Assembly (NCBI RefSeq): GCF_011100465.1
Contig: NZ_CP049740.1
Span: forward strand, 2,224,001-2,288,000
DNA length: 64,000 nt
Direction of reading: 5' to 3'
Source: Jeotgalibaca arthritidis
GTDB taxonomy: Bacteria > Bacillota > Bacilli > Lactobacillales > Aerococcaceae
Below are positions 1-64,000 of the stretch, piece by piece. Numbering within the stretch: position 1 is the stretch's first letter; each line of letters starts with the position of its first letter. The notes under the pieces were generated by a model. The model was not told where the DNA came from. It did not search any database and worked only from the letters and a program-made list of their open reading frames with translations. A program made the translations under genes and the position numbers.

Positions 1-672
1 TGAAATAATTTCAACAACACCGTCGTAGATTTCAGGAACTTCTTGTTCGAATAAACGTTTCAACAAATCAGGGTGGCTTCTACTTACAAAAATTTGAGGG
101 CCTTTTGATGTGTTTTCAACTTTTGTAACATAAACCTTAATACGGTCATGTGGTTGGAACTCTTCTCCTGGAATTTGTTCTTGTTTTGATAGAACAGCTT
201 CGATTTTACCTAAGTTAACATAGATATAACGAGAATCTTGTCTTTCAACAACACCGTTTAAAATATCATTCTCATAAGCAATGAACTCATCATAAATAAT
301 ACTGCGTTCTGCTTCACGAATACGTTGCATAATAACTTGTTTAGCTGTTTGTGCTGCAATTCGTCCAAAGTCACGTGGTGTCACTTCAAAGCGGATTTTA
401 TCACCGATTTCGTAGCCTTTATTAATTTCAATCGCATCTTCGATGCTTACTTCTAAAGTTGAGTCAAACACCATATCGACAACTTCTTTAACTGAATAAA
501 CATGGATATCACCATTTTTTTCGTTAAATTCAACATCAACATTTTGTGCTTGTCCATAGTTACGTTTATATGCAGAAACTAAAGCTGCCTCAAGAGCACT
601 TATGACAATCTCTTTTGAAATACCTTTATCTTTTTCTAATACATCTAGAGCACTAAGCATATCTTTATTCAT
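1..672 (-). CDS. nusA: Transcription termination/antitermination factor NusA (N-terminal part, cut by window edge)
   Basis: Reading leftward from the ATG at 672 gives about 224 residues beginning MNKDMLSALDVLEKDKGISK, the usual NusA N-terminal RNA-polymerase-binding domain. It is followed by the start of the S1 RNA-binding domain (GVVERQDSRYIYVNLGKIEA). The KH domains lie beyond the window edge. NusA binds RNA polymerase, modulates pausing and intrinsic termination, and joins antitermination complexes. It lies just downstream of rimP (27 bp gap), the standard rimP-nusA order of Firmicutes, where ylxR, ylxQ and infB normally follow. The reading frame is open to the edge. Confidence 0.95.
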   Translation of the reverse strand, partial: MNKDMLSALDVLEKDKGISKEIVISALEAALVSAYKRNYGQAQNVDVEFNEKNGDIHVYSVKEVVDMVFDSTLEVSIEDAIEINKGYEIGDKIRFEVTPRDFGRIAAQTAKQVIMQRIREAERSIIYDEFIAYENDILNGVVERQDSRYIYVNLGKIEAVLSKQEQIPGEEFQPHDRIKVYVTKVENTSKGPQIFVSRSHPDLLKRLFEQEVPEIYDGVVEIIS

Positions 673-698
673 TTTTCTAATTCACTCCCTGCTTCACT

Positions 699-1172
699 TT
701 AAAATTGGATGGCTAGTCTTGCTTTCGCAATTTTTTCACGCGGAATTTCAATTGTTTTCACACGTGTTTTAATTTTAATTTCAAGTTTCACGCTGTCTTC
801 TGTAACTTCTAAAAGCGTTCCTTCGTGGGATTTTTCTCCATCGATGGCTTGGTAATAAGACAAGTTGACGTAGCTTCCAACGGCATTTTGTAAGTCTTTA
901 TCTGTCTTTAATGGTCTTTCTGCACCCGGAGAGGATACTTCTAAGAAATAAGCCTGAGGAATTGGATCTGGATCCATTTGATCCATAATATCGCTGACGC
1001 GCTCACTTACCCATGCACATTCTTCAATATCAATTCCACCTGGTTTATCAATGTAGATACGTAAAAACCAATTTTTACCTTCTTTCAAAAATTCTACGTC
1101 AACCAATTCAAAGTTACGTTCATCGACAACAGGCAAGACTGCTTCCTTTACAACATCAACTACTCGGCTCAC
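699..1172 (-). CDS. rimP: Ribosome maturation factor RimP
   Basis: A 157-residue protein required for maturation of the 30S subunit. It has the RimP N-terminal alpha/beta domain (FELVDVEFLKEGKNWFLRIYID) and the C-terminal SH3-like domain. The conserved middle segment EVSSPGAERPL is present. The open frame extends to an ATG at 1199, but a strong AAAGGGAGGG ribosome binding site lies immediately before the GTG at 1172, and starting there gives the usual RimP length. It heads the rimP-nusA operon. A terminator belonging to polC lies upstream, so its promoter should lie in 1173-1225. I could not pick that promoter out with confidence. Confidence 0.93.
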   Translation of the reverse strand: MSRVVDVVKEAVLPVVDERNFELVDVEFLKEGKNWFLRIYIDKPGGIDIEECAWVSERVSDIMDQMDPDPIPQAYFLEVSSPGAERPLKTDKDLQNAVGSYVNLSYYQAIDGEKSHEGTLLEVTEDSVKLEIKIKTRVKTIEIPREKIAKARLAIQF

Positions 1173-1224
1173 AAAAACCCTCCCTTTATAATCTCTCAAA
1201 TCAAATTTTAGTGCCCTATGCGTT

Positions 1225-1251
1225 AAAAAGAGCGAGCGTCTCCGCTCACTC
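1225..1251 (-). terminator. Intrinsic terminator downstream of polC
   Basis: A 9-bp stem with one mismatch (1243-1251 with 1230-1238) and a 4-nt loop is followed on the minus strand by five T. It lies 67 bp beyond the polC stop codon and separates polC from rimP-nusA. Confidence 0.8.
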
Positions 1252-1317
1252 CCTCAGCAACTTTATTCTTTACAAAGCATACACTATTTATCCTTAAAAA
1301 GCAAGAAAAGCGGCTTT

Positions 1318-4300
1318 TTAGAAGTCAAATAGCGACAATTGGTTTTCATCTGGCATACCGTCTAAAACACCATTTTCAGTCATGTAGTCAATAATGGTTT
1401 TAGAGACTTTACCTCTTGTTTGTAAATCTTGTTTTGATAAGAATGGTTGTTCTTCACGCGCAATGACAATTTGCTTGGCCACGTTTTCTCCCAAACTTGG
1501 TACTGCTCTAAATGGCGCAATTAAGCTATTACCATCAATAATGAAGTTGGTGGCATCAGAGCGATCAATATCAATCATTTTAAATTCAAAGCCGCGTTCT
1601 ACCATTTCATTAGCGATTTCAAGTACCGTTAAGAGGTTTTTCTCCTTAACCGATGCTTCTAGCCCTTTATCCATAATCTCTTTCATTTTAGCTTTAATGG
1701 CTTCTTTACCCTGTGACATAGCTACCAAATCAAAGTCGTAAGCACGAACTGAGAAATAAGCGCAGTAATACAAGATTGGATCGTGAACTTTAAAGTAAGC
1801 AACACGAAGTGCCATTAAAACGTAGGCAGCCGCATGGGCTTTCGGGAACATGTATTTGATTTTTAAGCACGATTGAATATACCATTCTGGAATATTATTA
1901 GCTCGCATGTCTGCTTGCCAGTCATCTGGAATGCCTTTACCTTTACGAACACTCTCCATAATCTTGAACGCAATACCATCTTCCATACCATGATAGATTA
2001 GGTAAACCATAATATCATCACGACAGCCGATAACATCGGCAAGTGGAATATTATTTTCACGAATTAAGGTTTCCGCATTCCCTAAATAAACGTCGGTACC
2101 ATGCGATAGACCTGAGATTTGAAGTAATTCGGCAAAGGTTGCTGGTTTCGTTTGTTCGAGCATGCCCCGAACAAAGCGCGTTCCAAACTCCGGAACACCT
2201 AGTGTACCTGTCTTACTAAAAATTTGCTCTGGTGTGACACCCAAGACCTCTGTTCCAGAGAATATCTTCATAACCTCAGGATCATTTGGTGGAATCGTAA
2301 CAGGATCAATACCGGATAAGTCTTGCAACATCCGAATCATTGTCGGATCATCGTGACCTAGAATATCCAGTTTCAAGACATTGTCATGAATGGAATGGAA
2401 GTCAAAGTGAGTTGTTTTCCATTCGGATGATTGGTCATCAGCAGGGAATTGGATTGGTGTAAAATCATAAACGTCCATATAGTCTGGAATAACGATAATC
2501 CCCCCCGGATGCTGTCCGGTTGTCCGTTTAACGCCTGTACAGCCTTTAGCTAACCGATCAACTTCTGCAGCTGAATAATGATAACCATGATCTCGTTCGT
2601 AACCTTTAACATAACCATAAGCTGTTTTATCCGCTACTGTACCAATTGTTCCTGCACGGAATACATAGTCTTCACCAAAAAGAACTTTCGTATAAGCATG
2701 GGCTTGTGCTTGATACTCACCCGAGAAGTTCAAATCAATATCGGGAACTTTATCCCCATAGAAGCCCAAGAATGTTTCAAATGGAATATCATGGCCGTCA
2801 CGGTCCATCATCGTGCCACAGCTTGGACATGCTTTTTCTTCCAAGTCATAACCAGAACCAATCGATCCGTCATTTATGAAGTGACTGTAATGACAGCCTG
2901 GACAGCGGTAGTGAGGCGGTAACGGATTTACTTCCGTAATCCCCGTCATAGTAGCCACAAAACTTGAACCAACTGATCCCCGCGACCCAACAAGATAGCC
3001 GTCTTCATTGGATTTATGAACGAGTTTTTGTGAAATCAAGTAGATAACAGCGAACCCATTTCCAATAATACTTTTTAGTTCCTTTTCTAACCGCTTGACA
3101 ACAATGTCTGGCAAATCTTCACCATAAAGGCGTTTCGCTTCGTTATAAGAGAGCTCTTTAATTTCATCGTTGGCGCCTTCGATATTTGGTGTATATAATT
3201 TATCTTTAATTGGCGTAATCTCTTCAACCATATCGACAACATGGTTAGGATTCTCAACAACAATTTCCTTAGCGACATCTTTACCTAAGAATTTAAAATC
3301 ATTCAACATCTCATCGGTTGATCTAAAATGTGCTTCCGGCAAGTTTAGCTTTTTACCTTGGTTAATTTTGAGTGATCCTAACAAGATTTCACGGTAAATG
3401 GCATCTTCACGGTTTAAATAATGGACATTCCCTGTTGCTACAACGGGTTTATTTAGTTCCTTACCAATTGTAACAAGCTCTGAAATGATTTCTTCCAAAT
3501 CACTTTCATTCTTCACTAATTCACGTTCAATAAGAGGTTTATAAATCCCTTTTGGCATGACTTCGATGTAATCGTAGAATTTTGCGCGCTCACTGGCTTC
3601 TTCTTTACCTTTTTGCATCATAGCTTCAAATATTTCGCCATTGCTACAAGCAGATCCAATTAATAAATTTTCACGTTTCTCCATCAAGAGACTGCGTGGG
3701 ATACGAGGTACTCGGTAATAGTACTGCACAAATGACAGACTAAGTAATTCAAATAAATCTTTTAGACCGTCCTGGTTTTTGGCTATAATCGTCGCATGGA
3801 ATGGACGCGCTTGTTTATAGGAGTCCCCTTTTCCAACACCATCATTTAGTTGATCGTGATAGAGAATATTGTGATCTTCCTTAGCTTCTTTTATAAAAAT
3901 CCAGCACAAATGGCCTGTTGTTTCCGCATCAAAAACAGCCCGGTGATGCTGTTCCAGATTAACGTTGTAACGTTTAGCTAGTGTGTTCAAACGATGTGAT
4001 TTTAGTTGCGGATGTAAAAAGCGAGACATCTCCAGTGTATCAATAACAGGATTTGGTGCTTCTCCTAACCCTAAACGTTCATAGGATTTGTTAATGAAAC
4101 CCATATCAAATGATGCATTATGGGCAACTAAAATACCGTCTTCACAGAACTCCCGGAATTTAGGCATAACAGCTGCTTCATTCGGTGCATCGCGTAACAT
4201 CGAATCTGTAATCCCCGTTAAGTTAATGATGAGTTGTGATAAGGCAACCCCAGGATTGATAAATGCTTCGAATGTATCAATCACATTTCCCTTGTACATT

Positions 4301-5643
4301 TTAACGGCCGCAATCTCAATAATCGTATCATAAACGGCTGATAGCCCGGTTGTCTCAACGTCAAAGACAACATAAGTACTTTCTGATAACTCTTTGTGAA
4401 CAGGATTGTAGGCAACGGGAACCCCATCATCGACAATGTTTGCTTCAACACCGTAAAGGATTTTTATGCCATGCTTTTGGCCGGCAGCGTGAGCATCTGG
4501 ATAGGCTTGAGCAGTCGCATGGTCAGTAATTGCAATTGCTTTATGGCCCCACTTAGCTGCCTGAGCAACTAAATCAGATACACTATTCGTCGCATCCATT
4601 GAACTCATATTCGAATGTAAGTGCAGTTCCACACGTTTTTCATTGTCAGGAGCATAATCTTTACGTTCAGGAACTTTTACTTCATTAACATCTCTCGCAT
4701 TAATCACGAGATCTCTCATAAAGGTATCTTCTTGAACACTACCTCGAACCCGAACCCAAATACCCTTTTTCACTTTTTCAAAGTTTGCTTCATCTTTTTC
4801 ATTATTAGAAAAAATCTTAACACTAAATGAAGAAGAATAATCAGTCACTTTAAAAATAAGTAGCTTTCTTCCTGAGCGCAGTTCTCTGACCTCACTATCA
4901 AAAACATGTCCTTGAACAATAACAGACCGTTCCTCTTCTGTTATTGAAATCATTTGTCTCGGCTCTTCTTTATCCGGAATATTAGAGCCAAGTTGAAGTG
5001 GTCCTTCAACCATACCGCCGTTATCGGCTTTCTTACTTTGCTCCTCTTCATAAATCTTCAAGTTTTTCTCGGCTTGCTGAATCATAATAGCTTCTTGTTC
5101 TTCTTTGCGTTCCAAGTAGCGTGTGCGCATCTCTTCCGATGCTTTTTCATTTAACTCAACTTGAATTTTAAACTCAGGAAAACCTAGAACTAAGAAATTT
5201 TGTTGAATAAGAGAGAGATAATTGTCTTTCAAGTGGTTTTTAGTAATTTCATTAGCTAACTGTAATGTCACAACACCATCTTGTACAATAGGTGCGTGAT
5301 TTCTTAAAATTTCTTTTACAATTGGTGATGAGATATTACTACGATTAATGACTGTATCCCAGTAATCTATAATTTTTTCATCAGTAATCACTGGTTTTTC
5401 AGCCTTTATTTGCAAATCAATGTCTGCAATGGTCTTAAAAGCGCGTGTCAAATTCGAGGTCAAGGCTTGAAAGATTTCAAATGGTAAAATATCAGGGAAG
5501 CGAAGGATAAAATGCCAAACTTTTGATTTTTTATAGACATAAACTTGCTCTACTTCACCCTCATTAAAATACGGTAGATAGTCTACCTCATTCTTCAGCT
5601 GAATTTGTTCTAGCAGCTGCTGGAAAAGTTCTTTTTTATTCAT
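1318..5643 (-). CDS. polC: DNA polymerase III alpha subunit, PolC type (Gram-positive replicase)
   Basis: A 1441-residue replicative polymerase with built-in 3'-5' proofreading, the leading-strand replicase of Firmicutes. Visible in order are: an N-terminal region (about 1-225); an OB-fold (about 235-325); a PHP domain starting at VELHLHSN (about 340) and split by the exonuclease insertion; a DEDDh exonuclease beginning DVETTGL (about 430); a zinc-binding motif of CPGC and CPSC pairs; the polymerase palm motif PDIDLNFSG; and HhH and tail motifs. Length matches the family (about 1440). The open frame extends to a TTG at 5667. The ATG at 5643 ([13 protein letters not shown]) matches the usual PolC N-terminus better. 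It follows rseP directly; proS, which usually sits between them in relatives, is absent. A terminator-like hairpin lies just upstream. Confidence 0.97.
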
Positions 5644-5668
5644 CCAATCTACCCAACTTTCTATCAAG

Positions 5669-5707
5669 AAAAAAAGTCAAAGACATCATTGATTGAGATC
5701 TTTGAAC
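5669..5707 (-). terminator. Terminator-like hairpin between rseP and polC
   Basis: On the minus strand GTTCAAAGA (5699-5707) pairs with TCTTTGAC (5676-5683) with one bulge, followed by seven T. It lies just downstream of rseP. Only about 25 bp separate it from the polC start, so it may attenuate rather than fully end transcription. Confidence 0.6.
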
Positions 5708-5719
5708 TTTTTTAGTTTA

Positions 5720-6970
5720 TTAGCCACCAAAGAAGAATCTTTGGATATCATTCCATGTAATTAAAATCATCAATATAAAGAGTAAACCAACACCGATAAC
5801 AGTAATAATACCCTCTTTTTCAGGTTCAAGTGGTTTGCCTCTCACACCCTCAATAATGTTAAGCAGGATTTTACCGCCATCTAGGGCCGGGATCGGTAAG
5901 AGATTAACAGTACCTAAGTTGACACTTAAAAACCCTAAGAAACTTAAAATACTATAAAAGCCATAGCTAACGACTTCTTCCGTTGCAGCGTATATCGCTA
6001 CAGGCCCACCAAAGGCATTAATGTCAAATCCCTTAGTAAACATTGACAAAATCAAGCTGAATATAGAACTGATTACAAACCAAGTCTGAGAAAAACCATA
6101 CATGATTTTAGCCCCAAAAGAGCGATCAATACTTTGTTGAATACCAATCAATCCTGTTTCAGGATCTGAGATTAGCTGAATATGTTGTTCCTCTTCGTTT
6201 CGCTCAATTAAAAGCTCCATATCTTTGCCTGGATTTTCTTGGATCAGTGCGGTGATTTCAGACCATGTGCTAACTTCCTGACCGTTAATAGCCGTTATGA
6301 CATCATTGGCTTGAAGCCCTGCTTCTTGTGCAGGACTATTTGCAACGACATCCCCTACTTGAGAACGATTGACTGCTACCCCACCTTGCATGAAAGCTAA
6401 GGAAGAAAAAACAATAATCCCTAAAATAAAGTTATTCATTGGCCCTGCAAAGTTTGTTAGCATACGGTTAAACAAGGAAGCCGATTGGAATTGAACATCA
6501 ATAGGAGCCACTTGTACTTCTGTTCCGTCAGTCTCAATAATTAAAGCATCTCGTTTTACGCTATATCGGCTTGCTTGTTCCTGACCAGGAACAACGCCTT
6601 CAATCACCATATCACGATCTAAATCAAAGTGAGTAAGTTCGAGAGGAACAGCATCAATAAGTGGCTTTTCACTCAAGTTAATGTGAGTAACGTCTCCTTT
6701 TTCATCCAAAACAACGCTGAGCAGCATCCCCGCCTTTAACTCCGTTTCATCGTCTCCGTAACCAGCCATTCGGACATAGCCTCCAAGCGGTAATAGACGA
6801 ACGGTGTAAGTGGTATTGTTTTTGCGGTAAGAAAAAATTTTAGGGCCCATGCCAATAGCAAATTCCCTCACTAAAATTCCTGCTCGTTTAGCAAAATAAA
6901 AATGACCAAATTCATGGATAATCACTAGAATACTGAAAATGATGATAAAGGTGATAATTGTTCTTATCAA
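5720..6970 (-). CDS. rseP: Site-2 intramembrane zinc metalloprotease RseP/RasP
   Basis: A 416-residue integral membrane protease of the S2P (M50) family. It makes the second, intramembrane cut in proteins such as anti-sigma factors, signal-peptide remnants and FtsL. The zinc motif HEFGH is at residues 19-23 in the first membrane helix. A single PDZ domain lies around 200-270 (VGDVVANSPAQEAGLQANDV). The third zinc ligand motif NLLPIPALDGG lies around 357-367 before the last helices. The start is a TTG with AGGAAG nine bases upstream; no ATG fits. It is preceded by cdsA with a 34-bp gap in the usual uppS-cdsA-rseP order. dxr is missing from the position it occupies in Bacillus, consistent with a mevalonate-pathway lineage. 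Confidence 0.95.
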   Translation of the reverse strand: MIRTIITFIIIFSILVIIHEFGHFYFAKRAGILVREFAIGMGPKIFSYRKNNTTYTVRLLPLGGYVRMAGYGDDETELKAGMLLSVVLDEKGDVTHINLSEKPLIDAVPLELTHFDLDRDMVIEGVVPGQEQASRYSVKRDALIIETDGTEVQVAPIDVQFQSASLFNRMLTNFAGPMNNFILGIIVFSSLAFMQGGVAVNRSQVGDVVANSPAQEAGLQANDVITAINGQEVSTWSEITALIQENPGKDMELLIERNEEEQHIQLISDPETGLIGIQQSIDRSFGAKIMYGFSQTWFVISSIFSLILSMFTKGFDINAFGGPVAIYAATEEVVSYGFYSILSFLGFLSVNLGTVNLLPIPALDGGKILLNIIEGVRGKPLEPEKEGIITVIGVGLLFILMILITWNDIQRFFFGG

Positions 6971-7004
6971 AATGATGCACTTCCTAACTGTTATATTGGA
7001 ATGG

Positions 7005-7805
7005 TTAGTTGATATTAAAAATTGCTAGCACGAGTTGAAAGAGTGGCATAACGAATAACATACTGTCAAAACGGTCTAAAATACCGCCGTGGCCGGGTAA
7101 GATTTTACCAGAGTCTTTTACGCCAAAATAACGTTTATAAGCTGATTCTGTTAAATCACCTAATTGGCCGACAATAGATGTTAATACTGCAAGTAATATA
7201 ACCATGGGGATTGATAAATTCAAAGGGTTATACCATTGAATAAACAGCATACCACAAATAACTGATAGTACCATTCCTCCAAGAGAACCTTCAATTGTTT
7301 TATTAGGACTAATAACCGGTGCTAATTTTGTTTTTCCAAATTGTTTTCCAACTAAATAGGCTCCGATATCTGTTGCCCAGATTAATAGTAATACAAATAA
7401 GACCATTCTGAAACTAAATAATGCTGTCTGTAGAAAATAATGGAAGCCTGTTCCAATATAGATTGCAGCTAGTAAAAAGACCCCTGCATCATCAAAGGTA
7501 AAATCGTTCTTTGATAAAACAGTCATCACTAATAACGTCATTGCAAACAGGAAAAATACAGTCGTAATGTCAATCCCTTGTGGTAAAAACGATAAATAAG
7601 TCGTTGGTACAATGATCATCACTGTCGCCAAGGATGTCAATATTCCTGTTAAACTCCAAAAATTCTTTTTCTTCATTGCGAACATTTCTGAAACGCCGAT
7701 AACGCCCATTGCAGCTGTTCCGAGAACTAATGGCCACGAACCATACCAAACAATTGGCAACAAGACCAACAAGGCGACGAGGCCCGTAATTGTTCTAGTT
7801 TTCAT
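7005..7805 (-). CDS. cdsA: Phosphatidate cytidylyltransferase (CDP-diglyceride synthase)
   Basis: A 266-residue polytopic membrane enzyme making CDP-diacylglycerol from phosphatidic acid and CTP, the branch point for phosphatidylglycerol and cardiolipin. About seven to eight hydrophobic helices are visible. The CdsA signature lies near the C-terminus: SAYKRYFGVKDSG, then LPGHGGILDRFDS, including the metal-binding D-R-x-D. The ATG has GAGGTG four bases upstream. It lies 8 bp after uppS and is co-transcribed with it and with rseP. Length is normal. Confidence 0.96.
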   Translation of the reverse strand: MKTRTITGLVALLVLLPIVWYGSWPLVLGTAAMGVIGVSEMFAMKKKNFWSLTGILTSLATVMIIVPTTYLSFLPQGIDITTVFFLFAMTLLVMTVLSKNDFTFDDAGVFLLAAIYIGTGFHYFLQTALFSFRMVLFVLLLIWATDIGAYLVGKQFGKTKLAPVISPNKTIEGSLGGMVLSVICGMLFIQWYNPLNLSIPMVILLAVLTSIVGQLGDLTESAYKRYFGVKDSGKILPGHGGILDRFDSMLFVMPLFQLVLAIFNIN

Positions 7806-7813
7806 AATTCACC

Positions 7814-8566
7814 TCATAGACCGCCAAAGCGACGGTTTCTCTTTTGATATTCTCCGATCGCTTCATTTAAAGCATCTGTTGAGAAATCAGGCCATAAAAC
7901 ATCTGTGAAATAAAGTTCACTGTATGCGATTTGCCATAATAAAAAGTTACTAATTCTAATTTCACCACTTGTACGGATGAGTAACTCTGGATCTTTAAAT
8001 TCTCCTAGAGGACCCGTAAATAGGTTGTCAGAAATATACTCTTCTGTAATATCATCTTTAGAAAGGTTACCGTTTTGCGCTTGCTCCACAGCTTTCTGTA
8101 CCATTTCTAGCATTTCATGACGCGAGCCATAATTGAAAGCAAAGTTCAAAATTAGGCCAGTATTATGCTTTGTTTCCTCCATTGCTTTTTCTACAACTGC
8201 TTTTGTTTTCTCCGGCAGCAGATCAATCCATCCAATTGCATGAACTTTGATATTATTAGCAATCAATTCAGGCATAAATACATCAAAAAAATCGATGGGT
8301 AGATTCATTAAAAAAGACACTTCATCATTGGGTCTTTTCCAATTTTCAGTTGAGAATGCATAAAGCGTTAGAACTTTAACTCCTAATTGATTAGCATGAA
8401 CCGCAATTTTTTTAACAGTATTCATACCCTCTTTATGTCCGAATACACGAGGCATCATTCTTTTTTTTGCCCATCGACCATTACCATCCATGATAATAGC
8501 GATATGGTTGGGTATTTGACCCTTTTCATTAAATGGTGTTTCTGTTGATTTTTCAAAAAAAGCCAT
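7814..8566 (-). CDS. uppS: Isoprenyl transferase / undecaprenyl diphosphate synthase
   Basis: A 250-residue cis-prenyltransferase that builds the C55 lipid carrier for peptidoglycan and teichoic acid synthesis from FPP and IPP. The catalytic motif [13 protein letters not shown] is near residue 25 (Asp in MDGNGRW), with FSTENWKRP further on and [15 protein letters not shown] near the C-terminus. It is the first gene of uppS-cdsA-rseP. A structured non-coding region and a terminator lie upstream. Confidence 0.97.
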
Positions 8567-8679
8567 GATTTTATACCTACCTTTTAGTCTTTAGCTCATT
8601 CCATTTTATCAAAGATTCCAGTTATTACCAACAATGAATGCAAAATTACAAAAAACTTAGGAAAGAGCCTTTCTATAAG

Positions 8680-8697
8680 AAAAGCGGACAAGTCCGC
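8680..8697 (-). terminator. Small perfect hairpin with T-tract upstream of uppS
   Basis: GCGGAC (8684-8689) pairs perfectly with GTCCGC (8692-8697) across a 2-nt loop. On the minus strand it is followed by TTTTCTT. It closes the structured block at 8701-8833 on the uppS side and would end a transcript crossing that block. Confidence 0.55.
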
Positions 8698-8700
8698 CTT

Positions 8701-8833
8701 GGCCTATGAAAAAATAGGAAATTTGACCCTGAATTGTCAGGAGACTTCACGCTTCAGCGGGTTAGTCGAATGATATGCGTTAGCGAGCAGCGAAGCGCGC
8801 AATGGGGCAAATTTATCTTTTTTTCACTAGGTC
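8701..8833. repeat. Long imperfect inverted repeat, possible structured RNA or miniature element
   Basis: The stretch 8701-8730 is complementary with a few mismatches to 8804-8833 (CCTATGAAAAAATAGGAAAT against ATTTATCTTTTTTTCACTAGG). The interior contains further pairing partners (ACGCTTCAGCG near 8749 with CAGCGAAGCG near 8788). The whole could fold into one hairpin of about 130 nt. No ORF or protein-coding signal is seen. It sits in the 351-bp frr-uppS gap, bounded by terminators at 8680-8697 and 8885-8909. Whether it is an RNA gene, a repeat element or a leader cannot be told from one copy. Confidence 0.5.
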
Positions 8834-8884
8834 AGGACTTGGGAGCTAGACATTGATGGCTGAACTTATAATCCCCTAGTCTAT

Positions 8885-8909
8885 AAAAAAACCCAGAGCA
8901 AGCTCTGGG
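8885..8909 (-). terminator. Intrinsic terminator after frr
   Basis: A perfect 8-bp stem, CCCAGAGC with GCTCTGGG (8892-8899 / 8902-8909), has a 2-nt loop and is followed on the minus strand by seven T. It is 9 bp beyond the frr stop and ends the pyrH-frr transcript. Confidence 0.93.
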
Positions 8910-8917
8910 CAAAAGGT

Positions 8918-9471
8918 TTAAACATCCAACAATTCTTTTTCTTTCTTAGCTGCAATGTCATCAATACGTTTTGTACTGTTGTCCGTTAGTTCTTGAACTT
9001 TTTTCTCGTTTGTACGTAATTCATCTTCTGTAATTTCGCTGTTTTTCTCAGCTTTTTTCAAAGCGTCCATAGCGTCACGACGGATGTTACGAACAGCAAC
9101 TTTAGCATTCTCAGTATCTTTTCCTACTAATTTTGCTAAGTCTTTACGACGTTCCTCTGTCAATGCTGGAATCACAAGACGAATGAGTGTTCCATCATTT
9201 GTTGGGCTGATTCCTAGATCGCTTTGGTGAATCGCACGTTCAATATCTCCAAGGCTTGATTTGTCGTAAGGTGTGATTGCTAGCATACGCGCTTCAGGCA
9301 CTGTAATTGATGCAAGTTGATTAACCGGCGTTGGCACACCGTAGTATTCAACTTCAATTCGATCCAGTAGACTTGCGTTTGCAACACCTGCACGAATTGA
9401 ACCTAGTTCTCTTTCTAATGCTTCTTCTGCTTTTTTCATACGGTCTTCCGTATTTTTTAAAATATCTTTCA

Positions 9472-9472
<1 letters not shown>
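8918..9472 (-). CDS. frr: Ribosome recycling factor
   Basis: A 184-residue protein that, with EF-G, splits post-termination ribosomes. The family motifs are present: [18 protein letters not shown] near 30-47, [12 protein letters not shown] near 105, and [14 protein letters not shown] near 132. Length is as in other bacteria (185). Its ATG overlaps the pyrH stop by one base (TAATG), so the two genes are coupled. Confidence 0.97.
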
Positions 9473-10212
<740 letters not shown>

Positions 10213-10249
10213 TTAATCCAGTTTGACTGATATAGTTCGGTATAGTGAG

Positions 10250-10277
10250 AGAGCCTGAGACAATTGCCCCAGGCTCT
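10250..10277 (-). other. Hairpin between tsf and pyrH without a T-tract
   Basis: AGAGCCTG (10250-10257) pairs perfectly with CAGGCTCT (10270-10277) across a 12-nt loop. No run of T follows on the minus strand, so it is not a standard terminator. It may be a weak terminator, an RNA-stability element or a processing site separating tsf from pyrH. Confidence 0.45.
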
Positions 10278-10289
10278 ATTCATATTTGA

Positions 10290-11168
10290 TTATTTTTTAA
10301 TTTGACTCATAACTTCTTCAGCAAAGTTTTCTTGACGTTTCTCAATACCTTCGCCCACTTCGAAGCGGATGAATGATTTCACAGAACCACCTTTAGATTC
10401 TGCAAATTTAGAAACAGTCATATCTGGATCTTTAACGAATGATTGGTCATTCAATGAGATTTCGCTCAAGAATTTGTTCAAACGTCCTACGATCATTTTT
10501 TCTACGATGTTAGCAGGTTTTCCTTCGTTTAGAGCTTGTTCAGTTAGAACTTTTTTCTCATGTTCTAATTCTTCTGAAGAAACTTCTTCACGAGAAACGT
10601 ATTTAGGATTGATTGCTGCAACGTGCATTGAAATGTCTTTAGCAGTTTCTTCGTCAGCGCCTTCTAGTACAGAAAGAACAACGATACGTCCACCTTGGTG
10701 AGAGTATGCTCCGAAAGATTGAGAATCAGTTTTCTCAACGATTTCAAAACGACGTAGAGAAATTTTTTCTCCGATAACTGATGTTGCAGTAGCGATTGTG
10801 TCGCTTAATGTACCTTCTTCAGTTGATAAGTTTAATGCTTCTTCAACGTTAGCTGGTTTGTTGTCTGCGATAAGTGTTGTTACGTCTTGAACTAATTTTT
10901 GGAATTGATCGTTTTTAGCAACGAAGTCAGTTTCAGCGTTAATTTCTACAACAACTGCTGTGTTGCCAGATACATAAACGTTTGCTAACCCTTCTGCTGC
11001 GATACGGTCAGCTTTTTTAGCTGCTTTAGCCATACCGTTTTCTCTTAAGTAGTCTACTGCTTGATCCATATCTCCATCAACAGCTACTAAAGCTTTTTTA
11101 GCGTCCATCATACCAACGCCTGTCATATCACGTAATTCTTTTACCATTTTTGCGGTAACTTGTGCCAT
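10290..11168 (-). CDS. tsf: Elongation factor Ts
   Basis: A 292-residue nucleotide exchange factor for EF-Tu. The N-terminal UBA-like domain ([26 protein letters not shown]) and the TDFVAKN motif that contacts EF-Tu are visible, as is [10 protein letters not shown] in the core. The open frame continues 16 codons further upstream, but the ATG at 11168 has AGGAGG at the right distance and matches the family N-terminus. It follows rpsB after a 135-bp gap holding a strong hairpin. Confidence 0.97.
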
Positions 11169-11202
11169 GTTAAAAAACCTCCTATTATAATTGTTTTCAT
11201 AT

Positions 11203-11268
11203 AAAAACTGTTTCAAAATAGAAAATATGCTGGCTTTGTCCTGCTATATCATTCTTATTTTGAAACAG
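11203..11268 (-). terminator. Long-stem terminator / attenuator between rpsB and tsf
   Basis: CTGTTTCAAAATA (11208-11220) is a perfect 13-bp reverse complement of 11256-11268. The loop is 35 nt, and five T follow on the minus strand. It lies between rpsB and tsf, so it should lower tsf transcription relative to rpsB or end a short rpsB mRNA. Confidence 0.75.
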
Positions 11269-11303
11269 CCATGTTCAATCAACTATTTTCTTAGAAAAAT
11301 TGA

Positions 11304-12083
11304 TTATGCGTTTTCGTTGTTTCCTTCAACAACTTCAACGATTTCTTCTAATGATGTTGCTTCTTCTTCAGTTGAGAAAGCTTCTTCAACTGCTTGGTCA
11401 GCACCTTGGTTACCTTCGATGAAAGCATCTGCCATTTTAGCAGTGATTAGCTTAACGGCACGAATAGCGTCGTCGTTTGATGGAATAACTACATCGATTT
11501 CATCTGGGTCACAGTTTGTATCAACCATAGCAACGATAGGAATGTTCAATTTATGAGCTTCTTGAACAGCGATTCTTTCTTTTCTTGGGTCAACGATGAA
11601 CATTACATCTGGAATTCTTGGCATATCTTTGATACCGCCTAGGAATTTTTCAAGACGTTCGTGTTCTTTACGTAAGATACCAACTTCTTTTTTAGGTAGA
11701 AGTTCGAAAGTACCATCTTCAGACATTCTTTCGATGTCTTTTAGACGTTTGATACGTTTTTGGATTGTATCCCAGTTAGTCAATGTTCCACCTAACCAAC
11801 GGTGGTTAACGAAGTATTGTCCTGAACGGATAGCTTCATCTTTAATAGCTTCTTGAGCTTGTTTTTTTGTTCCTACAAAAAGAGCAACGCCGCCATCTTC
11901 AGCGACTTCACGCATGTAGTTGTATGCGTTATCTACTAACTTAACTGTTTTTTGTAAGTCGATAATGTAGATACCGTTTCTTTCTGTAAAGATGTATTGT
12001 TTCATTTTTGGGTTCCAACGGCGTGTTTGATGACCGAAGTGAACACCAGCTTCTAGCAATTGTTTCATTGAAATTACTGCCAT
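11304..12083 (-). CDS. rpsB: 30S ribosomal protein S2
   Basis: A 259-residue small-subunit protein. The signature motifs are present: [19 protein letters not shown] at the start, [14 protein letters not shown] (about 87-100), and [19 protein letters not shown] (about 155-173). The start at MAVISMKQ has GGAGG upstream; five codons of open frame before it were discarded. An acidic C-terminal tail ([22 protein letters not shown]) is typical of Gram-positive S2. A strong promoter and a leader of about 120 nt precede it. Confidence 0.98.
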
Positions 12084-12210
12084 GTTGTATTCCTCCATTT
12101 GGTTTTGTATTTTTCCTCCCCCAACTTCAATTACAAGTATGACTTCATCGAAGCACCCATCCCTGCATCCATTGAGGTGTGAAATATTTGGTGTTTTAGC
12201 ACCGTCTTAC

Positions 12211-12238
12211 ATTATACGGTTATTTGAAAAAAATGCAA
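12211..12238 (-). promoter_or_regulatory. Sigma-A promoter of rpsB
   Basis: On the minus strand TTGCAT (12233-12238) and a consensus TATAAT (12211-12216) are 16 bp apart. It gives a leader of about 120 nt, including a small GGTG/CACC hairpin at 12190-12203. S2 leaders often carry autoregulatory structure, but I could not confirm one here. Confidence 0.8.
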
Positions 12239-12260
12239 GAAAAATCATAATAAAATTTTC

Positions 12261-12289
12261 TTGAAAATTCTGTCATAGTATCGCATACT
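12261..12289 (+). promoter_or_regulatory. Likely promoter of the plsC-like gene
   Basis: TTGAAA (12261-12266) and CATACT (12284-12289) are 17 bp apart. They point toward the acyltransferase gene and sit back to back with the rpsB promoter. The -10 is weak. Confidence 0.45.
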
Positions 12290-12329
12290 AAGATAACTGA
12301 TTATTTGATTATAAAAAGGAGGTTTCCTA

Positions 12330-12962
12330 TTGTTTTACAATTGTGTTGTTCGAATCGTCGGATTTGTTGTCTGGCTATTAAATGGCAAGACTGACGTTCA
12401 GAATAAAGAAAAGTTACCAAAAGCTGAAACATATATTTTAGCGGCACCACACCGGAGTTGGCTTGATCCCATTTTTATAGCTGTGGCAGCCTATCCCCAT
12501 GTATACTCTACTATGGCTAAACAAGAGCTATTTAAAAAAGGCTTCATTAATTGGTTTTTAAGAAAAATGCACGCCTTTCCTGTTAACCGTGAAAATCCAG
12601 GTCCTAGCGCCTTAAAACAACCCGTTAACATTTTAAAAGAAGGCGAACGTAATATTTTTATTTTCTCTACTGGTTCTCGCTATGATAATGAAGTTAAAGG
12701 CGGTACGTCCGCTATGGCTCGCTTAGCCAAAGTTCCGATTGTACCGGTCGTTTTCCAAGGACCGTTTTCTTTAAAAGCTTTAATTAAAAGAGAAAATGCT
12801 TTTGTTCGTTTTGGTGATCCGATTCGTTTACCGGAAGGCAAACGAATTAGCAAAGATGAATTAGCAGCTATCGATCAAGCTTTAATGGATTCATTTGATC
12901 GTTTAGACAATGAAGTCAATCCTAATTTTAAATATGACTATACAAAAAAACAGAGCTCCTAA
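12330..12962 (+). CDS. plsC: 1-acyl-sn-glycerol-3-phosphate acyltransferase (PlsC family)
   Basis: A 210-residue membrane-associated acyltransferase that adds the second acyl chain to lysophosphatidic acid to make phosphatidic acid, the substrate of CdsA. The catalytic HX4D box is HRSWLD (about 42-47). Block II, FPVNRENPG, and an unusual block III, FSTGSRYDNEVKGG (in place of FPEGTRS), follow, then VPIVPVVFQGP. An N-terminal hydrophobic helix is present. The start is a TTG with AAGGAGG seven bases upstream. Family membership is clear; the acyl-donor preference and whether this is the main PlsC of the cell are not. Confidence 0.85.
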   Translation: MFYNCVVRIVGFVVWLLNGKTDVQNKEKLPKAETYILAAPHRSWLDPIFIAVAAYPHVYSTMAKQELFKKGFINWFLRKMHAFPVNRENPGPSALKQPVNILKEGERNIFIFSTGSRYDNEVKGGTSAMARLAKVPIVPVVFQGPFSLKALIKRENAFVRFGDPIRLPEGKRISKDELAAIDQALMDSFDRLDNEVNPNFKYDYTKKQSS

Positions 12963-12976
12963 GCTCTGTTTTTTTT
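12944..12976. terminator. Bidirectional terminator between plsC and the ABC exporter
   Basis: A perfect 7-bp stem CAGAGCT/AGCTCTG (12951-12957 / 12962-12968) has seven A before it and eight T after it. It can therefore end transcription from both convergent genes. The plsC stop codon lies inside the loop. Confidence 0.93.
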
Positions 12977-12977
12977 G

Positions 12978-14753
12978 TTAATCTGACATTGATTGTAGTT
13001 GGTACATATCGTAGTAAATGCCTTTTTTAGCAATCAAATCATCGTGTTTACCACGTTCGATAATCTCACCCTTATCAAGAACTAAGATGAGGTCAGCATC
13101 ACGAATCGTTGATAAACGATGGGCAATCGCAATCGTTGTACGCCCTTTTCGCATTTTATTCATACTCTCTTGAATTAACAATTCTGTTTCCGTATCAATA
13201 TTAGCAGTCGCTTCATCTAAAACTAAAATCTTAGGGTCGCGGATAATCGTCCGTGCAAAAGAAATCAGTTGGCGTTCCCCACTTGAGTAAGAAGCCCCTC
13301 TCTCAATAACCTTTGCGTGGTATTGCTCAGGGAATTGCTCGATAAAATGATTGGCGTGAACAAATTCTGCAGCATCCTGAATAGCTACGTCATCTAATTC
13401 ATCATTCATGAGACGGATATTACGGCTAACATCACCATAAAACAAGAATGAATCTTGTAGAACAAGCCCCATCTGTCTTCTAATTTCCTCGATTGGATAT
13501 TTTTTAATTGATTGTCCATCAATCAGTATATCCCCTTCGTAAAACTCATAAAAACGCATTAGGACATTAATAATAGAACTTTTACCACTACCTGTATGTC
13601 CAATCAAAGCAACCGTTTCGCCAGGATTAGCAGTAAAACTAATGTTTTTCAAAACGTTATGTTCGTTATCATAGGCGAATGTCACATTTTTAAACTCAAT
13701 TTTACCTTTTGTAATAGCTAAATCAGCTTCTTCATTTTGTTGAGGGACTAGTTCATCATGATCGAGTACACGGATGACACGATAGCTTGACACAATCCCG
13801 TCTTGAAAAACACTCAAGTTGTCCATCATCATTCCAAGTGGTCTAAAGAAGTTGTTAATGTAGCTAGTAAAGGAATAAATAACCCCTATCTCCACAAATT
13901 GGTCAAATGACTGTTCACCAAACAAATACAACACAACCGTCAATGCAATGGCTTGTAACAAACTGATAAAGGGATTAAGAAGCAAGGCATTCATCCTAAC
14001 CATGGCTATTCTGCCACGCGCATACTCTTCGTTAACATCACTAAATTCCTTTTGCAGTCTTTTTTCTTGGCGGAACTGTTGAATAATAGACATCCCTAGT
14101 ATATTCTCATTCAATTTTGTGTTTAGTTCACTTAGCTTTTCTCTCATTGTGCGGTATACGCGAGTACTGACACGTTGGTAAAACCATACCATTAAGGCCA
14201 TAACAGGCAAGAAATAAAGAAAGGTTAAGGTGATTTTTACATCTAATACCCACATTGCAATAAAAACTGTTACGATGCTCAGCAGTCCCTCTGCTAGAGC
14301 CAAGAAGACAGCCCAAAAATCTTTAATGGTTTCCGTGTCATTTGTCACACGAGACACAATTGAACCGGCCGGTGTTTGATCGAAATACCGCATGCCGAGT
14401 TGATTAACTTTTCTAAACAGTTGATTACGAATATTCTCGACTGTTTTTTCGGACGCCACGCTAAATAGATAATTCTGAAAATACATCGTAAGCATGCTGA
14501 TGATAATGGATAACATGTACAATAGTGAAAATTGAATCGCAATCGAAATGGTTGCTTCCCCTTGAGTGACATAGTTATCGAGAAATACTTGAATAATCCT
14601 AGGGGAGACAACATCGGTTATAGCTAGTCCGACACCAAAAATAAAGGACCAAATAAATGGTGCTTTAAAAGGTAACGCATAAGCTACAATTCGTTTAACA
14701 ACTCGAACTTGTTCTTTGACCGGAATGGTTTTAGACCAAACTGATTGTTCCAT
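12978..14753 (-). CDS. ABC exporter half-transporter, second subunit (YheH/LmrD-like)
   Basis: A 591-residue protein: six-helix transmembrane domain (about 30-320) fused to a C-terminal ATPase (about 345-591). Walker A is GHTGSGKSS and Walker B is ILVLDEATANID with the normal catalytic Glu. The Q-loop VLQDSFLF and the H-loop AHRLSTI are present. The signature is non-canonical, YSSGERQ instead of LSGGQ. It overlaps the upstream partner by one base (TAATG). With that partner it should form a heterodimeric exporter of the LmrCD / TM287-288 type with one consensus and one degenerate ATP site. Such pumps export drugs, lipids or peptides; the substrate cannot be inferred here. Confidence 0.88.
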   Translation of the reverse strand: MEQSVWSKTIPVKEQVRVVKRIVAYALPFKAPFIWSFIFGVGLAITDVVSPRIIQVFLDNYVTQGEATISIAIQFSLLYMLSIIISMLTMYFQNYLFSVASEKTVENIRNQLFRKVNQLGMRYFDQTPAGSIVSRVTNDTETIKDFWAVFLALAEGLLSIVTVFIAMWVLDVKITLTFLYFLPVMALMVWFYQRVSTRVYRTMREKLSELNTKLNENILGMSIIQQFRQEKRLQKEFSDVNEEYARGRIAMVRMNALLLNPFISLLQAIALTVVLYLFGEQSFDQFVEIGVIYSFTSYINNFFRPLGMMMDNLSVFQDGIVSSYRVIRVLDHDELVPQQNEEADLAITKGKIEFKNVTFAYDNEHNVLKNISFTANPGETVALIGHTGSGKSSIINVLMRFYEFYEGDILIDGQSIKKYPIEEIRRQMGLVLQDSFLFYGDVSRNIRLMNDELDDVAIQDAAEFVHANHFIEQFPEQYHAKVIERGASYSSGERQLISFARTIIRDPKILVLDEATANIDTETELLIQESMNKMRKGRTTIAIAHRLSTIRDADLILVLDKGEIIERGKHDDLIAKKGIYYDMYQLQSMSD

Positions 14754-16501
14754 TATTTCTCACCTTCTAACTTGCTTTCCAATTGCTGTTTCTCATACAT
14801 TCGACGATACCAGCCTTGGTTTTGCATTAATTGGTCATGATTTCCACGTTCCACAATGGTGCCATTATCTAGAACGATGATTTCGTCAGCGTGCATCACA
14901 CTCGAAATACGATGAGCTGCGATAATAGTCGTTTGATTCTTCCGCTTCTCTTTCAACTGACTTAAAATTCGTTCCTCTGTTTTTGCGTCAACAGCTGATA
15001 AGGAGTCGTCTAAAATCAATAATTCTGGCTGTGTAATCACGGCGCGAGCAATCGAAATCCGTTGCTTTTGACCACCAGAAAGTGACACACCACGTTCCCC
15101 TACCAATGTCTCGTAACCATTTGGAAAACCGAGAATATCATCATGAATCGCTGTAATTCGAGCTGCTTCGTAAACCTCTTCGTCTGAATAAGCTGGATTG
15201 GCGAATCGAATATTATCCGTTACATTTGTTGAAAAAAGAAAGTTATCTTGTGGCACATAACCAATACCACTTAGCAGACTATCCAAGCTATAATCTTTAA
15301 TATTAATACCATTGTAGCTAATGGTGCCATCATAATGATCATATTCTCTTAGCAACAAACTAAATAGGCTACTTTTTCCTGATCCGGTTCGACCGACAAT
15401 ACCTAATGTGTGTCCTTTTGGAAGATGGACAGCAATATCCTTAAGGGAGATTTGTTCTGAATCGCTATATTGGAATGATTGAATCGCAATATCTAAATCA
15501 CCATCTAGTGGCTGAGTAATCGCATGCTTGGGTTCAATAATGCGTGATTGTTCTTGAAGCAGTTCATCGATACGGCTGTAACTAGCGCTACCTCGCTCTA
15601 AAACATTCAATAATCGACCGACAGCAAGCATTGGCCATCTCATTAGAGCAATGTAGCTAAAGAATGTTACGAGGTTACCAATAGTCATTTCGCCATTTTG
15701 AATAAAGTAAGCACCAAAAATCAAAGATAGGGCATATGAAATACCCATAACAAAAATAACAACCGGTCTGAACATCGAATCAATGGCATAGACCTCTTTG
15801 TTTTTTAAAACAACGTCACGAGTCTTCGCTTCAAAATCAGCAATATCTTCCTTTTCCTCGCCAAATGTTTTAATCACCTTTACTCCCGTAACACTTTCTT
15901 GTGTCTTATCATTCAAGGCTGAAAAGGATGCTTGTGCTTTCCTAAAGGTACGATGAATTTTCTTCCCTAAAATTCTTGAAACGAGTGTTAAAGCTGGCAC
16001 TGGTATCATGGCAATTAATGTTAATTTCCAGTTTACGGTTAGCAACATTGTTAAAAACGTAATCCCACCTGATGAGATCGAGTCAGCTAGTGTCAGAATT
16101 CCTGCACCAGCAACCATACGAATGGCATTCAAATCATTAGTGGCGTGAGCCATTAAATCTCCTGTACGATACTTTTGAAAAAATTCGGCATCCATCTTTG
16201 TAAAATGATTAAATAATCGTGTTCGAAGTATTTTTTCAAGTTTAGCAGACGTTCCCCAAATCTCCATGCGCCAAATGTAACGAAAAATATACTGACTAAT
16301 GCCACATAATAGGATAATCCCTGCTTGAATCATTAAACTTCTAGGTGTTAACAATTGCTCATTAATATCATCAATAATATTTCCGACTATTCGGGGTGAA
16401 ACAACTTGTATCAGGGCTACAACAATTAAGAAAAAGACCCCCACTATATAAGAACGCCATTCTTGCTTGAAGAACCACTTTAATTTTTTAAAGATTTGCA
16501 C
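14753..16501 (-). CDS. ABC exporter half-transporter, first subunit (YheI/LmrC-like)
   Basis: A 582-residue half-transporter with six predicted membrane helices and a C-terminal ATPase. Walker A is GRTGSGKSS, the signature is a canonical LSGGQKQR, and the H-loop is AAHRISS. Walker B reads LLILDDSLSAVD, with Asp where the catalytic Glu normally sits. Together with the degenerate signature of the partner this marks a non-hydrolysing ATP site. The frame is open to 16534, but the GTG at 16501 has AAGGAGG eight bases upstream and is the likely start. A terminator lies just upstream, leaving little room for a dedicated promoter. Confidence 0.88.
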   Translation of the reverse strand: MQIFKKLKWFFKQEWRSYIVGVFFLIVVALIQVVSPRIVGNIIDDINEQLLTPRSLMIQAGIILLCGISQYIFRYIWRMEIWGTSAKLEKILRTRLFNHFTKMDAEFFQKYRTGDLMAHATNDLNAIRMVAGAGILTLADSISSGGITFLTMLLTVNWKLTLIAMIPVPALTLVSRILGKKIHRTFRKAQASFSALNDKTQESVTGVKVIKTFGEEKEDIADFEAKTRDVVLKNKEVYAIDSMFRPVVIFVMGISYALSLIFGAYFIQNGEMTIGNLVTFFSYIALMRWPMLAVGRLLNVLERGSASYSRIDELLQEQSRIIEPKHAITQPLDGDLDIAIQSFQYSDSEQISLKDIAVHLPKGHTLGIVGRTGSGKSSLFSLLLREYDHYDGTISYNGINIKDYSLDSLLSGIGYVPQDNFLFSTNVTDNIRFANPAYSDEEVYEAARITAIHDDILGFPNGYETLVGERGVSLSGGQKQRISIARAVITQPELLILDDSLSAVDAKTEERILSQLKEKRKNQTTIIAAHRISSVMHADEIIVLDNGTIVERGNHDQLMQNQGWYRRMYEKQQLESKLEGEK

Positions 16502-16532
16502 GGGTTTCCCTCCTTCTATGTTCATACAAAAC

Positions 16533-16560
16533 AAAAAAGTGGACCCAAAAAAGCATCCAC
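16533..16560 (-). terminator. Intrinsic terminator after yneF
   Basis: On the minus strand GTGGA (16556-16560) pairs with TCCAC (16539-16543), followed by six T. It lies between the yneF-like gene and the ABC exporter start. Confidence 0.7.
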
Positions 16561-16581
16561 ATTTTTCATTATTTCATTCAA

Positions 16582-16815
16582 TTATTTCTTTTTAGCTTTC
16601 TTGTTTTGAACTTTCATAGAAGCCATAATTTGTTTCACTTTGCGTTCTGATGGTTTTTGACCCATTTGCATCATCATGTTGCGTAACATATCTTCTGAAA
16701 TAGGTGGGTTTTCAGCAAAATAATTCATCATATAACGACGTGCCAAAAAGAAGCCACCTACTGCTCCTAAAAGTACCCCTAAAATAACAATAAAAATCCA
16801 TGCACTTGTACTCAA
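16582..16815 (-). CDS. yneF: YneF / UPF0154 family small membrane protein
   Basis: A 77-residue protein with one N-terminal transmembrane helix ([20 protein letters not shown]), then [21 protein letters not shown] and a lysine-rich tail. This is the layout of the UPF0154 (YneF) family found across Firmicutes. Its function is unknown. The TTG at 16815 has AAGGAGG seven bases upstream, and starting there gives the usual family size. It is divergent from lexA. Confidence 0.85.
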
Positions 16816-16913
16816 TTTGTATCCTCCTTCCAAAAGTCCTCATTTAAATATATTACAAGATATTCGCCAAAAAGGAAATAGAAAAGCGCAATTATTCATT
16901 TTTTTTCAAATAC

Positions 16914-16927
16914 CGAACATCTGTTTG
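16914..16927 (+). promoter_or_regulatory. LexA operator (SOS box)
   Basis: CGAACATCTGTTTG matches the Gram-positive LexA box CGAAC-N4-GTTCG with one mismatch. Its right half overlaps the -35 of the lexA promoter, so LexA should repress its own gene. Confidence 0.8.
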
Positions 16928-16953
16928 ATTCTTTTAGTTAGGTGTGATAAAAT
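16925..16953 (+). promoter_or_regulatory. lexA promoter
   Basis: TTGATT (16925-16930) and TAAAAT (16948-16953) are 17 bp apart, 33 bp before the lexA start, with the SOS box across the -35. Confidence 0.7.
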
Positions 16954-16985
16954 AACACTATAAAAATACGGGAGATGATGGTCCG

Positions 16986-17609
16986 ATGACTAAAGGTAGA
17001 GACTCAAGACAAATGAACGTTTTGCATTTCATCTATACGGAAGTTCAGCAAAAAGGTTATCCACCAACGGTAAGAGAAATTGGTAATGCCGTAAACCTAT
17101 CATCTACCTCAACCGTTCATGGCCATTTGGCTCGATTAGAAAAAGCAGGATACATCTATCGAGACCCGACTAAACCAAGAGCTATTGAGGTCACTGAATT
17201 AGGTTTACAACAATTAGGAATCAAGAGCGATCAAATGCCATTACTAGGTGTAGTCACAGCTGGTGAGCCAATCTTGGCGGTTGAAGAAGCAACAGACTTC
17301 TTCCCTATTCCACCCAACTTAAAAAATAGTTCGGATGACTTATTTATGCTAACCATCCGAGGAAACAGCATGATTAACGCAGGCATCTACAATAACGATG
17401 CGGTTATTGTTCGAAAACAAGCTTCTGCTGAAAATGGCGATATTGTGATTGCTATTACAGAGGATGAGGAAGCAACCTGTAAACGATTCTACAAAGAAAC
17501 AGATCATTATCGTTTGCAGCCAGAAAATGACGAACTTGAACCGATTATTTTGGACTATGTACAAATATTAGGTAAAGTTGTCGGCTTATACAGAACTCAT
17601 ATCAGTTAA
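16986..17609 (+). CDS. lexA: SOS repressor LexA
   Basis: A 207-residue repressor of DNA-damage genes that cleaves itself when RecA filaments form. The N-terminal winged helix (about 1-70) includes [14 protein letters not shown] and [13 protein letters not shown]. The cleavage site Ala92-Gly93 lies in VVTAGEP. The catalytic Ser128 is in RGNSMI, and Lys167 in ATCKRF is the expected base. Length and all key residues are intact. The ribosome binding site is modest (GGGAGA about 9-12 bases upstream). An SOS box overlaps its promoter and a strong terminator follows. Confidence 0.97.
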
Positions 17610-17615
17610 TAGCAA

Positions 17616-17650
17616 CAGCCAGAAAGTAGCATACTTTCTGGCTGTTTTGT
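17616..17650 (+). terminator. lexA terminator
   Basis: A perfect 13-bp stem (17616-17628 / 17632-17644) with a 3-nt loop is followed by TTTTG. Confidence 0.9.
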
Positions 17651-17660
17651 TGTCAAATTT

Positions 17661-17697
17661 AAAAAGAGATTAAGCAAAAGCTCAATCTCTTTTTTTG
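17661..17697. terminator. Terminator after apt (probably bidirectional)
   Basis: AGAGATT (17665-17671) pairs with AATCTCT (17684-17690), with extra inner pairs. Five A flank it on the left and seven or more T on the right. On the minus strand it ends apt; on the plus strand it backs up the lexA terminator. Confidence 0.85.
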
Positions 17698-17700
17698 ATT

Positions 17701-18213
17701 TTAGTATTCCATTAAGTTAAAAATGTCGTAGCCAGAGATTTTATCTCTTCCGTTTAGATCCAACAATTCAATTAAGAATGCTAAACCAACGACTTCGCCA
17801 CCTAATTTTTCAATTAATTCAACTGTTGCTAATGTTGTTCCACCAGTTGCTAGTAAATCATCACAGATTAATACTTTTTCACCAGGTAAAACAGCATCTT
17901 TATGTAATTGAAGAACAGCCTCACCGTATTCTAAACCGTAAGCGATTTCTACTGTTTCACGAGGCAATTTACCTTTTTTACGAGCCATTGCAAAACCACA
18001 ATTTAATCCTACTGCAACTGGACAACCTACCATAAACCCTCTTGCTTCAGGTCCAACAACCTTATCGACACCTTTATCTTTTGCATATTCTACAATTTTA
18101 GCAATTGCAGCCGCATAAGCATCGCCGTCTTGCATTAATGGTGAAATATCTCTAAAAATAATTCCTTCTTCTGGAAAATCTTTCACATCAGCAATATACT
18201 TTTTAAAATCCAT
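17701..18213 (-). CDS. apt: Adenine phosphoribosyltransferase
   Basis: A 170-residue purine-salvage enzyme making AMP from adenine and PRPP. It has the PRPP-binding motif [13 protein letters not shown] (about 118-130) and the APRT segments [14 protein letters not shown] and [10 protein letters not shown] near the N-terminus. The ATG at 18213 has AGGAGG upstream; the frame also contains a TTG one codon earlier. It lies 18 bp downstream of recJ, a standard Firmicute pair. Confidence 0.96.
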
Positions 18214-18231
18214 CAAAATTTCCTCCTATAA

Positions 18232-20556
18232 CTACTTATTACAAGCTTCAATCCACTGAATCAATTCTTGGAATGGCTGGTAAATAAATAGTTTCTCAGC
18301 ATTCATTTTATTTATTCTTTGTTTATAAGTATTGGTTTCTTCCAAATTGACTTTTTCAGGTTGCGGATTTGGATTCATTATACCGTTATCAATTGTAACA
18401 AATTTTGCTTCTAAAAACACAGATATGATAAAAATCAACAAATTCTTATCAATTTTTAAGTATTGGGCCAAGGCGCTTAACTTGCTACGAACATCCATAT
18501 TTTGATGGGTTCTAAAATAACGGTAAGCATGAGCAAATACCGTTTGATTAGGGATTCCCTCAGCCGTTATACTTTGAATCGGATAAGCATAAATATAATA
18601 GTTATTAAATTTATGTCTTTCCAAGAAGTAAGTCAAATAATCAAGATTACTTGGACAATCAATAATAATCAGATTTGTTAATTCCTCTTCAAATGGCGGG
18701 ATATCATCTCTACTTTCCAATAAAACGGAGACACTGCTATTTGGCAAGTGATCAGCTGTTTTCTCAAAAAATGCACGGTTAAAGAACAGATAAACACTAT
18801 TCTCAATTTTAAGAGACTCGTCTTGGACATGAGATGTTCGCTTATCAAAAAACTGAACATGGTCAATGGTCAAATCTTTTAACTGTAATTGTGGTTTCGA
18901 TAAATCTCGCCAGGTATTAATCCCCAATTCCCCTATTACGGATATGGCTTCCTTTTCAGGCATAAACTGCGCTAAATGCCCTTTGTTGAAACCAATGACA
19001 TCAAGTGCTTGTTTTTCGGTATGTAGAGAAAATTTAAGGTGCTTTTGATCTGCTCCTATTTGTTTAATATTTTGTGCAGGGACATCCTTAAAGGCAAAGA
19101 TTGGTTTAGGATTATCTGTTCCAAAAGGTTTCAACTGATCAATCTCATTTAGAAAATCCAAAGTAACTTCATCAACATCTAAGTACTCATCAACCTCGAT
19201 TGTCGCACCTTGCTTAATCTGTTCAGCATAGACTGATGTGAAGTTATTCAGCGCATAACTTAATTGACTAACTTGGTCAACACTAACACTCAAACCAGCA
19301 GCCATCTTATGGCCACCAAATTTCAGAATACAATCTGAGCAAGCAGATAATGCTTGATAAAGGTGAACAGCATCGATACTTCGACCTGACCCTTTAGCAA
19401 TCCCCGTTTCTGAATTTTCAGCAAGCAAAATAGTTGGTCGACCTGTTTCTTCAACTAACCGACTTGCAACGATACCTAAAACACCTTCATGCCAAGTCGG
19501 ATCACTTAAAACGATGATATTTGGCAGAGACGAGAGTTGTTCTAGTTTAGCTGTCGCTGATTCAACAATCTCACTGACAATGGCTTGTCTTTTCGAATTT
19601 GTTTGTTGAATTTCTTCGACCACTTCTTCCAGGCGTTCTTCATCAAAGGAAGTCAATAATTCGACTCCAGGAGAAGCATCTCCTAAACGACCGAGTGCAT
19701 TTAAGCGAGGACCAATGGTGAAGCCAATGGTTTCCTCATCAACACCTTCTAGAGAAGTTCCCGCTTTTTCTAATAACATCAATAAGCCGATACGTTCGCT
19801 TTGTTTTAAAATTTCTAATCCTTTTTTTACAAGCCATCTGTTCTCATCTGTTAAACTAACTAAGTCTGCAATAGTCCCTATAGCTGCAATATCAAAGTAT
19901 TCGTAAGGGATTCGGTCTTGAAGTGCGCCAGCTAATTTTAAGGCAACGCCTGCTCCAGATAAATCAGAAAATGGATAGTCAGCAGATGGATGGTTAGGAT
20001 GAACGATGGCATAAGCGTTAGGTAATTCTATAGGTAATTCATGGTGGTCAGTAACAATCACATCAACACCTTTTTCATTAGCTAATTGGATGGCATCATG
20101 TCCCATAACGCCGTTGTCGCAAGTTACAATCAGCTCAATACCACTTTCAATTTGCTCTTGAAAGACACGTTTATTAGGGCCGTAACCATCTTTAAAACGG
20201 TTAGGCAAATAGAAAGTTACGTTTCCGCCCAATTCTTCGATTGCTTCAACTAAAATAGCCGTACTAGTTATGCCATCAGCGTCATAGTCACCATAAACCA
20301 ATATAGCTTCTTCCGATTCAATTGCTTGGAAGATCCGATTGACTGCCCGTTCCATATCATAAAGCAGAAATGGATCGTGGTAAGCTACGTCACTCTGATG
20401 AATGAAGTCATTTATTTTCTCGATTGTATCTAGATTCCGCTGTAAACATAGTTTTAAAAAAGCTTGACTATAAGTTGTCTCTTCAGCTAAATGACTGATG
20501 ACATGCTCGTCAAACGGATACTCTTTTTGTTTCCAGTTCATTCTTGCATCTAACAA
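18232..20556 (-). CDS. recJ: Single-stranded-DNA-specific exonuclease RecJ
   Basis: A 774-residue 5'-3' ssDNA exonuclease of the DHH family, used in recombination and mismatch and base-excision repair. Motif I is VYGDYDADGITS and motif III DHHELP, with the DHHA1 domain (GSGRSIDAV, FGGHKMAAG) and the OB domain after it. The C-terminal extension of about 200 residues is the Gram-positive RecJ C domain. The TTG at 20556 has GGGAG eight bases upstream, while the next ATG (20541) would be too far from it. It is co-oriented with apt. Confidence 0.95.
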   Translation of the reverse strand: MLDARMNWKQKEYPFDEHVISHLAEETTYSQAFLKLCLQRNLDTIEKINDFIHQSDVAYHDPFLLYDMERAVNRIFQAIESEEAILVYGDYDADGITSTAILVEAIEELGGNVTFYLPNRFKDGYGPNKRVFQEQIESGIELIVTCDNGVMGHDAIQLANEKGVDVIVTDHHELPIELPNAYAIVHPNHPSADYPFSDLSGAGVALKLAGALQDRIPYEYFDIAAIGTIADLVSLTDENRWLVKKGLEILKQSERIGLLMLLEKAGTSLEGVDEETIGFTIGPRLNALGRLGDASPGVELLTSFDEERLEEVVEEIQQTNSKRQAIVSEIVESATAKLEQLSSLPNIIVLSDPTWHEGVLGIVASRLVEETGRPTILLAENSETGIAKGSGRSIDAVHLYQALSACSDCILKFGGHKMAAGLSVSVDQVSQLSYALNNFTSVYAEQIKQGATIEVDEYLDVDEVTLDFLNEIDQLKPFGTDNPKPIFAFKDVPAQNIKQIGADQKHLKFSLHTEKQALDVIGFNKGHLAQFMPEKEAISVIGELGINTWRDLSKPQLQLKDLTIDHVQFFDKRTSHVQDESLKIENSVYLFFNRAFFEKTADHLPNSSVSVLLESRDDIPPFEEELTNLIIIDCPSNLDYLTYFLERHKFNNYYIYAYPIQSITAEGIPNQTVFAHAYRYFRTHQNMDVRSKLSALAQYLKIDKNLLIFIISVFLEAKFVTIDNGIMNPNPQPEKVNLEETNTYKQRINKMNAEKLFIYQPFQELIQWIEACNK

Positions 20557-20582
20557 ATTATTATCTCCCTCTTTTTCATTTC

Positions 20583-20612
20583 AAAGAAAATTCGCCTGTT
20601 AAAAACAGGCGA
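20583..20612 (-). terminator. Terminator after the LapA-like gene
   Basis: A perfect 9-bp stem TCGCCTGTT/AACAGGCGA (20592-20600 / 20604-20612) is followed on the minus strand by ATTTTCTTTG. Confidence 0.75.
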
Positions 20613-20627
20613 TTATCATTTCTATTT

Positions 20628-21056
20628 CTATTCAATAGGATCTTGTGAGGTCGGTTTAGCGATATTTACATTATTGTAAGTGATTTGATTAACTAGTTCA
20701 TTTTCTAAACTGTTAATTTTATTATCTTTACCGCTAATGGTCTCCTCAAGTGCTGTTATTTTTTCAGTGTACTCAGCTTTAATCTCATCTCTTAATTGAC
20801 TGGACTGACTTTCAAGTTGTGAAATTTCAGCTCGTAGGGTCTTTAATTCCTTTTTCCGATGAACACTTGCCATTGTTGAAACAAGTAATGTTAATAAGGC
20901 TCCTAATAGTAAAGATACAAAGATGATAATAATAAGCGGTGCAGCAAACGTTGTGAACCCAAAACTAACGGGCACACTTTCCACGTTTAAAACAGCAAAC
21001 ACACTGATAATGGTCATTAAGACAATTATTAATACTAATCTCCATTGATTTTTCAT
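20628..21056 (-). CDS. LapA / DUF1049-type membrane protein with coiled coil
   Basis: A 142-residue protein with two N-terminal transmembrane helices (LVLIIVLMTIISVFAV and APLIIIIFVSLLLGALL) joined by NVESVPVSFGF, the pattern of the LapA_dom (DUF1049) family. A long predicted coiled coil then runs from RKKELKTLRAEI to the end. In Gram-negatives the family works with LapB at the membrane; its role in Firmicutes is unclear. The ATG at 21056 was preferred over two upstream GTG codons because GAGGTG sits eight bases before it. Confidence 0.8.
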   Translation of the reverse strand: MKNQWRLVLIIVLMTIISVFAVLNVESVPVSFGFTTFAAPLIIIIFVSLLLGALLTLLVSTMASVHRKKELKTLRAEISQLESQSSQLRDEIKAEYTEKITALEETISGKDNKINSLENELVNQITYNNVNIAKPTSQDPIE

Positions 21057-21082
21057 CACTAACACACCTCACATGTTAACTT

Positions 21083-22012
21083 TTATTTACTTAACGGAAT
21101 GTCAAATTCATCATAGTCATGAACTAAAGTTGAATTTGGGAAAATAGCTTGGGCATCATTTTGCAGTTGTGCCTGTTCTTTCCCTACATATCGTGAAGAG
21201 ATATGGGTTAAGTAAAGCTGGCTACTGTTTGATTCTTTAGCTACTTTAGCAGCATCTACACAGGTAGAATGGAAATAATCTCTCGCAATCTTTTGATTAT
21301 CCTTTGAGAAAGTTGATTCATGGACTAACACATCTGAGTTCATGGCTAGTTGTGTACTAGCAGGAGTTCGTTTTGTATCACCTAAAATGGTTACTGTTCT
21401 CCCCTTCACAGAAGGACCAATGTAGTCATTCCCATTAACTGTTCGACCATCTGGTAAAGTCACCGTCTGCCCATTTTTTAGTTTTCCATATAATGGTCCA
21501 GCTGGAATATTATCCGCTTTTAATTTCTCAACTAACAGCTCACCGACATAGTCAGCCTCTTCGATTCTGAACCCATAGGAAGGCATGCCATGCGCTAATT
21601 TTGCACAAGTCACTTTAAAGGTTTTATCTTCAAAGACTACCCCGTCTTCTTCTATTTCATGGAAAAAAATCGGATAGCGTAAATGGGATTGGGAAACTCT
21701 TAGACTCGTTAAGACAAAGTCTTTGATTCCTTTTGGTCCGTATATCGTCAATGGCGTATCGCCACCTTGGAAAGCGCGGCTACTTAGAAAACCAGGAAGA
21801 CCAAAAATATGGTCCCCATGTAAATGTGTGATAAAAATCTTATTAACTTTACGAGGTTTTAAGGTTGTTCGTAAAATACGTTGTTGTGTACCCTCTCCAC
21901 AATCAAACAGCCAAATGTCATTTCGTTCATCTAATAGTTTTAGCGCAATACAGGATAGATTTCGATTGGTTGACGGGACACCAGATCCCGTCCCCAAAAA
22001 TTGAATTTTCAT
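21083..22012 (-). CDS. rnz: Ribonuclease Z (tRNase Z)
   Basis: A 309-residue metallo-beta-lactamase-fold endonuclease that removes 3' trailers from tRNA precursors lacking encoded CCA. The zinc motif THLHGDHIFG is at about 62-71. GDTKR and the late histidine motif (THISSRY) are present, and the N-terminus FLGTGSGVPS is diagnostic. It follows obgE and precedes the LapA-like gene. The ribosome binding site is weak. Confidence 0.96.
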   Translation of the reverse strand: MKIQFLGTGSGVPSTNRNLSCIALKLLDERNDIWLFDCGEGTQQRILRTTLKPRKVNKIFITHLHGDHIFGLPGFLSSRAFQGGDTPLTIYGPKGIKDFVLTSLRVSQSHLRYPIFFHEIEEDGVVFEDKTFKVTCAKLAHGMPSYGFRIEEADYVGELLVEKLKADNIPAGPLYGKLKNGQTVTLPDGRTVNGNDYIGPSVKGRTVTILGDTKRTPASTQLAMNSDVLVHESTFSKDNQKIARDYFHSTCVDAAKVAKESNSSQLYLTHISSRYVGKEQAQLQNDAQAIFPNSTLVHDYDEFDIPLSK

Positions 22013-22048
22013 GATGCAAACACTCGTTTCTCTTCATCTAGCGGGTTT

Positions 22049-23356
22049 TTAGTCTACGAATTCAAATTCGTAATCCATAATACGGACAAGATCGCCGTCT
22101 TCTGCCCCACGTTGACGAAGTTTTTGGTCGATTCCCATTCCACGAAGTTGACGAGCAAAACGCATGATGCTTTCATCATGGTGGAAGTTCGTCATCAAGA
22201 ATAGTTTCTCTAGTTTCTCACCACTTAATATCCATGTACGGTCTGGATCGCGGTTAATAATAATTTCATCAGATGGATCATCCAATTTATATTCAACAGA
22301 GCGAATTAATTCTTCTTCATCAAATAATGGGAATGCTTCTGTATGTTCCAGTAATTCTGCTGTGTAATCTAACAACGGGCCGAAGCCTTTGTTTTGGTAT
22401 GCAGAAATCTCAAATATTTTTGGAACATCTTGTCCAGCAAATTTTTCTTCTAATTTTTGACTGAATTTAGCAAGTTCTTCTTCAGCGCCTTCAACATCCA
22501 TTTTGTTAGCAACAATGACTGTTGGGCGTTCAAGTAATTTTAACTCATAGTTTTCCAATTCAGCATTGATTTTTTCATAGTCATCGAATGGATCTCTACC
22601 TTCAGTAGCTCCCATATCAATAACATGTAAAATAACACGTGTGCGTTCAATATGACGCAAGAATTGAATTCCTAAACCAACACCTTGTGATGCCCCTTCA
22701 ATCAGACCTGGTAAATCGGCCATAGCAAATTGACCGCCACTTGGTGCTTGTACCATACCTAAGTTAGGCACAATAGTTGTAAAGTGATAAGCAGCAATTT
22801 TTGGTTTTGCCTTTGATACAACTGATAGAATAGTAGACTTACCTACTGATGGGAAGCCAACTAACCCAACGTCAGCGATAACTTTCAATTCTAGATTTAG
22901 AACAAATTCTTCCCCTGGTTCGCCATTCTCAGCGATTTCTGGGGCTGGGTTTCTAGGTGACGCAAACTTAATGTTTCCTCGTCCACCACGACCACCTTTA
23001 GCAACAACTAATTGTTGACCAATTTCGGTTAAATCTCCCATTAACTCATTTGTTTCTGCATTACGAACAATCGTACCTGGTGGCACTTTCACGTAAGTAT
23101 CTTTTGCAGATTTACCGTATTTACTTTTACTCATTCCATGTTCGCCAGGGATACCTCGGAAATGACGATTGTAACGGAAATCAAGCAAAGTGCGTAGTCC
23201 AGGGTCTACTTCAAAGATGATACTACCGCCCTTACCGCCATCGCCGCCTGCTGGTCCGCCATCTGGTACATATTTCTCACGTCTAAATGCAACCATGCCG
23301 TCTCCGCCATTACCGGCCTTTACATTAATCTGTGCGTGATCTAAAAACATTGACAT
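22049..23356 (-). CDS. obgE: GTPase ObgE/CgtA
   Basis: A 435-residue GTPase that acts in 50S ribosome assembly and the stringent response. The glycine-rich Obg fold (about 1-158, [14 protein letters not shown]) is followed by the G domain: G1 [10 protein letters not shown]3 [10 protein letters not shown]4 NKMD. The C-terminal OCT domain (about 355-435) ends the protein. AGGAGG is eight bases before the ATG. It is followed by rnz. Confidence 0.97.
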
Positions 23357-23506
23357 ATTGATGTCCTCCTTGGATATAAGAAGTCTTAACTCCTATATCC
23401 TCGTTTCTCTTTATTATTTAGCAAACATTCTTTACTAGTCTACTCTAATTTAACACATTGAGCGACCGACATAAAGAATATTTATCTTTGATTTTAAAAC
23501 AATAGG

Positions 23507-23533
23507 AAAGGCTAGGACACTATCCTAGCCTTT
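23507..23533 (-). terminator. Hairpin after glyS
   Basis: A perfect 11-bp stem (23507-23517 / 23523-23533) with a 5-nt loop lies 15 bp after the glyS stop. The T-tract is short (TTTCC), so termination may be partial. Confidence 0.7.
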
Positions 23534-23548
23534 CGTTGACTTGAATCA

Positions 23549-25612
23549 TTACTTTGTGATTAAACGTCTAACATCAGCGAACTCTAAAATAAGCTCTGTT
23601 AAACTTGCTAAAAGGTTCAAGCGATTATTTCGAACTGCTTCGTCATCAACCATAACCATGTTTTCATCAAAGAAAGTGGTAATAACTGGTGCAATTTCTT
23701 TTAATAGATCGTAGCGTTCTTCAGAATTTGCTTTATCCCAAAGTGTTTTTACGTGGTTAATTTGAACATGTAAGTTCTTCTCACTAGCTGTTTCAAACAC
23801 GTTACTATCAGTATCAAATGGTTTTTCGATTTGATGTGAAATATTAACTACACGGGCTAATGCTTCAATCACTGCTTTGTAATCATCATCTGATTGATGG
23901 CTATGAAGTGTTTGACCATTTTCAATCAATTCTAGCAAGTTATTTTCAGTTGAACCAAGAATCGCATCTTGCACGTCATGGTTAACATGATAGCCTTGTA
24001 ATTTTTGTTGAATACGACCTTTAGCAAACTGAATAAATTGATTAATCAATTGCGCTTTTTCGTCATTGTTTTCAAGGGCGTACACAGTTTCCAAAGCCTG
24101 TTGCAAGAAACTGTCTAACGGCAATGTCCAATGGAAATTTTCAAGAATTTGGACAACACCAATCATTTGTCTTCTTAAGGCGTAAGGGTCATTAGAACCG
24201 GTTGGAATCATATCAACTTTAAAGAAACTAATAATGCTATCTAATTTATCAGCAAGAGCTAAGACTGCACCAATAGCTGTTTGTGGTAAGTCACCGTCAC
24301 TTGAAAGCGGCAAGTAGCGTTCTCTAATTGCAGTCGCAACTTCCGGATGTTCACCTTTTAGAATCGCATATTTTTCACCCATGATTCCTTGTAATTCAGG
24401 GAATTCTCCGACCATGTTTGAAACAAGGTCAAAGTTATAGATTTCTGCTGCACGTTTTAGCAATGCTTGAGAATCTTCATCCAAAGCAACCATTTCAGCA
24501 ATAGCTGCTGCTAGTAAACCCGTATGGGCTGTCTTTTGAGCGATTGATCCAATTTTAGCATGGAATGACACGCTCTCTAATTTCTTAAGTGCCTCGTCGA
24601 TGGTTTGCTTCTTATCTTCTTCAAAGAAGAATAAGGCATCTTCCAAACGAGCTGTTAACACCTTGCGGTTTCCTTTTTTAACCATATCAATATGTTCTGC
24701 ATTACCGTTACGAACTGAAATAAAGTAAGGTAGCAATTGACCATCAGCAGAAGTCACTTCAAAGTAACGTTGGTGGTCTTTCATACTTGTAATTAACACT
24801 TCTTCTGGTAGCGATAAGTATTTTTCATCGAAACTGCCAAAGAATGCCGTTGGATATTCAACTAAAGAAACAACTTCCTCCATTAATGTTTCATCAGCTG
24901 GGATAATCCAAGCATTTTCTTTTTCAATCTCAGCAATTTGATGGCTAATCATCGTTTTACGTTCGTCTAAATCAGCAATAACAAATTGCTCTCTTAGTTT
25001 TTCAGTATAGTCTGCTGCATGGTCAAATGTAGCTGTTTGTCCTAAGAATCGGTGACCTCGCGATTGACGACCACTTTCTAAGTCAAGGAAAGTAAATGGA
25101 ATAATGTCATTATCCAACATGGCAACTAACCAATGAATCGGACGAATATACTCATACGAACTATTTCCCCAGTGCATCGTAATTGGGAATGTCATGGCAT
25201 CGATAACTTGTCCTAAATTTGTTAGGACATCTTTTGTTTCTTTACCAAGAACTTCTTTATTGGCATAAACGTATTCGACACCCTTTAATTCTTCAAAGTA
25301 AAGGTCTGCTTCGGTAACACCTTGTCCTCTTGCAAATCCAAGTGCAGCTTTTGTCCAATTACCATCAGCATCGACAGCTATTTTTTTTGCTGGTCCTTTT
25401 GCTTTTTCATGAAGATCTTCTTGTTTATCTGCTAAACCATGAACCATAACAGCAAGTCGTCTTGGTGTTCCAAAATAATCAATTCGGTCGAAAGTAAGAC
25501 GATTTACTTTCAAAAATTGTTCCATACGTTCTTTTAATTGTTGGCTACTACTCTTCACATAACGTGCAGGTACTTCTTCTAAACCAATTTCTAATAATAA
25601 TGTTCCGCTCAT
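23549..25612 (-). CDS. glyS: Glycyl-tRNA synthetase beta subunit
   Basis: A 687-residue beta subunit of the bacterial alpha2-beta2 GlyRS, responsible for most tRNA recognition. It begins [18 protein letters not shown] and has the family motifs [28 protein letters not shown] and DPYALRRQ. The ATG overlaps the glyQ stop by four bases (ATGA), so the subunits are coupled. Confidence 0.97.
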
Positions 25613-26526
25613 GCTTGTTCCTCCTTCAATAAACGTTGACGTTCTTCTTCTGAAAGAAGTGGGAAACCAAGATTACGTCTTGATTCAACGAATGCTTTTG
25701 CTAACTTACGGGCCATATTTCTAATTTTTGCTAAAAATCCAGCGCGGTCTGTAGCAGAAACCACTCCTCTGGCATCTAACAAGTTAAACGCATGCGAGCA
25801 TTTTAAGACATAATCATAAGCTGGATGGATTAAGCCATTGTCAATTTGTTTCATTGCTTCTTCTGCGTAGGCATTGAATAAATTCATTAGTAATTCTGGA
25901 TCGCTTTCTTCAAATGAATATTTTGAATGTTCATATTCTGGTTGATAGAAAATTTCGCCATATTTAACGCCTTCTACCCAGTCAAGGTCGTAAACATTTT
26001 CAACATCTTGGATATACGATGCCAAACGTTCAATCCCATAAGTTAATTCACTCGTTACAGGGCTACATTGTAAGCCGCCAACTTGTTGGAAGTAAGTAAA
26101 TTGGGTAATTTCCATACCATCTAACCAAACTTCCCAACCTAAACCAGCACATCCTAGTGATGGGTTTTCCCAGTTATCTTCAACAAAACGGATATCATGC
26201 TCTAACGGGTTAATTCCTAAAGCTTCCAAACTCTTTAAATAAAGTTCTTGGATGTTGTCAGGTGACGGCTTCATTACAACTTGGAATTGATGATGTTGAT
26301 ATAGTCTGTTTGGGTTATCACCATAACGGCCGTCAGCTGGTCGTCTCGATGGTTCTACATATGCTGCATTCCAAGGTTCTGGACCAATTGCACGCAAGAA
26401 GGTATACGGACTCATTGTCCCTGCTCCTTTTTCCGTGTCATATGCATTTAAAAGCAGACAGCCTTGCTCTGCCCAATAATTTTGAAGGATTTGTATCATT
26501 CTTTGAACGGTTACTTTTTCTTCCAT
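25609..26526 (-). CDS. glyQ: Glycyl-tRNA synthetase alpha subunit
   Basis: A 305-residue catalytic class II synthetase subunit. The diagnostic [29 protein letters not shown] and FTYFQQVGG motifs are all present. The frame runs 24 codons further upstream into the leader, but the ATG at 26526 has GAGGAG at normal distance and matches the family N-terminus. Expression should be controlled by the T-box upstream, which senses uncharged tRNA-Gly. Confidence 0.97.
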
Positions 26527-26563
26527 AGTGATTCTCCTCATTTCTTTTCCTTTAATAATAGAC

Positions 26564-26778
26564 AAAAAAACGCCCCTATGCTGCTCGCGGAGCAACATAG
26601 GGACGAGTTTATACTCGCGGTTCCACCCTATTTCTGGTTAAGACCAGCTCTTCATTGGTAAAACTCAGATGTGCCTTTCCATGACAACTGTATGCGTTTG
26701 GCTCTCACCTATCCAAACTCGCTTTAGCATCATATTGTATGTACTCTCATCGTCAACGTTCTTATTTATTTATAACCA
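26564..26778 (-). promoter_or_regulatory. T-box riboswitch of glyQS (tRNA-Gly sensing)
   Basis: On the minus strand the conserved T-box core AGGGTGGAACCGCG lies at 26616-26629. It is followed by a long terminator helix (CCCTATG at 26574-26580 with its partner up to 26602) and seven T (26564-26570). Stem I carries AGAGTA on its 5' side and GAAAGGCA on its 3' side. The specifier codon read there is GGC (26673-26675), a glycine codon, which fits the gene controlled. Confidence 0.93.
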
Positions 26779-26780
26779 TA

Positions 26781-26809
26781 ATAGTAAACAGTTAGCCTAT
26801 TAAAGTCAA
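26781..26809 (-). promoter_or_regulatory. Promoter of the glyQS T-box leader
   Basis: TTGACT (26804-26809) and TACTAT (26781-26786) on the minus strand are 17 bp apart, just before the T-box stem I. Confidence 0.75.
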
Positions 26810-26814
26810 GGTTT

Positions 26815-27627
26815 TTATGTGTTTTCAGATTCATCAGCTTTACGTTTCTCAACTGACAATTGCAAGGTATTCTCCCATTCCTTCATTTGATCAATGTAGG
26901 ATTTACTTTTTAGTTTGATTCCAACATACTCATCATAAAGAAAATCAATAAAGTCTTGAATAGCCTTTTTAGTGTCATCTTTTAGTGAAATACGCTCCAC
27001 TTGATTGGGCTTAATTTTTAAAAAAATGCGACAAAAATGAATAGCGGCTGGATGAGCATGCAGGCGGTGGCTGTCCTCATGAAAATGATTGGTGCATAAT
27101 ACACCTGAATGCTTAGCCGAATAATCAAAAGGTTCATTTGGATTCCCACAAATTCGACAAGCTGATAACTGCGGATGAACACCAAAATACTTTAACAGAT
27201 TCATTTCATAGACATTCATAATGGTTTGACCATCATTCTTATTGTTCATTGCACCTAATGATTGTTGTAGCAATTCGAACAGCTCTTTGTTTGGTATACG
27301 GTCTTCCATAGCAGCATCAGCTAAATTAGCCATATAGGTGGCATAAGCATTCAAATAAACATCTTGCTGAATAGCTGTATAGTTTTCAGCCGACTGATAG
27401 TCTCTTAAAAAAGACAAACCATCATCATTTATGGTCCCAATATAGCTAGCGTGTGTAAAGGGGAGTAACGATGCCTTCATTTGGAAATTTGACTTAAAGT
27501 AATGCCGTACAAAAAACATGCGTTTTCCATGCTCAAGTGTAAAAATCTTAACGAGTGCATCCGTTTCCTTATGCTTTCTAACCGAAATAACAATCCCTTG
27601 GAATGTTTGAAAGCCTGTTTTACTCAT
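26815..27627 (-). CDS. recO: DNA repair protein RecO
   Basis: A 270-residue recombination mediator that helps load RecA in the RecFOR pathway. An N-terminal OB-fold ([19 protein letters not shown]) is followed by a helical domain. A zinc motif is also present (CRICGNP, then CTNH). Its ATG lies inside the last codons of era (ATGAGTAA, 8-nt overlap), so I took 27627 rather than the longer frame reaching 27675. The era-recO order is conserved. Confidence 0.93.
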
Positions 27628-28531
27628 AATCTTTCTTGCGGTAACCATATTCTTGTAAATGGGTTTGCTTATCACGCCAATCGCGTTGTACCTTTACCCA
27701 CAATTCTAAGAATATTTTATCACCTAACATGACTTCGATATCACGGCGCGCACGCGTCCCAATTTCTTTCAACATTTTGCCACCTTTACCGATAATCATC
27801 CCTTTTTGACTAGCGCGGTCTACAACGATTGTGGCATGAACATGGATTTTATTGTTCTCATTACGCTGCATGGATTCCACTACAACTGCCACCGAATGTG
27901 GAATTTCATCACGAGTTAATTGCAAGACTTTTTCACGAATAAACTCAGACACAATAAAGTATTCCGGATGATCTGTTACTTGATCTGCTGGGTAGTATTG
28001 CGGACCTTCTGGTAAATAGTTTTGAATAGTCTCTAACATGGATTCGATATTGTTACCATTTGTTGCTGAAATTGGAATAACTTCATCAAACTCTTGAACA
28101 GAGGTGTAGTCTGTAATGATTTCTAATAGAGACTCTGGGTTAATTTTATCAATTTTATTAATAATCAAAAACTTAGGCGTACGAATGTTTTTCAAACGTT
28201 CCATAATAAAGTTGTCGCCTGCTCCACGTTTTTCCTCTGCGTTAACCATGAATAACACAATATCAACTTCATTAAATGTACTGTATGCACTCTGCAACAT
28301 AAAGTCATTTAAGCGATGTTTCGGTTTATGGATACCAGGTGTATCAATAAAAACCATTTGCGCCTGATCGGTTGTGACAACGCCTTGAATCTTATTACGT
28401 GTCGTCTGTGGTGTATCACTCATAATCGCCACTTTTTGTCCGACGATACGGTTCAATAGTGTCGATTTCCCAACGTTGGGTCTTCCTATAATAGATATAA
28501 AGCCTGATTTAAATGCTTGATTGTCTTGCAT
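27620..28531 (-). CDS. era: GTPase Era
   Basis: A 303-residue GTPase binding the 3' end of 16S rRNA during 30S assembly. G1 is [10 protein letters not shown]3 [11 protein letters not shown]4 NKID. The C-terminal KH domain ([15 protein letters not shown]) is complete. It is preceded by dgkA and overlaps recO. Confidence 0.98.
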
Positions 28532-28546
28532 AAAATAAATACCTCC

Positions 28547-28963
28547 CTAGAAAAATAATGCAAGAATTTTTGGCAGAAATATAATGGCAGCAACAATAAT
28601 AGAAAAAACTGCTGCAACTAAAACGGCTCCTGCGGCTATATCTTTAGCTTTCTTAGCCAGTGGGTGGTATTCATAATCGGTTACCATGTCCACTACCGTT
28701 TCAAATATAGTATTAACAAATTCCATCATGACAACAAGAAAAATACAACTAATAAGAGCAATCCACTCTAAGCCACTAATTTGAAAGAAAAAACCAAACA
28801 AGATGGGTAATAAGGCAATAAATGCATGATGGCGCATATTACTCTCTTCTTTTAAAATAAGTTTGACCCCATCCCAAGCATGACCAAAGGATACAAGAAA
28901 GGTAGGATTCTTCCAAATATTACGCTTTGAACTGTTATTCTTCTCTTTTGAGTCCATAGGCAT
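28547..28963 (-). CDS. dgkA: Diacylglycerol / undecaprenol kinase (DgkA family)
   Basis: A 138-residue membrane kinase with three helices. In Gram-positives this family phosphorylates undecaprenol to recycle the cell-wall lipid carrier. The conserved catalytic segments EFVNTIFETVVDMVT and AKKAKDIAAGAVL are present. The start overlaps the end of ybeY by 29 bp; an ATG two codons further in is also possible. Its companions are phoH-ybeY upstream and era downstream; the cdd gene found between dgkA and era in Bacillus is absent. Confidence 0.92.
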   Translation of the reverse strand: MPMDSKEKNNSSKRNIWKNPTFLVSFGHAWDGVKLILKEESNMRHHAFIALLPILFGFFFQISGLEWIALISCIFLVVMMEFVNTIFETVVDMVTDYEYHPLAKKAKDIAAGAVLVAAVFSIIVAAIIFLPKILALFF

Positions 28964-29420
28964 CTAATATCTCTTTCTGCAGACCAAACATTTCCTTTTC
29001 ATCTTCTTCTGTCATATGGTCATAACCATTTAAATGCAAGAATCCATGAAGGGCTAAAAAGCCAAGTTCTCTCTCAAAGCTGTGACCATAAGATTCTGCT
29101 TGTTCTGCTGTTTTATCAATCGAAATAATGATATCACCCAAATTCATTGGGAAGTCATCACCAAGTGTTTCTAGATTTACGGGGAAATCATCTTCCTCAT
29201 CATCATTTAAAGCAAAGCTAATAACATCAGTTGCTTGATCTTTGTTTCGATAGTCCCGATTAATTTCGCGAATACGCTCATTATCGACAAAACTAAGCGA
29301 TAATTCTGAATGTGGCGGAAGGTCTAAGTAAGTGGCAGCAAACGAAATAATATCAAGAACCAACGCTTCATCTTTCTCTGAAACACGGCTTGTTTCATCA
29401 ATTACATCTATATCAATCAT
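28935..29420 (-). CDS. ybeY: Endoribonuclease / rRNA maturation factor YbeY
   Basis: A 161-residue zinc metalloprotein required for 16S rRNA 3' end maturation and ribosome quality control. The zinc motif HGFLHLNGYDH (H-x3-H-x5-H, about 130-140) is intact, and DVISFAL is present. Its ATG overlaps the phoH stop (ATGA). Confidence 0.95.
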   Translation of the reverse strand: MIDIDVIDETSRVSEKDEALVLDIISFAATYLDLPPHSELSLSFVDNERIREINRDYRNKDQATDVISFALNDDEEDDFPVNLETLGDDFPMNLGDIIISIDKTAEQAESYGHSFERELGFLALHGFLHLNGYDHMTEEDEKEMFGLQKEILDAYGLKREE

Positions 29421-30427
29421 TTATTCGTATCTCCTTCTTTATCATAGGCTTCTATAATTCTGGCAACAACAGGATGGCGAACAACATCATGCGCATCGAA
29501 AGCCACAAAAGCAATATCTTTAATCCCTTTTAATTTCTTTTCAGCATCAATCAAACCAGACGAGGCCCCTTTTGGCAAGTCTATTTGTGTTTTATCGCCA
29601 TTGACAATCATTTTAGAACCAAAGCCTAAACGAGTCAGGAACATTTTCATTTGCGCACCAGTCGTATTCTGTGCTTCATCTAGAATAACAAAAGCTTCTT
29701 CTAATGTCCGACCACGCATATAGGCGAGTGGCGCAATTTCAATGACCCCTCTTTCCATTAAACGCGTTGTATGGTCAACACCGTAGATAGCATATAAAGC
29801 ATCATAAACAGGTCTGAGGTATGGGTCTACTTTTTCTTTTAAGTCACCCGGAAGAAAACCAAGATTTTCTCCTGCTTCAACAGCGGGACGGGTTAAAATA
29901 ATTTTTTGAACACGTCCCGCTTTTAAGGCTTGAACGGCCATAACAACAGCTAAAAATGTTTTGCCCGTTCCTGCTGGTCCAATTCCAAAGACAATATCAT
30001 TCTTTTGGACCGCTTCATAATATTTTTTTTGCCCGATATTTTTCGCTCGAATAGATTTTCCAGCATAGGTCTTTCCAATTACTTCATCATATAAAGTAGA
30101 AAAATAATCGCTACTACCTCGTTCAGCCATCTTGATAGCTGTTAGTATGTCTGCTTGCGTTATTTGAATATCTTTTTTAATTAAGGCTACCACTTGATTT
30201 AATAAGGACTCAACGACTTTTGTATTCGCCTGAGAACCTGTAATATCAATATGACTTCCCCTACTATTAATGGTGACATTGAGGTTAGCTTCTAAAAGTT
30301 GTAGGTTTTTATCTTGAGAACCAAACAACATGGGTAATAGTTCTGCATCTTCTATATCCATACCAACCGTTACATCGTGTGTTTTATTTTCAATCAAATA
30401 TGTTACACCTCTCTGATTAAATTCCAT
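29417..30427 (-). CDS. phoH: PhoH-like ATPase (PhoL type)
   Basis: A 336-residue P-loop ATPase. Walker A is GPAGTGKT (about 136-143) and Walker B VILDEAQN. It also has an N-terminal KH-like region. PhoH-like proteins always cluster with ybeY and are thought to act in RNA metabolism, though the biochemical role is not settled. The ribosome binding site is weak (TTAGGGC). An extended -10 TGCTATAAT lies 14-22 bp upstream of the start. Confidence 0.93.
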   Translation of the reverse strand: MEFNQRGVTYLIENKTHDVTVGMDIEDAELLPMLFGSQDKNLQLLEANLNVTINSRGSHIDITGSQANTKVVESLLNQVVALIKKDIQITQADILTAIKMAERGSSDYFSTLYDEVIGKTYAGKSIRAKNIGQKKYYEAVQKNDIVFGIGPAGTGKTFLAVVMAVQALKAGRVQKIILTRPAVEAGENLGFLPGDLKEKVDPYLRPVYDALYAIYGVDHTTRLMERGVIEIAPLAYMRGRTLEEAFVILDEAQNTTGAQMKMFLTRLGFGSKMIVNGDKTQIDLPKGASSGLIDAEKKLKGIKDIAFVAFDAHDVVRHPVVARIIEAYDKEGDTNK

Positions 30428-30440
30428 TTATTTTGCCCTA

Positions 30441-30449
30441 ATTATAGCA
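30441..30449 (-). promoter_or_regulatory. Extended -10 element upstream of phoH
   Basis: TGCTATAAT on the minus strand is a consensus extended -10. No good -35 is visible. It is very close to the phoH start, so the 5' UTR would be short. Confidence 0.45.
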
Positions 30450-30512
30450 CAGACCACAATTAGTGACGTCATATTTCCATTCTTTTCACGAATTTCTCAG
30501 ATAGTTAAACAC

Positions 30513-30548
30513 AAAAAAGGATTAAGACCTGAGCCTTAATCCTTTTTT
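30513..30548 (-). terminator. rpsU terminator
   Basis: A perfect 14-bp stem (30513-30526 / 30535-30548) with an 8-nt loop ends in six T on the minus strand. It lies 20 bp after rpsU. Confidence 0.93.
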
Positions 30549-30567
30549 ATCTTTAACGATGCAACAA

Positions 30568-30741
30568 TTAGAATTTACGTTTTCTAGCTGCCTCTGATTT
30601 CTTCTTACGTTTCACACTTGGTTTTTCATAGAATTCAAGTTTACGGGCTTCTTGAAGAGTACCTGTCTTGGAAACAGTACGTTTAAAGCGACGAAGAGCA
30701 TCGTCAAGAGATTCGTTTTTACGAACAACTGTTTTTGACAT
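30568..30741 (-). CDS. rpsU: 30S ribosomal protein S21
   Basis: A short 57-residue gene read directly from the minus strand: it begins [20 protein letters not shown] and ends [10 protein letters not shown], the standard S21. It is very basic in the C-terminal half ([17 protein letters not shown]). The ATG has GGAGGGAGGG upstream. It is monocistronic, with its own consensus promoter and terminator. Confidence 0.97.
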
Positions 30742-30823
30742 TAATATTCCCTCCCTCCGAGCATTAAAAGTAACCGTTCCATTAAAAATGTTTTTATATT
30801 CTTAATGAAAATGTTCTTTTGAT

Positions 30824-30851
30824 ATTATAACACAGCTTCAAGCATTTGCAA
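30824..30851 (-). promoter_or_regulatory. rpsU promoter
   Basis: TTGCAA (30846-30851) and TATAAT (30824-30829) on the minus strand are 16 bp apart, giving a leader of roughly 75 nt before rpsU. Confidence 0.75.
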
Positions 30852-30885
30852 TGCAAAAATAAGAGTTAAATGACAATATGTGAAA

Positions 30886-31317
30886 TCACTTGTTAGCGTT
30901 ACAATCATTGCAGCTTCCGAAAATTTCAAAGCGATGGGTTTTTAGGGTGCAATTTTGCAGCTGCTCCTTAAAGAAATCCATCGGACACATTTCCAACTGA
31001 ATGGTTTTCCCACATTCTTCGCAAATGAAATGATGGTGATGATGGCCATCTTGCAAGCATGTGATGCGGAAAAGTTTTTCATTATTAAGTTCGGTTGTTT
31101 CTAAAATACCTATATCAACAAATGAATAAAGATTGCGGTATATAGTATCGAAGCTTAAGGTTGGGTAACTATCTTCTAACTTTTGTTGAACGTCTTTTGC
31201 TGTTAGGTAGCGTTCTTCTTCTGCGAATAGTTTAATCAGTTCTTCTCTTTTTGCAGTATGTTTTAGACCGTTGTCCTTCATACGTCTTAAAGATTGATCA
31301 ACTAGTGTTTGTCCCAA
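30886..31317 (-). CDS. Fur-family metal regulator (Zur-like)
   Basis: A 143-residue Fur-superfamily repressor. A winged-helix domain (about 1-80; LKHTAKREELIKLF, SFDTIYRNLYSFVDIGI) is followed by a metal-binding dimerisation domain. The histidine cluster DGHHHHHFICEECG and the paired CEEC / CNDC cysteines form the structural zinc site. The CxxC pairs and the neighbourhood (nfo lies nearby, as next to zur in Bacillus) favour Zur over PerR or Fur, but this is inference. The start is a TTG at 31317, with AGGAGG eight bases upstream; a GTG three codons earlier overlaps that site. Confidence 0.8.
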   Translation of the reverse strand: MGQTLVDQSLRRMKDNGLKHTAKREELIKLFAEEERYLTAKDVQQKLEDSYPTLSFDTIYRNLYSFVDIGILETTELNNEKLFRITCLQDGHHHHHFICEECGKTIQLEMCPMDFFKEQLQNCTLKTHRFEIFGSCNDCNANK

Positions 31318-31338
31318 TTCTGCCACCTCCTACTGTTC

Positions 31339-31366
31339 ATTATACCCATACTGTAGTATATTGAAT
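31339..31366 (-). promoter_or_regulatory. Promoter of the Fur/Zur-like gene with an internal inverted repeat
   Basis: On the minus strand a consensus TATAAT (31339-31344) has ATTCAA (31361-31366) 16 bp upstream. The spacer contains the inverted repeat ATACT-GT-AGTAT (31348-31359), a candidate operator for this gene or the divergent PPDK regulator gene. Confidence 0.5.
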
Positions 31367-31400
31367 GGAAGAATGCAACAAAAAAAGTTGAGGTGTCACT

Positions 31401-32210
31401 ATGGAAAATCATCACGTAAATTTCTTTGTTATTTCCGATTCAGTCGGTGAAACGGCTCGAAAAGTATTGAACGCAGTACTATCTCAGTTCCCTGATGTGG
31501 AAACTGTTATTCACCAATTCCCCTTTGTCAGAAAGGAAACTGAGCTAGAGAACATTTTTATTCAAGCAAAAGAAAAAGAAGCTGTTATTATCCATACACT
31601 GGTTACTAACAACCTAAGCAGTTTTACAGAAGCCTATTGCAAGGAAAACGAGATTCGTTGTTATGACGTTTTAAAAGACCTTGTATCAGGTGTTTCGGAA
31701 ATTACCAATCAAAGTCCCATTAAACGTGCGGGTGCCTCCCACCAGTTAGATGATGAGTATTTTAACCGGATTAGCGCTATTGAATTCGCTGTTAAGTACG
31801 ATGATGGCAAAGATCCAAAGGGGTTGCTAGAAGCTGATTTAGTCTTATTAGGTATTTCAAGAACATCTAAAACACCATTATCCATGTTTCTTGCTAATAA
31901 AAATATTCGCGTCGCTAACTTACCCATTTTGCCTGAAGCCCAGATTCCTGATGAATTATGGGAAGTTAATCCAAAGAAAATTGTTGGCTTAACCAATGAT
32001 ATTGAAACGCTCGTTAATTTTAGAAAAGAGCGTATGATAGCTTACGGTTTATCAGAAGAAACGATTTATTCTAATATTGACCGTGTGAAGAAAGAGATTG
32101 CTTTTGCTGACGAACTCTATGAGAAACTCGATTGTTATATTATTAATGTAGCTAAGCGATCGATTGAAGAAACAACAGAGATTATTATTAAAAATGTTTT
32201 AAATAAATAA
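31401..32210 (+). CDS. Pyruvate,phosphate dikinase regulatory protein (DUF299 bifunctional kinase/phosphorylase)
   Basis: A 269-residue protein of the DUF299 (PpsR / YqfL) family. It phosphorylates with ADP, and dephosphorylates, pyruvate phosphate dikinase or PEP synthase to switch them off and on. The N-terminus FFVISDSVGETARKVLNA and the P-loop-like GISRTSKTPLSM (about 151-162) are diagnostic. The ATG has GAGGTG upstream. Its target enzyme is not in this window. It is transcribed away from the Fur-like gene. Confidence 0.93.
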   Translation: MENHHVNFFVISDSVGETARKVLNAVLSQFPDVETVIHQFPFVRKETELENIFIQAKEKEAVIIHTLVTNNLSSFTEAYCKENEIRCYDVLKDLVSGVSEITNQSPIKRAGASHQLDDEYFNRISAIEFAVKYDDGKDPKGLLEADLVLLGISRTSKTPLSMFLANKNIRVANLPILPEAQIPDELWEVNPKKIVGLTNDIETLVNFRKERMIAYGLSEETIYSNIDRVKKEIAFADELYEKLDCYIINVAKRSIEETTEIIIKNVLNK

Positions 32211-32242
32211 AGAGTGCGAAAAAATTAGTCGTCTATATTTTA

Positions 32243-32270
32243 GGGCTGGGGTGATTCCCCAGCCCTTTTT
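32243..32270 (+). terminator. Terminator after the PPDK regulator gene
   Basis: A perfect 9-bp GC-rich stem GGGCTGGGG/CCCCAGCCC with a 5-nt loop is followed by five T. Confidence 0.93.
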
Positions 32271-32277
32271 GTCGAGA

Positions 32278-32315
32278 TGTAAGATACAGACTAAAAATAT
32301 CAGCTGTATCTTACA
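32278..32315. repeat. GATACAG inverted repeat, copy 1
   Basis: TGTAAGATACAG (32278-32289) is a perfect inverted repeat of CTGTATCTTACA (32304-32315), with a 14-nt spacer. It is the first of three tandem related hairpins between convergent genes. Confidence 0.85.
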
Positions 32316-32330
32316 TTCAAGAGCCTAAAC

Positions 32331-32367
32331 GTAAGATACAGACTGTTCGAAGCATCCTGTATCGTAC
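32331..32367. repeat. GATACAG inverted repeat, copy 2
   Basis: GTAAGATACAG (32331-32341) pairs with CTGTATCGTAC (32357-32367) with one mismatch. It shares its core with copies 1, 3 and 4. Confidence 0.8.
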
Positions 32368-32381
32368 AATTTAAGATAAAA

Positions 32382-32421
32382 GTGTACGATACAGCTTCAA
32401 TAATTGAGCTGTATCGCACAC
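32382..32421. repeat. GATACAG inverted repeat, copy 3
   Basis: GTGTACGATACAGCT (32382-32396) pairs with AGCTGTATCGCACAC (32407-32421) with one mismatch and a 10-nt spacer. No T-tract follows, so it is not an ordinary terminator. Confidence 0.85.
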
Positions 32422-32450
32422 TTGAGTAAATAAAAATTTCTTATATGACC

Positions 32451-33344
32451 TTATTGGTTGATAATATCGTCCAGTAAGTTTGGATTGAAGCCTTGCTTTC
32501 TAAACATATCAATTTCAAAGCGATACGGCGGCTGCTTATTCTTTTTATCTTCACCTACGTAAGGTGTTTCTAAAATTTTTGGTAAATCCATTAATTGAGG
32601 GTGATGAACAATATGATTGAGTGCGTCAAAACCAATATAGCCATGGCCGATATTGGCATGGCGGTCCTTTTTAGCACCTTGCTCATTTTTAGAATCGTTG
32701 ACATGAATCACTTTCAAGCGATCTAAGCCAATAATGCGATCAAATTCTTCTAAAACACCATCAAAGTCATTACGAATAGCATAGCCTGCGTCATGTGTGT
32801 GACAAGTGTCCAACGTCACTGATAATTTTTCATTAAAGGTCACACCATTAATGATTTGTGCTAACTCTTCAAAGGTTCTCCCAATCTCTGTTCCTTTTCC
32901 TGCCATTGTTTCTAAAGCAATTTGAGCCGTCTGATTGCGTTCTAAAACCTCATTTAAGCCTTTTATTATCTGTGCAATACCTGCATCAGCACCTGCTCCA
33001 ACGTGAGCACCTGGATGCATGGTAATTTGACTAGCTCCTAAAGCTTGCGCTCGCACGATTTCTTCTCGTAAAAAGGCTGTCGCAAATTCGAAATGGTCAG
33101 GCTTAGTCGTATTAGCCAAATTAATAATATAAGGCGCATGAACAACAATATCGCCCATTTGATAATCGCTCATTAACGATTGCGCAGCTGGGATATTCAT
33201 CTCATCTATGGCTTTCCGTCTCGTGTTTTGTGGTGCTCCCGTATATATCATAAAGGTATTCGATCCATAAGAATGAGCCTCTTCAACGGCCCCAACCATC
33301 ATTTTCTTCCCTGACATTGATACATGTGATCCGATTTTTAGCAT
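32451..33344 (-). CDS. nfo: Endonuclease IV (AP endonuclease)
   Basis: A 297-residue TIM-barrel zinc enzyme that cuts abasic sites in base-excision repair. The motifs [14 protein letters not shown] at the start, [22 protein letters not shown] and [22 protein letters not shown] supply the metal ligands. The ATG at 33344 has GGGAG upstream; 18 upstream codons were discarded because they run through the aspS terminator. Downstream lie the GATACAG repeats. Confidence 0.95.
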
Positions 33345-33359
33345 ATGTTTCTCCCTTCT

Positions 33360-33388
33360 AAAAAACAGGTTGGAGGCATCCCCAACCT
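33360..33388 (-). terminator. Terminator between aspS and nfo
   Basis: A perfect 8-bp stem CAGGTTGG/CCAACCTG (33365-33372 / 33381-33388) is followed on the minus strand by five T. It lies 10 bp after the aspS stop and only 16 bp before the nfo start. Confidence 0.8.
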
Positions 33389-33397
33389 GTTTGGTCA

Positions 33398-35164
33398 TTA
33401 ATCTTCTACTGTTAAACGTAAGTTTAGTTCTTGCAATTGTGCGTCGCTAACTTCTCCTGGAGCTTTAGTCATCGCATCGTATGCTTTACCATTTTTAGGG
33501 AAAGCAATAACTTCACGAATGTTATTTTCACCAGCTAATAACATAACTAAACGGTCTAACCCAAGTGCGATACCGCCGTGTGGTGGGAAGCCATAGTCGA
33601 ATGCTTCTAATAAGAAACCAAATTCTGCTTCTGCTTGCTCTGGTGTAAATCCTAAAGCAGCAAACATTTTCTCTTGAACCTCACGTGTATAAATACGTAG
33701 CGATCCGCCACCGATTTCGTAACCATTGAGAACAATATCATAAGCTTGAGCGCGAACAGCAGCTGGATTATCAGCTAATAGCGCAACATCCTCTTCTTTT
33801 GGCTGCGTGAATGGATGATGTAGGGCAACATAACGTTTCGCATCTTCATCATACTCAAGTAATGGCCAGTCAACTACCCAGAGGAAGTTAAACTTACTTT
33901 CGTCAATCATATTGAACTCACGACCAAATTTCAGACGCAACTCGCCTAATGATTGTGCTACGACTTCTTTTTTATCTGCAACAAACATCAGTAAGTCGCC
34001 TGGTTCAGCATCCATAGCTGCGATTAATTGATCAGCATCGTCTGCAAAGAATTTAGCAACAGCTCCGTTAAGGCCTTCTTCGGTTACTTTAACCCATGCT
34101 AGACCTTTCGCACCAAATTGTTTGATGTAGTCTGTTAAGCCATCCATATCTTTACGTGAATATGAGTCAGCTTTTCCTTTCAAGTTTAGACCTTTCACTT
34201 GCCCACCATTAGCTAATGCTTGTTTAAAGACATTAAATGATGTTTCTTGAGCAAAAGCTTCTAAGTCAATAAGTTCCAAAGCAAAACGCGTATCTGGTTT
34301 ATCAGATCCAAAACGATTCATTGCCTCATCATAAGTCATTCTTGGGAACGGTACTGGAATATCAAGACCAATCGTTTCACGAACTACTTTTTGAAGCATT
34401 TCTTCTGTCATAGTTTGAATGTCTTCAGCTGATAGGAAGCTTGTCTCTAAGTCAACTTGGGTAAATTCAGGTTGACGGTCACCACGTAAGTCCTCGTCAC
34501 GGAAGCAGCGAACGATTTGGTAATAGCGGTCAATACCAGCGCCCATTAACAATTGTTTGAACAATTGTGGTGATTGTGGCAAGGCATAGAATGCTCCTGG
34601 GTGAACACGAGATGGTACAACATAGTCACGTGCCCCTTCAGGTGTTGATTTTGTTAGATAAGGTGTTTCAACGTCCATAAATCCTTCATTATCTAAGTAC
34701 TGACGAATTGAACGTGTTGTTTGATGACGCAATTTCAAGTTATTTAGCATTTTTTCTTTACGTAAATCGATAAAACGATATTTCATCCGCAATTCATCTG
34801 CAACTGCATTGTCATCGTCAATATAAAACGGCGGTGTTTTTGCTTTAGCAAGAACCGTTGCTTGGCTAACTTCTAATTCAACTGTACCTGTTTTAATATT
34901 AGGGTTCACTTGATCTTCTTCACGTTTAACAACTGTTCCTTTTACTTCCAAGATGTATTCGCTACGAACGCCCTCTGCTAATTCAAACAAAGCAGCGTCG
35001 TGTTCGTGGTTGAATACAATTTGCAAAACACCTTCGCGGTCGCGCAGATGAATAAAAATTAATCCACCTAGATCTCGACGGCGATTCACCCATCCTTTAA
35101 CGACAACCTCTTGTCCTACATATTCTTCTGTTATCAGACCACAATATTGGGTTCTTTTCTCCAT
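33398..35164 (-). CDS. aspS: Aspartyl-tRNA synthetase
   Basis: A 588-residue class II synthetase of the bacterial type. It has an N-terminal anticodon-binding OB-fold ([25 protein letters not shown]) and a catalytic core with [12 protein letters not shown] and [20 protein letters not shown]. The bacteria-specific GAD insertion (about 300-420) and the C-terminal motif 3 [13 protein letters not shown] follow. It is downstream of hisS with a 22-bp gap and is presumably controlled by the same T-box. Confidence 0.97.
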
Positions 35165-35186
35165 CTCAATCTCTCCTTACAGCGGT

Positions 35187-36506
35187 TTATTCTTTACCAA
35201 AAAATTCATTGAAAGCCGTCATATCTGTTGTGTTTGTATTGAAAACACTCTCAAAGTTTGAATAAATATCAGCTAAAGCGACATCTGATTCTTTAGATGT
35301 TTCCATCACTTTAAATTTAGCGATTTTCTTCTCTAATTCATCAGCACCTACTGTAATAACGACTTTTGCACCGTATTTTGAAGCAGATTTAAATTGTGCT
35401 TTAACTTTACGGTCCATATAATCACGGTCTGCTGAGTAACCAGCTTGGCGAGCAGCTTGAACAATTTTTAGAGTCTCTAAATTCGTTTCTTCGCCTAGGC
35501 CAACCACATAAATATCTAGTTCATCTGTTTCTGGAATCTCAATTTCTTGTTGTTTAATCATTAAGATTAAACGTTCTAAACCAAGACCAAATCCAAATCC
35601 TGGATCTGCTGGCCCACCAATTTCTTCAACTAAACCATTATAACGTCCACCACCACAAATGGTTGTTTCAGCACCGAATACTTTTGACGTTGTCATAATT
35701 TCAAAGATAGTATCTTGATAATAGTCTAACCCTCTTACCATGTTAGCATTAATTTCAAATGGAATATTTAAAGCTGTTAACATCGCTTGAACCGTTTCGA
35801 AGTGTGTTTTTGAGTCTTCAGATAGAAAATCTAAAATGCTTGGCGCATCTTTAACGAGTTCTTTATCACGTTTGTCTTTGCTATCAAGTACACGTAATGG
35901 GTTTTGGTGCAGACGTTTTTGAGAGTCTGAACTTAATTCTTCAAAAAATGGCTCAAGATATGAAATAAGAGCTTGACGATACGATGCACGCTCTTCTTTC
36001 TTACCTAGCGAGTTAATAACGAGACGAACATCTTTAATACCAATTTCATTTAATAAATCCCATGCTAACGCCATACCTTCTACATCAACTGCTGGGTTAT
36101 TACTTCCTAACACTTCTATTCCGAGTTGGTGGAATTGTCTACTACGTCCACCTTGTGGGCGTTCATAACGGAACATTGGGCTCAAATAGTAAACTTTTAA
36201 TGGTTTTGGATATTCTGGACCAAATAATTTGTTTTCGACATATGAGCGAACGATTGGTGCTGTTCCTTCAGGTTTTAGGGCAATTCTTCTACCACCCTTA
36301 TCTTCGAAGTCGTACATTTCTTTCGATACAATATCACTTGTATCGCCAACACTTCTTGAAAATAAATCGAAACTTTCAAATAACGGGGTTCTCATTTCTG
36401 TATAACGGTAATCATGCATAACGATTCTAGCTGTCTCTTCAACGTATTGCCAGATTTTCATATCATCAAGATAAATATCTGATGTTCCTTTTGGCCTTTG
36501 GATCAT
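35187..36506 (-). CDS. hisS: Histidyl-tRNA synthetase
   Basis: A 439-residue class II synthetase. Motif 2 is the region around [20 protein letters not shown]. The histidine-specific motifs LVRGLDYYQ (here [14 protein letters not shown]) and [14 protein letters not shown] are present, and the anticodon-binding domain fills the last 100 residues. The start at [11 protein letters not shown] has AAGGAGAG upstream; 33 further upstream codons belong to the leader. It is the first gene of hisS-aspS. Confidence 0.97.
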
Positions 36507-36547
36507 CGGTTTTCTCTCCTTTAAAATCAAAATTATTTCCTTTGTGC

Positions 36548-36782
36548 AAAAAAAATAGCCCATACCCAATAATTGGGTAAGGACGTGATGAGGACGCGGT
36601 GCCACCTTAATTCGAGAGTATAAACTCTCCTCTTACAGTTAACGCCTGTTACGTGGCAGCTTTTCACTACCAATCCTCCAACTCGTCTTTCAAAACTACC
36701 TCTAGGAGCAACTTTCAGCCACGGTTACTCTCTCTAGAACAAAAAGATATGTTTTTACTTTAATCTTCACAGGAAAAATATT
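36548..36782 (-). promoter_or_regulatory. T-box riboswitch of the hisS-aspS operon
   Basis: On the minus strand the T-box core AAGGTGGCACCGCG lies at 36595-36608. It is followed by a terminator helix (TACCCAAT/ATTGGGTA with flanking pairs, 36556-36584) and a run of eight T (36548-36555). Stem III (GAGAGT/ACTCTC) is just upstream. An AGAGTA motif typical of the specifier loop is present. The specifier codon is uncertain: GAC (Asp) in the context GAAAGACGA is my best candidate, but the stem I pairing is not clean. Confidence 0.88.
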
Positions 36783-36788
36783 AACTCA

Positions 36789-36817
36789 ACGATACAAGAC
36801 TATGTAACTTTTGTCAA
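36789..36817 (-). promoter_or_regulatory. Promoter of the hisS-aspS leader
   Basis: A consensus TTGACA (36812-36817) and TATCGT (36789-36794) on the minus strand are 17 bp apart. Confidence 0.75.
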
Positions 36818-36894
36818 GATAAAAATGAAAAAACCATGAGAAAAAATTTCTAAAAGCAATAAGTTGATTTATTTAAAGGAAAATTGAAAAGGCT

Positions 36895-36924
36895 TTGCAT
36901 ATCTTTTCATAGGTTTGCTATAAT
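36895..36924 (+). promoter_or_regulatory. Promoter of the SH3/amidase gene
   Basis: TTGCAT (36895-36900) and TATAAT (36919-36924), with a TGC extension, are 18 bp apart, about 38 bp before the start codon. The 70 bp between this and the divergent hisS promoter show nothing else. Confidence 0.8.
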
Positions 36925-36961
36925 ATGAACCAAAGAGTATTTTTTGAAAGGGGGGCACTCA

Positions 36962-38269
36962 TTGAGAGCAATTAGAATTAGTAGAAACGCTATGCTCGTT
37001 CTACTATTGATCTTTTTTATGACACTCGGTTCTGTGGGAACCGTTGCTTTAGCGAATTACACAAATGTTCTAGTTGAAGCAAGCGTTGTAAATGTTAGAC
37101 TCGGCCCTGGCCTTTCTTATGATATTATGACGCAAGTTCAAGGTGGCAGCAGTGTCAATGTCCTATCTGAGCGAAACGAATGGTACAAAGTTCGACTAGA
37201 TGATGGTCGTATTGGTTGGATTGCGAGTTGGTTGATTGATAACACTGAAGTAGCAGCTAGCCAAAACTTAATGGCAACAGTTGCTGCGTCATCTGTCAAT
37301 GTTAGAGGAGAAAATAATTCTGATTCAGAAATCATTGGAACAGCTTCGTCAGGAGAACAATTCAACCTTCTCTATGAAGAAAATGGTTGGAGTCAAATTG
37401 CCTTTAATAATCGTGTGGGTTGGATTCTATCAGAATTAGTTGATATTACCCCTGGTACGATTAAAATAGAGGAAATTGTTACAGAAACGCCTAGTGAGAC
37501 AACTGATTCTACTGTAACGATTACGAGTGAACGTGTTAATCTACGTATTGGTCCTTCGCTAAATGACGAAGTGGTTTATACAGCCTCTCAAGGTGAAAGT
37601 TTTACATTTAGCCGTTCTGTGGGTGACTTTTATGAAATTATTCTGACTGATGGCTCTCAAGCTTATGTAGCCAATTGGTTAGTTGACCTAAGCGGTGAAA
37701 GCTCTCAAGCTGAAGCACCTGTTATTACAACAACTCTATCCGAAGCAACCATCGTTATTGATCCTGGCCATGGTGGTTCTGATCCTGGTGCTCTAGGGTC
37801 TTATGTATATGAAAAAGACGTTACCATGTCCACAGCAGAACAATTAGCAGAGAAACTTGAGGCAGTTGGCGCTAATGTTATTTTAACGCGTACGACTGAT
37901 GCATCTGTTTCTTTGGATGAACGGGTATGGATAAGTAATAGTTATCGAGCAGACTTATTTATCAGCTTGCACTATGATTCAACACCTGAAGGTATGGCAG
38001 CAAGTGGATTTACAACTTATTATTATGATAATACCGATTCTTACTTGGCAGATTTGGTTAACAGTAAACTAGCGCAAAATTTACCGCTACCGAATAATGG
38101 TGTAGCATTTGGTGATTATTTAGTGTTACGTGAAAATACACAACCTGCCCTTCTATTAGAACTGGGCTATATGAATAATGATTCTGATGCAGCTGTTTTC
38201 GATAATAATTATTACCGTGATCTCGTTTCAACGAGTATTTTACAAGCTTTAACAGAATACTTCCAATAA
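36962..38269 (+). CDS. Secreted N-acetylmuramoyl-L-alanine amidase with three SH3 domains (LytH/CwlD-like)
   Basis: A 435-residue exported cell-wall hydrolase. An N-terminal signal or anchor helix (MLVLLLIFFMTLGSVGTVALA) is followed by three bacterial SH3 domains (about 34-95, 103-162 and 183-240), each with the VNVR/VNLR core and a W/V-rich end. An Amidase_3 domain (about 258-435) follows. Zinc ligands are visible in VIDPGHGGSDPG (His), the following YEKD (Glu) and FISLHYDS (His), and the catalytic Glu is in LLELGYMNN. It starts at a TTG with AAAGGGGGG upstream. The order rel-dtd-amidase-hisS-aspS is common in Lactobacillales. Confidence 0.9.
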   Translation: MRAIRISRNAMLVLLLIFFMTLGSVGTVALANYTNVLVEASVVNVRLGPGLSYDIMTQVQGGSSVNVLSERNEWYKVRLDDGRIGWIASWLIDNTEVAASQNLMATVAASSVNVRGENNSDSEIIGTASSGEQFNLLYEENGWSQIAFNNRVGWILSELVDITPGTIKIEEIVTETPSETTDSTVTITSERVNLRIGPSLNDEVVYTASQGESFTFSRSVGDFYEIILTDGSQAYVANWLVDLSGESSQAEAPVITTTLSEATIVIDPGHGGSDPGALGSYVYEKDVTMSTAEQLAEKLEAVGANVILTRTTDASVSLDERVWISNSYRADLFISLHYDSTPEGMAASGFTTYYYDNTDSYLADLVNSKLAQNLPLPNNGVAFGDYLVLRENTQPALLLELGYMNNDSDAAVFDNNYYRDLVSTSILQALTEYFQ

Positions 38270-38270
38270 C

Positions 38271-38314
38271 AATAAAGAAGAAGCTGGGACTTTTATCCCA
38301 GCTTCTTCTTTATT
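38271..38314. terminator. Bidirectional terminator between amidase and dtd
   Basis: A perfect 19-bp inverted repeat (38271-38289 / 38296-38314) with a 6-nt loop has AT-rich outer arms that act as T-tracts on either strand. It ends both convergent genes. Confidence 0.88.
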
Positions 38315-38760
38315 TATTTTCTTTTACTATCTATTAAAATCGTCACTGGCCCATCATTAATCAGGCTAACTTGCATATCAGCACCAAATACCCCTGTTTC
38401 AACTCGGAAGTCATTTTCTCTCAAGTTTTGATTGAATAATTGATATAATTTGTCCCCTATTTCCGGTTGAGCCGCATCAGTAAAACTTGGTCGGTTACCC
38501 TTCTTAGTTGATGCAAATAAGGTAAATTGCGAAATGGACAAAATAGCACCATTAATGTCCTTTAAGGACAGGTTCATCTTACCTTCGTTATCTTCAAATA
38601 CCCTTAATTGTGAAACTTTACGGACAAGATAATCGACATCTTCCTCACTATCATCTTTTCCAACACCAACAAGCAGGAGAAAGCCTTTAGCAATTTGACC
38701 AACGATTTGTTCATCTACAGCAACAGATGCTTGTGATACTCTCTGTATAACAACGCGCAA
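38314..38760 (-). CDS. dtd: D-aminoacyl-tRNA deacylase
   Basis: A 148-residue proofreading enzyme that hydrolyses D-aminoacyl-tRNA. The signature [17 protein letters not shown] (about 75-91) and the C-terminal GPVTI motif (here [10 protein letters not shown]) are present. I chose the TTG at 38760 (giving M-RVVIQRV, the usual N-terminus) with GGAG nine bases before; another TTG lies two codons earlier. It is 20 bp after rel. Confidence 0.94.
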
Positions 38761-38779
38761 GACCAAACACTCCTTATAT

Positions 38780-40996
38780 TTATGAAATTACACGACGCAC
38801 ACTATAAACGTCAGGAATGTTTTTGATTTTATCAACAATTTTATCTAATTGACTTAAATTTTGAATTCCCAGCTTTAATGTGATTGTAGCGATTTTATTT
38901 TCATCAATTTTTCCATTCACGCTATTAAGATTTTTAGTCATTGAATTAATGACATGTAACACTTCATTTAATAAGCCTGAACGGTTATAACCTTCTACCA
39001 ACAATTCAGTTTCATAATCAATATGAGACGAGCCAGAATCTTCCCATTCAACATCGATGAGTCGGTCTTTATTATCATCTGATAATTGAACATTTGGACA
39101 ATCAGTTCTGTGAACGGAAATGCCGCGGCCTCTTGTAATATAGCCAACAATTTGATCACCAGGAACAGGATTACAACAATGACTGATACGAATTAATAAA
39201 TTGTCGACTCCTTGAATAACAATCCCATTCTCATGTCTGATTTTCATTTTAGCTGGTTCTTTTTTGGCCTTTTGCTCAATGGTTTCCATTGTTTGCTCTT
39301 GTTCTTGACGGTCACGTTCACGACGCGCTTTTTCTGTTATACGGTTGGCTACAATAAATGGTGACAATTCACCAAAGCCAACAGCTGCATATAAATCATG
39401 CTCAGTTTGCATATTGAAACGTTGTAAAGCTTCTTTCAGAAGTGGTTTCGTTAGGAAATCTTTAGGCACAAAGTCCATTTCTTGGAGTTGTTTCTCCATC
39501 AAAGACCGGCCTTTTTCAATATTTTCTTCACGATCTTGTAACTTGAAGAAACGTTTAATTTTATTCTTTGCCTTGTTGGTTGTTACCAAGTTAACCCAGT
39601 CACGACTCGGTCCGAATGAGTTAGGGGATGTCATGACTTCAATGATATCACCATTTTGTAGTTTGTAGTTGAGTGGCACAATTTTATTATTTACCTTTGC
39701 TCCAACCGTTTTATTTCCTACCTCAGAATGGACATTGTATGCAAAATCTAATGGCCCAGCGCCAAACGGCAATTCCATAACGTCACCTTTTGGTGTAAAG
39801 ACATACACTTTGTCTTTGAAGATATCTTCCTTTACACTTTCAACAAATTCACTGGCGTTACGTGAATCATCCTGTAGATCAATCAAGTCACGGAACCAAT
39901 TGAGCTGCTGTTGAAGATTATTCTCTTCACCCTCAACTTTCTTAACGGTCCCTTCCTTATATGCCCAGTGAGCAGCTACCCCGAATTCAGCAACACGATG
40001 CATATCTTCTGTACGGATCTGAATTTCTATAGGTGTCCCTTTTAGACCAATAACGGTTGTATGTAAAGACTGGTACATATTCGCTTTAGGCATGGCAATA
40101 TAATCTTTAAAGCGACCTGGCATGGGTTTCCATTTGGTGTGAATGGCACCTAAAACAGCATAACAATCCTTGATAGAATCAACAATAACACGGACTGCTA
40201 AGAGATCATAAATCTCATTAAATTGTTTCTTTTGATCTTTCATTTTACGGTAGATGGAATAGATGTGTTTAGGGCGGCCATAGATGTCTGCCTCAATACT
40301 AAGCTCATCGATCGATTCAGTAATCTTTTGAATGGTGTCAGAAATATAATGTTCCCGTTCATCACGTTTGGTATTCATTAAATGAACAATACGGTAATAT
40401 TGTTGCGGATTAAGATAACGTAGTGACGTATCTTCTAATTCCCATTTAACCCTATTAATCCCCAAGCGATGAGCTAGCGGCGCATAGATTTCTAATGTTT
40501 CATTCGAAATACTTCTTTGTTTTTCAGGACGGTGGAATTTTAATGTTCGCATATTGTGCAAACGGTCAGCAAGTTTAACCATAATAATACGAATATCATT
40601 GGCCATTGCCAAAAGCATCTTACGATGATTTTCAGCTAGTTGCTCCTCATGAGACTTGTATTTAATCTTACCTAATTTCGTTACACCATCCACTAATATA
40701 GCAACTGTTTTTGAAAACTCATACTCAATGTCTTCTAATGTATAATCCGTATCTTCCACAACATCATGAAGGAAACCTGTCGCGATGGTATCAGGATCCA
40801 GCTTCAACTCGGCTAAAATAGCGGCCACTTGTGTTGGATGAACAAAATACTCTTCCCCTGATTTTCTCATCTGTCCTTTATGGGCTTGCTCAGCGAAGTC
40901 AGCTGCTTTTTCAACAAAGGCAACGTGTGGAAGACTCATGTAAGAGGCGCATAAATCAATCACTTCTTGTTTACTATAATTTTTTATTTTTGGCAT
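38780..40996 (-). CDS. rel: Bifunctional (p)ppGpp synthetase/hydrolase Rel
   Basis: A 738-residue stringent-response enzyme. In order: HD hydrolase domain (about 45-200) with the intact [10 protein letters not shown] motif; synthetase domain (about 230-350) with [12 protein letters not shown] and the [10 protein letters not shown] segment typical of bifunctional Rel; TGS domain (about 395-460, [14 protein letters not shown]); zinc-finger region with [13 protein letters not shown] domain (about 665-738). Both active sites look functional. It senses uncharged tRNA on the ribosome and partners dtd in a conserved pair. Confidence 0.97.
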
Positions 40997-41078
40997 TCTG
41001 TCACCCCTTTACATTCTATTTATTTTTACCTTCAATTATACGCTAATTTAGGCTAGATATCTATGTTTATACTTATAT

Positions 41079-41128
41079 AAAAACAAACTGGACTTCTAGG
41101 GTCTCAGTGGAGAGACTTGAAGTCCAGT
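41079..41128 (-). terminator. deoC terminator
   Basis: A perfect 10-bp stem ACTGGACTTC/GAAGTCCAGT (41087-41096 / 41119-41128) with an inner GTCTC/GAGAC stem is followed by TTGTTTTT on the minus strand. Confidence 0.88.
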
Positions 41129-41142
41129 TATCTTATTGTAAA

Positions 41143-41811
41143 TTAGTTTGCTGTTGCAGCTTTCCACTCATCAACAATTGCTTTACCACTTGAAGCTCCT
41201 AGGCGTGTTGCGCCTGCTTCGATAAAGTTTTGTGCATCTTCATAACTACGCACGCCTCCACTTGCCTTAACATCCATATCTGGTCCAACAGTTTGACGCA
41301 TTAAACGAATATCCGCTAATGTTGCGCCACCAGTTGAGAAACCAGTTGATGTTTTAACGAAATCAGCACCTGCCTCTTTCGCGATTTCACAAGCAGCTAC
41401 TTTTTCTTCATCCGTTAATAGTGCTGTCTCAATGATAACTTTTAAGATTGCTTGTCCTTTAACAGCTTCAGCAATTGATGCAATTTCATGGCGAACAACG
41501 TCGTATGATTTTTCTTTCAATGCACCAATATTGATAACCATATCCACTTCATGCGCTCCATTTTGAACGGCTTGTTTTGCTTCGAATGTTTTCACTTCTG
41601 CTGTATTTGCTCCGTGTGGGAAACCAACAACGGTACAAACTTTAACATCTGATCCTGTTAGGAAAGCAGCTGCTTTTGATACCCAGTAAGGTTGGATACA
41701 AACAGACATAAAGTCATAATCCAATGCTTCGTCGCATAGGTTTTTAATATCAGCCTCTGTCGCCTCTGGTTTTAAAATAGTATGGTCAATATATTTGTTG
41801 ATGTTCATCAT
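41143..41811 (-). CDS. deoC: Deoxyribose-phosphate aldolase
   Basis: A 222-residue class I aldolase splitting 2-deoxyribose-5-phosphate into acetaldehyde and glyceraldehyde-3-phosphate in nucleoside catabolism. The Schiff-base Lys is in FVKTSTGFS (about 152), with the second conserved Lys in [16 protein letters not shown] is seven bases before the ATG. It overlaps the rsmE stop by one base (TAATG), so it is the last gene of the DUF3013-prmA-rsmE-deoC operon rather than part of a nucleoside operon. Confidence 0.96.
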
Positions 41812-42584
41812 TAATAATCTCCTCCGTTTAATAATTCAAAATGATATGATACAGCAGATAAAGCGTAAAGAGGTGCCGTTTCCGTTCTCAAGATTCGTGG
41901 TCCTAATGCACAGGTTAAGAAACCATCATCCTTGAAGGACGTGATTTCATTCTCTGACAAACCACCTTCTGGTCCAAAGACTATTAATAATTTGTCACCT
42001 CTCTGAAGGTTTTGTAAGGTTTTAGCCAGAACAGCCTGCTCACCTTGCTTAGCATCTTCTTCATAAGCAACTAGCTTAACTGAATATTTTTGTGATAAAG
42101 CTAATAGTTCCTTTAGGGTAACCGCTTGATGGACTGTTGGCACAAGTTGGCGATGAGATTGCTCCGCCGCTTCTTGGACAATTTTTTGGAATCGTTGCGT
42201 CTTTTTCTTTTTCTTGCTCTCATCCCATTTTACAACAGAATAATCAGAAGCAAAAGGAATGATTCGATTTACACCTAATTCTGTTGCTTTTTGAGCAATT
42301 AAATCAAGTTTATCCCCTTTTGGAAGTCCGCAAACAATGGTCACATCAATCGGTAGTTCATTATTTTTGTCTTCATTCGCTACCCAAGCCAACTGAACTT
42401 CTTTATCATCTGTAAAAGTAATAATTTCAGCAATGCAACTCTTTCCGTTTGGATCTGATAAGAACACTTTGGTTTCTGGTTTAAACCGCATCACATTTTT
42501 CATATGATGATAATGGTCCCCACTTAGGAAGATGGGATGGTTAGAAAAGTCTTCGAGACTTTCAGCAATCATATATCGTTGCAC
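41811..42584 (-). CDS. rsmE: 16S rRNA m3U1498 methyltransferase RsmE
   Basis: A 257-residue SPOUT-class methyltransferase. An N-terminal PUA-like domain ([12 protein letters not shown]) and the knotted SAM-binding end ([28 protein letters not shown]) are present. It starts at a GTG. It follows prmA by 2 bp, the standard prmA-rsmE pair. Confidence 0.96.
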
Positions 42585-42586
42585 GA

Positions 42587-43537
42587 CTAGTCCTCTACCT
42601 CCTTTTTACAAATGATACAGTACCAGTCTTTTGAATTTTTAATTTCTTCGATAACAAAACCTTGTTCAATTAGAGCATGAAGAACATCATCCTTTTTAGA
42701 GTTGATGATTCCTGATAGAATAAACGTTCCATTGTCTTTTAAATTATTCCAAGCATCTGTAATCATTAAGAGAAGAATTTCAGCTAATATATTTGCGACA
42801 ATAATATCTGCCTTAGCATCTTTAATCCCTTCTAACAAACTATTTTTAGCAATGCTAATTGAATCGCTAAACCCATTTAGCTCAACATTCTTTTTGGTTT
42901 GTTGAATAGCAACTGGATCAATATCATAAGCATATGTTTCGCCTGCGCCTAAGTATTTTGCTGCAATACTTAAAACACCTGATCCTGTTCCAACATCAAG
43001 AACTTTCTCATCACCTCTGATGACAGTCTCAAGAGCTTCGAGTGATAATCTGGTTGTTGGATGAGTTCCTGTACCAAATGCCATACCTGGATCCATTAAC
43101 AAACGTTTCTCGTCAGCCTGTTGTGGCGTATAATCTTCCCAAAATGGGACAATCGTTAAGTAACGGGTAATTCGAATCGGGTGGTAAAATTGTTTCCATG
43201 AATTTTCCCAATCTTCTTCTTTGACGTCATTAACAATTAGTTGGTATTTACCAAGATCGAGATCAATCTTTGCCATAGCGGCCATTTTTTGTTTAATAAG
43301 TGTAATCGTTTCTAAAAAAGCATCCGTATCAGGATAATAGGCTTTTACAAATACATCTTGATCACTTGCTGGTATATCTTTATCATCTTTTAGTTGGCCA
43401 AAGCCATCGTCCTGCAAATTAATAAAATCTAGTTCATCTTCAATAACGGTACCTTGAGCACCAGCTTCAATAAATAAGTTAGCTGTTGCATCAGCAGCCT
43501 CAGTTGTTGTCACAATGACGACTTCATTCCACTTCAT
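42587..43537 (-). CDS. prmA: Ribosomal protein L11 methyltransferase
   Basis: A 316-residue SAM-dependent methyltransferase that trimethylates L11. The SAM motif VLDVGTGSGVLSIAA (about 179-193), DPGMAFGTGTHPTT before it, and VANILAEILL are present. I chose the ATG at 43537 (MKWNEVVIVTT), which has a GGTGG site upstream; two codons earlier is another ATG. It overlaps the upstream gene by 14 bp. Confidence 0.95.
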   Translation of the reverse strand: MKWNEVVIVTTTEAADATANLFIEAGAQGTVIEDELDFINLQDDGFGQLKDDKDIPASDQDVFVKAYYPDTDAFLETITLIKQKMAAMAKIDLDLGKYQLIVNDVKEEDWENSWKQFYHPIRITRYLTIVPFWEDYTPQQADEKRLLMDPGMAFGTGTHPTTRLSLEALETVIRGDEKVLDVGTGSGVLSIAAKYLGAGETYAYDIDPVAIQQTKKNVELNGFSDSISIAKNSLLEGIKDAKADIIVANILAEILLLMITDAWNNLKDNGTFILSGIINSKKDDVLHALIEQGFVIEEIKNSKDWYCIICKKEVED

Positions 43538-44048
43538 TTTCATCCACCACTTTTTCTGTAATATCAGATGGATAAGAATAAATAACATAATCGAATCGAT
43601 TCAAATCCTTCATTGTTTTAATTGTACTCAAGTAATTGTCATTATGCCACTTCATTTCAAATAAAACTGTCTGATTATCATGTATAAATTCATTTAAATC
43701 ACTAATAGCCTGTACTACGGATAGTCGAAGCGTCTTACAAAGCGCTTGGATGGTGCCGCCATATAGGCCATCTTCCTTGTCAAAGGGAATAGAAAGCAAA
43801 TAATTATCATTTTTAATTTCAGCTAAACGACTATCAAATAACAATATCGTTTCTTCAAAAACAAATTGATCATGGCTGTTGACTGTTCCATATTGATCGC
43901 TGACTCTTTCATCAAGTGGCATTGCAACTGGAATCATCACCACAATCTCAATCATATGTTTTTGTTTGAACCATTCTACCCGCCATTCACACGGCATATT
44001 CATGTCTTCAAGTGTTTCTTTGATTTTATTAATAATATTCTTTTGCAT
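43524..44048 (-). CDS. DUF3013-like conserved protein upstream of prmA
   Basis: A 174-residue soluble acidic protein without recognised catalytic motifs. It has the look of DUF3013, a family I know as sitting directly before prmA in Lactobacillales, but the assignment rests mainly on position and size. The sequence opens with a predicted helix (MQKNIINKIKETLEDM), then alternates strands and helices. The ATG at 44048 has AGGAGG eight bases upstream; the frame runs further back into mpg. It overlaps prmA by 14 bp, suggesting coupled expression. Function unknown. Confidence 0.7.
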   Translation of the reverse strand: MQKNIINKIKETLEDMNMPCEWRVEWFKQKHMIEIVVMIPVAMPLDERVSDQYGTVNSHDQFVFEETILLFDSRLAEIKNDNYLLSIPFDKEDGLYGGTIQALCKTLRLSVVQAISDLNEFIHDNQTVLFEMKWHNDNYLSTIKTMKDLNRFDYVIYSYPSDITEKVVDENEVE

Positions 44049-44064
44049 CTCCATAACCTCCTTT

Positions 44065-44679
44065 TTATAACCAACCTTGGTCCGTAGCCACGCTACCTTT
44101 TCGTTTCGAAACATAGGGATTTCCTTCCACAATAAATCTTAATGCTTTTTCGGTCCATTCCCCTTTATTAGGAATGCCTATTCGAGGTGTCGCGATAATC
44201 TGTTTTGCTTGTTTTTCTATATTTTCGTCAATAAATAATTGACTACCCAAAATACTTTTTCCATAATAGGCCATATCAATTCCCATAGCCTTTGTTAAAT
44301 TTCCTGGACCATTCGTTAGATTATGTCCATGCCTTATACGAGCTCTTTCCATCTCATATATCCCCTCATAAGGCTCGATAGCACGAATAAGAATCCCCTC
44401 AGGTGTACCTATTGGTTGAGTGATAATGTTTAATAGGACATGGGTATGCATGATATGAGTATAAATGCTGCCAGCTTCTTGAAACATAATCTCCGTACGC
44501 TTCGTTCGTAGCCCTCCGTAACTATGAGCAGCCTTATCACTTACTCCTAAATAGGCTTCTGTTTCAACAATAAAACCTGAACGACGAATACCGTCTTTTT
44601 CATGGACAAGCAGTTTTCCTAATAACGATTGAGCAATTTGCTCTGTTGAATAGTTTGATTGTAACAATTCTTTTAACAT
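44065..44679 (-). CDS. 3-methyladenine DNA glycosylase (AAG/MPG family)
   Basis: A 204-residue glycosylase of the alkyladenine (MPG) fold that removes alkylated purines. The catalytic Glu is in IVETEAYLG, and AHSYGGLRTKRTEIMF, GPGNLTKAMGI and the C-terminal RIGI are present. The intercalation segment reads GSIYTHIMHTHVLLN rather than the YVY-x-x-YGMH of the best-studied members. Two ATG codons (44682 and 44679) compete; the GGG site favours the second. It lies 16 bp before the DUF3013-like gene. Confidence 0.88.
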   Translation of the reverse strand: MLKELLQSNYSTEQIAQSLLGKLLVHEKDGIRRSGFIVETEAYLGVSDKAAHSYGGLRTKRTEIMFQEAGSIYTHIMHTHVLLNIITQPIGTPEGILIRAIEPYEGIYEMERARIRHGHNLTNGPGNLTKAMGIDMAYYGKSILGSQLFIDENIEKQAKQIIATPRIGIPNKGEWTEKALRFIVEGNPYVSKRKGSVATDQGWL

Positions 44680-44718
44680 CATTCATCCCTTACTATCTTT
44701 GTAATAACTAAAAATAGT

Positions 44719-44808
44719 TTACCAAATTTTCCAACAAAGCACTAACAATCTCATTTTGAGATGCTCAAATCTATAATTATATTTTAATGAAAGTTTTATT
44801 TCGCTCAT
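44719..44808 (-). CDS. Possible small protein (29 aa) between mpg and gpsB
   Basis: A short ORF MSEIKLSLKYNYRFEHLKMR..., 29 residues, very basic with a hydrophobic LLVLCWKIW end. Its ATG has GAGGAG five bases upstream. No database family is recognised and no clear promoter or terminator was found. It sits in the 260-bp gap between divergent mpg and gpsB. It may be real, a leader peptide or chance. Confidence 0.25.
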   Translation of the reverse strand: MSEIKLSLKYNYRFEHLKMRLLVLCWKIW

Positions 44809-44826
44809 AGCATCTCCTCACTTCTA

Positions 44827-44855
44827 TTGTCACAATGCATTTTATTTGATATAAT
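44827..44855 (+). promoter_or_regulatory. gpsB promoter
   Basis: TTGTCA (44827-44832) and a consensus TATAAT (44850-44855) are 17 bp apart. This predicts a 5' UTR of about 75 nt. Confidence 0.8.
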
Positions 44856-44938
44856 TGTAAGGAAGAAAATTTATTGAAAATGACAAATGATTTATATCAT
44901 TATCTTGAAAAAAATGATTGAAGAACGAGGTGTGATGG

Positions 44939-45289
44939 ATGACTGATAAAAACTTAACAACAAAAGATATTTTACAAAAAGAATTCAAAACTTCCATGAG
45001 AGGATACAATGCTGGTGAAGTGGATGAATTTTTAGATATGATTATCCGCGACTATGAATCTTATCAAAAAGATTTAGCTTTCTTGCAAAGTGAAAATGAG
45101 CGTCTACGTAGTCGTGTTGATGAATTAACAAAACAAGCTGCATTAGGCAAACGTAGCCAATCAAGCTCTAGCCCTGCTAGCGGTGTAACAAACTTTGATA
45201 TTTTGAAACGTTTATCTAATTTAGAAAAACATGTCTTTGGATCTAAATTAGAAGATCATCAAGATGACGATTTATTATTAAACGATTGA
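44939..45289 (+). CDS. gpsB: Cell-cycle protein GpsB (DivIVA family)
   Basis: A 116-residue cytosolic coiled-coil protein. It links peptidoglycan synthases with the divisome and affects Ser/Thr-kinase signalling. The DivIVA-type N-terminus (ILQKEFKTSMRGYNAGEVDEF) carries the membrane/partner-binding loop. A coiled coil (about 30-72), a Ser-rich linker and a short C-terminal hexamerisation helix (NFDILKRLSNLEKHVFG) follow. GAGGTG is six bases before the ATG. rnpB follows, as is usual in Firmicutes. Confidence 0.96.
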   Translation: MTDKNLTTKDILQKEFKTSMRGYNAGEVDEFLDMIIRDYESYQKDLAFLQSENERLRSRVDELTKQAALGKRSQSSSSPASGVTNFDILKRLSNLEKHVFGSKLEDHQDDDLLLND

Positions 45290-45313
45290 TTTTTCTAAAA
45301 ATTAACGTATAAT
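45286..45313 (+). promoter_or_regulatory. rnpB promoter
   Basis: TTGATT (45286-45291) and TATAAT (45308-45313) are 16 bp apart. The -35 overlaps the gpsB stop codon. Transcription would start near 45320. Confidence 0.75.
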
Positions 45314-45329
45314 TAACCGTTGCTTGAAA

Positions 45330-45708
45330 CTCTGTAAATTCTGGGTAATCGCGGTTTTTAAATAAACTGAGGAAAGTCCATGCTCACACAAGCTGTGATG
45401 CTTGTAGTGTTCGTGCTTAGCGAAACAATAAGCTAAGGCAATTTTTAATTGACGGCAGACAAAAAGGCTAAGGATTTTATCTATGCCTGAGTAATCTTGA
45501 AAGTGCCACAGTGACGAAGTATTGAAGGAAACTTTAATAGTGGAACGGGTAAACCCCTCGAGTGAGCAACCCAAACATTGGTAGGGGCACTCTCTTTAGT
45601 AGGAATCGAACGAAAAAGAGAGGCAGTAATGCAGATAGATGATTACCTCAGCAAAAAAGACCTGACTTTTTTGCGAGACAAAACATGGCTTATAGGAATT
45701 TACAGAAT
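45330..45708 (+). ncRNA. rnpB: RNase P RNA, bacterial type B
   Basis: The catalytic RNA of RNase P, which cuts tRNA 5' leaders. The 5' end TCTGTAAATT (from 45331) pairs with AATTTACAGA at the 3' end (45697-45706). The universally conserved GAGGAAAGTCCATGCTC and the late ACATGGCTTATAGGAATT segments are present. The type-B specific GGTAATCGCGG start and AAAGTGCCACAGTGACGAAG (P7-P10 region) are seen. The exact ends are approximate. Confidence 0.95.
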
Positions 45709-45764
45709 CAGGTTTTATGTTTGCGACATATTAAAATCGCACATGATGTTCAGAATTCAATTCG

Positions 45765-45790
45765 GGGCGGGACTGGTGTCCTGCCCTTTT
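45765..45790 (+). terminator. rnpB terminator
   Basis: A 9-bp stem GGGCGGGAC/GTCCTGCCC with one G-T pair and a TGGT loop is followed by four T. Confidence 0.85.
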
Positions 45791-45827
45791 CTACTGTTTA
45801 TACCTTGTGTTATGAAAGGACGTTACT

Positions 45828-46988
45828 ATGAAAAAAAATTACCAATTGGTTGCAACCGCAGCTAGTGGCATTGAAGCACTTGTTGGAAACGAATTAAAAG
45901 ACTTGGGCTACACTGTTCAAGTTGAGAATGGAAAAGCATTTTTCCAAGGTGGAAACGCCGATATCGTTAAAACCAACTTATGGTTGCGCACTGCTGACCG
46001 CGTTAAGATTGTTTTTGGAACATTCAATGCGAAAACATTCGATGATCTTTTCGAACAAACAAAAGCGTTACCCTGGGAAGATATTTTACCGATGGATGCT
46101 GCTTTCCCTGTTTCTGGAAAGTCTCATAAATCAACCTTATACAGTGTGCCAGATTGCCAGGCTATTGTTAAAAAAGCAATTGTTAATCGCCTATCTGACT
46201 TCTACCACCGCCGTAACCGTCTACCGGAAACAGGTGCTGAGTATCCTATTGAAGTAGCGATTTTAAAAGACGAAGTATCGATTACGATTGATACAACGGG
46301 ATCAAGTTTATTTAAACGTGGTTACCGTACTGAAAAAGGTGGCGCGCCAATGAAGGAAAATATGGCGGCTGCTCTTGTCAAACTGACAAATTGGTATCCG
46401 GATAAACCATTCTACGATCCAACATGTGGTTCTGGAACAATCGTGATTGAAGCAGCAATGATTGGCTTAAATATTGCACCTGGCTTAAACCGCGAGTTTA
46501 TGGCAGAAAAATGGAATATTTTCCAAGATAATGAATGGCAAACATACCGCAATGAGGCTAAATTAGCTGCAGATTACTCCAAAGAATTAGACATTGAAGG
46601 TTCTGATATTGATGGTCGTATGATTGAGATAGCTAAACGAAATGCTGAAAAAGCTGGTGTTGAAGATTTTGTTAGCTTCAAACAAATGCAATTAAAAGAT
46701 TTTACAACAGAAAAAGAATACGGTGTGATTGTTTCTAACCCGCCTTATGGTGAACGTATGGATGATCAAGAATCAGTTGAACGCCTGTATAAAGAAATGG
46801 GAGATGTGTTCCGTCCACTAGAAACATGGAGCAAATACATCATTACCAGTGATTTATTATTCGAAGAATTCTATGGTCAAAGAGCTACTAAGAAGAGAAA
46901 ACTTTACAATGGCCGTTTAAGAACAGATTACTTCCAATATTGGGGCAAACGTGCACCACGTAAGCCACGTGATGTGGAATCTAACTAA
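45828..46988 (+). CDS. Class I SAM-dependent 23S rRNA methyltransferase (RlmL / YpsC type)
   Basis: A 386-residue RNA guanine-N2 methyltransferase. An N-terminal ferredoxin-like and THUMP region (about 1-160) is followed by the UPF0020 methyltransferase domain: DPTCGSGTI for SAM (about 201-209) and the catalytic VSNPPYGER (about 304-312). It corresponds to the N-terminal half of the E. coli RlmKL fusion. GpsB-rnpB-ypsC synteny supports this. The ATG has AAAGGA upstream. Confidence 0.93.
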   Translation: MKKNYQLVATAASGIEALVGNELKDLGYTVQVENGKAFFQGGNADIVKTNLWLRTADRVKIVFGTFNAKTFDDLFEQTKALPWEDILPMDAAFPVSGKSHKSTLYSVPDCQAIVKKAIVNRLSDFYHRRNRLPETGAEYPIEVAILKDEVSITIDTTGSSLFKRGYRTEKGGAPMKENMAAALVKLTNWYPDKPFYDPTCGSGTIVIEAAMIGLNIAPGLNREFMAEKWNIFQDNEWQTYRNEAKLAADYSKELDIEGSDIDGRMIEIAKRNAEKAGVEDFVSFKQMQLKDFTTEKEYGVIVSNPPYGERMDDQESVERLYKEMGDVFRPLETWSKYIITSDLLFEEFYGQRATKKRKLYNGRLRTDYFQYWGKRAPRKPRDVESN

Positions 46989-47002
46989 ATCCTTGAATGA
47001 AG

Positions 47003-47044
47003 AAAATCCCCAACCCTTTCTAGATTGAAAGGGTTGGGGATTTT
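47003..47044 (+). terminator. Terminator after the RlmL-type gene
   Basis: A perfect 18-bp inverted repeat (47003-47020 / 47027-47044) with a 6-nt loop ends in TTTT. Confidence 0.93.
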
Positions 47045-47142
47045 CTCATTGTAAAAAGCACAGTGAACAAATGCCCTATAATTTAAGCGCCACACAATCA
47101 ATGAAGAATCCATATTTTTTTATTCTTAAACGTCCCTTAATA

Positions 47143-47173
47143 AATTTAAGATATAATCAATACATCTTAAATT
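47143..47173 (+). promoter_or_regulatory. Promoter -10 within an operator-like inverted repeat
   Basis: AATTTAAGAT (47143-47152) is a perfect inverted repeat of ATCTTAAATT (47164-47173). It flanks a consensus TATAAT (47152-47157) and abuts the GGAGG of the membrane-protein gene. The -35 is not clear. The layout suits a repressor site or a hairpin masking the ribosome binding site. Confidence 0.5.
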
Positions 47174-47184
47174 GGAGGAAATGT

Positions 47185-47571
47185 ATGATGGATCTTGAAA
47201 TGTATTACAATAATTTAACAGTTCGACTTTTTGTTTTAATTACTTTAAATATTATTTTAAGTAGCTTCTATTTGAAGTATCTCAGTCATTCAAACCGTTG
47301 TTTATTTCTTAAACAAGAACAAGGTATTTATTTATTACATATAACATATTGGGTTTTATTTATTGGAGGTTTTTTTGTAAAAAGTTTACCACCCAATTCC
47401 AGTAGTGTTATTGCGTACTTTGCTACTGAATTCATAATACTAGCAATTATTTTGATTAGTTATACTTTTTTACTATGGAAATTATTCAACAAAAGAAGAT
47501 TTGATTATAGTATATTCTTTCTCACCTTACCTCTAATGATGTTATTTCTTTTTGCTCTAGGTATTGTTTAG
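47185..47571 (+). CDS. Orphan small membrane protein, function unknown
   Basis: A 128-residue protein with four predicted transmembrane helices (about 13-32, 48-66, 73-97 and 106-126) and short charged loops (SHSNRC, WKLFNKRRFD). No family or motif is recognised. The ATG at 47185 has GGAGG six bases upstream; the frame is open further back but through a promoter-like region. It stands alone between a strong terminator and a convergent RNase H-like gene, and is unusually AT-rich. It may be a lineage-specific or acquired gene. Confidence 0.65.
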   Translation: MMDLEMYYNNLTVRLFVLITLNIILSSFYLKYLSHSNRCLFLKQEQGIYLLHITYWVLFIGGFFVKSLPPNSSSVIAYFATEFIILAIILISYTFLLWKLFNKRRFDYSIFFLTLPLMMLFLFALGIV

Positions 47572-47641
47572 GATTATTCACTTTCCTAAACTAATGTGGA
47601 TAGCTAATGAGACTCTCTACCCACCTAAAATTTCAGCAAAA

Positions 47642-47679
47642 TGTACGATACAGCCTTTTTTTTAAAGCTGTATCGTACA
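47642..47679. repeat. GATACAG inverted repeat, copy 4
   Basis: TGTACGATACAGC (47642-47654) is a perfect inverted repeat of GCTGTATCGTACA (47667-47679), around a 12-nt T-rich spacer. It has the same core as the three tandem copies at 32278-32421. It again lies between convergent genes. Confidence 0.88.
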
Positions 47680-47688
47680 CGAGCACAC

Positions 47689-47724
47689 AAAAAACTGCCG
47701 GACTTCAAGTTCCGGCAGTTTTTA
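47689..47724. terminator. Bidirectional terminator before the RNase H-like gene end
   Basis: A perfect 9-bp stem ACTGCCGGA/TCCGGCAGT (47694-47702 / 47711-47719) has six A before it and T-rich sequence after it. Confidence 0.9.
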
Positions 47725-48117
47725 TTTAGAATAAAGGGCTTGTTTAGCTAATTCGTGCGCCCCTCTATTTTCTTTTTCACTAATCCATTTTAAATGAAAA
47801 TTTGAAAACTGTTGAAGAAGAGTGAATAGATCTTCTAGCAAATCTTTATATTTATCGTTAGATGTATAGTGCTTATCAATAGCATCAACTAACATCTTAC
47901 TATCCGAGTGGCAAAGAATCAGTTGTTCAGTTAATTCGTTTTCAATCAGCAGTTCTAAACTCTTTATTAGAGCAAGATATTCTGCTTGATGATTATCAAC
48001 ATAATTGGCTAGTTTCTGACCAATTTGTGTTTGCCTACCATTATTGATTAATAAAATACCAATTGATGAACATTGCTTTTTAGGATTGGAGCCACCATCA
48101 ATAAATAATCGTATCAC
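47722..48117 (-). CDS. RNase H-like (RNase HI family) protein
   Basis: A 131-residue RNase H-fold protein. The acidic catalytic positions are visible as Asp7 (FIDGGSN), Glu46 (NHQAEYLAL) and Asp72 (HSDSKMLVD). The fourth site reads NRGAHELA, with His in place of the usual Asp, a variant common in the reverse-transcriptase-like RNase H subgroup. Small proteins of this type in Bacillus (YpdQ/YpeP group) have little or unproven RNase H activity. The GTG at 48117 was chosen because GAGGTG precedes it by nine bases; another GTG four codons earlier overlaps that site. Confidence 0.8.
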   Translation of the reverse strand: MIRLFIDGGSNPKKQCSSIGILLINNGRQTQIGQKLANYVDNHQAEYLALIKSLELLIENELTEQLILCHSDSKMLVDAIDKHYTSNDKYKDLLEDLFTLLQQFSNFHLKWISEKENRGAHELAKQALYSK

Positions 48118-48137
48118 TTCAGTGACCACCTCTTATC

Positions 48138-48356
48138 TTAATCGTCAATGCCATTGATTACTCTCACTTGGGTTGCTTGCGGACCTCTGGAGCCTTCTAC
48201 TATAGTAAGAGACACCTCTTGACCTTCCTTTAATGTCTTAAAGCCATCATGATCAATGCCAGTAAAATGAACAAAAATATCACCTTTGTCATCAGCCAAA
48301 TCGATGAACCCGTAACCTTTTTCATTATCAAACCATTTCACAACTCCATAAGCCAT
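48138..48356 (-). CDS. Cold-shock domain protein
   Basis: A 72-residue single-stranded nucleic-acid-binding CSD protein. It has RNP1-type KGYGFI, VHFTGI (RNP2 region) and the end motif GPQATQVRV. It is slightly longer than CspA because of the insertion LADDKG before DIFVHF. AAGGGGG precedes the ATG. It lies 20 bp upstream of the RNase H-like gene. Confidence 0.93.
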
Positions 48357-48454
48357 TGTAACATCCCCCTTTTCAATGAGAAAACCTTCAGCAATTCTGC
48401 TTATGAATTAATTATAAGCGTCATTGTAACCGCCGTCAACAATGCCAACTTTCT

Positions 48455-49378
48455 CTAGACACTTCCTAGTTGATTTAAACCTTCTTCAGCTAATTGAATG
48501 GCATCTCTTTCACTCGTGTTATAACCCAACATACTTTCAATCCAAGCATTTGGTGATGAAAAAGCTTGATTTTCAAAAGGATAATAGTAAGACAGGTGTA
48601 AAAATAAATTAGCTTCTAAAAATGATGCTGACTCTAAATCAATGTCTGTTTGAATTAATTCGATACAGTCTTGATAAAATGAAGTCTTTTCAATCGGTTT
48701 TAACTGCTCTATAGGATACGTCTCTATAAAAGATTCTTTCCTAATGGTTAGTGACCCTTCAAAAGATTGCTTAATCAATAACTGACAAATGTCAGTTTTA
48801 AATAAAGGATGGACCTTTTCAGATAACAATAATTGCTCGGCTATAGGAATAAGTGGTAACAACGGTAATTTCTCTAATTTTCTGAGTATTGAAAATTGCT
48901 TGTAAAGCGGTAAAATTTCAAACGACTTAAACTCAGCTACAATCGCTGCTATCTCTCTCTGTTTGTTCTCTTCCTCTTTCTTTTCAATCACTTGTAATTG
49001 ATAATCCAAAATATCAAATAAATGCTGATGATCACTGGAACGTGAACCTTCAATCATCCGTTGTTTAATTTGTTGCTTCGCTTGGTCAAAATGGCCAGCT
49101 TTAACAAGTAAGCTGACAAAGAGCATATCTTCTTCAGCTAGAGCATGGGAATCATACAAATAAGCTTTATAGTTTTTAAACAAATCAATGGCCTTTTGAT
49201 AGTCGGTTTGCTCTTCTAGCAAGCTAATAACAAAGTTAAATAGCTCATTGTCTATCTGGATTGATAAGGCTTTTTCAGCATAGTCAATAGTTGCTGTTAG
49301 ATCTGCACCTTCAAATGCTAAAAAAGCTTGCTGAACATAGGAATCAAAATTTCTTGGAAATTGAATCAAATCTGACAT
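48455..49378 (-). CDS. TPR-like helical repeat protein, function unknown
   Basis: A 307-residue protein made almost entirely of paired amphipathic helices. TPR-like units are seen (FLAFEGADLTATIDYAEKAL; LLEEQTDYQKAIDLFKNYK; LLVKAGHFDQAKQQIKQRM), then a long less regular helical part. There is no signal peptide or membrane segment, so it is probably a cytosolic scaffold. GGAGG precedes the ATG. It stands between csp and the fatty-acid operon. Confidence 0.75.
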   Translation of the reverse strand: MSDLIQFPRNFDSYVQQAFLAFEGADLTATIDYAEKALSIQIDNELFNFVISLLEEQTDYQKAIDLFKNYKAYLYDSHALAEEDMLFVSLLVKAGHFDQAKQQIKQRMIEGSRSSDHQHLFDILDYQLQVIEKKEEENKQREIAAIVAEFKSFEILPLYKQFSILRKLEKLPLLPLIPIAEQLLLSEKVHPLFKTDICQLLIKQSFEGSLTIRKESFIETYPIEQLKPIEKTSFYQDCIELIQTDIDLESASFLEANLFLHLSYYYPFENQAFSSPNAWIESMLGYNTSERDAIQLAEEGLNQLGSV

Positions 49379-49417
49379 GGCTATCCTCCTTTTTTTGTTA
49401 TATAGCTATACAATAAC

Positions 49418-49449
49418 AAAAAAAGCTCGCCGACTACAAGGTAGCCAGC
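49418..49449 (-). terminator. Terminator of the fatty-acid operon (after accA)
   Basis: A 9-bp stem with two G-T pairs (49429-49437 / 49441-49449) is followed by GAGC and seven T on the minus strand, 7 bp after the accA stop. Confidence 0.85.
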
Positions 49450-49455
49450 AAACTT

Positions 49456-50238
49456 TTAATATTTTCTAAATCGTTCTTGTCGTTGTTCAACGATGGTTTC
49501 TTTGTCCCATTGCTTCATTTCTCGAAGAGCTGCAGCAACTTCACCACGCATTTTCAACAAGACTTCATCTTTTTTGAGTTTAACTTTACGTCGTGTTTCT
49601 GGAATGATTTTGTCAATGACTTCCAGTTCAAGAAGGTCTGTTGGCGTTAACTTCATAATTTCAGCAGCTTCTTTACTACGAGAAGAATCTTTCCATAAAA
49701 TAGACGCAAACCCTTCTGGAGATAAGACGGAATACATAGCATTTTCCATCATCCATACCTTATTCCCCATAGCGAGCGCCAAAGCACCACCACTTCCTCC
49801 CTCTCCAATAAAGATTGAGAGAATCGGAACCGTTAGTTGAGACATCACTAATAAACTTTCAGCGATTGCTTCGCCAATTCCTCTGTCTTCGGACTCAACG
49901 TCACAAAAAGCACCAGATGTATTAATAAACGTCACAATCGGCCGATTAAATTTCTCAGCCTGCTTCATTAAGCGGATTGCCTTACGATAACCTTCAGAGT
50001 GTGGCGAACCAAAGTTACGGTAAACATTTTCTTTGATATCGCGACCTTTTTGAGTACCAATAACGGTAACAGCTGATCCATCTAAGAGACCAACCCCTCC
50101 AATAATAGCAGGATCATCACCAAATCGACGATCGCCATGCATTTCAAAGAAGTTATCAAATAGTTGTTCCGCAAACTCTTTGGTTGTTAAGCGCTCCACA
50201 CTTCGGGCGTTTTTTACAATTTCATTTGCTTCAGTCAT
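49456..50238 (-). CDS. accA: Acetyl-CoA carboxylase carboxyltransferase alpha subunit
   Basis: A 260-residue subunit that, with AccD, moves the carboxyl group from carboxybiotin to acetyl-CoA. The oxyanion-hole region GEGGSGGALALAMGN and VLSPEGFASILWKD are present. It is shorter at the N-terminus than E. coli AccA, as is usual in Lactobacillales. The ATG overlaps the accD stop by 8 bp. It is the last gene of the fab-acc operon. Confidence 0.96.
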   Translation of the reverse strand: MTEANEIVKNARSVERLTTKEFAEQLFDNFFEMHGDRRFGDDPAIIGGVGLLDGSAVTVIGTQKGRDIKENVYRNFGSPHSEGYRKAIRLMKQAEKFNRPIVTFINTSGAFCDVESEDRGIGEAIAESLLVMSQLTVPILSIFIGEGGSGGALALAMGNKVWMMENAMYSVLSPEGFASILWKDSSRSKEAAEIMKLTPTDLLELEVIDKIIPETRRKVKLKKDEVLLKMRGEVAAALREMKQWDKETIVEQRQERFRKY

Positions 50239-51103
50239 GTTGTACCCTCATTTCTTCGTTACTGTGAATGGCTAATAAAAAGCCAAGCTCTGAACGGAGT
50301 TCTTTTCGAGGAACAATATGGTCGATAAAGCCTTTTTCTAAGACATGCTCTGCTGTCTGGAAACCTTCTGGCAGAGATGCTTTGATTGTTTGCTCAATCA
50401 CACGTTTACCAGCGAAACCAACTGTTGCTCCAGGTTCAGCTAAAATAATATCACCTTGTTGAGCAAAACTTGCGGTTACACCACCCGTTGTTGGATCCGT
50501 TAAGACTGTTATATACAACAAGCCTGCTTTACTATGATTTGCTACAGCTGTGCTGACTTTCGCCATCTGCATCAAGGATAGAATCCCTTCCTGCATACGG
50601 GCACCACCAGATGCTGTGAAGACAATAATCGGTAATTGAGAGTCTAATGCGCGTTCAAAAGCGCGCGTTAATTTCTCACCGACGTTCTTACCCATACTCC
50701 CCATAAAGAAGTTGGAGTCCATCACACATAAAACCGTTGATTGTCCTTTAATAACAGCTCGACCCGTCACAACTGCTTCGTCGATTTGAGCTTTTTCTTT
50801 TGTCGCCTTAATTTTATCTTCATAACCAGGAAAGTCTAGAGGGTTTTCAACTGGCATCACTGCGTCCCATTCTTCAAATGAGCCATCATCTACAATCAGT
50901 TGAATCCTTTCTTCAGATGAAATTCTAAAGTTATACTGGCAATGAGGACAAATTTTTTCTGTTCCTAAGTCCTTGCTGTAAATGGTTTTTTTACAATTTG
51001 GACATTTTTCCCAGAGACCTTCCGGCACGACCGGCTTTTGAACCTCCTCTTGAAGAGTGGCTGGTTCTAAAGATATGTATGGACGTTTTCGAAATAGTTT
51101 CAT
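50231..51103 (-). CDS. accD: Acetyl-CoA carboxylase carboxyltransferase beta subunit
   Basis: A 290-residue partner of AccA. The N-terminal four-cysteine zinc ribbon (CPNC near 34, CPHC near 53) and the crotonase-fold core (FTASGGARMQEGILSLMQM, DPTTGGVTASFA) are intact. It lies 40 bp after accC and overlaps accA. Confidence 0.97.
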   Translation of the reverse strand: MKLFRKRPYISLEPATLQEEVQKPVVPEGLWEKCPNCKKTIYSKDLGTEKICPHCQYNFRISSEERIQLIVDDGSFEEWDAVMPVENPLDFPGYEDKIKATKEKAQIDEAVVTGRAVIKGQSTVLCVMDSNFFMGSMGKNVGEKLTRAFERALDSQLPIIVFTASGGARMQEGILSLMQMAKVSTAVANHSKAGLLYITVLTDPTTGGVTASFAQQGDIILAEPGATVGFAGKRVIEQTIKASLPEGFQTAEHVLEKGFIDHIVPRKELRSELGFLLAIHSNEEMRVQHD

Positions 51104-51143
51104 TTCCTCACCTCTTGCCTCTTAAATTATCTTCTCAATTGGA

Positions 51144-52514
51144 TTAATCATGTTGAGAAGGTTGCCAATGTTGTAAAAAGGATGCTTGTAAATAATCGGT
51201 ATCAAAATCACCTGAAACAAAACGCTCATCCTCCAAAATTGCTTCTTGGAAATATTGATTGGTTTCAACACCATGGATGACTAGCTCTTGTAGCGCACGT
51301 TTCATTTTTGCAATGGCTTCTTCACGATTTTCACCTTTTGTTACGATTTTGGCAATCATTGAATCGTAGAACGGAGGAATCTGATAACCACCGTACATCG
51401 CACTTTCTACCCTTAAGCCGTTTCCACCACTTGGTAAAAAGAGATAATCGATTGTACCAGATGATGGACGGAATCCTTCAGCTGGATTTTCTGCATTAAT
51501 TCGGCATTCGATGGTATGTCCTGTCAACGTCACATCTTCTTGTTGGATCGCCATTGGTAAGCCACTTGCGATTCGAAGTTGTTCTTTGACAATATCAATC
51601 CCTGTTGCCATTTCTGTTACAGGGTGCTCTACTTGAATACGGGTATTCATTTCCATAAAGTAGAATTTTTCATCTGTATCGACTAAAAACTCAATCGTTC
51701 CAGCATTAACGTAACCCACATGTTGAGCAGCTCGAACAGCCGTTTCGCCCATTTCTTGACGTGTTTGGTCAGAAATATAAGTGGACGGTGACTCCTCAAG
51801 AACCTTTTGGTGATTACGTTGTAATGAACAATCACGTTCACCTAAGTGAATAACGTTACCATGCTCATCTGCTAAAATTTGAACTTCAATATGGCGAGCA
51901 GGAGTGATAATTTTTTCAATATACATCCGGTCGTCACCAAAAGCTGCTTTAGCCTCTGCTTTAGCTTGAGAAAAGAGCGCTTGAAGTTCTGCTTCAGCCA
52001 TAACCTTACGCATACCCTTACCACCACCACCAGCTGCAGCTTTTAGAATAACAGGATAACCTAATTCTTTGGCTTTTTCAGCAGCTTGTTGATGTGTTTC
52101 AATGTAGTCTTTACTACCTGGAATAACAGGTACCGAAGCTTCAATCATGGCATTTCGTGCGTTTGATTTGTTTCCCATTAAATCAATCGTCTCTGCTTTA
52201 GGTCCGATAAATTTAATATTCATTTCTTCACACATTGTTGCAAAAATACTATTTTCGGATAAGAAACCAAATCCTGGATGGATGGCTTGTGCGCCCGTGA
52301 CAACAGCAGCACTTAAGATGCTGGTCATATTCAAGTAAGAGTCACTTGCTCGAGCAGGACCAATACAGATGGCCTCTGTTGCGAGTTGGGTATGCAATGC
52401 CTCACGGTCTGCCTCAGAGTAGACAGCAACCGTCTGGATTTCCATTTCGTGGCACGCTCGAATAATTCGAACGGCGATTTCCCCCCGATTAGCTATCAAT
52501 ACTTTTTTTAGCAT
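51144..52514 (-). CDS. accC: Biotin carboxylase subunit of acetyl-CoA carboxylase
   Basis: A 456-residue ATP-grasp enzyme that carboxylates the biotin on AccB. ANRGEIAVRIIRA at the start, the glycine-rich AAGGGGKGMRKV (about 160-171), EMNTRIQVEHPVTE (about 287-300) and RINAENP are all present. It starts 3 bp after the fabZ stop. Confidence 0.98.
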   Translation of the reverse strand: MLKKVLIANRGEIAVRIIRACHEMEIQTVAVYSEADREALHTQLATEAICIGPARASDSYLNMTSILSAAVVTGAQAIHPGFGFLSENSIFATMCEEMNIKFIGPKAETIDLMGNKSNARNAMIEASVPVIPGSKDYIETHQQAAEKAKELGYPVILKAAAGGGGKGMRKVMAEAELQALFSQAKAEAKAAFGDDRMYIEKIITPARHIEVQILADEHGNVIHLGERDCSLQRNHQKVLEESPSTYISDQTRQEMGETAVRAAQHVGYVNAGTIEFLVDTDEKFYFMEMNTRIQVEHPVTEMATGIDIVKEQLRIASGLPMAIQQEDVTLTGHTIECRINAENPAEGFRPSSGTIDYLFLPSGGNGLRVESAMYGGYQIPPFYDSMIAKIVTKGENREEAIAKMKRALQELVIHGVETNQYFQEAILEDERFVSGDFDTDYLQASFLQHWQPSQHD

Positions 52515-52517
52515 GGT

Positions 52518-52949
52518 TTATCTCCCAATAATAAATGTCATTTCAACTTCACAAACTTTTTTATCGCCAACAAATGCTTGGCCATAACCAATACCAGCGT
52601 ATTTTTTAAGTTTAACGATGTCAACTTGTAAACGCAACACATCACCAGGAACTACTTTTTGGCGGAATTTAACTTTGTTTAATCCACCTAAGTAAGCTGT
52701 TTGTCCTTCAAATTCATCCAATTTCAACAATGGAATTGATCCCGCTTGTGCCAAAGCTTCAACAATTAAAACACCTGGCATAACTGGCTCGCCTGGGAAA
52801 TGTCCTTGGAAGAATGGTTCGTTGATTGTTACGTTTTTATAACAAACGATATGCTCTCCAGGTGTTAATTCTTCAACTTTATCGATAAAAAAGATCGGGT
52901 AACGGTTAGGAATGATATCCATAACTTCTTGTGCACTTAATAAGCTCAT
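52518..52949 (-). CDS. fabZ: 3-hydroxyacyl-ACP dehydratase FabZ
   Basis: A 143-residue hot-dog-fold dehydratase. The catalytic His is in [20 protein letters not shown] (about 49-68), which also supplies the Glu. It is the only dehydratase in the operon, and no FabA-type or FabM isomerase gene is adjacent. Confidence 0.97.
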
Positions 52950-52966
52950 TTATAATTCTCCTCTTC

Positions 52967-53434
52967 TTAGACAATACGGAATAATGGTTGGTTGTATTCA
53001 ACAATTGATTCGTTTTCTACAAGAATTTCAACCACTTTACCAGTGTATTCTGATTTAATTTCGTTCATAATTTTCATTGCTTCAACTAAGCAGACAACTT
53101 GGCCTTCACTCACTTGATCTCCCTCAGAAACATATGCATCTGACTCAGGATTTGCTTGTAAGTATACGACACCTACGATTGGAGAAGTAATCACTTTTCC
53201 TTCTTTAGCTGCAACAACTGTTGATTCTGTATTGACAACAACCGTTTCTTGTTTAGGAGCAACTTGCTCTGTAGCAGTTGTTTCTACTTTTGTTTCAATG
53301 ACTGCTTCTTTAGAAAATGAAGGTGTTGTATTTTTTGATAAGCGTAGCGCTGTACCGTCTTGAACATATTCAAATTCTGTTAAAGATGAGTCATCAATTA
53401 AGGAAACAAGCTCTTTAATATTTTCGAATTCCAC
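52967..53434 (-). CDS. accB: Biotin carboxyl carrier protein of acetyl-CoA carboxylase
   Basis: A 155-residue carrier. An N-terminal region is followed by a flexible Thr/Ala/Val-rich linker (about 40-78) and the biotinyl domain, whose Lys121 in VEAMKIMNEI is biotinylated. The frame extends five codons further, but the GTG at 53434 overlaps the fabF stop as TAGTG and has GGAGG seven bases upstream. Confidence 0.96.
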   Translation of the reverse strand: MEFENIKELVSLIDDSSLTEFEYVQDGTALRLSKNTTPSFSKEAVIETKVETTATEQVAPKQETVVVNTESTVVAAKEGKVITSPIVGVVYLQANPESDAYVSEGDQVSEGQVVCLVEAMKIMNEIKSEYTGKVVEILVENESIVEYNQPLFRIV

Positions 53435-54675
53435 TACGCTTCCTCCCATTTCTTAAAGCATAAAACGGCATTGTGACCGCCGAAACCAAGTGAGTTATTT
53501 AAGGCATAACGTACTTCTTTCGCGCGTCCTGTATTAGCAATATAGTCTAAGTCACAATTTTCATCTTGTTCTTTCAAGCCAATAGTTGGTGGTAGGAAAT
53601 CATCTTGGATTGCTTTAACACAAACAACAGATTCGATTCCGCCAGCTGCACCTAATAAGTGACCTGTCATGCTTTTCGAGCTTGAGATAGCAACTTTAGC
53701 AGCAGCTTCTTCACCTAAAGCATATTTAATTGCTTTTGTTTCAGATGAATCATTTGCCGGTGTGCTTGTTCCATGAGCATTGATATAATCAATATCCATA
53801 GCTGTAATACCAGCATCTTCAATTGCCATTTTCATTGCTGTTCCTGCACCACTACCATCAACAGATGGAGCTGTCATATGATAAGCATCTGAGTTGCTAC
53901 CATAACCAACAACCTCTGCCAAAATAGTTGCGCCACGTTTTTGAGCATGTTCTAAACTTTCTAGAAGAAGAACTCCTGCTCCTTCACCCATAACAAAGCC
54001 ATTACGCTCTTTGTCAAATGGAATTGATGCGCGGTCTGGATCAGTACTTTCAGATAAAGCTGTTAGAGCAGCAAATCCTGCAATACCAATTTCACAAATC
54101 GTTCCTTCTGATCCACCTGCTAAGATAAGATCCGAGTAACCGTGTTTAATGTTGCGGTAAGCTTCACCAATTGAGTTTGTTGCTGATGCACACGCTGTAA
54201 CGATATCTAAGCTGATTCCTTTAGCGCCTACTTTAATTGATGTATTACCAGCAGCCATGTTACCAATTGTCATTGGTACGAACATTGGTGGTACACGTTT
54301 TGGTCCCTTGTTATGCATTTTAATAATGCCTGATTCCATCTCATTTAATCCGCCGATACCAGATCCAATAATAACACCAAAACGATTAGCATCGATTTCT
54401 TCAACATTCAACTTTGCATCTTCTACTGCTTGAACAGCAGCTGCAACGGCATATTGTGAGTATAGATCCATACGTTTGAATTCTTTACGGTCCATATATA
54501 ATTTAGGATCGAAATCTTTCACTTCAGCTGCTACAGAAATCCCTGTTTCTGATGCATCAAATCTTGTAATTGGTGCGATACCATTTTTACCATTCTTAAT
54601 ACCATCCCAGAATGCTTCTACCGTATTTCCTAATGGCGTAATTGCGCCCATACCTGTAATTACTACGCGATTCAT
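53434..54675 (-). CDS. fabF: 3-oxoacyl-ACP synthase II
   Basis: A 413-residue elongating condensing enzyme. The catalytic triad is complete: Cys162 (TACASATNS), His301 (NAHGTSTPAND) and His339 (MTGHLLGAAG), with Lys334. It lies 11 bp after fabG and is coupled to accB by a one-base overlap. Confidence 0.98.
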   Translation of the reverse strand: MNRVVITGMGAITPLGNTVEAFWDGIKNGKNGIAPITRFDASETGISVAAEVKDFDPKLYMDRKEFKRMDLYSQYAVAAAVQAVEDAKLNVEEIDANRFGVIIGSGIGGLNEMESGIIKMHNKGPKRVPPMFVPMTIGNMAAGNTSIKVGAKGISLDIVTACASATNSIGEAYRNIKHGYSDLILAGGSEGTICEIGIAGFAALTALSESTDPDRASIPFDKERNGFVMGEGAGVLLLESLEHAQKRGATILAEVVGYGSNSDAYHMTAPSVDGSGAGTAMKMAIEDAGITAMDIDYINAHGTSTPANDSSETKAIKYALGEEAAAKVAISSSKSMTGHLLGAAGGIESVVCVKAIQDDFLPPTIGLKEQDENCDLDYIANTGRAKEVRYALNNSLGFGGHNAVLCFKKWEEA

Positions 54676-54686
54676 ATGCTTCCTCC

Positions 54687-55418
54687 TTACATGTACATGC
54701 CGCCATTCACACGAATGGTTTGGCCCGTAATATAGTCACTCTTACTTAAAAAGACAGCAGCTTCTGCAATATCTTTTGTTTTTCCAAATTTTTTCAATGG
54801 AATTTGTTCTAGCATAGCTTTTTGATTTTTCTCAGAAAGCGCAGCTGTCATATCTGTTTCAATAAAACCAGGTGTAATAGCATTACACGTAATCCCTCTT
54901 GATGCCGCTTCACGAGCAACAGATTTTGTTAAACCAATAATACCAGCTTTACTTGCCGCATAATTAGCTTGACCTGGGTTACCTGTTTCACCGACAACAC
55001 TTGAAATATTAATAATTGATCCAGAACGTTGTTTCAACATGATTGGTAATGCATGACGAATGGTATTAAAAGAGCCTTTTAAGTTGACTTGGTAAGTCAC
55101 ATCAAAGTCTTCTTCATCCATACGCATTAATAATTTATCTCTATTAATTCCGGCATTGTTAACTAATACATCAACACTTCCGAAAATCTCTTTTGTTTTC
55201 TCAATAATTGTTTTTGCTACTTCAAAGTCGCTAATATCGCCAAGAATCGTTTCAACTTTTACACCAAAAGCGGTTAGTTTCTGAATCATATCATCTGAAA
55301 TTGGTTTTCTAGCGTTTAAAACAATGTTCGCACCTTGTTTTGCAAACTCTTCAGCAATTGCTTCGCCAATCCCACGGGAACTACCTGTTACAACAACCGT
55401 TTTTCCTTTTAAATCCAA
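54687..55418 (-). CDS. fabG: 3-oxoacyl-ACP reductase
   Basis: A 243-residue SDR-family NADPH reductase. The Rossmann motif TGSSRGIG (11-18), NNAG (87-90) and the active site Ser139 or 140, Tyr153 and Lys157 (YAASK) are present, with the N-terminal Asn in VNLKG. It is between fabD and fabF. Confidence 0.97.
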   Translation of the reverse strand: MDLKGKTVVVTGSSRGIGEAIAEEFAKQGANIVLNARKPISDDMIQKLTAFGVKVETILGDISDFEVAKTIIEKTKEIFGSVDVLVNNAGINRDKLLMRMDEEDFDVTYQVNLKGSFNTIRHALPIMLKQRSGSIINISSVVGETGNPGQANYAASKAGIIGLTKSVAREAASRGITCNAITPGFIETDMTAALSEKNQKAMLEQIPLKKFGKTKDIAEAAVFLSKSDYITGQTIRVNGGMYM

Positions 55419-55445
55419 GTGATTTCCTCATTTCTTTACTCGATA

Positions 55446-56372
55446 TTAAGCGTTTAGTCCTTCAAGTGTGTTTTGTAAGGAAGCTAAATCCTCCACATTA
55501 TAAACAGTGACTTGCTTATCGATTTTTTTAATAAACTTACTTAATGTTTTTCCGGGACCAACTTCAACAAATGTATCGACACCCATTGAAATCATTTTTT
55601 GAACGGCATCTTCCCATTTAACCGCTGATTCAACTTGTTTTTCTAATAAGTATGGGATTTGATCCCCAGTCATGACATCTGCCATGGTATTGCCAATAAC
55701 GGGCAAGTTTGGCTCGTTAATGGTTAAATCTTTTAACAGTTCAGCTAGCTTAATAGCAGCTGGATGTAATAAGGCAGTATGGAATGGGCCACTCACTTGA
55801 AGTGGAATCATTCGACGCACACCTTTTTCTTCTAATAAAGCAACGGCTTTATCTACCCCTTCAACTTCGCCACCAATCACAATTTGTGTTGGCATATTAT
55901 AGTTGGCAGGTGCTACATAAGCTGTTTCAGAAGCTTGTCGACAAACGTCTTCTATAATTTCACGATCAGTATTCATGACAGCAACCATTTTACCAGTACC
56001 GGTTGGTGCTGCTTCAGTCATAAATTTGCCGCGTTTAGCAACCAATTTCAACCCCTCATTAAAAGAAAAAGCATTGGCTTTCACCAGTGCTGTATATTCT
56101 CCAAGGCTCAATCCGGCAAGATGTGTCGGTTGGATACCTTCTGAAGCAAGAAGTTGATCGATCGCATAACTAACGGTCAGAATTGCTGGTTGCGTGTATT
56201 CAGTTAAATGGAGGTTTTCATTTTCTTCAAAGCAAAGATCAGCCATATCATAGCCAAGAACTTCACTTGCTTGTTGAAAAACAGAGCGGACAATTTCATA
56301 ATTATCATACAGCTCTTTACCCATACCAAAATACTGAGCACCTTGACCACTGTAAACAAATGCCAGTGACAT
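55446..56372 (-). CDS. fabD: Malonyl-CoA:ACP transacylase
   Basis: A 308-residue acyltransferase loading malonyl groups onto ACP. Active-site Ser89 is in GLSLGEYTAL and His198 in SGPFHTALL. The N-terminal FVYSGQGAQYFGMGKEL is typical. It lies 18 bp after fabK. Confidence 0.97.
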   Translation of the reverse strand: MSLAFVYSGQGAQYFGMGKELYDNYEIVRSVFQQASEVLGYDMADLCFEENENLHLTEYTQPAILTVSYAIDQLLASEGIQPTHLAGLSLGEYTALVKANAFSFNEGLKLVAKRGKFMTEAAPTGTGKMVAVMNTDREIIEDVCRQASETAYVAPANYNMPTQIVIGGEVEGVDKAVALLEEKGVRRMIPLQVSGPFHTALLHPAAIKLAELLKDLTINEPNLPVIGNTMADVMTGDQIPYLLEKQVESAVKWEDAVQKMISMGVDTFVEVGPGKTLSKFIKKIDKQVTVYNVEDLASLQNTLEGLNA

Positions 56373-56390
56373 ATCTTCACCTCAGTTTTT

Positions 56391-57347
56391 TTATGACCAC
56401 AGACCTGCTTGCTTTGAGATAGAATCTCGACAGCCAGTCATGTAGTCTTCGATGATTTCCTTACATGTTTCTTCTTTTTTAATTAGACCAGCAATTTGTC
56501 CAGCCATCATTGAACCACTGTTTTTATCGCCATCAACAACGGCACGTTTTAAAGCACCCTCTGCTAATTTCTCTAAGCGTTCAAAGTTTGGATGTTCTTT
56601 ACTAGTTTCTTCTTTTTCTGCTTGTAAATATTCACGAGTTAGTTTGTTGCGTAATACACGCACAGGATGGCCAGTAATTTGACCAGTCACAACTGTATCG
56701 ATATCTTTAGCTTTTATAATGGATTGTTTAAAGTTAGCATGGGCGTTTGATTCATGAGCAACAACAAAACGTGTCCCTACTTGAATACCAGCAGCTCCTA
56801 GCATAAGTGCCGCTGCCATCCCTCTACCATCACCGATTCCGCCGGCAGCAATAACTGGCACACTGACAGCGTCAACCACTTGAGGCAATAAAGCCATGGT
56901 TGTTGCCTTCCCAATATGTCCGCCTGCTTCCATACCTTCAACGATAATCGCATCTGCACCTTCTTTTTCCATACGTCTAGCCAGGGCAACAGAAGCGACT
57001 ACTGGAATAACACTTATTCCAGCAGCCTTAAACTTGTCCATGTATTTACCTGGACTTCCAGCGCCAGTTGTAACAACTTTTACACCAGAAGCACATACTG
57101 CATCAACGACTTCTTCAACGTGTTGGTTTAATAACATAATGTTTACACCAAATGGTCGATTAGTCTTTGCTTTCATGTCAGCAATCTTGTGGTTGACAAC
57201 ATCTACGGTATCATGACCCGTTCCAATTAAACCAAGGCCACCGGCGTTAGAAACTGCACTTGCTAGATCAGCATCGGCAACCCATGCCATTGCACCTTGT
57301 ACGATTGGATAGTCAATCCCCAACATTTCACATAAAACAGATTTCAT
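56391..57347 (-). CDS. fabK: FMN-dependent enoyl-ACP reductase II
   Basis: A 318-residue TIM-barrel flavoprotein that completes each elongation cycle. It replaces FabI and makes the cell insensitive to FabI inhibitors such as triclosan. YPIVQGAMAWVADADLA, GGLGLIGTG, VEGMEAGGHIG and PVIAAGGIGDGRGMAAALMLGA are the family motifs. I chose the ATG at 57347; a GTG four codons earlier is also open. The ribosome binding site is weak. It follows acpP. Confidence 0.96.
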   Translation of the reverse strand: MKSVLCEMLGIDYPIVQGAMAWVADADLASAVSNAGGLGLIGTGHDTVDVVNHKIADMKAKTNRPFGVNIMLLNQHVEEVVDAVCASGVKVVTTGAGSPGKYMDKFKAAGISVIPVVASVALARRMEKEGADAIIVEGMEAGGHIGKATTMALLPQVVDAVSVPVIAAGGIGDGRGMAAALMLGAAGIQVGTRFVVAHESNAHANFKQSIIKAKDIDTVVTGQITGHPVRVLRNKLTREYLQAEKEETSKEHPNFERLEKLAEGALKRAVVDGDKNSGSMMAGQIAGLIKKEETCKEIIEDYMTGCRDSISKQAGLWS

Positions 57348-57375
57348 ACATGAGCCCACTTTCTTCTTTAAAAAA

Positions 57376-57600
57376 TTATGCTAATTGTGCATCAACATAT
57401 TTTACTAAGTCTTCTACAGTGTTGATTCCTTCGTCGCTTTCGATTTTAATATCAAATTCATCTTCGATATCGTTGATGATTTGGAATAAGTCTAAGCTGT
57501 CTGCGTCTAAATCTTCACGGAAGTTAGTTGTTAATGTTACTTCTGCTTCATCTTTGTCCAATTGGTCTACAATAATTGCTTGAATTTTTTCGAATGTCAT
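57376..57600 (-). CDS. acpP: Acyl carrier protein
   Basis: A 74-residue acidic four-helix carrier. The phosphopantetheine Ser35 lies in DADSLDLFQ, and the recognition helix is [12 protein letters not shown]. The ATG at 57600 has GGAGG eight bases upstream; the frame is open five codons more. It is between fabH and fabK. Confidence 0.97.
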
Positions 57601-57641
57601 TTTATATTCCTCCAAATTTTAAGTGCATTTTTTTATTTTTT

Positions 57642-58625
57642 TTATAGTTTGATAATGATGGAACCCCAAGTGAGGCCACCACCAAAACCAGTAAATAAGA
57701 TGTGACTGCCATCTCCAATTGCCACTTGTCCTGAATCAACCATTTGGCTGAGTAGAACAGGTATGCTTGCTGCAGATGTATTACCTGTCTCCGCAATATT
57801 TGATGCGAATTTAGATAAGGGTAGCTTAACCTTTTTACTGATTGCTTCTAGTAGACGAATATTTGCTTGGTGGGCAACCACCCAGTCAATATCTTCTTTA
57901 ACTAGATTTCCTTTCGCAACTACATCAGTAATTGTTTTCGGAACACTGCGGATTACAAAGTCAAAAATGCCTCTGCCATCCATTTGTAAGTACTGCTTTG
58001 CTGTTACAACGTCATCGGTTGCAGCTGCAAATGGATTAGTTACCTTCTTATCATCAGCAGTTAACGCAATGAAGCGTGAGCCATCTGAATGTAAGTCCTC
58101 AGCGACAAAATGATCTGTCTCTGATTCTTCCAGTAATAAACCACCAGCGCCATCTCCAAATAGAACAGCCGTTGAACGGTCTTCCCAATTTACAATTTTT
58201 GACATTGTTTCTGCCCCAAGGACAAGTCCTTTTTTATACATCCCACTTCTCATTAAATGACAAGCAGTTGATAGAGCATAAACAAATCCTGAACAAGCTG
58301 CATTAATATCGAAACAGAATGCATTTGTGGCACCAATTTTTTCTTGGACCAAGCAAGCTGTTGACGGACTGGATGCATCAGGTGTCATGGTTGCCAAAAT
58401 AATAAAATCAATTTCTTCGCTAGAGATACCTCTTTTTTCTAAAATAACATTAGCGGCTTTCGCTGCTAATTCAGAAGTATTTTCTCCAGTTGAAATGTAT
58501 CGTTGGGAAATGCCTGTTCTTTTCTTTATCCACTCATCGCTTGTATCTAGAAAAGCAGTTAAGTCATGATTTGACACAATATGTGGCGGTAAATAATGTC
58601 CGGTTGTTGTGATCTTAATTCCCAT
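57642..58625 (-). CDS. fabH: 3-oxoacyl-ACP synthase III
   Basis: A 327-residue initiating condensing enzyme joining acetyl-CoA (or branched primers) to malonyl-ACP. The triad is Cys111 (NAACSGFVYAL), His252 (AHQANIRLLE) and Asn282 (ETGNTSAASIP). The N-terminus HYLPPHIVSN and DEWIKKRTGI are typical. It lies 5 bp after fabT. Confidence 0.98.
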   Translation of the reverse strand: MGIKITTTGHYLPPHIVSNHDLTAFLDTSDEWIKKRTGISQRYISTGENTSELAAKAANVILEKRGISSEEIDFIILATMTPDASSPSTACLVQEKIGATNAFCFDINAACSGFVYALSTACHLMRSGMYKKGLVLGAETMSKIVNWEDRSTAVLFGDGAGGLLLEESETDHFVAEDLHSDGSRFIALTADDKKVTNPFAAATDDVVTAKQYLQMDGRGIFDFVIRSVPKTITDVVAKGNLVKEDIDWVVAHQANIRLLEAISKKVKLPLSKFASNIAETGNTSAASIPVLLSQMVDSGQVAIGDGSHILFTGFGGGLTWGSIIIKL

Positions 58626-58630
58626 TTACA

Positions 58631-59089
58631 TTACCTTTTCCCAATACTTTCAACCAGTTCGAATAAGAAACTGTGGAGGTTACTCAAACCTCGTAATAGT
58701 ACTTCCACTTCTTCGTCATCCATACCTTCAATTGTTCGTTTCACCATTTCACGATGGAACTTTTCATGAAGACGATAGACAAGCTTACCTTTTTTAGTCA
58801 GACCTAGTTTAATAACCCTGCGATCATTTTCCATACGTTGTCTGACAACATAGTCTTTTTTAACGAGACTGTTGATAGCAACGGACAAGGTACCGGCAGT
58901 AATACTCAGTTTCTTAGCAACTTCAGACGATGTATGCTCTGAATACATACCGATTGCTTCAAGTGTATGCATTTCGCTAATTGATAAATCAGTAAAATTA
59001 CTTGTTCGCAATGCATCTTCTTCAATATCAAGAACTTCGTTGAAAATCGAAACTAAATATGAATTGATTTGTTCGATAGAATGACTCAA
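58631..59089 (-). CDS. fabT: MarR-family repressor FabT
   Basis: A 152-residue winged-helix regulator. In streptococci and enterococci FabT, bound to acyl-ACP, represses the fab operon it heads. The helix-turn-helix covers about 50-85 (HTSSEVAKKLSITAGTLSVAINSLVKK) and the wing is QRMENDRRVIKLGLTKKG. The frame continues 58 codons upstream, through its own promoter region. The TTG at 59089, with GGAGG about ten bases before it, gives the usual family size. Position at the head of the cluster supports the name. Confidence 0.93.
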   Translation of the reverse strand: MSHSIEQINSYLVSIFNEVLDIEEDALRTSNFTDLSISEMHTLEAIGMYSEHTSSEVAKKLSITAGTLSVAINSLVKKDYVVRQRMENDRRVIKLGLTKKGKLVYRLHEKFHREMVKRTIEGMDDEEVEVLLRGLSNLHSFLFELVESIGKR

Positions 59090-59144
59090 AGAATGGCTCC
59101 CTCCTTTTAAAATTTTAGCTCGAAAGAACTTTGAATTCCAAATA

Positions 59145-59159
59145 GTTTGATTATCAAAC
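59145..59159 (-). promoter_or_regulatory. FabT operator (perfect palindrome)
   Basis: GTTTGAT-T-ATCAAAC is a perfect 7-1-7 palindrome and matches the TTTGAnnnTCAAA-type FabT box. It lies 14 bp downstream of the -10, across or just after the transcription start. Confidence 0.8.
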
Positions 59160-59160
59160 C

Positions 59161-59176
59161 ATTTGACCTCCAAACT
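59161..59176 (-). promoter_or_regulatory. Second, degenerate FabT-like site
   Basis: On the minus strand AGTTTGGAGGTCAAAT keeps both half-site cores (AGTTTG and CAAAT) and overlaps the -10 of the fabT promoter. It may be a weaker second site. Confidence 0.45.
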
Positions 59177-59202
59177 ATATACAAAAAATAAAAAACTGTC
59201 AA
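59174..59202 (-). promoter_or_regulatory. Promoter of the fab-acc operon
   Basis: A consensus TTGACA (59197-59202) and TATAGT (59174-59179) on the minus strand are 17 bp apart, upstream of fabT and next to the FabT sites. Confidence 0.85.
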
Positions 59203-59238
59203 CAATCTTCCCAATATTTTTTCTTCTTAACCTTTTCT

Positions 59239-59269
59239 TAAAAAAAGAATCTTGATATATCAAGATTCT
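59239..59269 (-). terminator. Second terminator downstream of the DUF2187-like gene
   Basis: A perfect 24-bp palindrome (59246-59269, core CTTGATATATCAAG) is followed on the minus strand by six T or more. It insulates the fab promoter from upstream transcription. Confidence 0.75.
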
Positions 59270-59287
59270 AAAGAAATTTATTAAAAC

Positions 59288-59322
59288 AAAAAACCAAGAG
59301 AATTAAGGGATTCTCTTGGTTT
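59288..59322 (-). terminator. First terminator downstream of the DUF2187-like gene
   Basis: A perfect 13-bp stem (59291-59303 / 59310-59322) with a 6-nt loop ends in a T-rich tract on the minus strand, 4 bp after the gene. Confidence 0.9.
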
Positions 59323-59325
59323 GAT

Positions 59326-59667
59326 TTACTCTTCTGTATTCATAAATTCATCAATATCTTTGAAGTTAACAATTGTTTTATCTTCACAAATGTCCTTCAT
59401 TACTTCCGATGATTGTTCCCAGTTGATTTCAACTACCGCACTATTAGTCAATAGTTTTTGGATTGTACCAACCATCTTGTGGTCCCGAAAAGTAAAGCGA
59501 ATCTCATCCCCTACATCCGGCCTAATCGACTCTTTAATCGTATCTACAACCTTTAGGGCATCCTCGTAAGAAACACCTAGTAAACTCGCAATTCGAGAAT
59601 TACTTGTACCCTTTCGTAGTTGAGTCTCAATCATCGTTTTTGTTTCTTCAGGAATCTTTTTAGCCAT
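59326..59667 (-). CDS. HTH plus DUF2187 (YkvS-like) protein
   Basis: A 113-residue protein. The N-terminal half (about 8-50) looks like a small helix-turn-helix (TQLRKGTSNSRIASLLGVSYEDALKVV). The middle (VGDEIRFTFRDHKMVGTIQKLLTN, about 56-79) resembles the KOW-like DUF2187 / YkvS fold, and the end is acidic. Function unknown; nucleic-acid binding is a reasonable guess. The ATG at 59667 has GAGGAG eleven bases upstream. It is monocistronic with two terminators. Confidence 0.7.
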   Translation of the reverse strand: MAKKIPEETKTMIETQLRKGTSNSRIASLLGVSYEDALKVVDTIKESIRPDVGDEIRFTFRDHKMVGTIQKLLTNSAVVEINWEQSSEVMKDICEDKTIVNFKDIDEFMNTEE

Positions 59668-59806
59668 ATCTAATTGATCTCCTCGCTTTCCGTGCATGAG
59701 TGGCCACACAGTTTCTAATATAAGTATAACATATTTTTAATAAATTAGGGATTAATAGCCCTTTTGGTAAAAATGTTGTGAAGGGTTATGGAAGGAGGTT
59801 TATGTG

Positions 59807-59875
59807 ATGTTTTATCGTAACTTCTTCTTTATAAATGGATTTCTTAATTATAGAATTAATATCGAGTGTTTTTGA
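59807..59875 (+). CDS. Possible 22-aa peptide ORF
   Basis: MFYRNFFFINGFLNYRINIECF, preceded by AAGGAGG at eight bases. No promoter is obvious and the peptide has no known relatives that I can name. It lies in the roughly 350-bp gap between the DUF2187-like gene and tRNA-Arg. Confidence 0.2.
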   Translation: MFYRNFFFINGFLNYRINIECF

Positions 59876-59965
59876 ATTAAATTGCATTACTTTTTTCAAA
59901 ATTAACAGTTAAATGTATTTTTGAAAAAGGGTTTCTATATGCAATTAAAAAAAGAGCAATATAAC

Positions 59966-59995
59966 AAAAGACCCCCTATCATTAGGAGGTCTTTT
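59966..59995 (-). terminator. Terminator after tRNA-Arg
   Basis: AAAAGACCCCCT (59966-59977) pairs with AGGAGGTCTTTT (59984-59995), with one mismatch and T-tracts on both strands. It lies 25 bp downstream of the tRNA on the minus strand. Confidence 0.85.
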
Positions 59996-60019
59996 CGTAA
60001 ACTATCTTTTTCTATTTAC

Positions 60020-60092
60020 GTCTCAGGAGGGATTCGAACCCCCGACCGTTCGCTTAGAAGGCGAATGCTCTATCCTGCTGAGCTACTGAGAC
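60020..60092 (-). tRNA. tRNA-Arg (anticodon UCU)
   Basis: A 73-nt cloverleaf on the minus strand: acceptor stem GTCTCAG/CTGAGAC, D-arm AGCTCAGCAGGATAGAGC, anticodon stem TTCGC/GCGAA with loop CTTCTAA (anticodon TCT, 60056-60058), and T-arm GGGGGTTCGAATCCCTC. CCA is not encoded, consistent with the tRNase Z gene in this window. Confidence 0.97.
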
Positions 60093-60182
60093 AACACGGT
60101 GTTCTCTAACAGAACATTTATAATTATATGAAATTTTTGAATGAAAGTCAACAGATTTTCTAAAATGTTTTTTTAATATTTA

Positions 60183-60202
60183 GGGAGTCTTTTCAGACTC
60201 CC
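60183..60202 (-). terminator. Weak terminator hairpin after the PLP lyase gene
   Basis: GGGAGTC (60183-60189) pairs perfectly with GACTCCC (60196-60202) across six bases. Only an AT-rich tract follows on the minus strand rather than a clean T run. Confidence 0.55.
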
Positions 60203-60210
60203 CTAGTTCA

Positions 60211-61446
60211 TTAGTCTTTGAAAAATACGTCTTCTACAGCGGCTGTAACAGCTAGTTTGACGTGTTCGAATGTTAACCCACCTTGAATGTAAAGTGTGTA
60301 TGGTGGACGAATTGGGCCATCTGCGGATAATTCGATACTTGCTCCTTGAATAAATGTTCCAGCAGCCATAATAACTTCACTCTCATATCCTGGCATCGGT
60401 GCTGGGATAGGTGTGACATTTGAATCAACTGGTGAATATTTTTGAATAACTTGAGCAAAGCCAATCATTTGTTCTTTAGATGGTAATTCTACCATTTGAA
60501 TAAGGTCTGTACGAGGGTCATTCCATTTTGGTGTTGACTCTACGCCTACTTCTTCTAAGAGTGCTGCTGTATAGATTGCTCCCTTAACCGCTTCTCCAAC
60601 AACGTGAGGTGCTAAAAATAGCCCTTGGTACATTTCTAATAAACTATACAAGGTTGCTCCTGCTTCACGCCCAATACCGGGTGTCGTCAAACGGTAAGCG
60701 CACTTCTCAATCAACTCTTCCTTACCTGCTATATAACCACCCATTTTGACGATACCGCCACCTGGGTTTTTAATTAAGGATCCTGCAATTAAATCGGCTC
60801 CAACTTCGATTGGTTCCATCTTTTCTACGAATTCACCATAACAGTTATCGACAAAGAAGATGGCATGAGGTGCTAATTCACGAACACGTTCAATCATTTG
60901 ACGGATATCTTCAATCGTGAATGATGGACGGTTCGCATAACCACGTGAACGTTGAATACCAATGATTTTGGTTTTTTCTGATATTTTTTCTGCAACTGTA
61001 TCAAAATCAACTGCACCATTTTCTAGTAAATCAACATGGTCATAACCGATTTGATACTCTATTAAAGAACCAATTCCGTTTCCTGTTACACCAACGATAT
61101 CTAATAACGTATCGTAAGGCTGACCTGTGATATACAACAAGTCATCTCCTGGGCGAAGGAGTCCCAATAAGGCGGTCGAAATGGCATGTGTACCAGAAAT
61201 AATTTGTGGTCTCACAAGTGCTGCTTCTGCTTTAAACACGTCTGCATACAATTCTTCTAAGGTATCTCGGCCTGTATCGTTGTAACCATACCCAGTACTT
61301 GGATTAAAATGATAATCACTGACGTTACAGTTTCTAAAACCATCCAATACTTTCTTTTGGTTAAACAAAGCATTATCTTGAACCTGCTTAAAGACAGGTT
61401 GTAGTTGCTTGTCAATTTTATCTACAATTGCTTCAATGTTACTCAT
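60211..61446 (-). CDS. PLP-dependent methionine gamma-lyase-like protein (YnbB / aluminium-resistance family)
   Basis: A 411-residue fold-type I PLP enzyme. The PLP Lys lies in SLIKNPGGGIVKMGGYIAG (about 236-254), and RSRGYANRPSFTIEDI and FVDNCYGEFVE line the cofactor pocket. Family members are annotated as methionine gamma-lyase or aluminium resistance protein, but the true substrate is uncertain. The ATG lies inside the last codons of hflX (8-bp overlap). In Bacillus the family is followed by glnR-glnA; here a terminator hairpin and tRNA-Arg follow. Confidence 0.88.
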   Translation of the reverse strand: MSNIEAIVDKIDKQLQPVFKQVQDNALFNQKKVLDGFRNCNVSDYHFNPSTGYGYNDTGRDTLEELYADVFKAEAALVRPQIISGTHAISTALLGLLRPGDDLLYITGQPYDTLLDIVGVTGNGIGSLIEYQIGYDHVDLLENGAVDFDTVAEKISEKTKIIGIQRSRGYANRPSFTIEDIRQMIERVRELAPHAIFFVDNCYGEFVEKMEPIEVGADLIAGSLIKNPGGGIVKMGGYIAGKEELIEKCAYRLTTPGIGREAGATLYSLLEMYQGLFLAPHVVGEAVKGAIYTAALLEEVGVESTPKWNDPRTDLIQMVELPSKEQMIGFAQVIQKYSPVDSNVTPIPAPMPGYESEVIMAAGTFIQGASIELSADGPIRPPYTLYIQGGLTFEHVKLAVTAAVEDVFFKD

Positions 61447-62692
61447 TTATTTGACTATCTCCTAACCATTTTGACTGTCTTTTTGCGTAGCCTTTAAACA
61501 AATAGACATTCTTTTCTTCTATTAAATCCATTTCTTCAACGAATGTTTCTTGTTGAAGTTGATTAAACAAACTACCACCATCTAACAATGGCACCTCACG
61601 CTCATAGGCAACTAAATGCTTCTTAATTTCGTTCCACATAAAGTCTTGCAGTTTAGCAATATCATTCTCATCTAAGGCTGATATAACAATATGCGGGTGT
61701 AAATGAGGCTGGAAGTTATCGTGAATCATATCTTTTTTATTGTAAACCGTAATAATCGGCGTTTCTTGCATCTTTAAGTCTTCTATTAAAGAGAGCACTG
61801 TTTCTTCTTGTTGGTCAACAAATTCTTGCGATGAATCTACCACATGAAGGAACAAATCAACGCCCCTACTTTCTTCCAAAGTAGAATGGAAGGCATGAAT
61901 CAGTTGCGTTGGTAAGTTTTGAACGAAACCAACTGTATCAGTTAAGGTTGCTTTGAATTGATTTGGAAAGACCATTTTTCGTGTTAATGGATCAAGAGTT
62001 GCAAACAAGAGATTTTCTTCAAATGTTCCTGCATCCGTTAAACGGTTTAAAATAGTTGATTTCCCAGCATTGGTATAACCAATCAAACCAATTTGAAAGA
62101 CACCGCTCGCTTGCCTTTTTTCGCGTGAGCGCTGGCGATGTTTTTCTGTTTCTTCCAATTCTTTTTTGATTTCAGTAATCTGGCGATGGATATGACGGCG
62201 GTCTGTTTCCAGCTTCGTCTCACCTGGTCCACGAGTGCCAATTCCCCCACCTAAACGCGACATATTGACCCCCTGGCCCGTTAGTCTTGGTAAAAGGTAA
62301 TTCAGTTGGGCAAGCGAAACTTGTAGTTTCCCTTCCTTACTTTTAGCACGCATCGCAAAAATATCTAAAATTAATTGAATACGGTCAATCACTTTACACG
62401 GAAGCGCCTCTTGTAGGTTTCTAAGGTGACGTGGTGATAATTCTTGTTCAAAAATAACCGTATGTGGGTTAAATTCTTCAACCAAATGGGTTAGCTCTTC
62501 TAGTTTCCCTTTACCAATAACGGTTCTAGGATCGATACTATCCTTTTTCTGTGTTAAAACGGCTACAACTTCCCCTTCAACAGTCTCCGTCAAATTCGCT
62601 AGTTCTTGTAGTTCATAGTCAAATAGGTCATCGGACTGACGTGTCTGTACAGAAACCAGAATAACGCGTTCTTGCTCTTTTGCTGTCTCCAA
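61439..62692 (-). CDS. hflX: GTPase HflX
   Basis: A 417-residue ribosome-associated GTPase that rescues stalled or heat-damaged ribosomes. The N-terminal HflX domain (GKGKLEELTHLVEEFNPHTVIFEQELSPRHLRNL) and the glycine-rich linker GGGIGTRGPGETKLETDRR are followed by the G domain: G1 GYTNAGKST, G3 DTVGFVQNLP, G4 NKKD. It starts at a TTG immediately after the miaA stop, with AGGGG upstream. Confidence 0.96.
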   Translation of the reverse strand: METAKEQERVILVSVQTRQSDDLFDYELQELANLTETVEGEVVAVLTQKKDSIDPRTVIGKGKLEELTHLVEEFNPHTVIFEQELSPRHLRNLQEALPCKVIDRIQLILDIFAMRAKSKEGKLQVSLAQLNYLLPRLTGQGVNMSRLGGGIGTRGPGETKLETDRRHIHRQITEIKKELEETEKHRQRSREKRQASGVFQIGLIGYTNAGKSTILNRLTDAGTFEENLLFATLDPLTRKMVFPNQFKATLTDTVGFVQNLPTQLIHAFHSTLEESRGVDLFLHVVDSSQEFVDQQEETVLSLIEDLKMQETPIITVYNKKDMIHDNFQPHLHPHIVISALDENDIAKLQDFMWNEIKKHLVAYEREVPLLDGGSLFNQLQQETFVEEMDLIEEKNVYLFKGYAKRQSKWLGDSQINE

Positions 62693-63628
62693 CTAATCAC
62701 CCCTTTCTATAAAATGTGTGACAACTTGATTAACATCTAACTGATAGTTTTGATCAAAAACATCAAACCAATGGACATTTGCCATGCGATTTCTAAACCA
62801 CGTTAGCTGACGTTTCGCATAGCGTCTTGAGTTTTGTTTAACGGCTTCTTTAGCATCGTCAAAACTAATCTGTCCATCAAAATATGGGAACCACTCTTTA
62901 TAACCAATTCCTTTGTGGGCTTGGTTATTTTCTCTCTCTGCTAAATCATAAAGAAAACGGGCTTCTTCTAGCAGACCCTTTTCTAGCATGCTGTCAACGC
63001 GACCGTTAATGCGTTCATACAAGAGTCCGCGGTCACAGTTTAAAGCAATCAGCAAGCTATCGTACCGATCGTTGACCTCTAACTCTTGATCTGAAAACAA
63101 CTGACCACTGACGTGAATCGCTTCTAATGCTCGAATAACCCGTCTAGAATTATTAGGATGAATGGCTTGAGCCGCTTTCGGATCAATCGCCAACAATTTA
63201 TTCCACATTGATTCAGCTGATGTTTCAGCTAGTTCCTCTTCAAGATGGGCGCGATATAAAAGATCATCACCTGCATTGCCGAACGTTAAGTCACTTAACA
63301 GGCCTTGAATATACAAACCAGATCCTCCAACAATAATCGGAAGCTTGCCCTTTTGGTGAATGGCTTCAATCGCTGCTTCAGCTGCTTCCTTAAAGTCACT
63401 TGCCGTATAAGGCGCTGCTGGATCGACAATATCAATCAGATGATGAACGACACCATCCATTTCTTCCTCCGTCACTTTCGCTGTTCCAATATCAAGTGTG
63501 CGATAAACTTGAAGAGAATCTCCATTAATAACTTCGCCGTTGTATTGTTTAGCTAATTGAACACCCAACGCTGTTTTTCCAACAGCTGTGGGGCCCATAA
63601 TAACAATAACTTTCTTTTTTTTATTCAC
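62693..63628 (-). CDS. miaA: tRNA dimethylallyltransferase
   Basis: A 311-residue enzyme adding dimethylallyl to A37 of tRNAs reading UNN codons. The P-loop is GPTAVGKT. NGDSLQVYRTLDIGTAKV, HLIDIVDP, GGSGLYIQGLL and the late RRYAKRQLTWFRNR are diagnostic. The GTG at 63628 has AGGAGG upstream and overlaps the end of the upstream phosphodiesterase by 8 bp; the longer open frame was rejected. miaA-hflX is a conserved pair. Confidence 0.95.
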   Translation of the reverse strand: MNKKKKVIVIMGPTAVGKTALGVQLAKQYNGEVINGDSLQVYRTLDIGTAKVTEEEMDGVVHHLIDIVDPAAPYTASDFKEAAEAAIEAIHQKGKLPIIVGGSGLYIQGLLSDLTFGNAGDDLLYRAHLEEELAETSAESMWNKLLAIDPKAAQAIHPNNSRRVIRALEAIHVSGQLFSDQELEVNDRYDSLLIALNCDRGLLYERINGRVDSMLEKGLLEEARFLYDLAERENNQAHKGIGYKEWFPYFDGQISFDDAKEAVKQNSRRYAKRQLTWFRNRMANVHWFDVFDQNYQLDVNQVVTHFIERGD

Positions 63629-64000
63629 CTTGCACGATCCTCCTAATACGCAATGCCTTTTCAGGAAAATCCGTAATGACACTATCAACTTTTTTTCTAA
63701 AGCAAAAGGCTAACAAAGCTGAATGATTTACCGTCCATACTCGTATAGGAATAGACCGAGTTTGGAACAGTATATGGAGTAAGGTTTTTAATCCGGTATG
63801 CCATGCTAAAACTGTTATGCCATTTTTAAGTTGTTTATGATTTTTATTTTTCTCATTAAATAAGAGTGCAAACTCAACATCGGGATTTAACTGCGTTAGA
63901 CGCTCTAGCGTACGATAATTAAAACTCGAATAAACAATTCGAAAGTCAGGCTTTATCTTGCCTACTAAGTCTAGAACAATTTTCTCAATGCCTTGGTACT
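63621..64000 (-). CDS. Glycerophosphodiester phosphodiesterase (C-terminal part, cut by window edge)
   Basis: About 125 C-terminal residues are in the window, reading leftward from the edge and ending ...KKVDSVITDFPEKALRIRRIVQGE before a TAA at 63621. IPIRVWTVNH and VDSVITDFP match the end of the GDPD TIM barrel (W-T-V-N and the D-x-I-I-T-D-x-P motif). The family splits glycerophosphodiesters into glycerol-3-phosphate and an alcohol. Its catalytic N-terminal motifs are outside the window. It overlaps miaA by 8 bp, so it is probably in the same operon. Confidence 0.85.
   Translation of the reverse strand, partial: YQGIEKIVLDLVGKIKPDFRIVYSSFNYRTLERLTQLNPDVEFALLFNEKNKNHKQLKNGITVLAWHTGLKTLLHILFQTRSIPIRVWTVNHSALLAFCFRKKVDSVITDFPEKALRIRRIVQGE

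Follow-up and report, generated by a model that had tools for sequence, protein, structure and literature searches.

The genome of Jeotgalibaca arthritidis contains a dispersed family of modular palindromic repeats that occupies the 3′ ends of genes and mostly lies behind predicted transcription terminators. We consider it reasonably probable that the family is a lineage-specific, non-autonomous repeat, similar to REP/BIME or EFAR elements, that settles just past terminators. An initial annotation of the window, i.e., the whole 64,000-nucleotide stretch analyzed here, had described a perfect 13-bp inverted repeat at 47.6 kb as a fourth copy of a palindrome present near 32.3 kb. The inverted repeat and the shared core are exactly as claimed, and the copy does belong to the same family, but it is not merely the fourth: among the model matches listed, at least 35 loci carry such units.

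A hairpin unit and a three-unit array in the window

The unit at 47.6 kb (Table 1) folds strongly as RNA, with −19.6 kcal/mol on the + strand and −23.0 kcal/mol on the − strand (z scores of −8.9 and −11.0). It matches the family covariance model with 51 bits (E ~2e-10 for the window), the model having been built from the same family including this copy. The unit lies 12 nt from the stem end of the predicted terminator of an RNase H-like gene; on its left side, a simple-rule terminator search found none. The junction is convergent, as the initial annotation stated, provided that the open reading frame (ORF) on the + strand is a gene. This ORF, situated between methyltransferase and RNase H genes, is by eye absent from the junction in two congeners (G051 and G052). 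The nearest named relatives of the neighboring methyltransferase are found in Trichococcus palustris (76%) and Atopococcus tabaci (74%). On the + strand, no T-run follows the hairpin; on the − strand, the stem is followed by four Ts, so that the unit might serve as a back-up terminator of the RNase H gene. Probably, the element landed behind the RNase H terminator with little effect on either gene.

The 12-bp core of this palindrome is common to all three units of the array near 32.3 kb. Here, the first arm begins 11 nt past the stem of the terminator of the left-hand kinase/pyrophosphorylase gene, and the same simple-rule search detected no terminator on the right side.

Table 1. Repeat units and neighboring features in the window (positions are those of the window).
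Feature	Position	Strand	Description
Kinase/pyrophosphorylase-family gene	31401–32210	+	PF03618; left neighbor of array
Intrinsic terminator of kinase/pyrophosphorylase gene	32242–32270	+	AGGGCTGGGG..CCCCAGCCCT + T-run
Array unit 1	32278–32315		covariance model match
Array unit 2 (middle)	32330–32368		covariance model match; 15-nt spacer
Array unit 3	32383–32420		covariance model match
AP endonuclease family 2 gene	32451–33398	−	PF01261; right neighbor of array
ORF, up to 166 aa	47071–47571	+	no Pfam match; upstream neighbor of 47.6-kb unit
Single hairpin unit	47642–47679		left arm TGTACGATACAGC (47642–47654), right arm GCTGTATCGTACA (47667–47679), 12-nt loop
Two-way intrinsic-terminator-like hairpin of RNase H-like gene	47690–47723		13-bp perfect inverted repeat; fold −19.7 kcal/mol
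RNase H-like gene	47722–48129	−	PF13456/PF00075; convergent neighbor of 47.6-kb unit

Genome-wide abundance and unit architecture

We scanned the genome, a single 2.35-Mb contig, for the arm sequence TGTAMGATACAG, using the pattern read backwards as a control. Exact matches number 54 (27 on each strand) versus none on either strand for the control, and with one mismatch there are 117 (57 + 60) versus 16 (11 + 5). Chance is thus rejected as the origin of the recurrence, in line with what the initial annotation had supposed. At two mismatches, 400 matches (207 + 193) compare with 258 (123 + 135) in the control, i.e., chance dominates at that level. A covariance model, R1, derived from units picked by hand in J. 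arthritidis and in its closest congener, G051, returned 130 both-strand matches in the former at E up to 5. At least 63 units at at least 35 loci are present among these listed matches; the 35 loci exclude 758480, where one arm stands alone, and 1567182, where a different repeat interrupts the unit.

A unit of 38 or 39 bp comprises a 12-nt arm, TGTAMGATACAG, a variable spacer of 14–15 nt, and the complementary arm. Units are solitary or form two- and three-unit arrays with 14-nt linkers, and many loci hold one unit only. The majority of exact 12-mers face a partner head to head across 14 nt, or across 15 nt in the middle one of three units, and arms in arrays occupy positions 0, 26, 52, 79, 105, and 131. 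Arm starts are 26 or 27 apart in 53 of 55 units (56 tabulated rows minus 758480, whose partner is spurious), with spacings of 23–30 allowed, which amounts to a nearly fixed 26-bp lattice; two units of looser spacing (885802 and 1882631) are known from the model search. Over nine arrays of exactly 143 bp, picked for their equal length and including four closely related ones, identity reaches 89% in arms versus 49% in spacers, so that a function of the arms remains conceivable. By reading the listed copies, outer arms were found to be TGTAMGATACAG-like or NNGTCGATACAG; the form GTCGATACAG accounts for 4 of 14 distal and 1 of 22 proximal outer arms. Each arm has a dyad of its own in its core, TGTA-NNN-TACA.

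Arms also vary in concert. In 32 chosen units, matched changes on both sides occur in 18 cells versus 6.3 in shuffles, and partner arms resemble each other more closely than arms randomly re-paired within arrays (mean difference 1.25 vs. 1.74, p 0.0002). The mean difference is, however, 1.4 across a linker and 1.25 within a unit (minus seven cassette copies, 1.0 vs. 1.57). Since arms match their linker neighbors about as well as their partners, we reject the idea that covariation concerns the unit hairpin alone, and it is no proof of selection on that hairpin. Rfam searches of the window and eight loci gave no match at the elements.

A second, unrelated repeat lies at 8675–8891 of the window and exists in a long form of ~217 bp and a short form of ~166 bp. 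It also occurs elsewhere in the genome (504295, 834720, 1172857, 1316265, 1567198, 1585406, 1741563, and 1882408) and is mostly 92–99% identical to G051 copies of the same form. A GCGGAC/GTCCGC hairpin marks one end, terminator T-runs often adjoin it, and no Rfam match was found in the sources searched. At one locus (L030, 1501–1745; ~1567182–1567426 of the genome), the long form resides inside the loop of a hairpin unit and splits TGTAAGATACAG..CTGTATCGACA; the unit is therefore probably the older of the two there.

Placement behind genes and terminators

Simple ORF calling around the 35 loci among the matches listed yielded 18 convergent, 15 tandem, and no divergent gene contexts, with 2 loci unassigned. 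This agrees with the proposal that the family is dispersed and located at gene 3′ ends, but not with confinement to convergent intergenic regions, which the initial annotation had put forward as a check. Thirty-three of these 35 loci overlap no predicted ORF of at least 80 aa and two overlap one, while a single exact 12-mer out of 54 falls inside an ORF of at least 100 aa, near its predicted start.

Between gene and element, a terminator is predicted for 45 of the 53 element-facing 3′ ends, whereas a control with A and T swapped gave 9 of 53. The first arm follows the terminator stem by 10–13 nt in 23 of the 45 cases, with a preferred offset of ~11–12 nt; terminators were called by a simple rule that takes the best-scoring rather than the nearest candidate per side and misses some close weak ones, e.g., at 325388. 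These 23 stems belong to 18 sequence-similarity groups, and the offset was thus not simply copied together with the terminator. Eight loci (203030, 1104359, 1173627, 1695749, 1773502, 1783323, 2175540, and 2256278) share units plus parts of the flanking terminators, which indicates that the repeated block can extend well past the units. The composite of one of these cassette loci matches several unlinked loci with 88–97% identity over ~100–190 bp. That the copies might stop or protect transcripts, as previously suggested, is disfavored as their main role by their position behind separate terminators.

Distribution and comparison with congeners

Within the genus, the covariance model detects the family in two of six genomes, namely J. 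arthritidis and G051, the latter with 38 both-strand matches at E up to 5. At this threshold, G052, G053, and G054 gave 3, 1, and 1 matches, with a best E above 1 in each, and G050 gave none; accordingly, with a cutoff at E of 1, the four congeners other than G051 are without a match. In three other congeners, scanning 120–140 kb each for hairpins de novo found no comparable arm family, but the same scan of G051 (419 kb) recovered the arms only weakly among its top words and is thus not sensitive. In the bacterial family, a strict pair pattern hits 1 of 76 genomes and a relaxed one 4 of 76, i.e., J. arthritidis, G051, and two genomes of another genus. An order-wide model search at E 0.001, with stricter filters that lose weak matches, found 4 of 345 Lactobacillales genomes; the other sampled genomes of the order had no match besides one sucrose-gene locus common to two genomes of another genus. 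This sucrose-hydrolase region (L185, L177, L178, and L182, with L178 also covering the neighboring permease region) contains a 38-bp relative of the palindrome and is highly identical between two genera, which suggests transfer along with the genes.

No match to the family was found in plasmids or phages. The strict paired pattern had 0 matches in a genome contig collection that may omit J. arthritidis or near genomes, and a relaxed palindrome pattern hit six viral contigs, in one of which the palindrome is 38 nt long, while the other five have a shorter one of 36 nt. The literature, at the level of titles and abstract beginnings, offered no report of such repeats in this group, which does not prove their absence.

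The family in G051 is a sister family, most of whose arms differ from those of J. arthritidis. They are of the AAAGTACAG type (AGTAAAGTACAG, TTTAAAGTACAG, and variants) at nine of 12 inspected loci and closer to TGTANNNTACAG at three. The period is 50 bp in three of the G051 arrays, and helical phasing is therefore rejected as a general law. Simple ORF calling classed the 12 loci as 3 convergent, 8 tandem, and 0 divergent, with 1 overlapping a predicted ORF start; two of the tandem loci also overlap a small predicted ORF. The offset looks looser in this species, with a predicted terminator 10–16 nt away on one or the other side at 5 of 12 loci.

We compared 12 junctions with G051 and dropped one (own 1890.5 kb) that holds an isolated near-match arm only. 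At ten of the 11 element-bearing junctions, the corresponding place in G051 is free of an element; at the eleventh (505.6 kb of the J. arthritidis genome), G051 carries a three-unit array of its own type next to the same gene. No clean empty site was seen in G051, and most junctions differ by more than the element. Visual inspection of the sequences flanking 17 arrays revealed no evident target-site duplications.

Two transposase families, IS1182-type and Y1, were sought as candidate mobilizing enzymes. In the J. arthritidis genome, no IS1182-type (C-terminal) domain was found, and the single Y1 transposase match is broken by an internal stop. No unit lies in the flanks retrieved for this broken gene, nor are there units at E up to 1 in the flanks of 23 transposase loci from the genus.

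Origin and possible function of the family

We infer that copies spread as a non-autonomous, passive mobile element. The target would be the terminator, either as a hairpin plus T-run or as a site of stalled transcription, and, since this place is past the mRNA end, copies would be tolerated; the mobilizing enzyme may since have been lost from the genome. A passive mobile repeat accounts for the dispersal, the cassette copies, and the species restriction. That arms are conserved while spacers drift is unusual for passively decaying elements and hints at constraint on the arms. It is conceivable, if rather unlikely, that a host or element-encoded factor reads the arms at RNA polymerase release, which would make the family an insulator or integration system anchored at terminators, with a constant 12/14/12 geometry but a recognition sequence that differs from one sister species to the other.

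The conservation of arms over spacers is also compatible with a protein-based role, in which arms are putative sites of a DNA-binding protein and the alternating 26-bp lattice (~2.5 helical turns) builds a complex ahead of terminator-stalled polymerase, i.e., a roadblock or insulator between genes. The narrow spacing despite diverged spacers, the dyad in each arm core, and a 12/14/12 unit kept between species while arms differ fit this model, but the 50-bp period in three G051 arrays does not keep the helical phase and many loci have one unit only; we regard it as unlikely, albeit arguable. A function in RNA, with hairpins acting as back-up terminators or as barriers that shield the 3′ ends of read-through transcripts, would be in keeping with the strong folding, the compensatory arm changes, the closeness of partner arms, the location at gene 3′ ends, and the four Ts behind the 47.6-kb stem. 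Little RNA should include the units, however, given the predicted terminators ahead of them at 45 of 53 facing ends, and covariation that extends to linker neighbors does not single out the unit hairpin; we give this model a poor chance. Replication template-switching in a pre-existing quasi-palindrome could have made the arrays and kept them symmetric, with neither mobility nor function involved, and would explain why neighboring arms are alike in either register. As it leaves unexplained both the same arm at 35 unlinked loci (among the matches listed) and the preferred terminator offset, we consider it very improbable as the main process.

With spread as a passive mobile repeat as the preferred reading, our analysis describes a clearly delimited family of palindromic repeats from a part of the Lactobacillales close to Trichococcus. 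That one offset is preferred although most of the terminators are unrelated to each other suggests that small mobile DNA lands at terminators or at polymerase stalled on them.

Comparison with known systems

DNA uptake sequences occur as many single copies, inside genes too. We reject this class for the present family, as 1 of 54 exact 12-mers lies within an ORF of at least 100 aa and most are paired. MITEs are marked by terminal inverted repeats shared with a resident IS and by target-site duplications; the comparison with resident IS covered the IS1182-type and Y1 families, and the 17 array flanks inspected by eye showed no obvious duplication.

Insertion at related targets is known from larger elements. 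Group IIC introns, according to PMC4424553, insert at intrinsic terminator motifs; in contrast, the elements described here are far smaller (38–170 bp of units), and neither the window nor the eight loci have a group II intron match in Rfam. IS1272 and IS1182-type transposition targets inverted repeats, as stated in PMC5678879, but no IS1182-type C-terminal domain was found in the present genome and the loci show no sign of stem replacement.

Closer likenesses are found among small palindromic repeats. BIMEs form alternating mosaics with linkers. REPs, in the description given in PMC3733652, are short, mostly intergenic palindromes that frequently form inverted dimers and separate genes in unidirectional or convergent orientation. 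The family shares with REP/BIMEs the alternating orientation with linkers and the location between convergent or unidirectional genes, but differs in that the outer arms of the listed copies show no GTAG/CGTC tag, in that the one RAYT/Y1-type gene found is broken and has no unit in its flanks, and in its 12-bp stems with 14–15-nt loops. EFAR, reported by Venditti et al. in 2007, is said to have a variable modular length and to settle in stem-loop targets. For the Enterococcus faecalis repeat Efa-1, PMC2267715 describes adjacent stem-loops within small intergenic repeats of a genome that likewise belongs to the Lactobacillales. By description rather than by sequence, the J. arthritidis family resembles EFAR/Efa-1 as small intergenic stem-loop repeats of Lactobacillales; EFAR insertion reportedly replaces the stem-loop and leaves stem remnants at the ends, whereas the terminators adjoining the present units look intact, with the unit apparently placed behind them and not in their stead.
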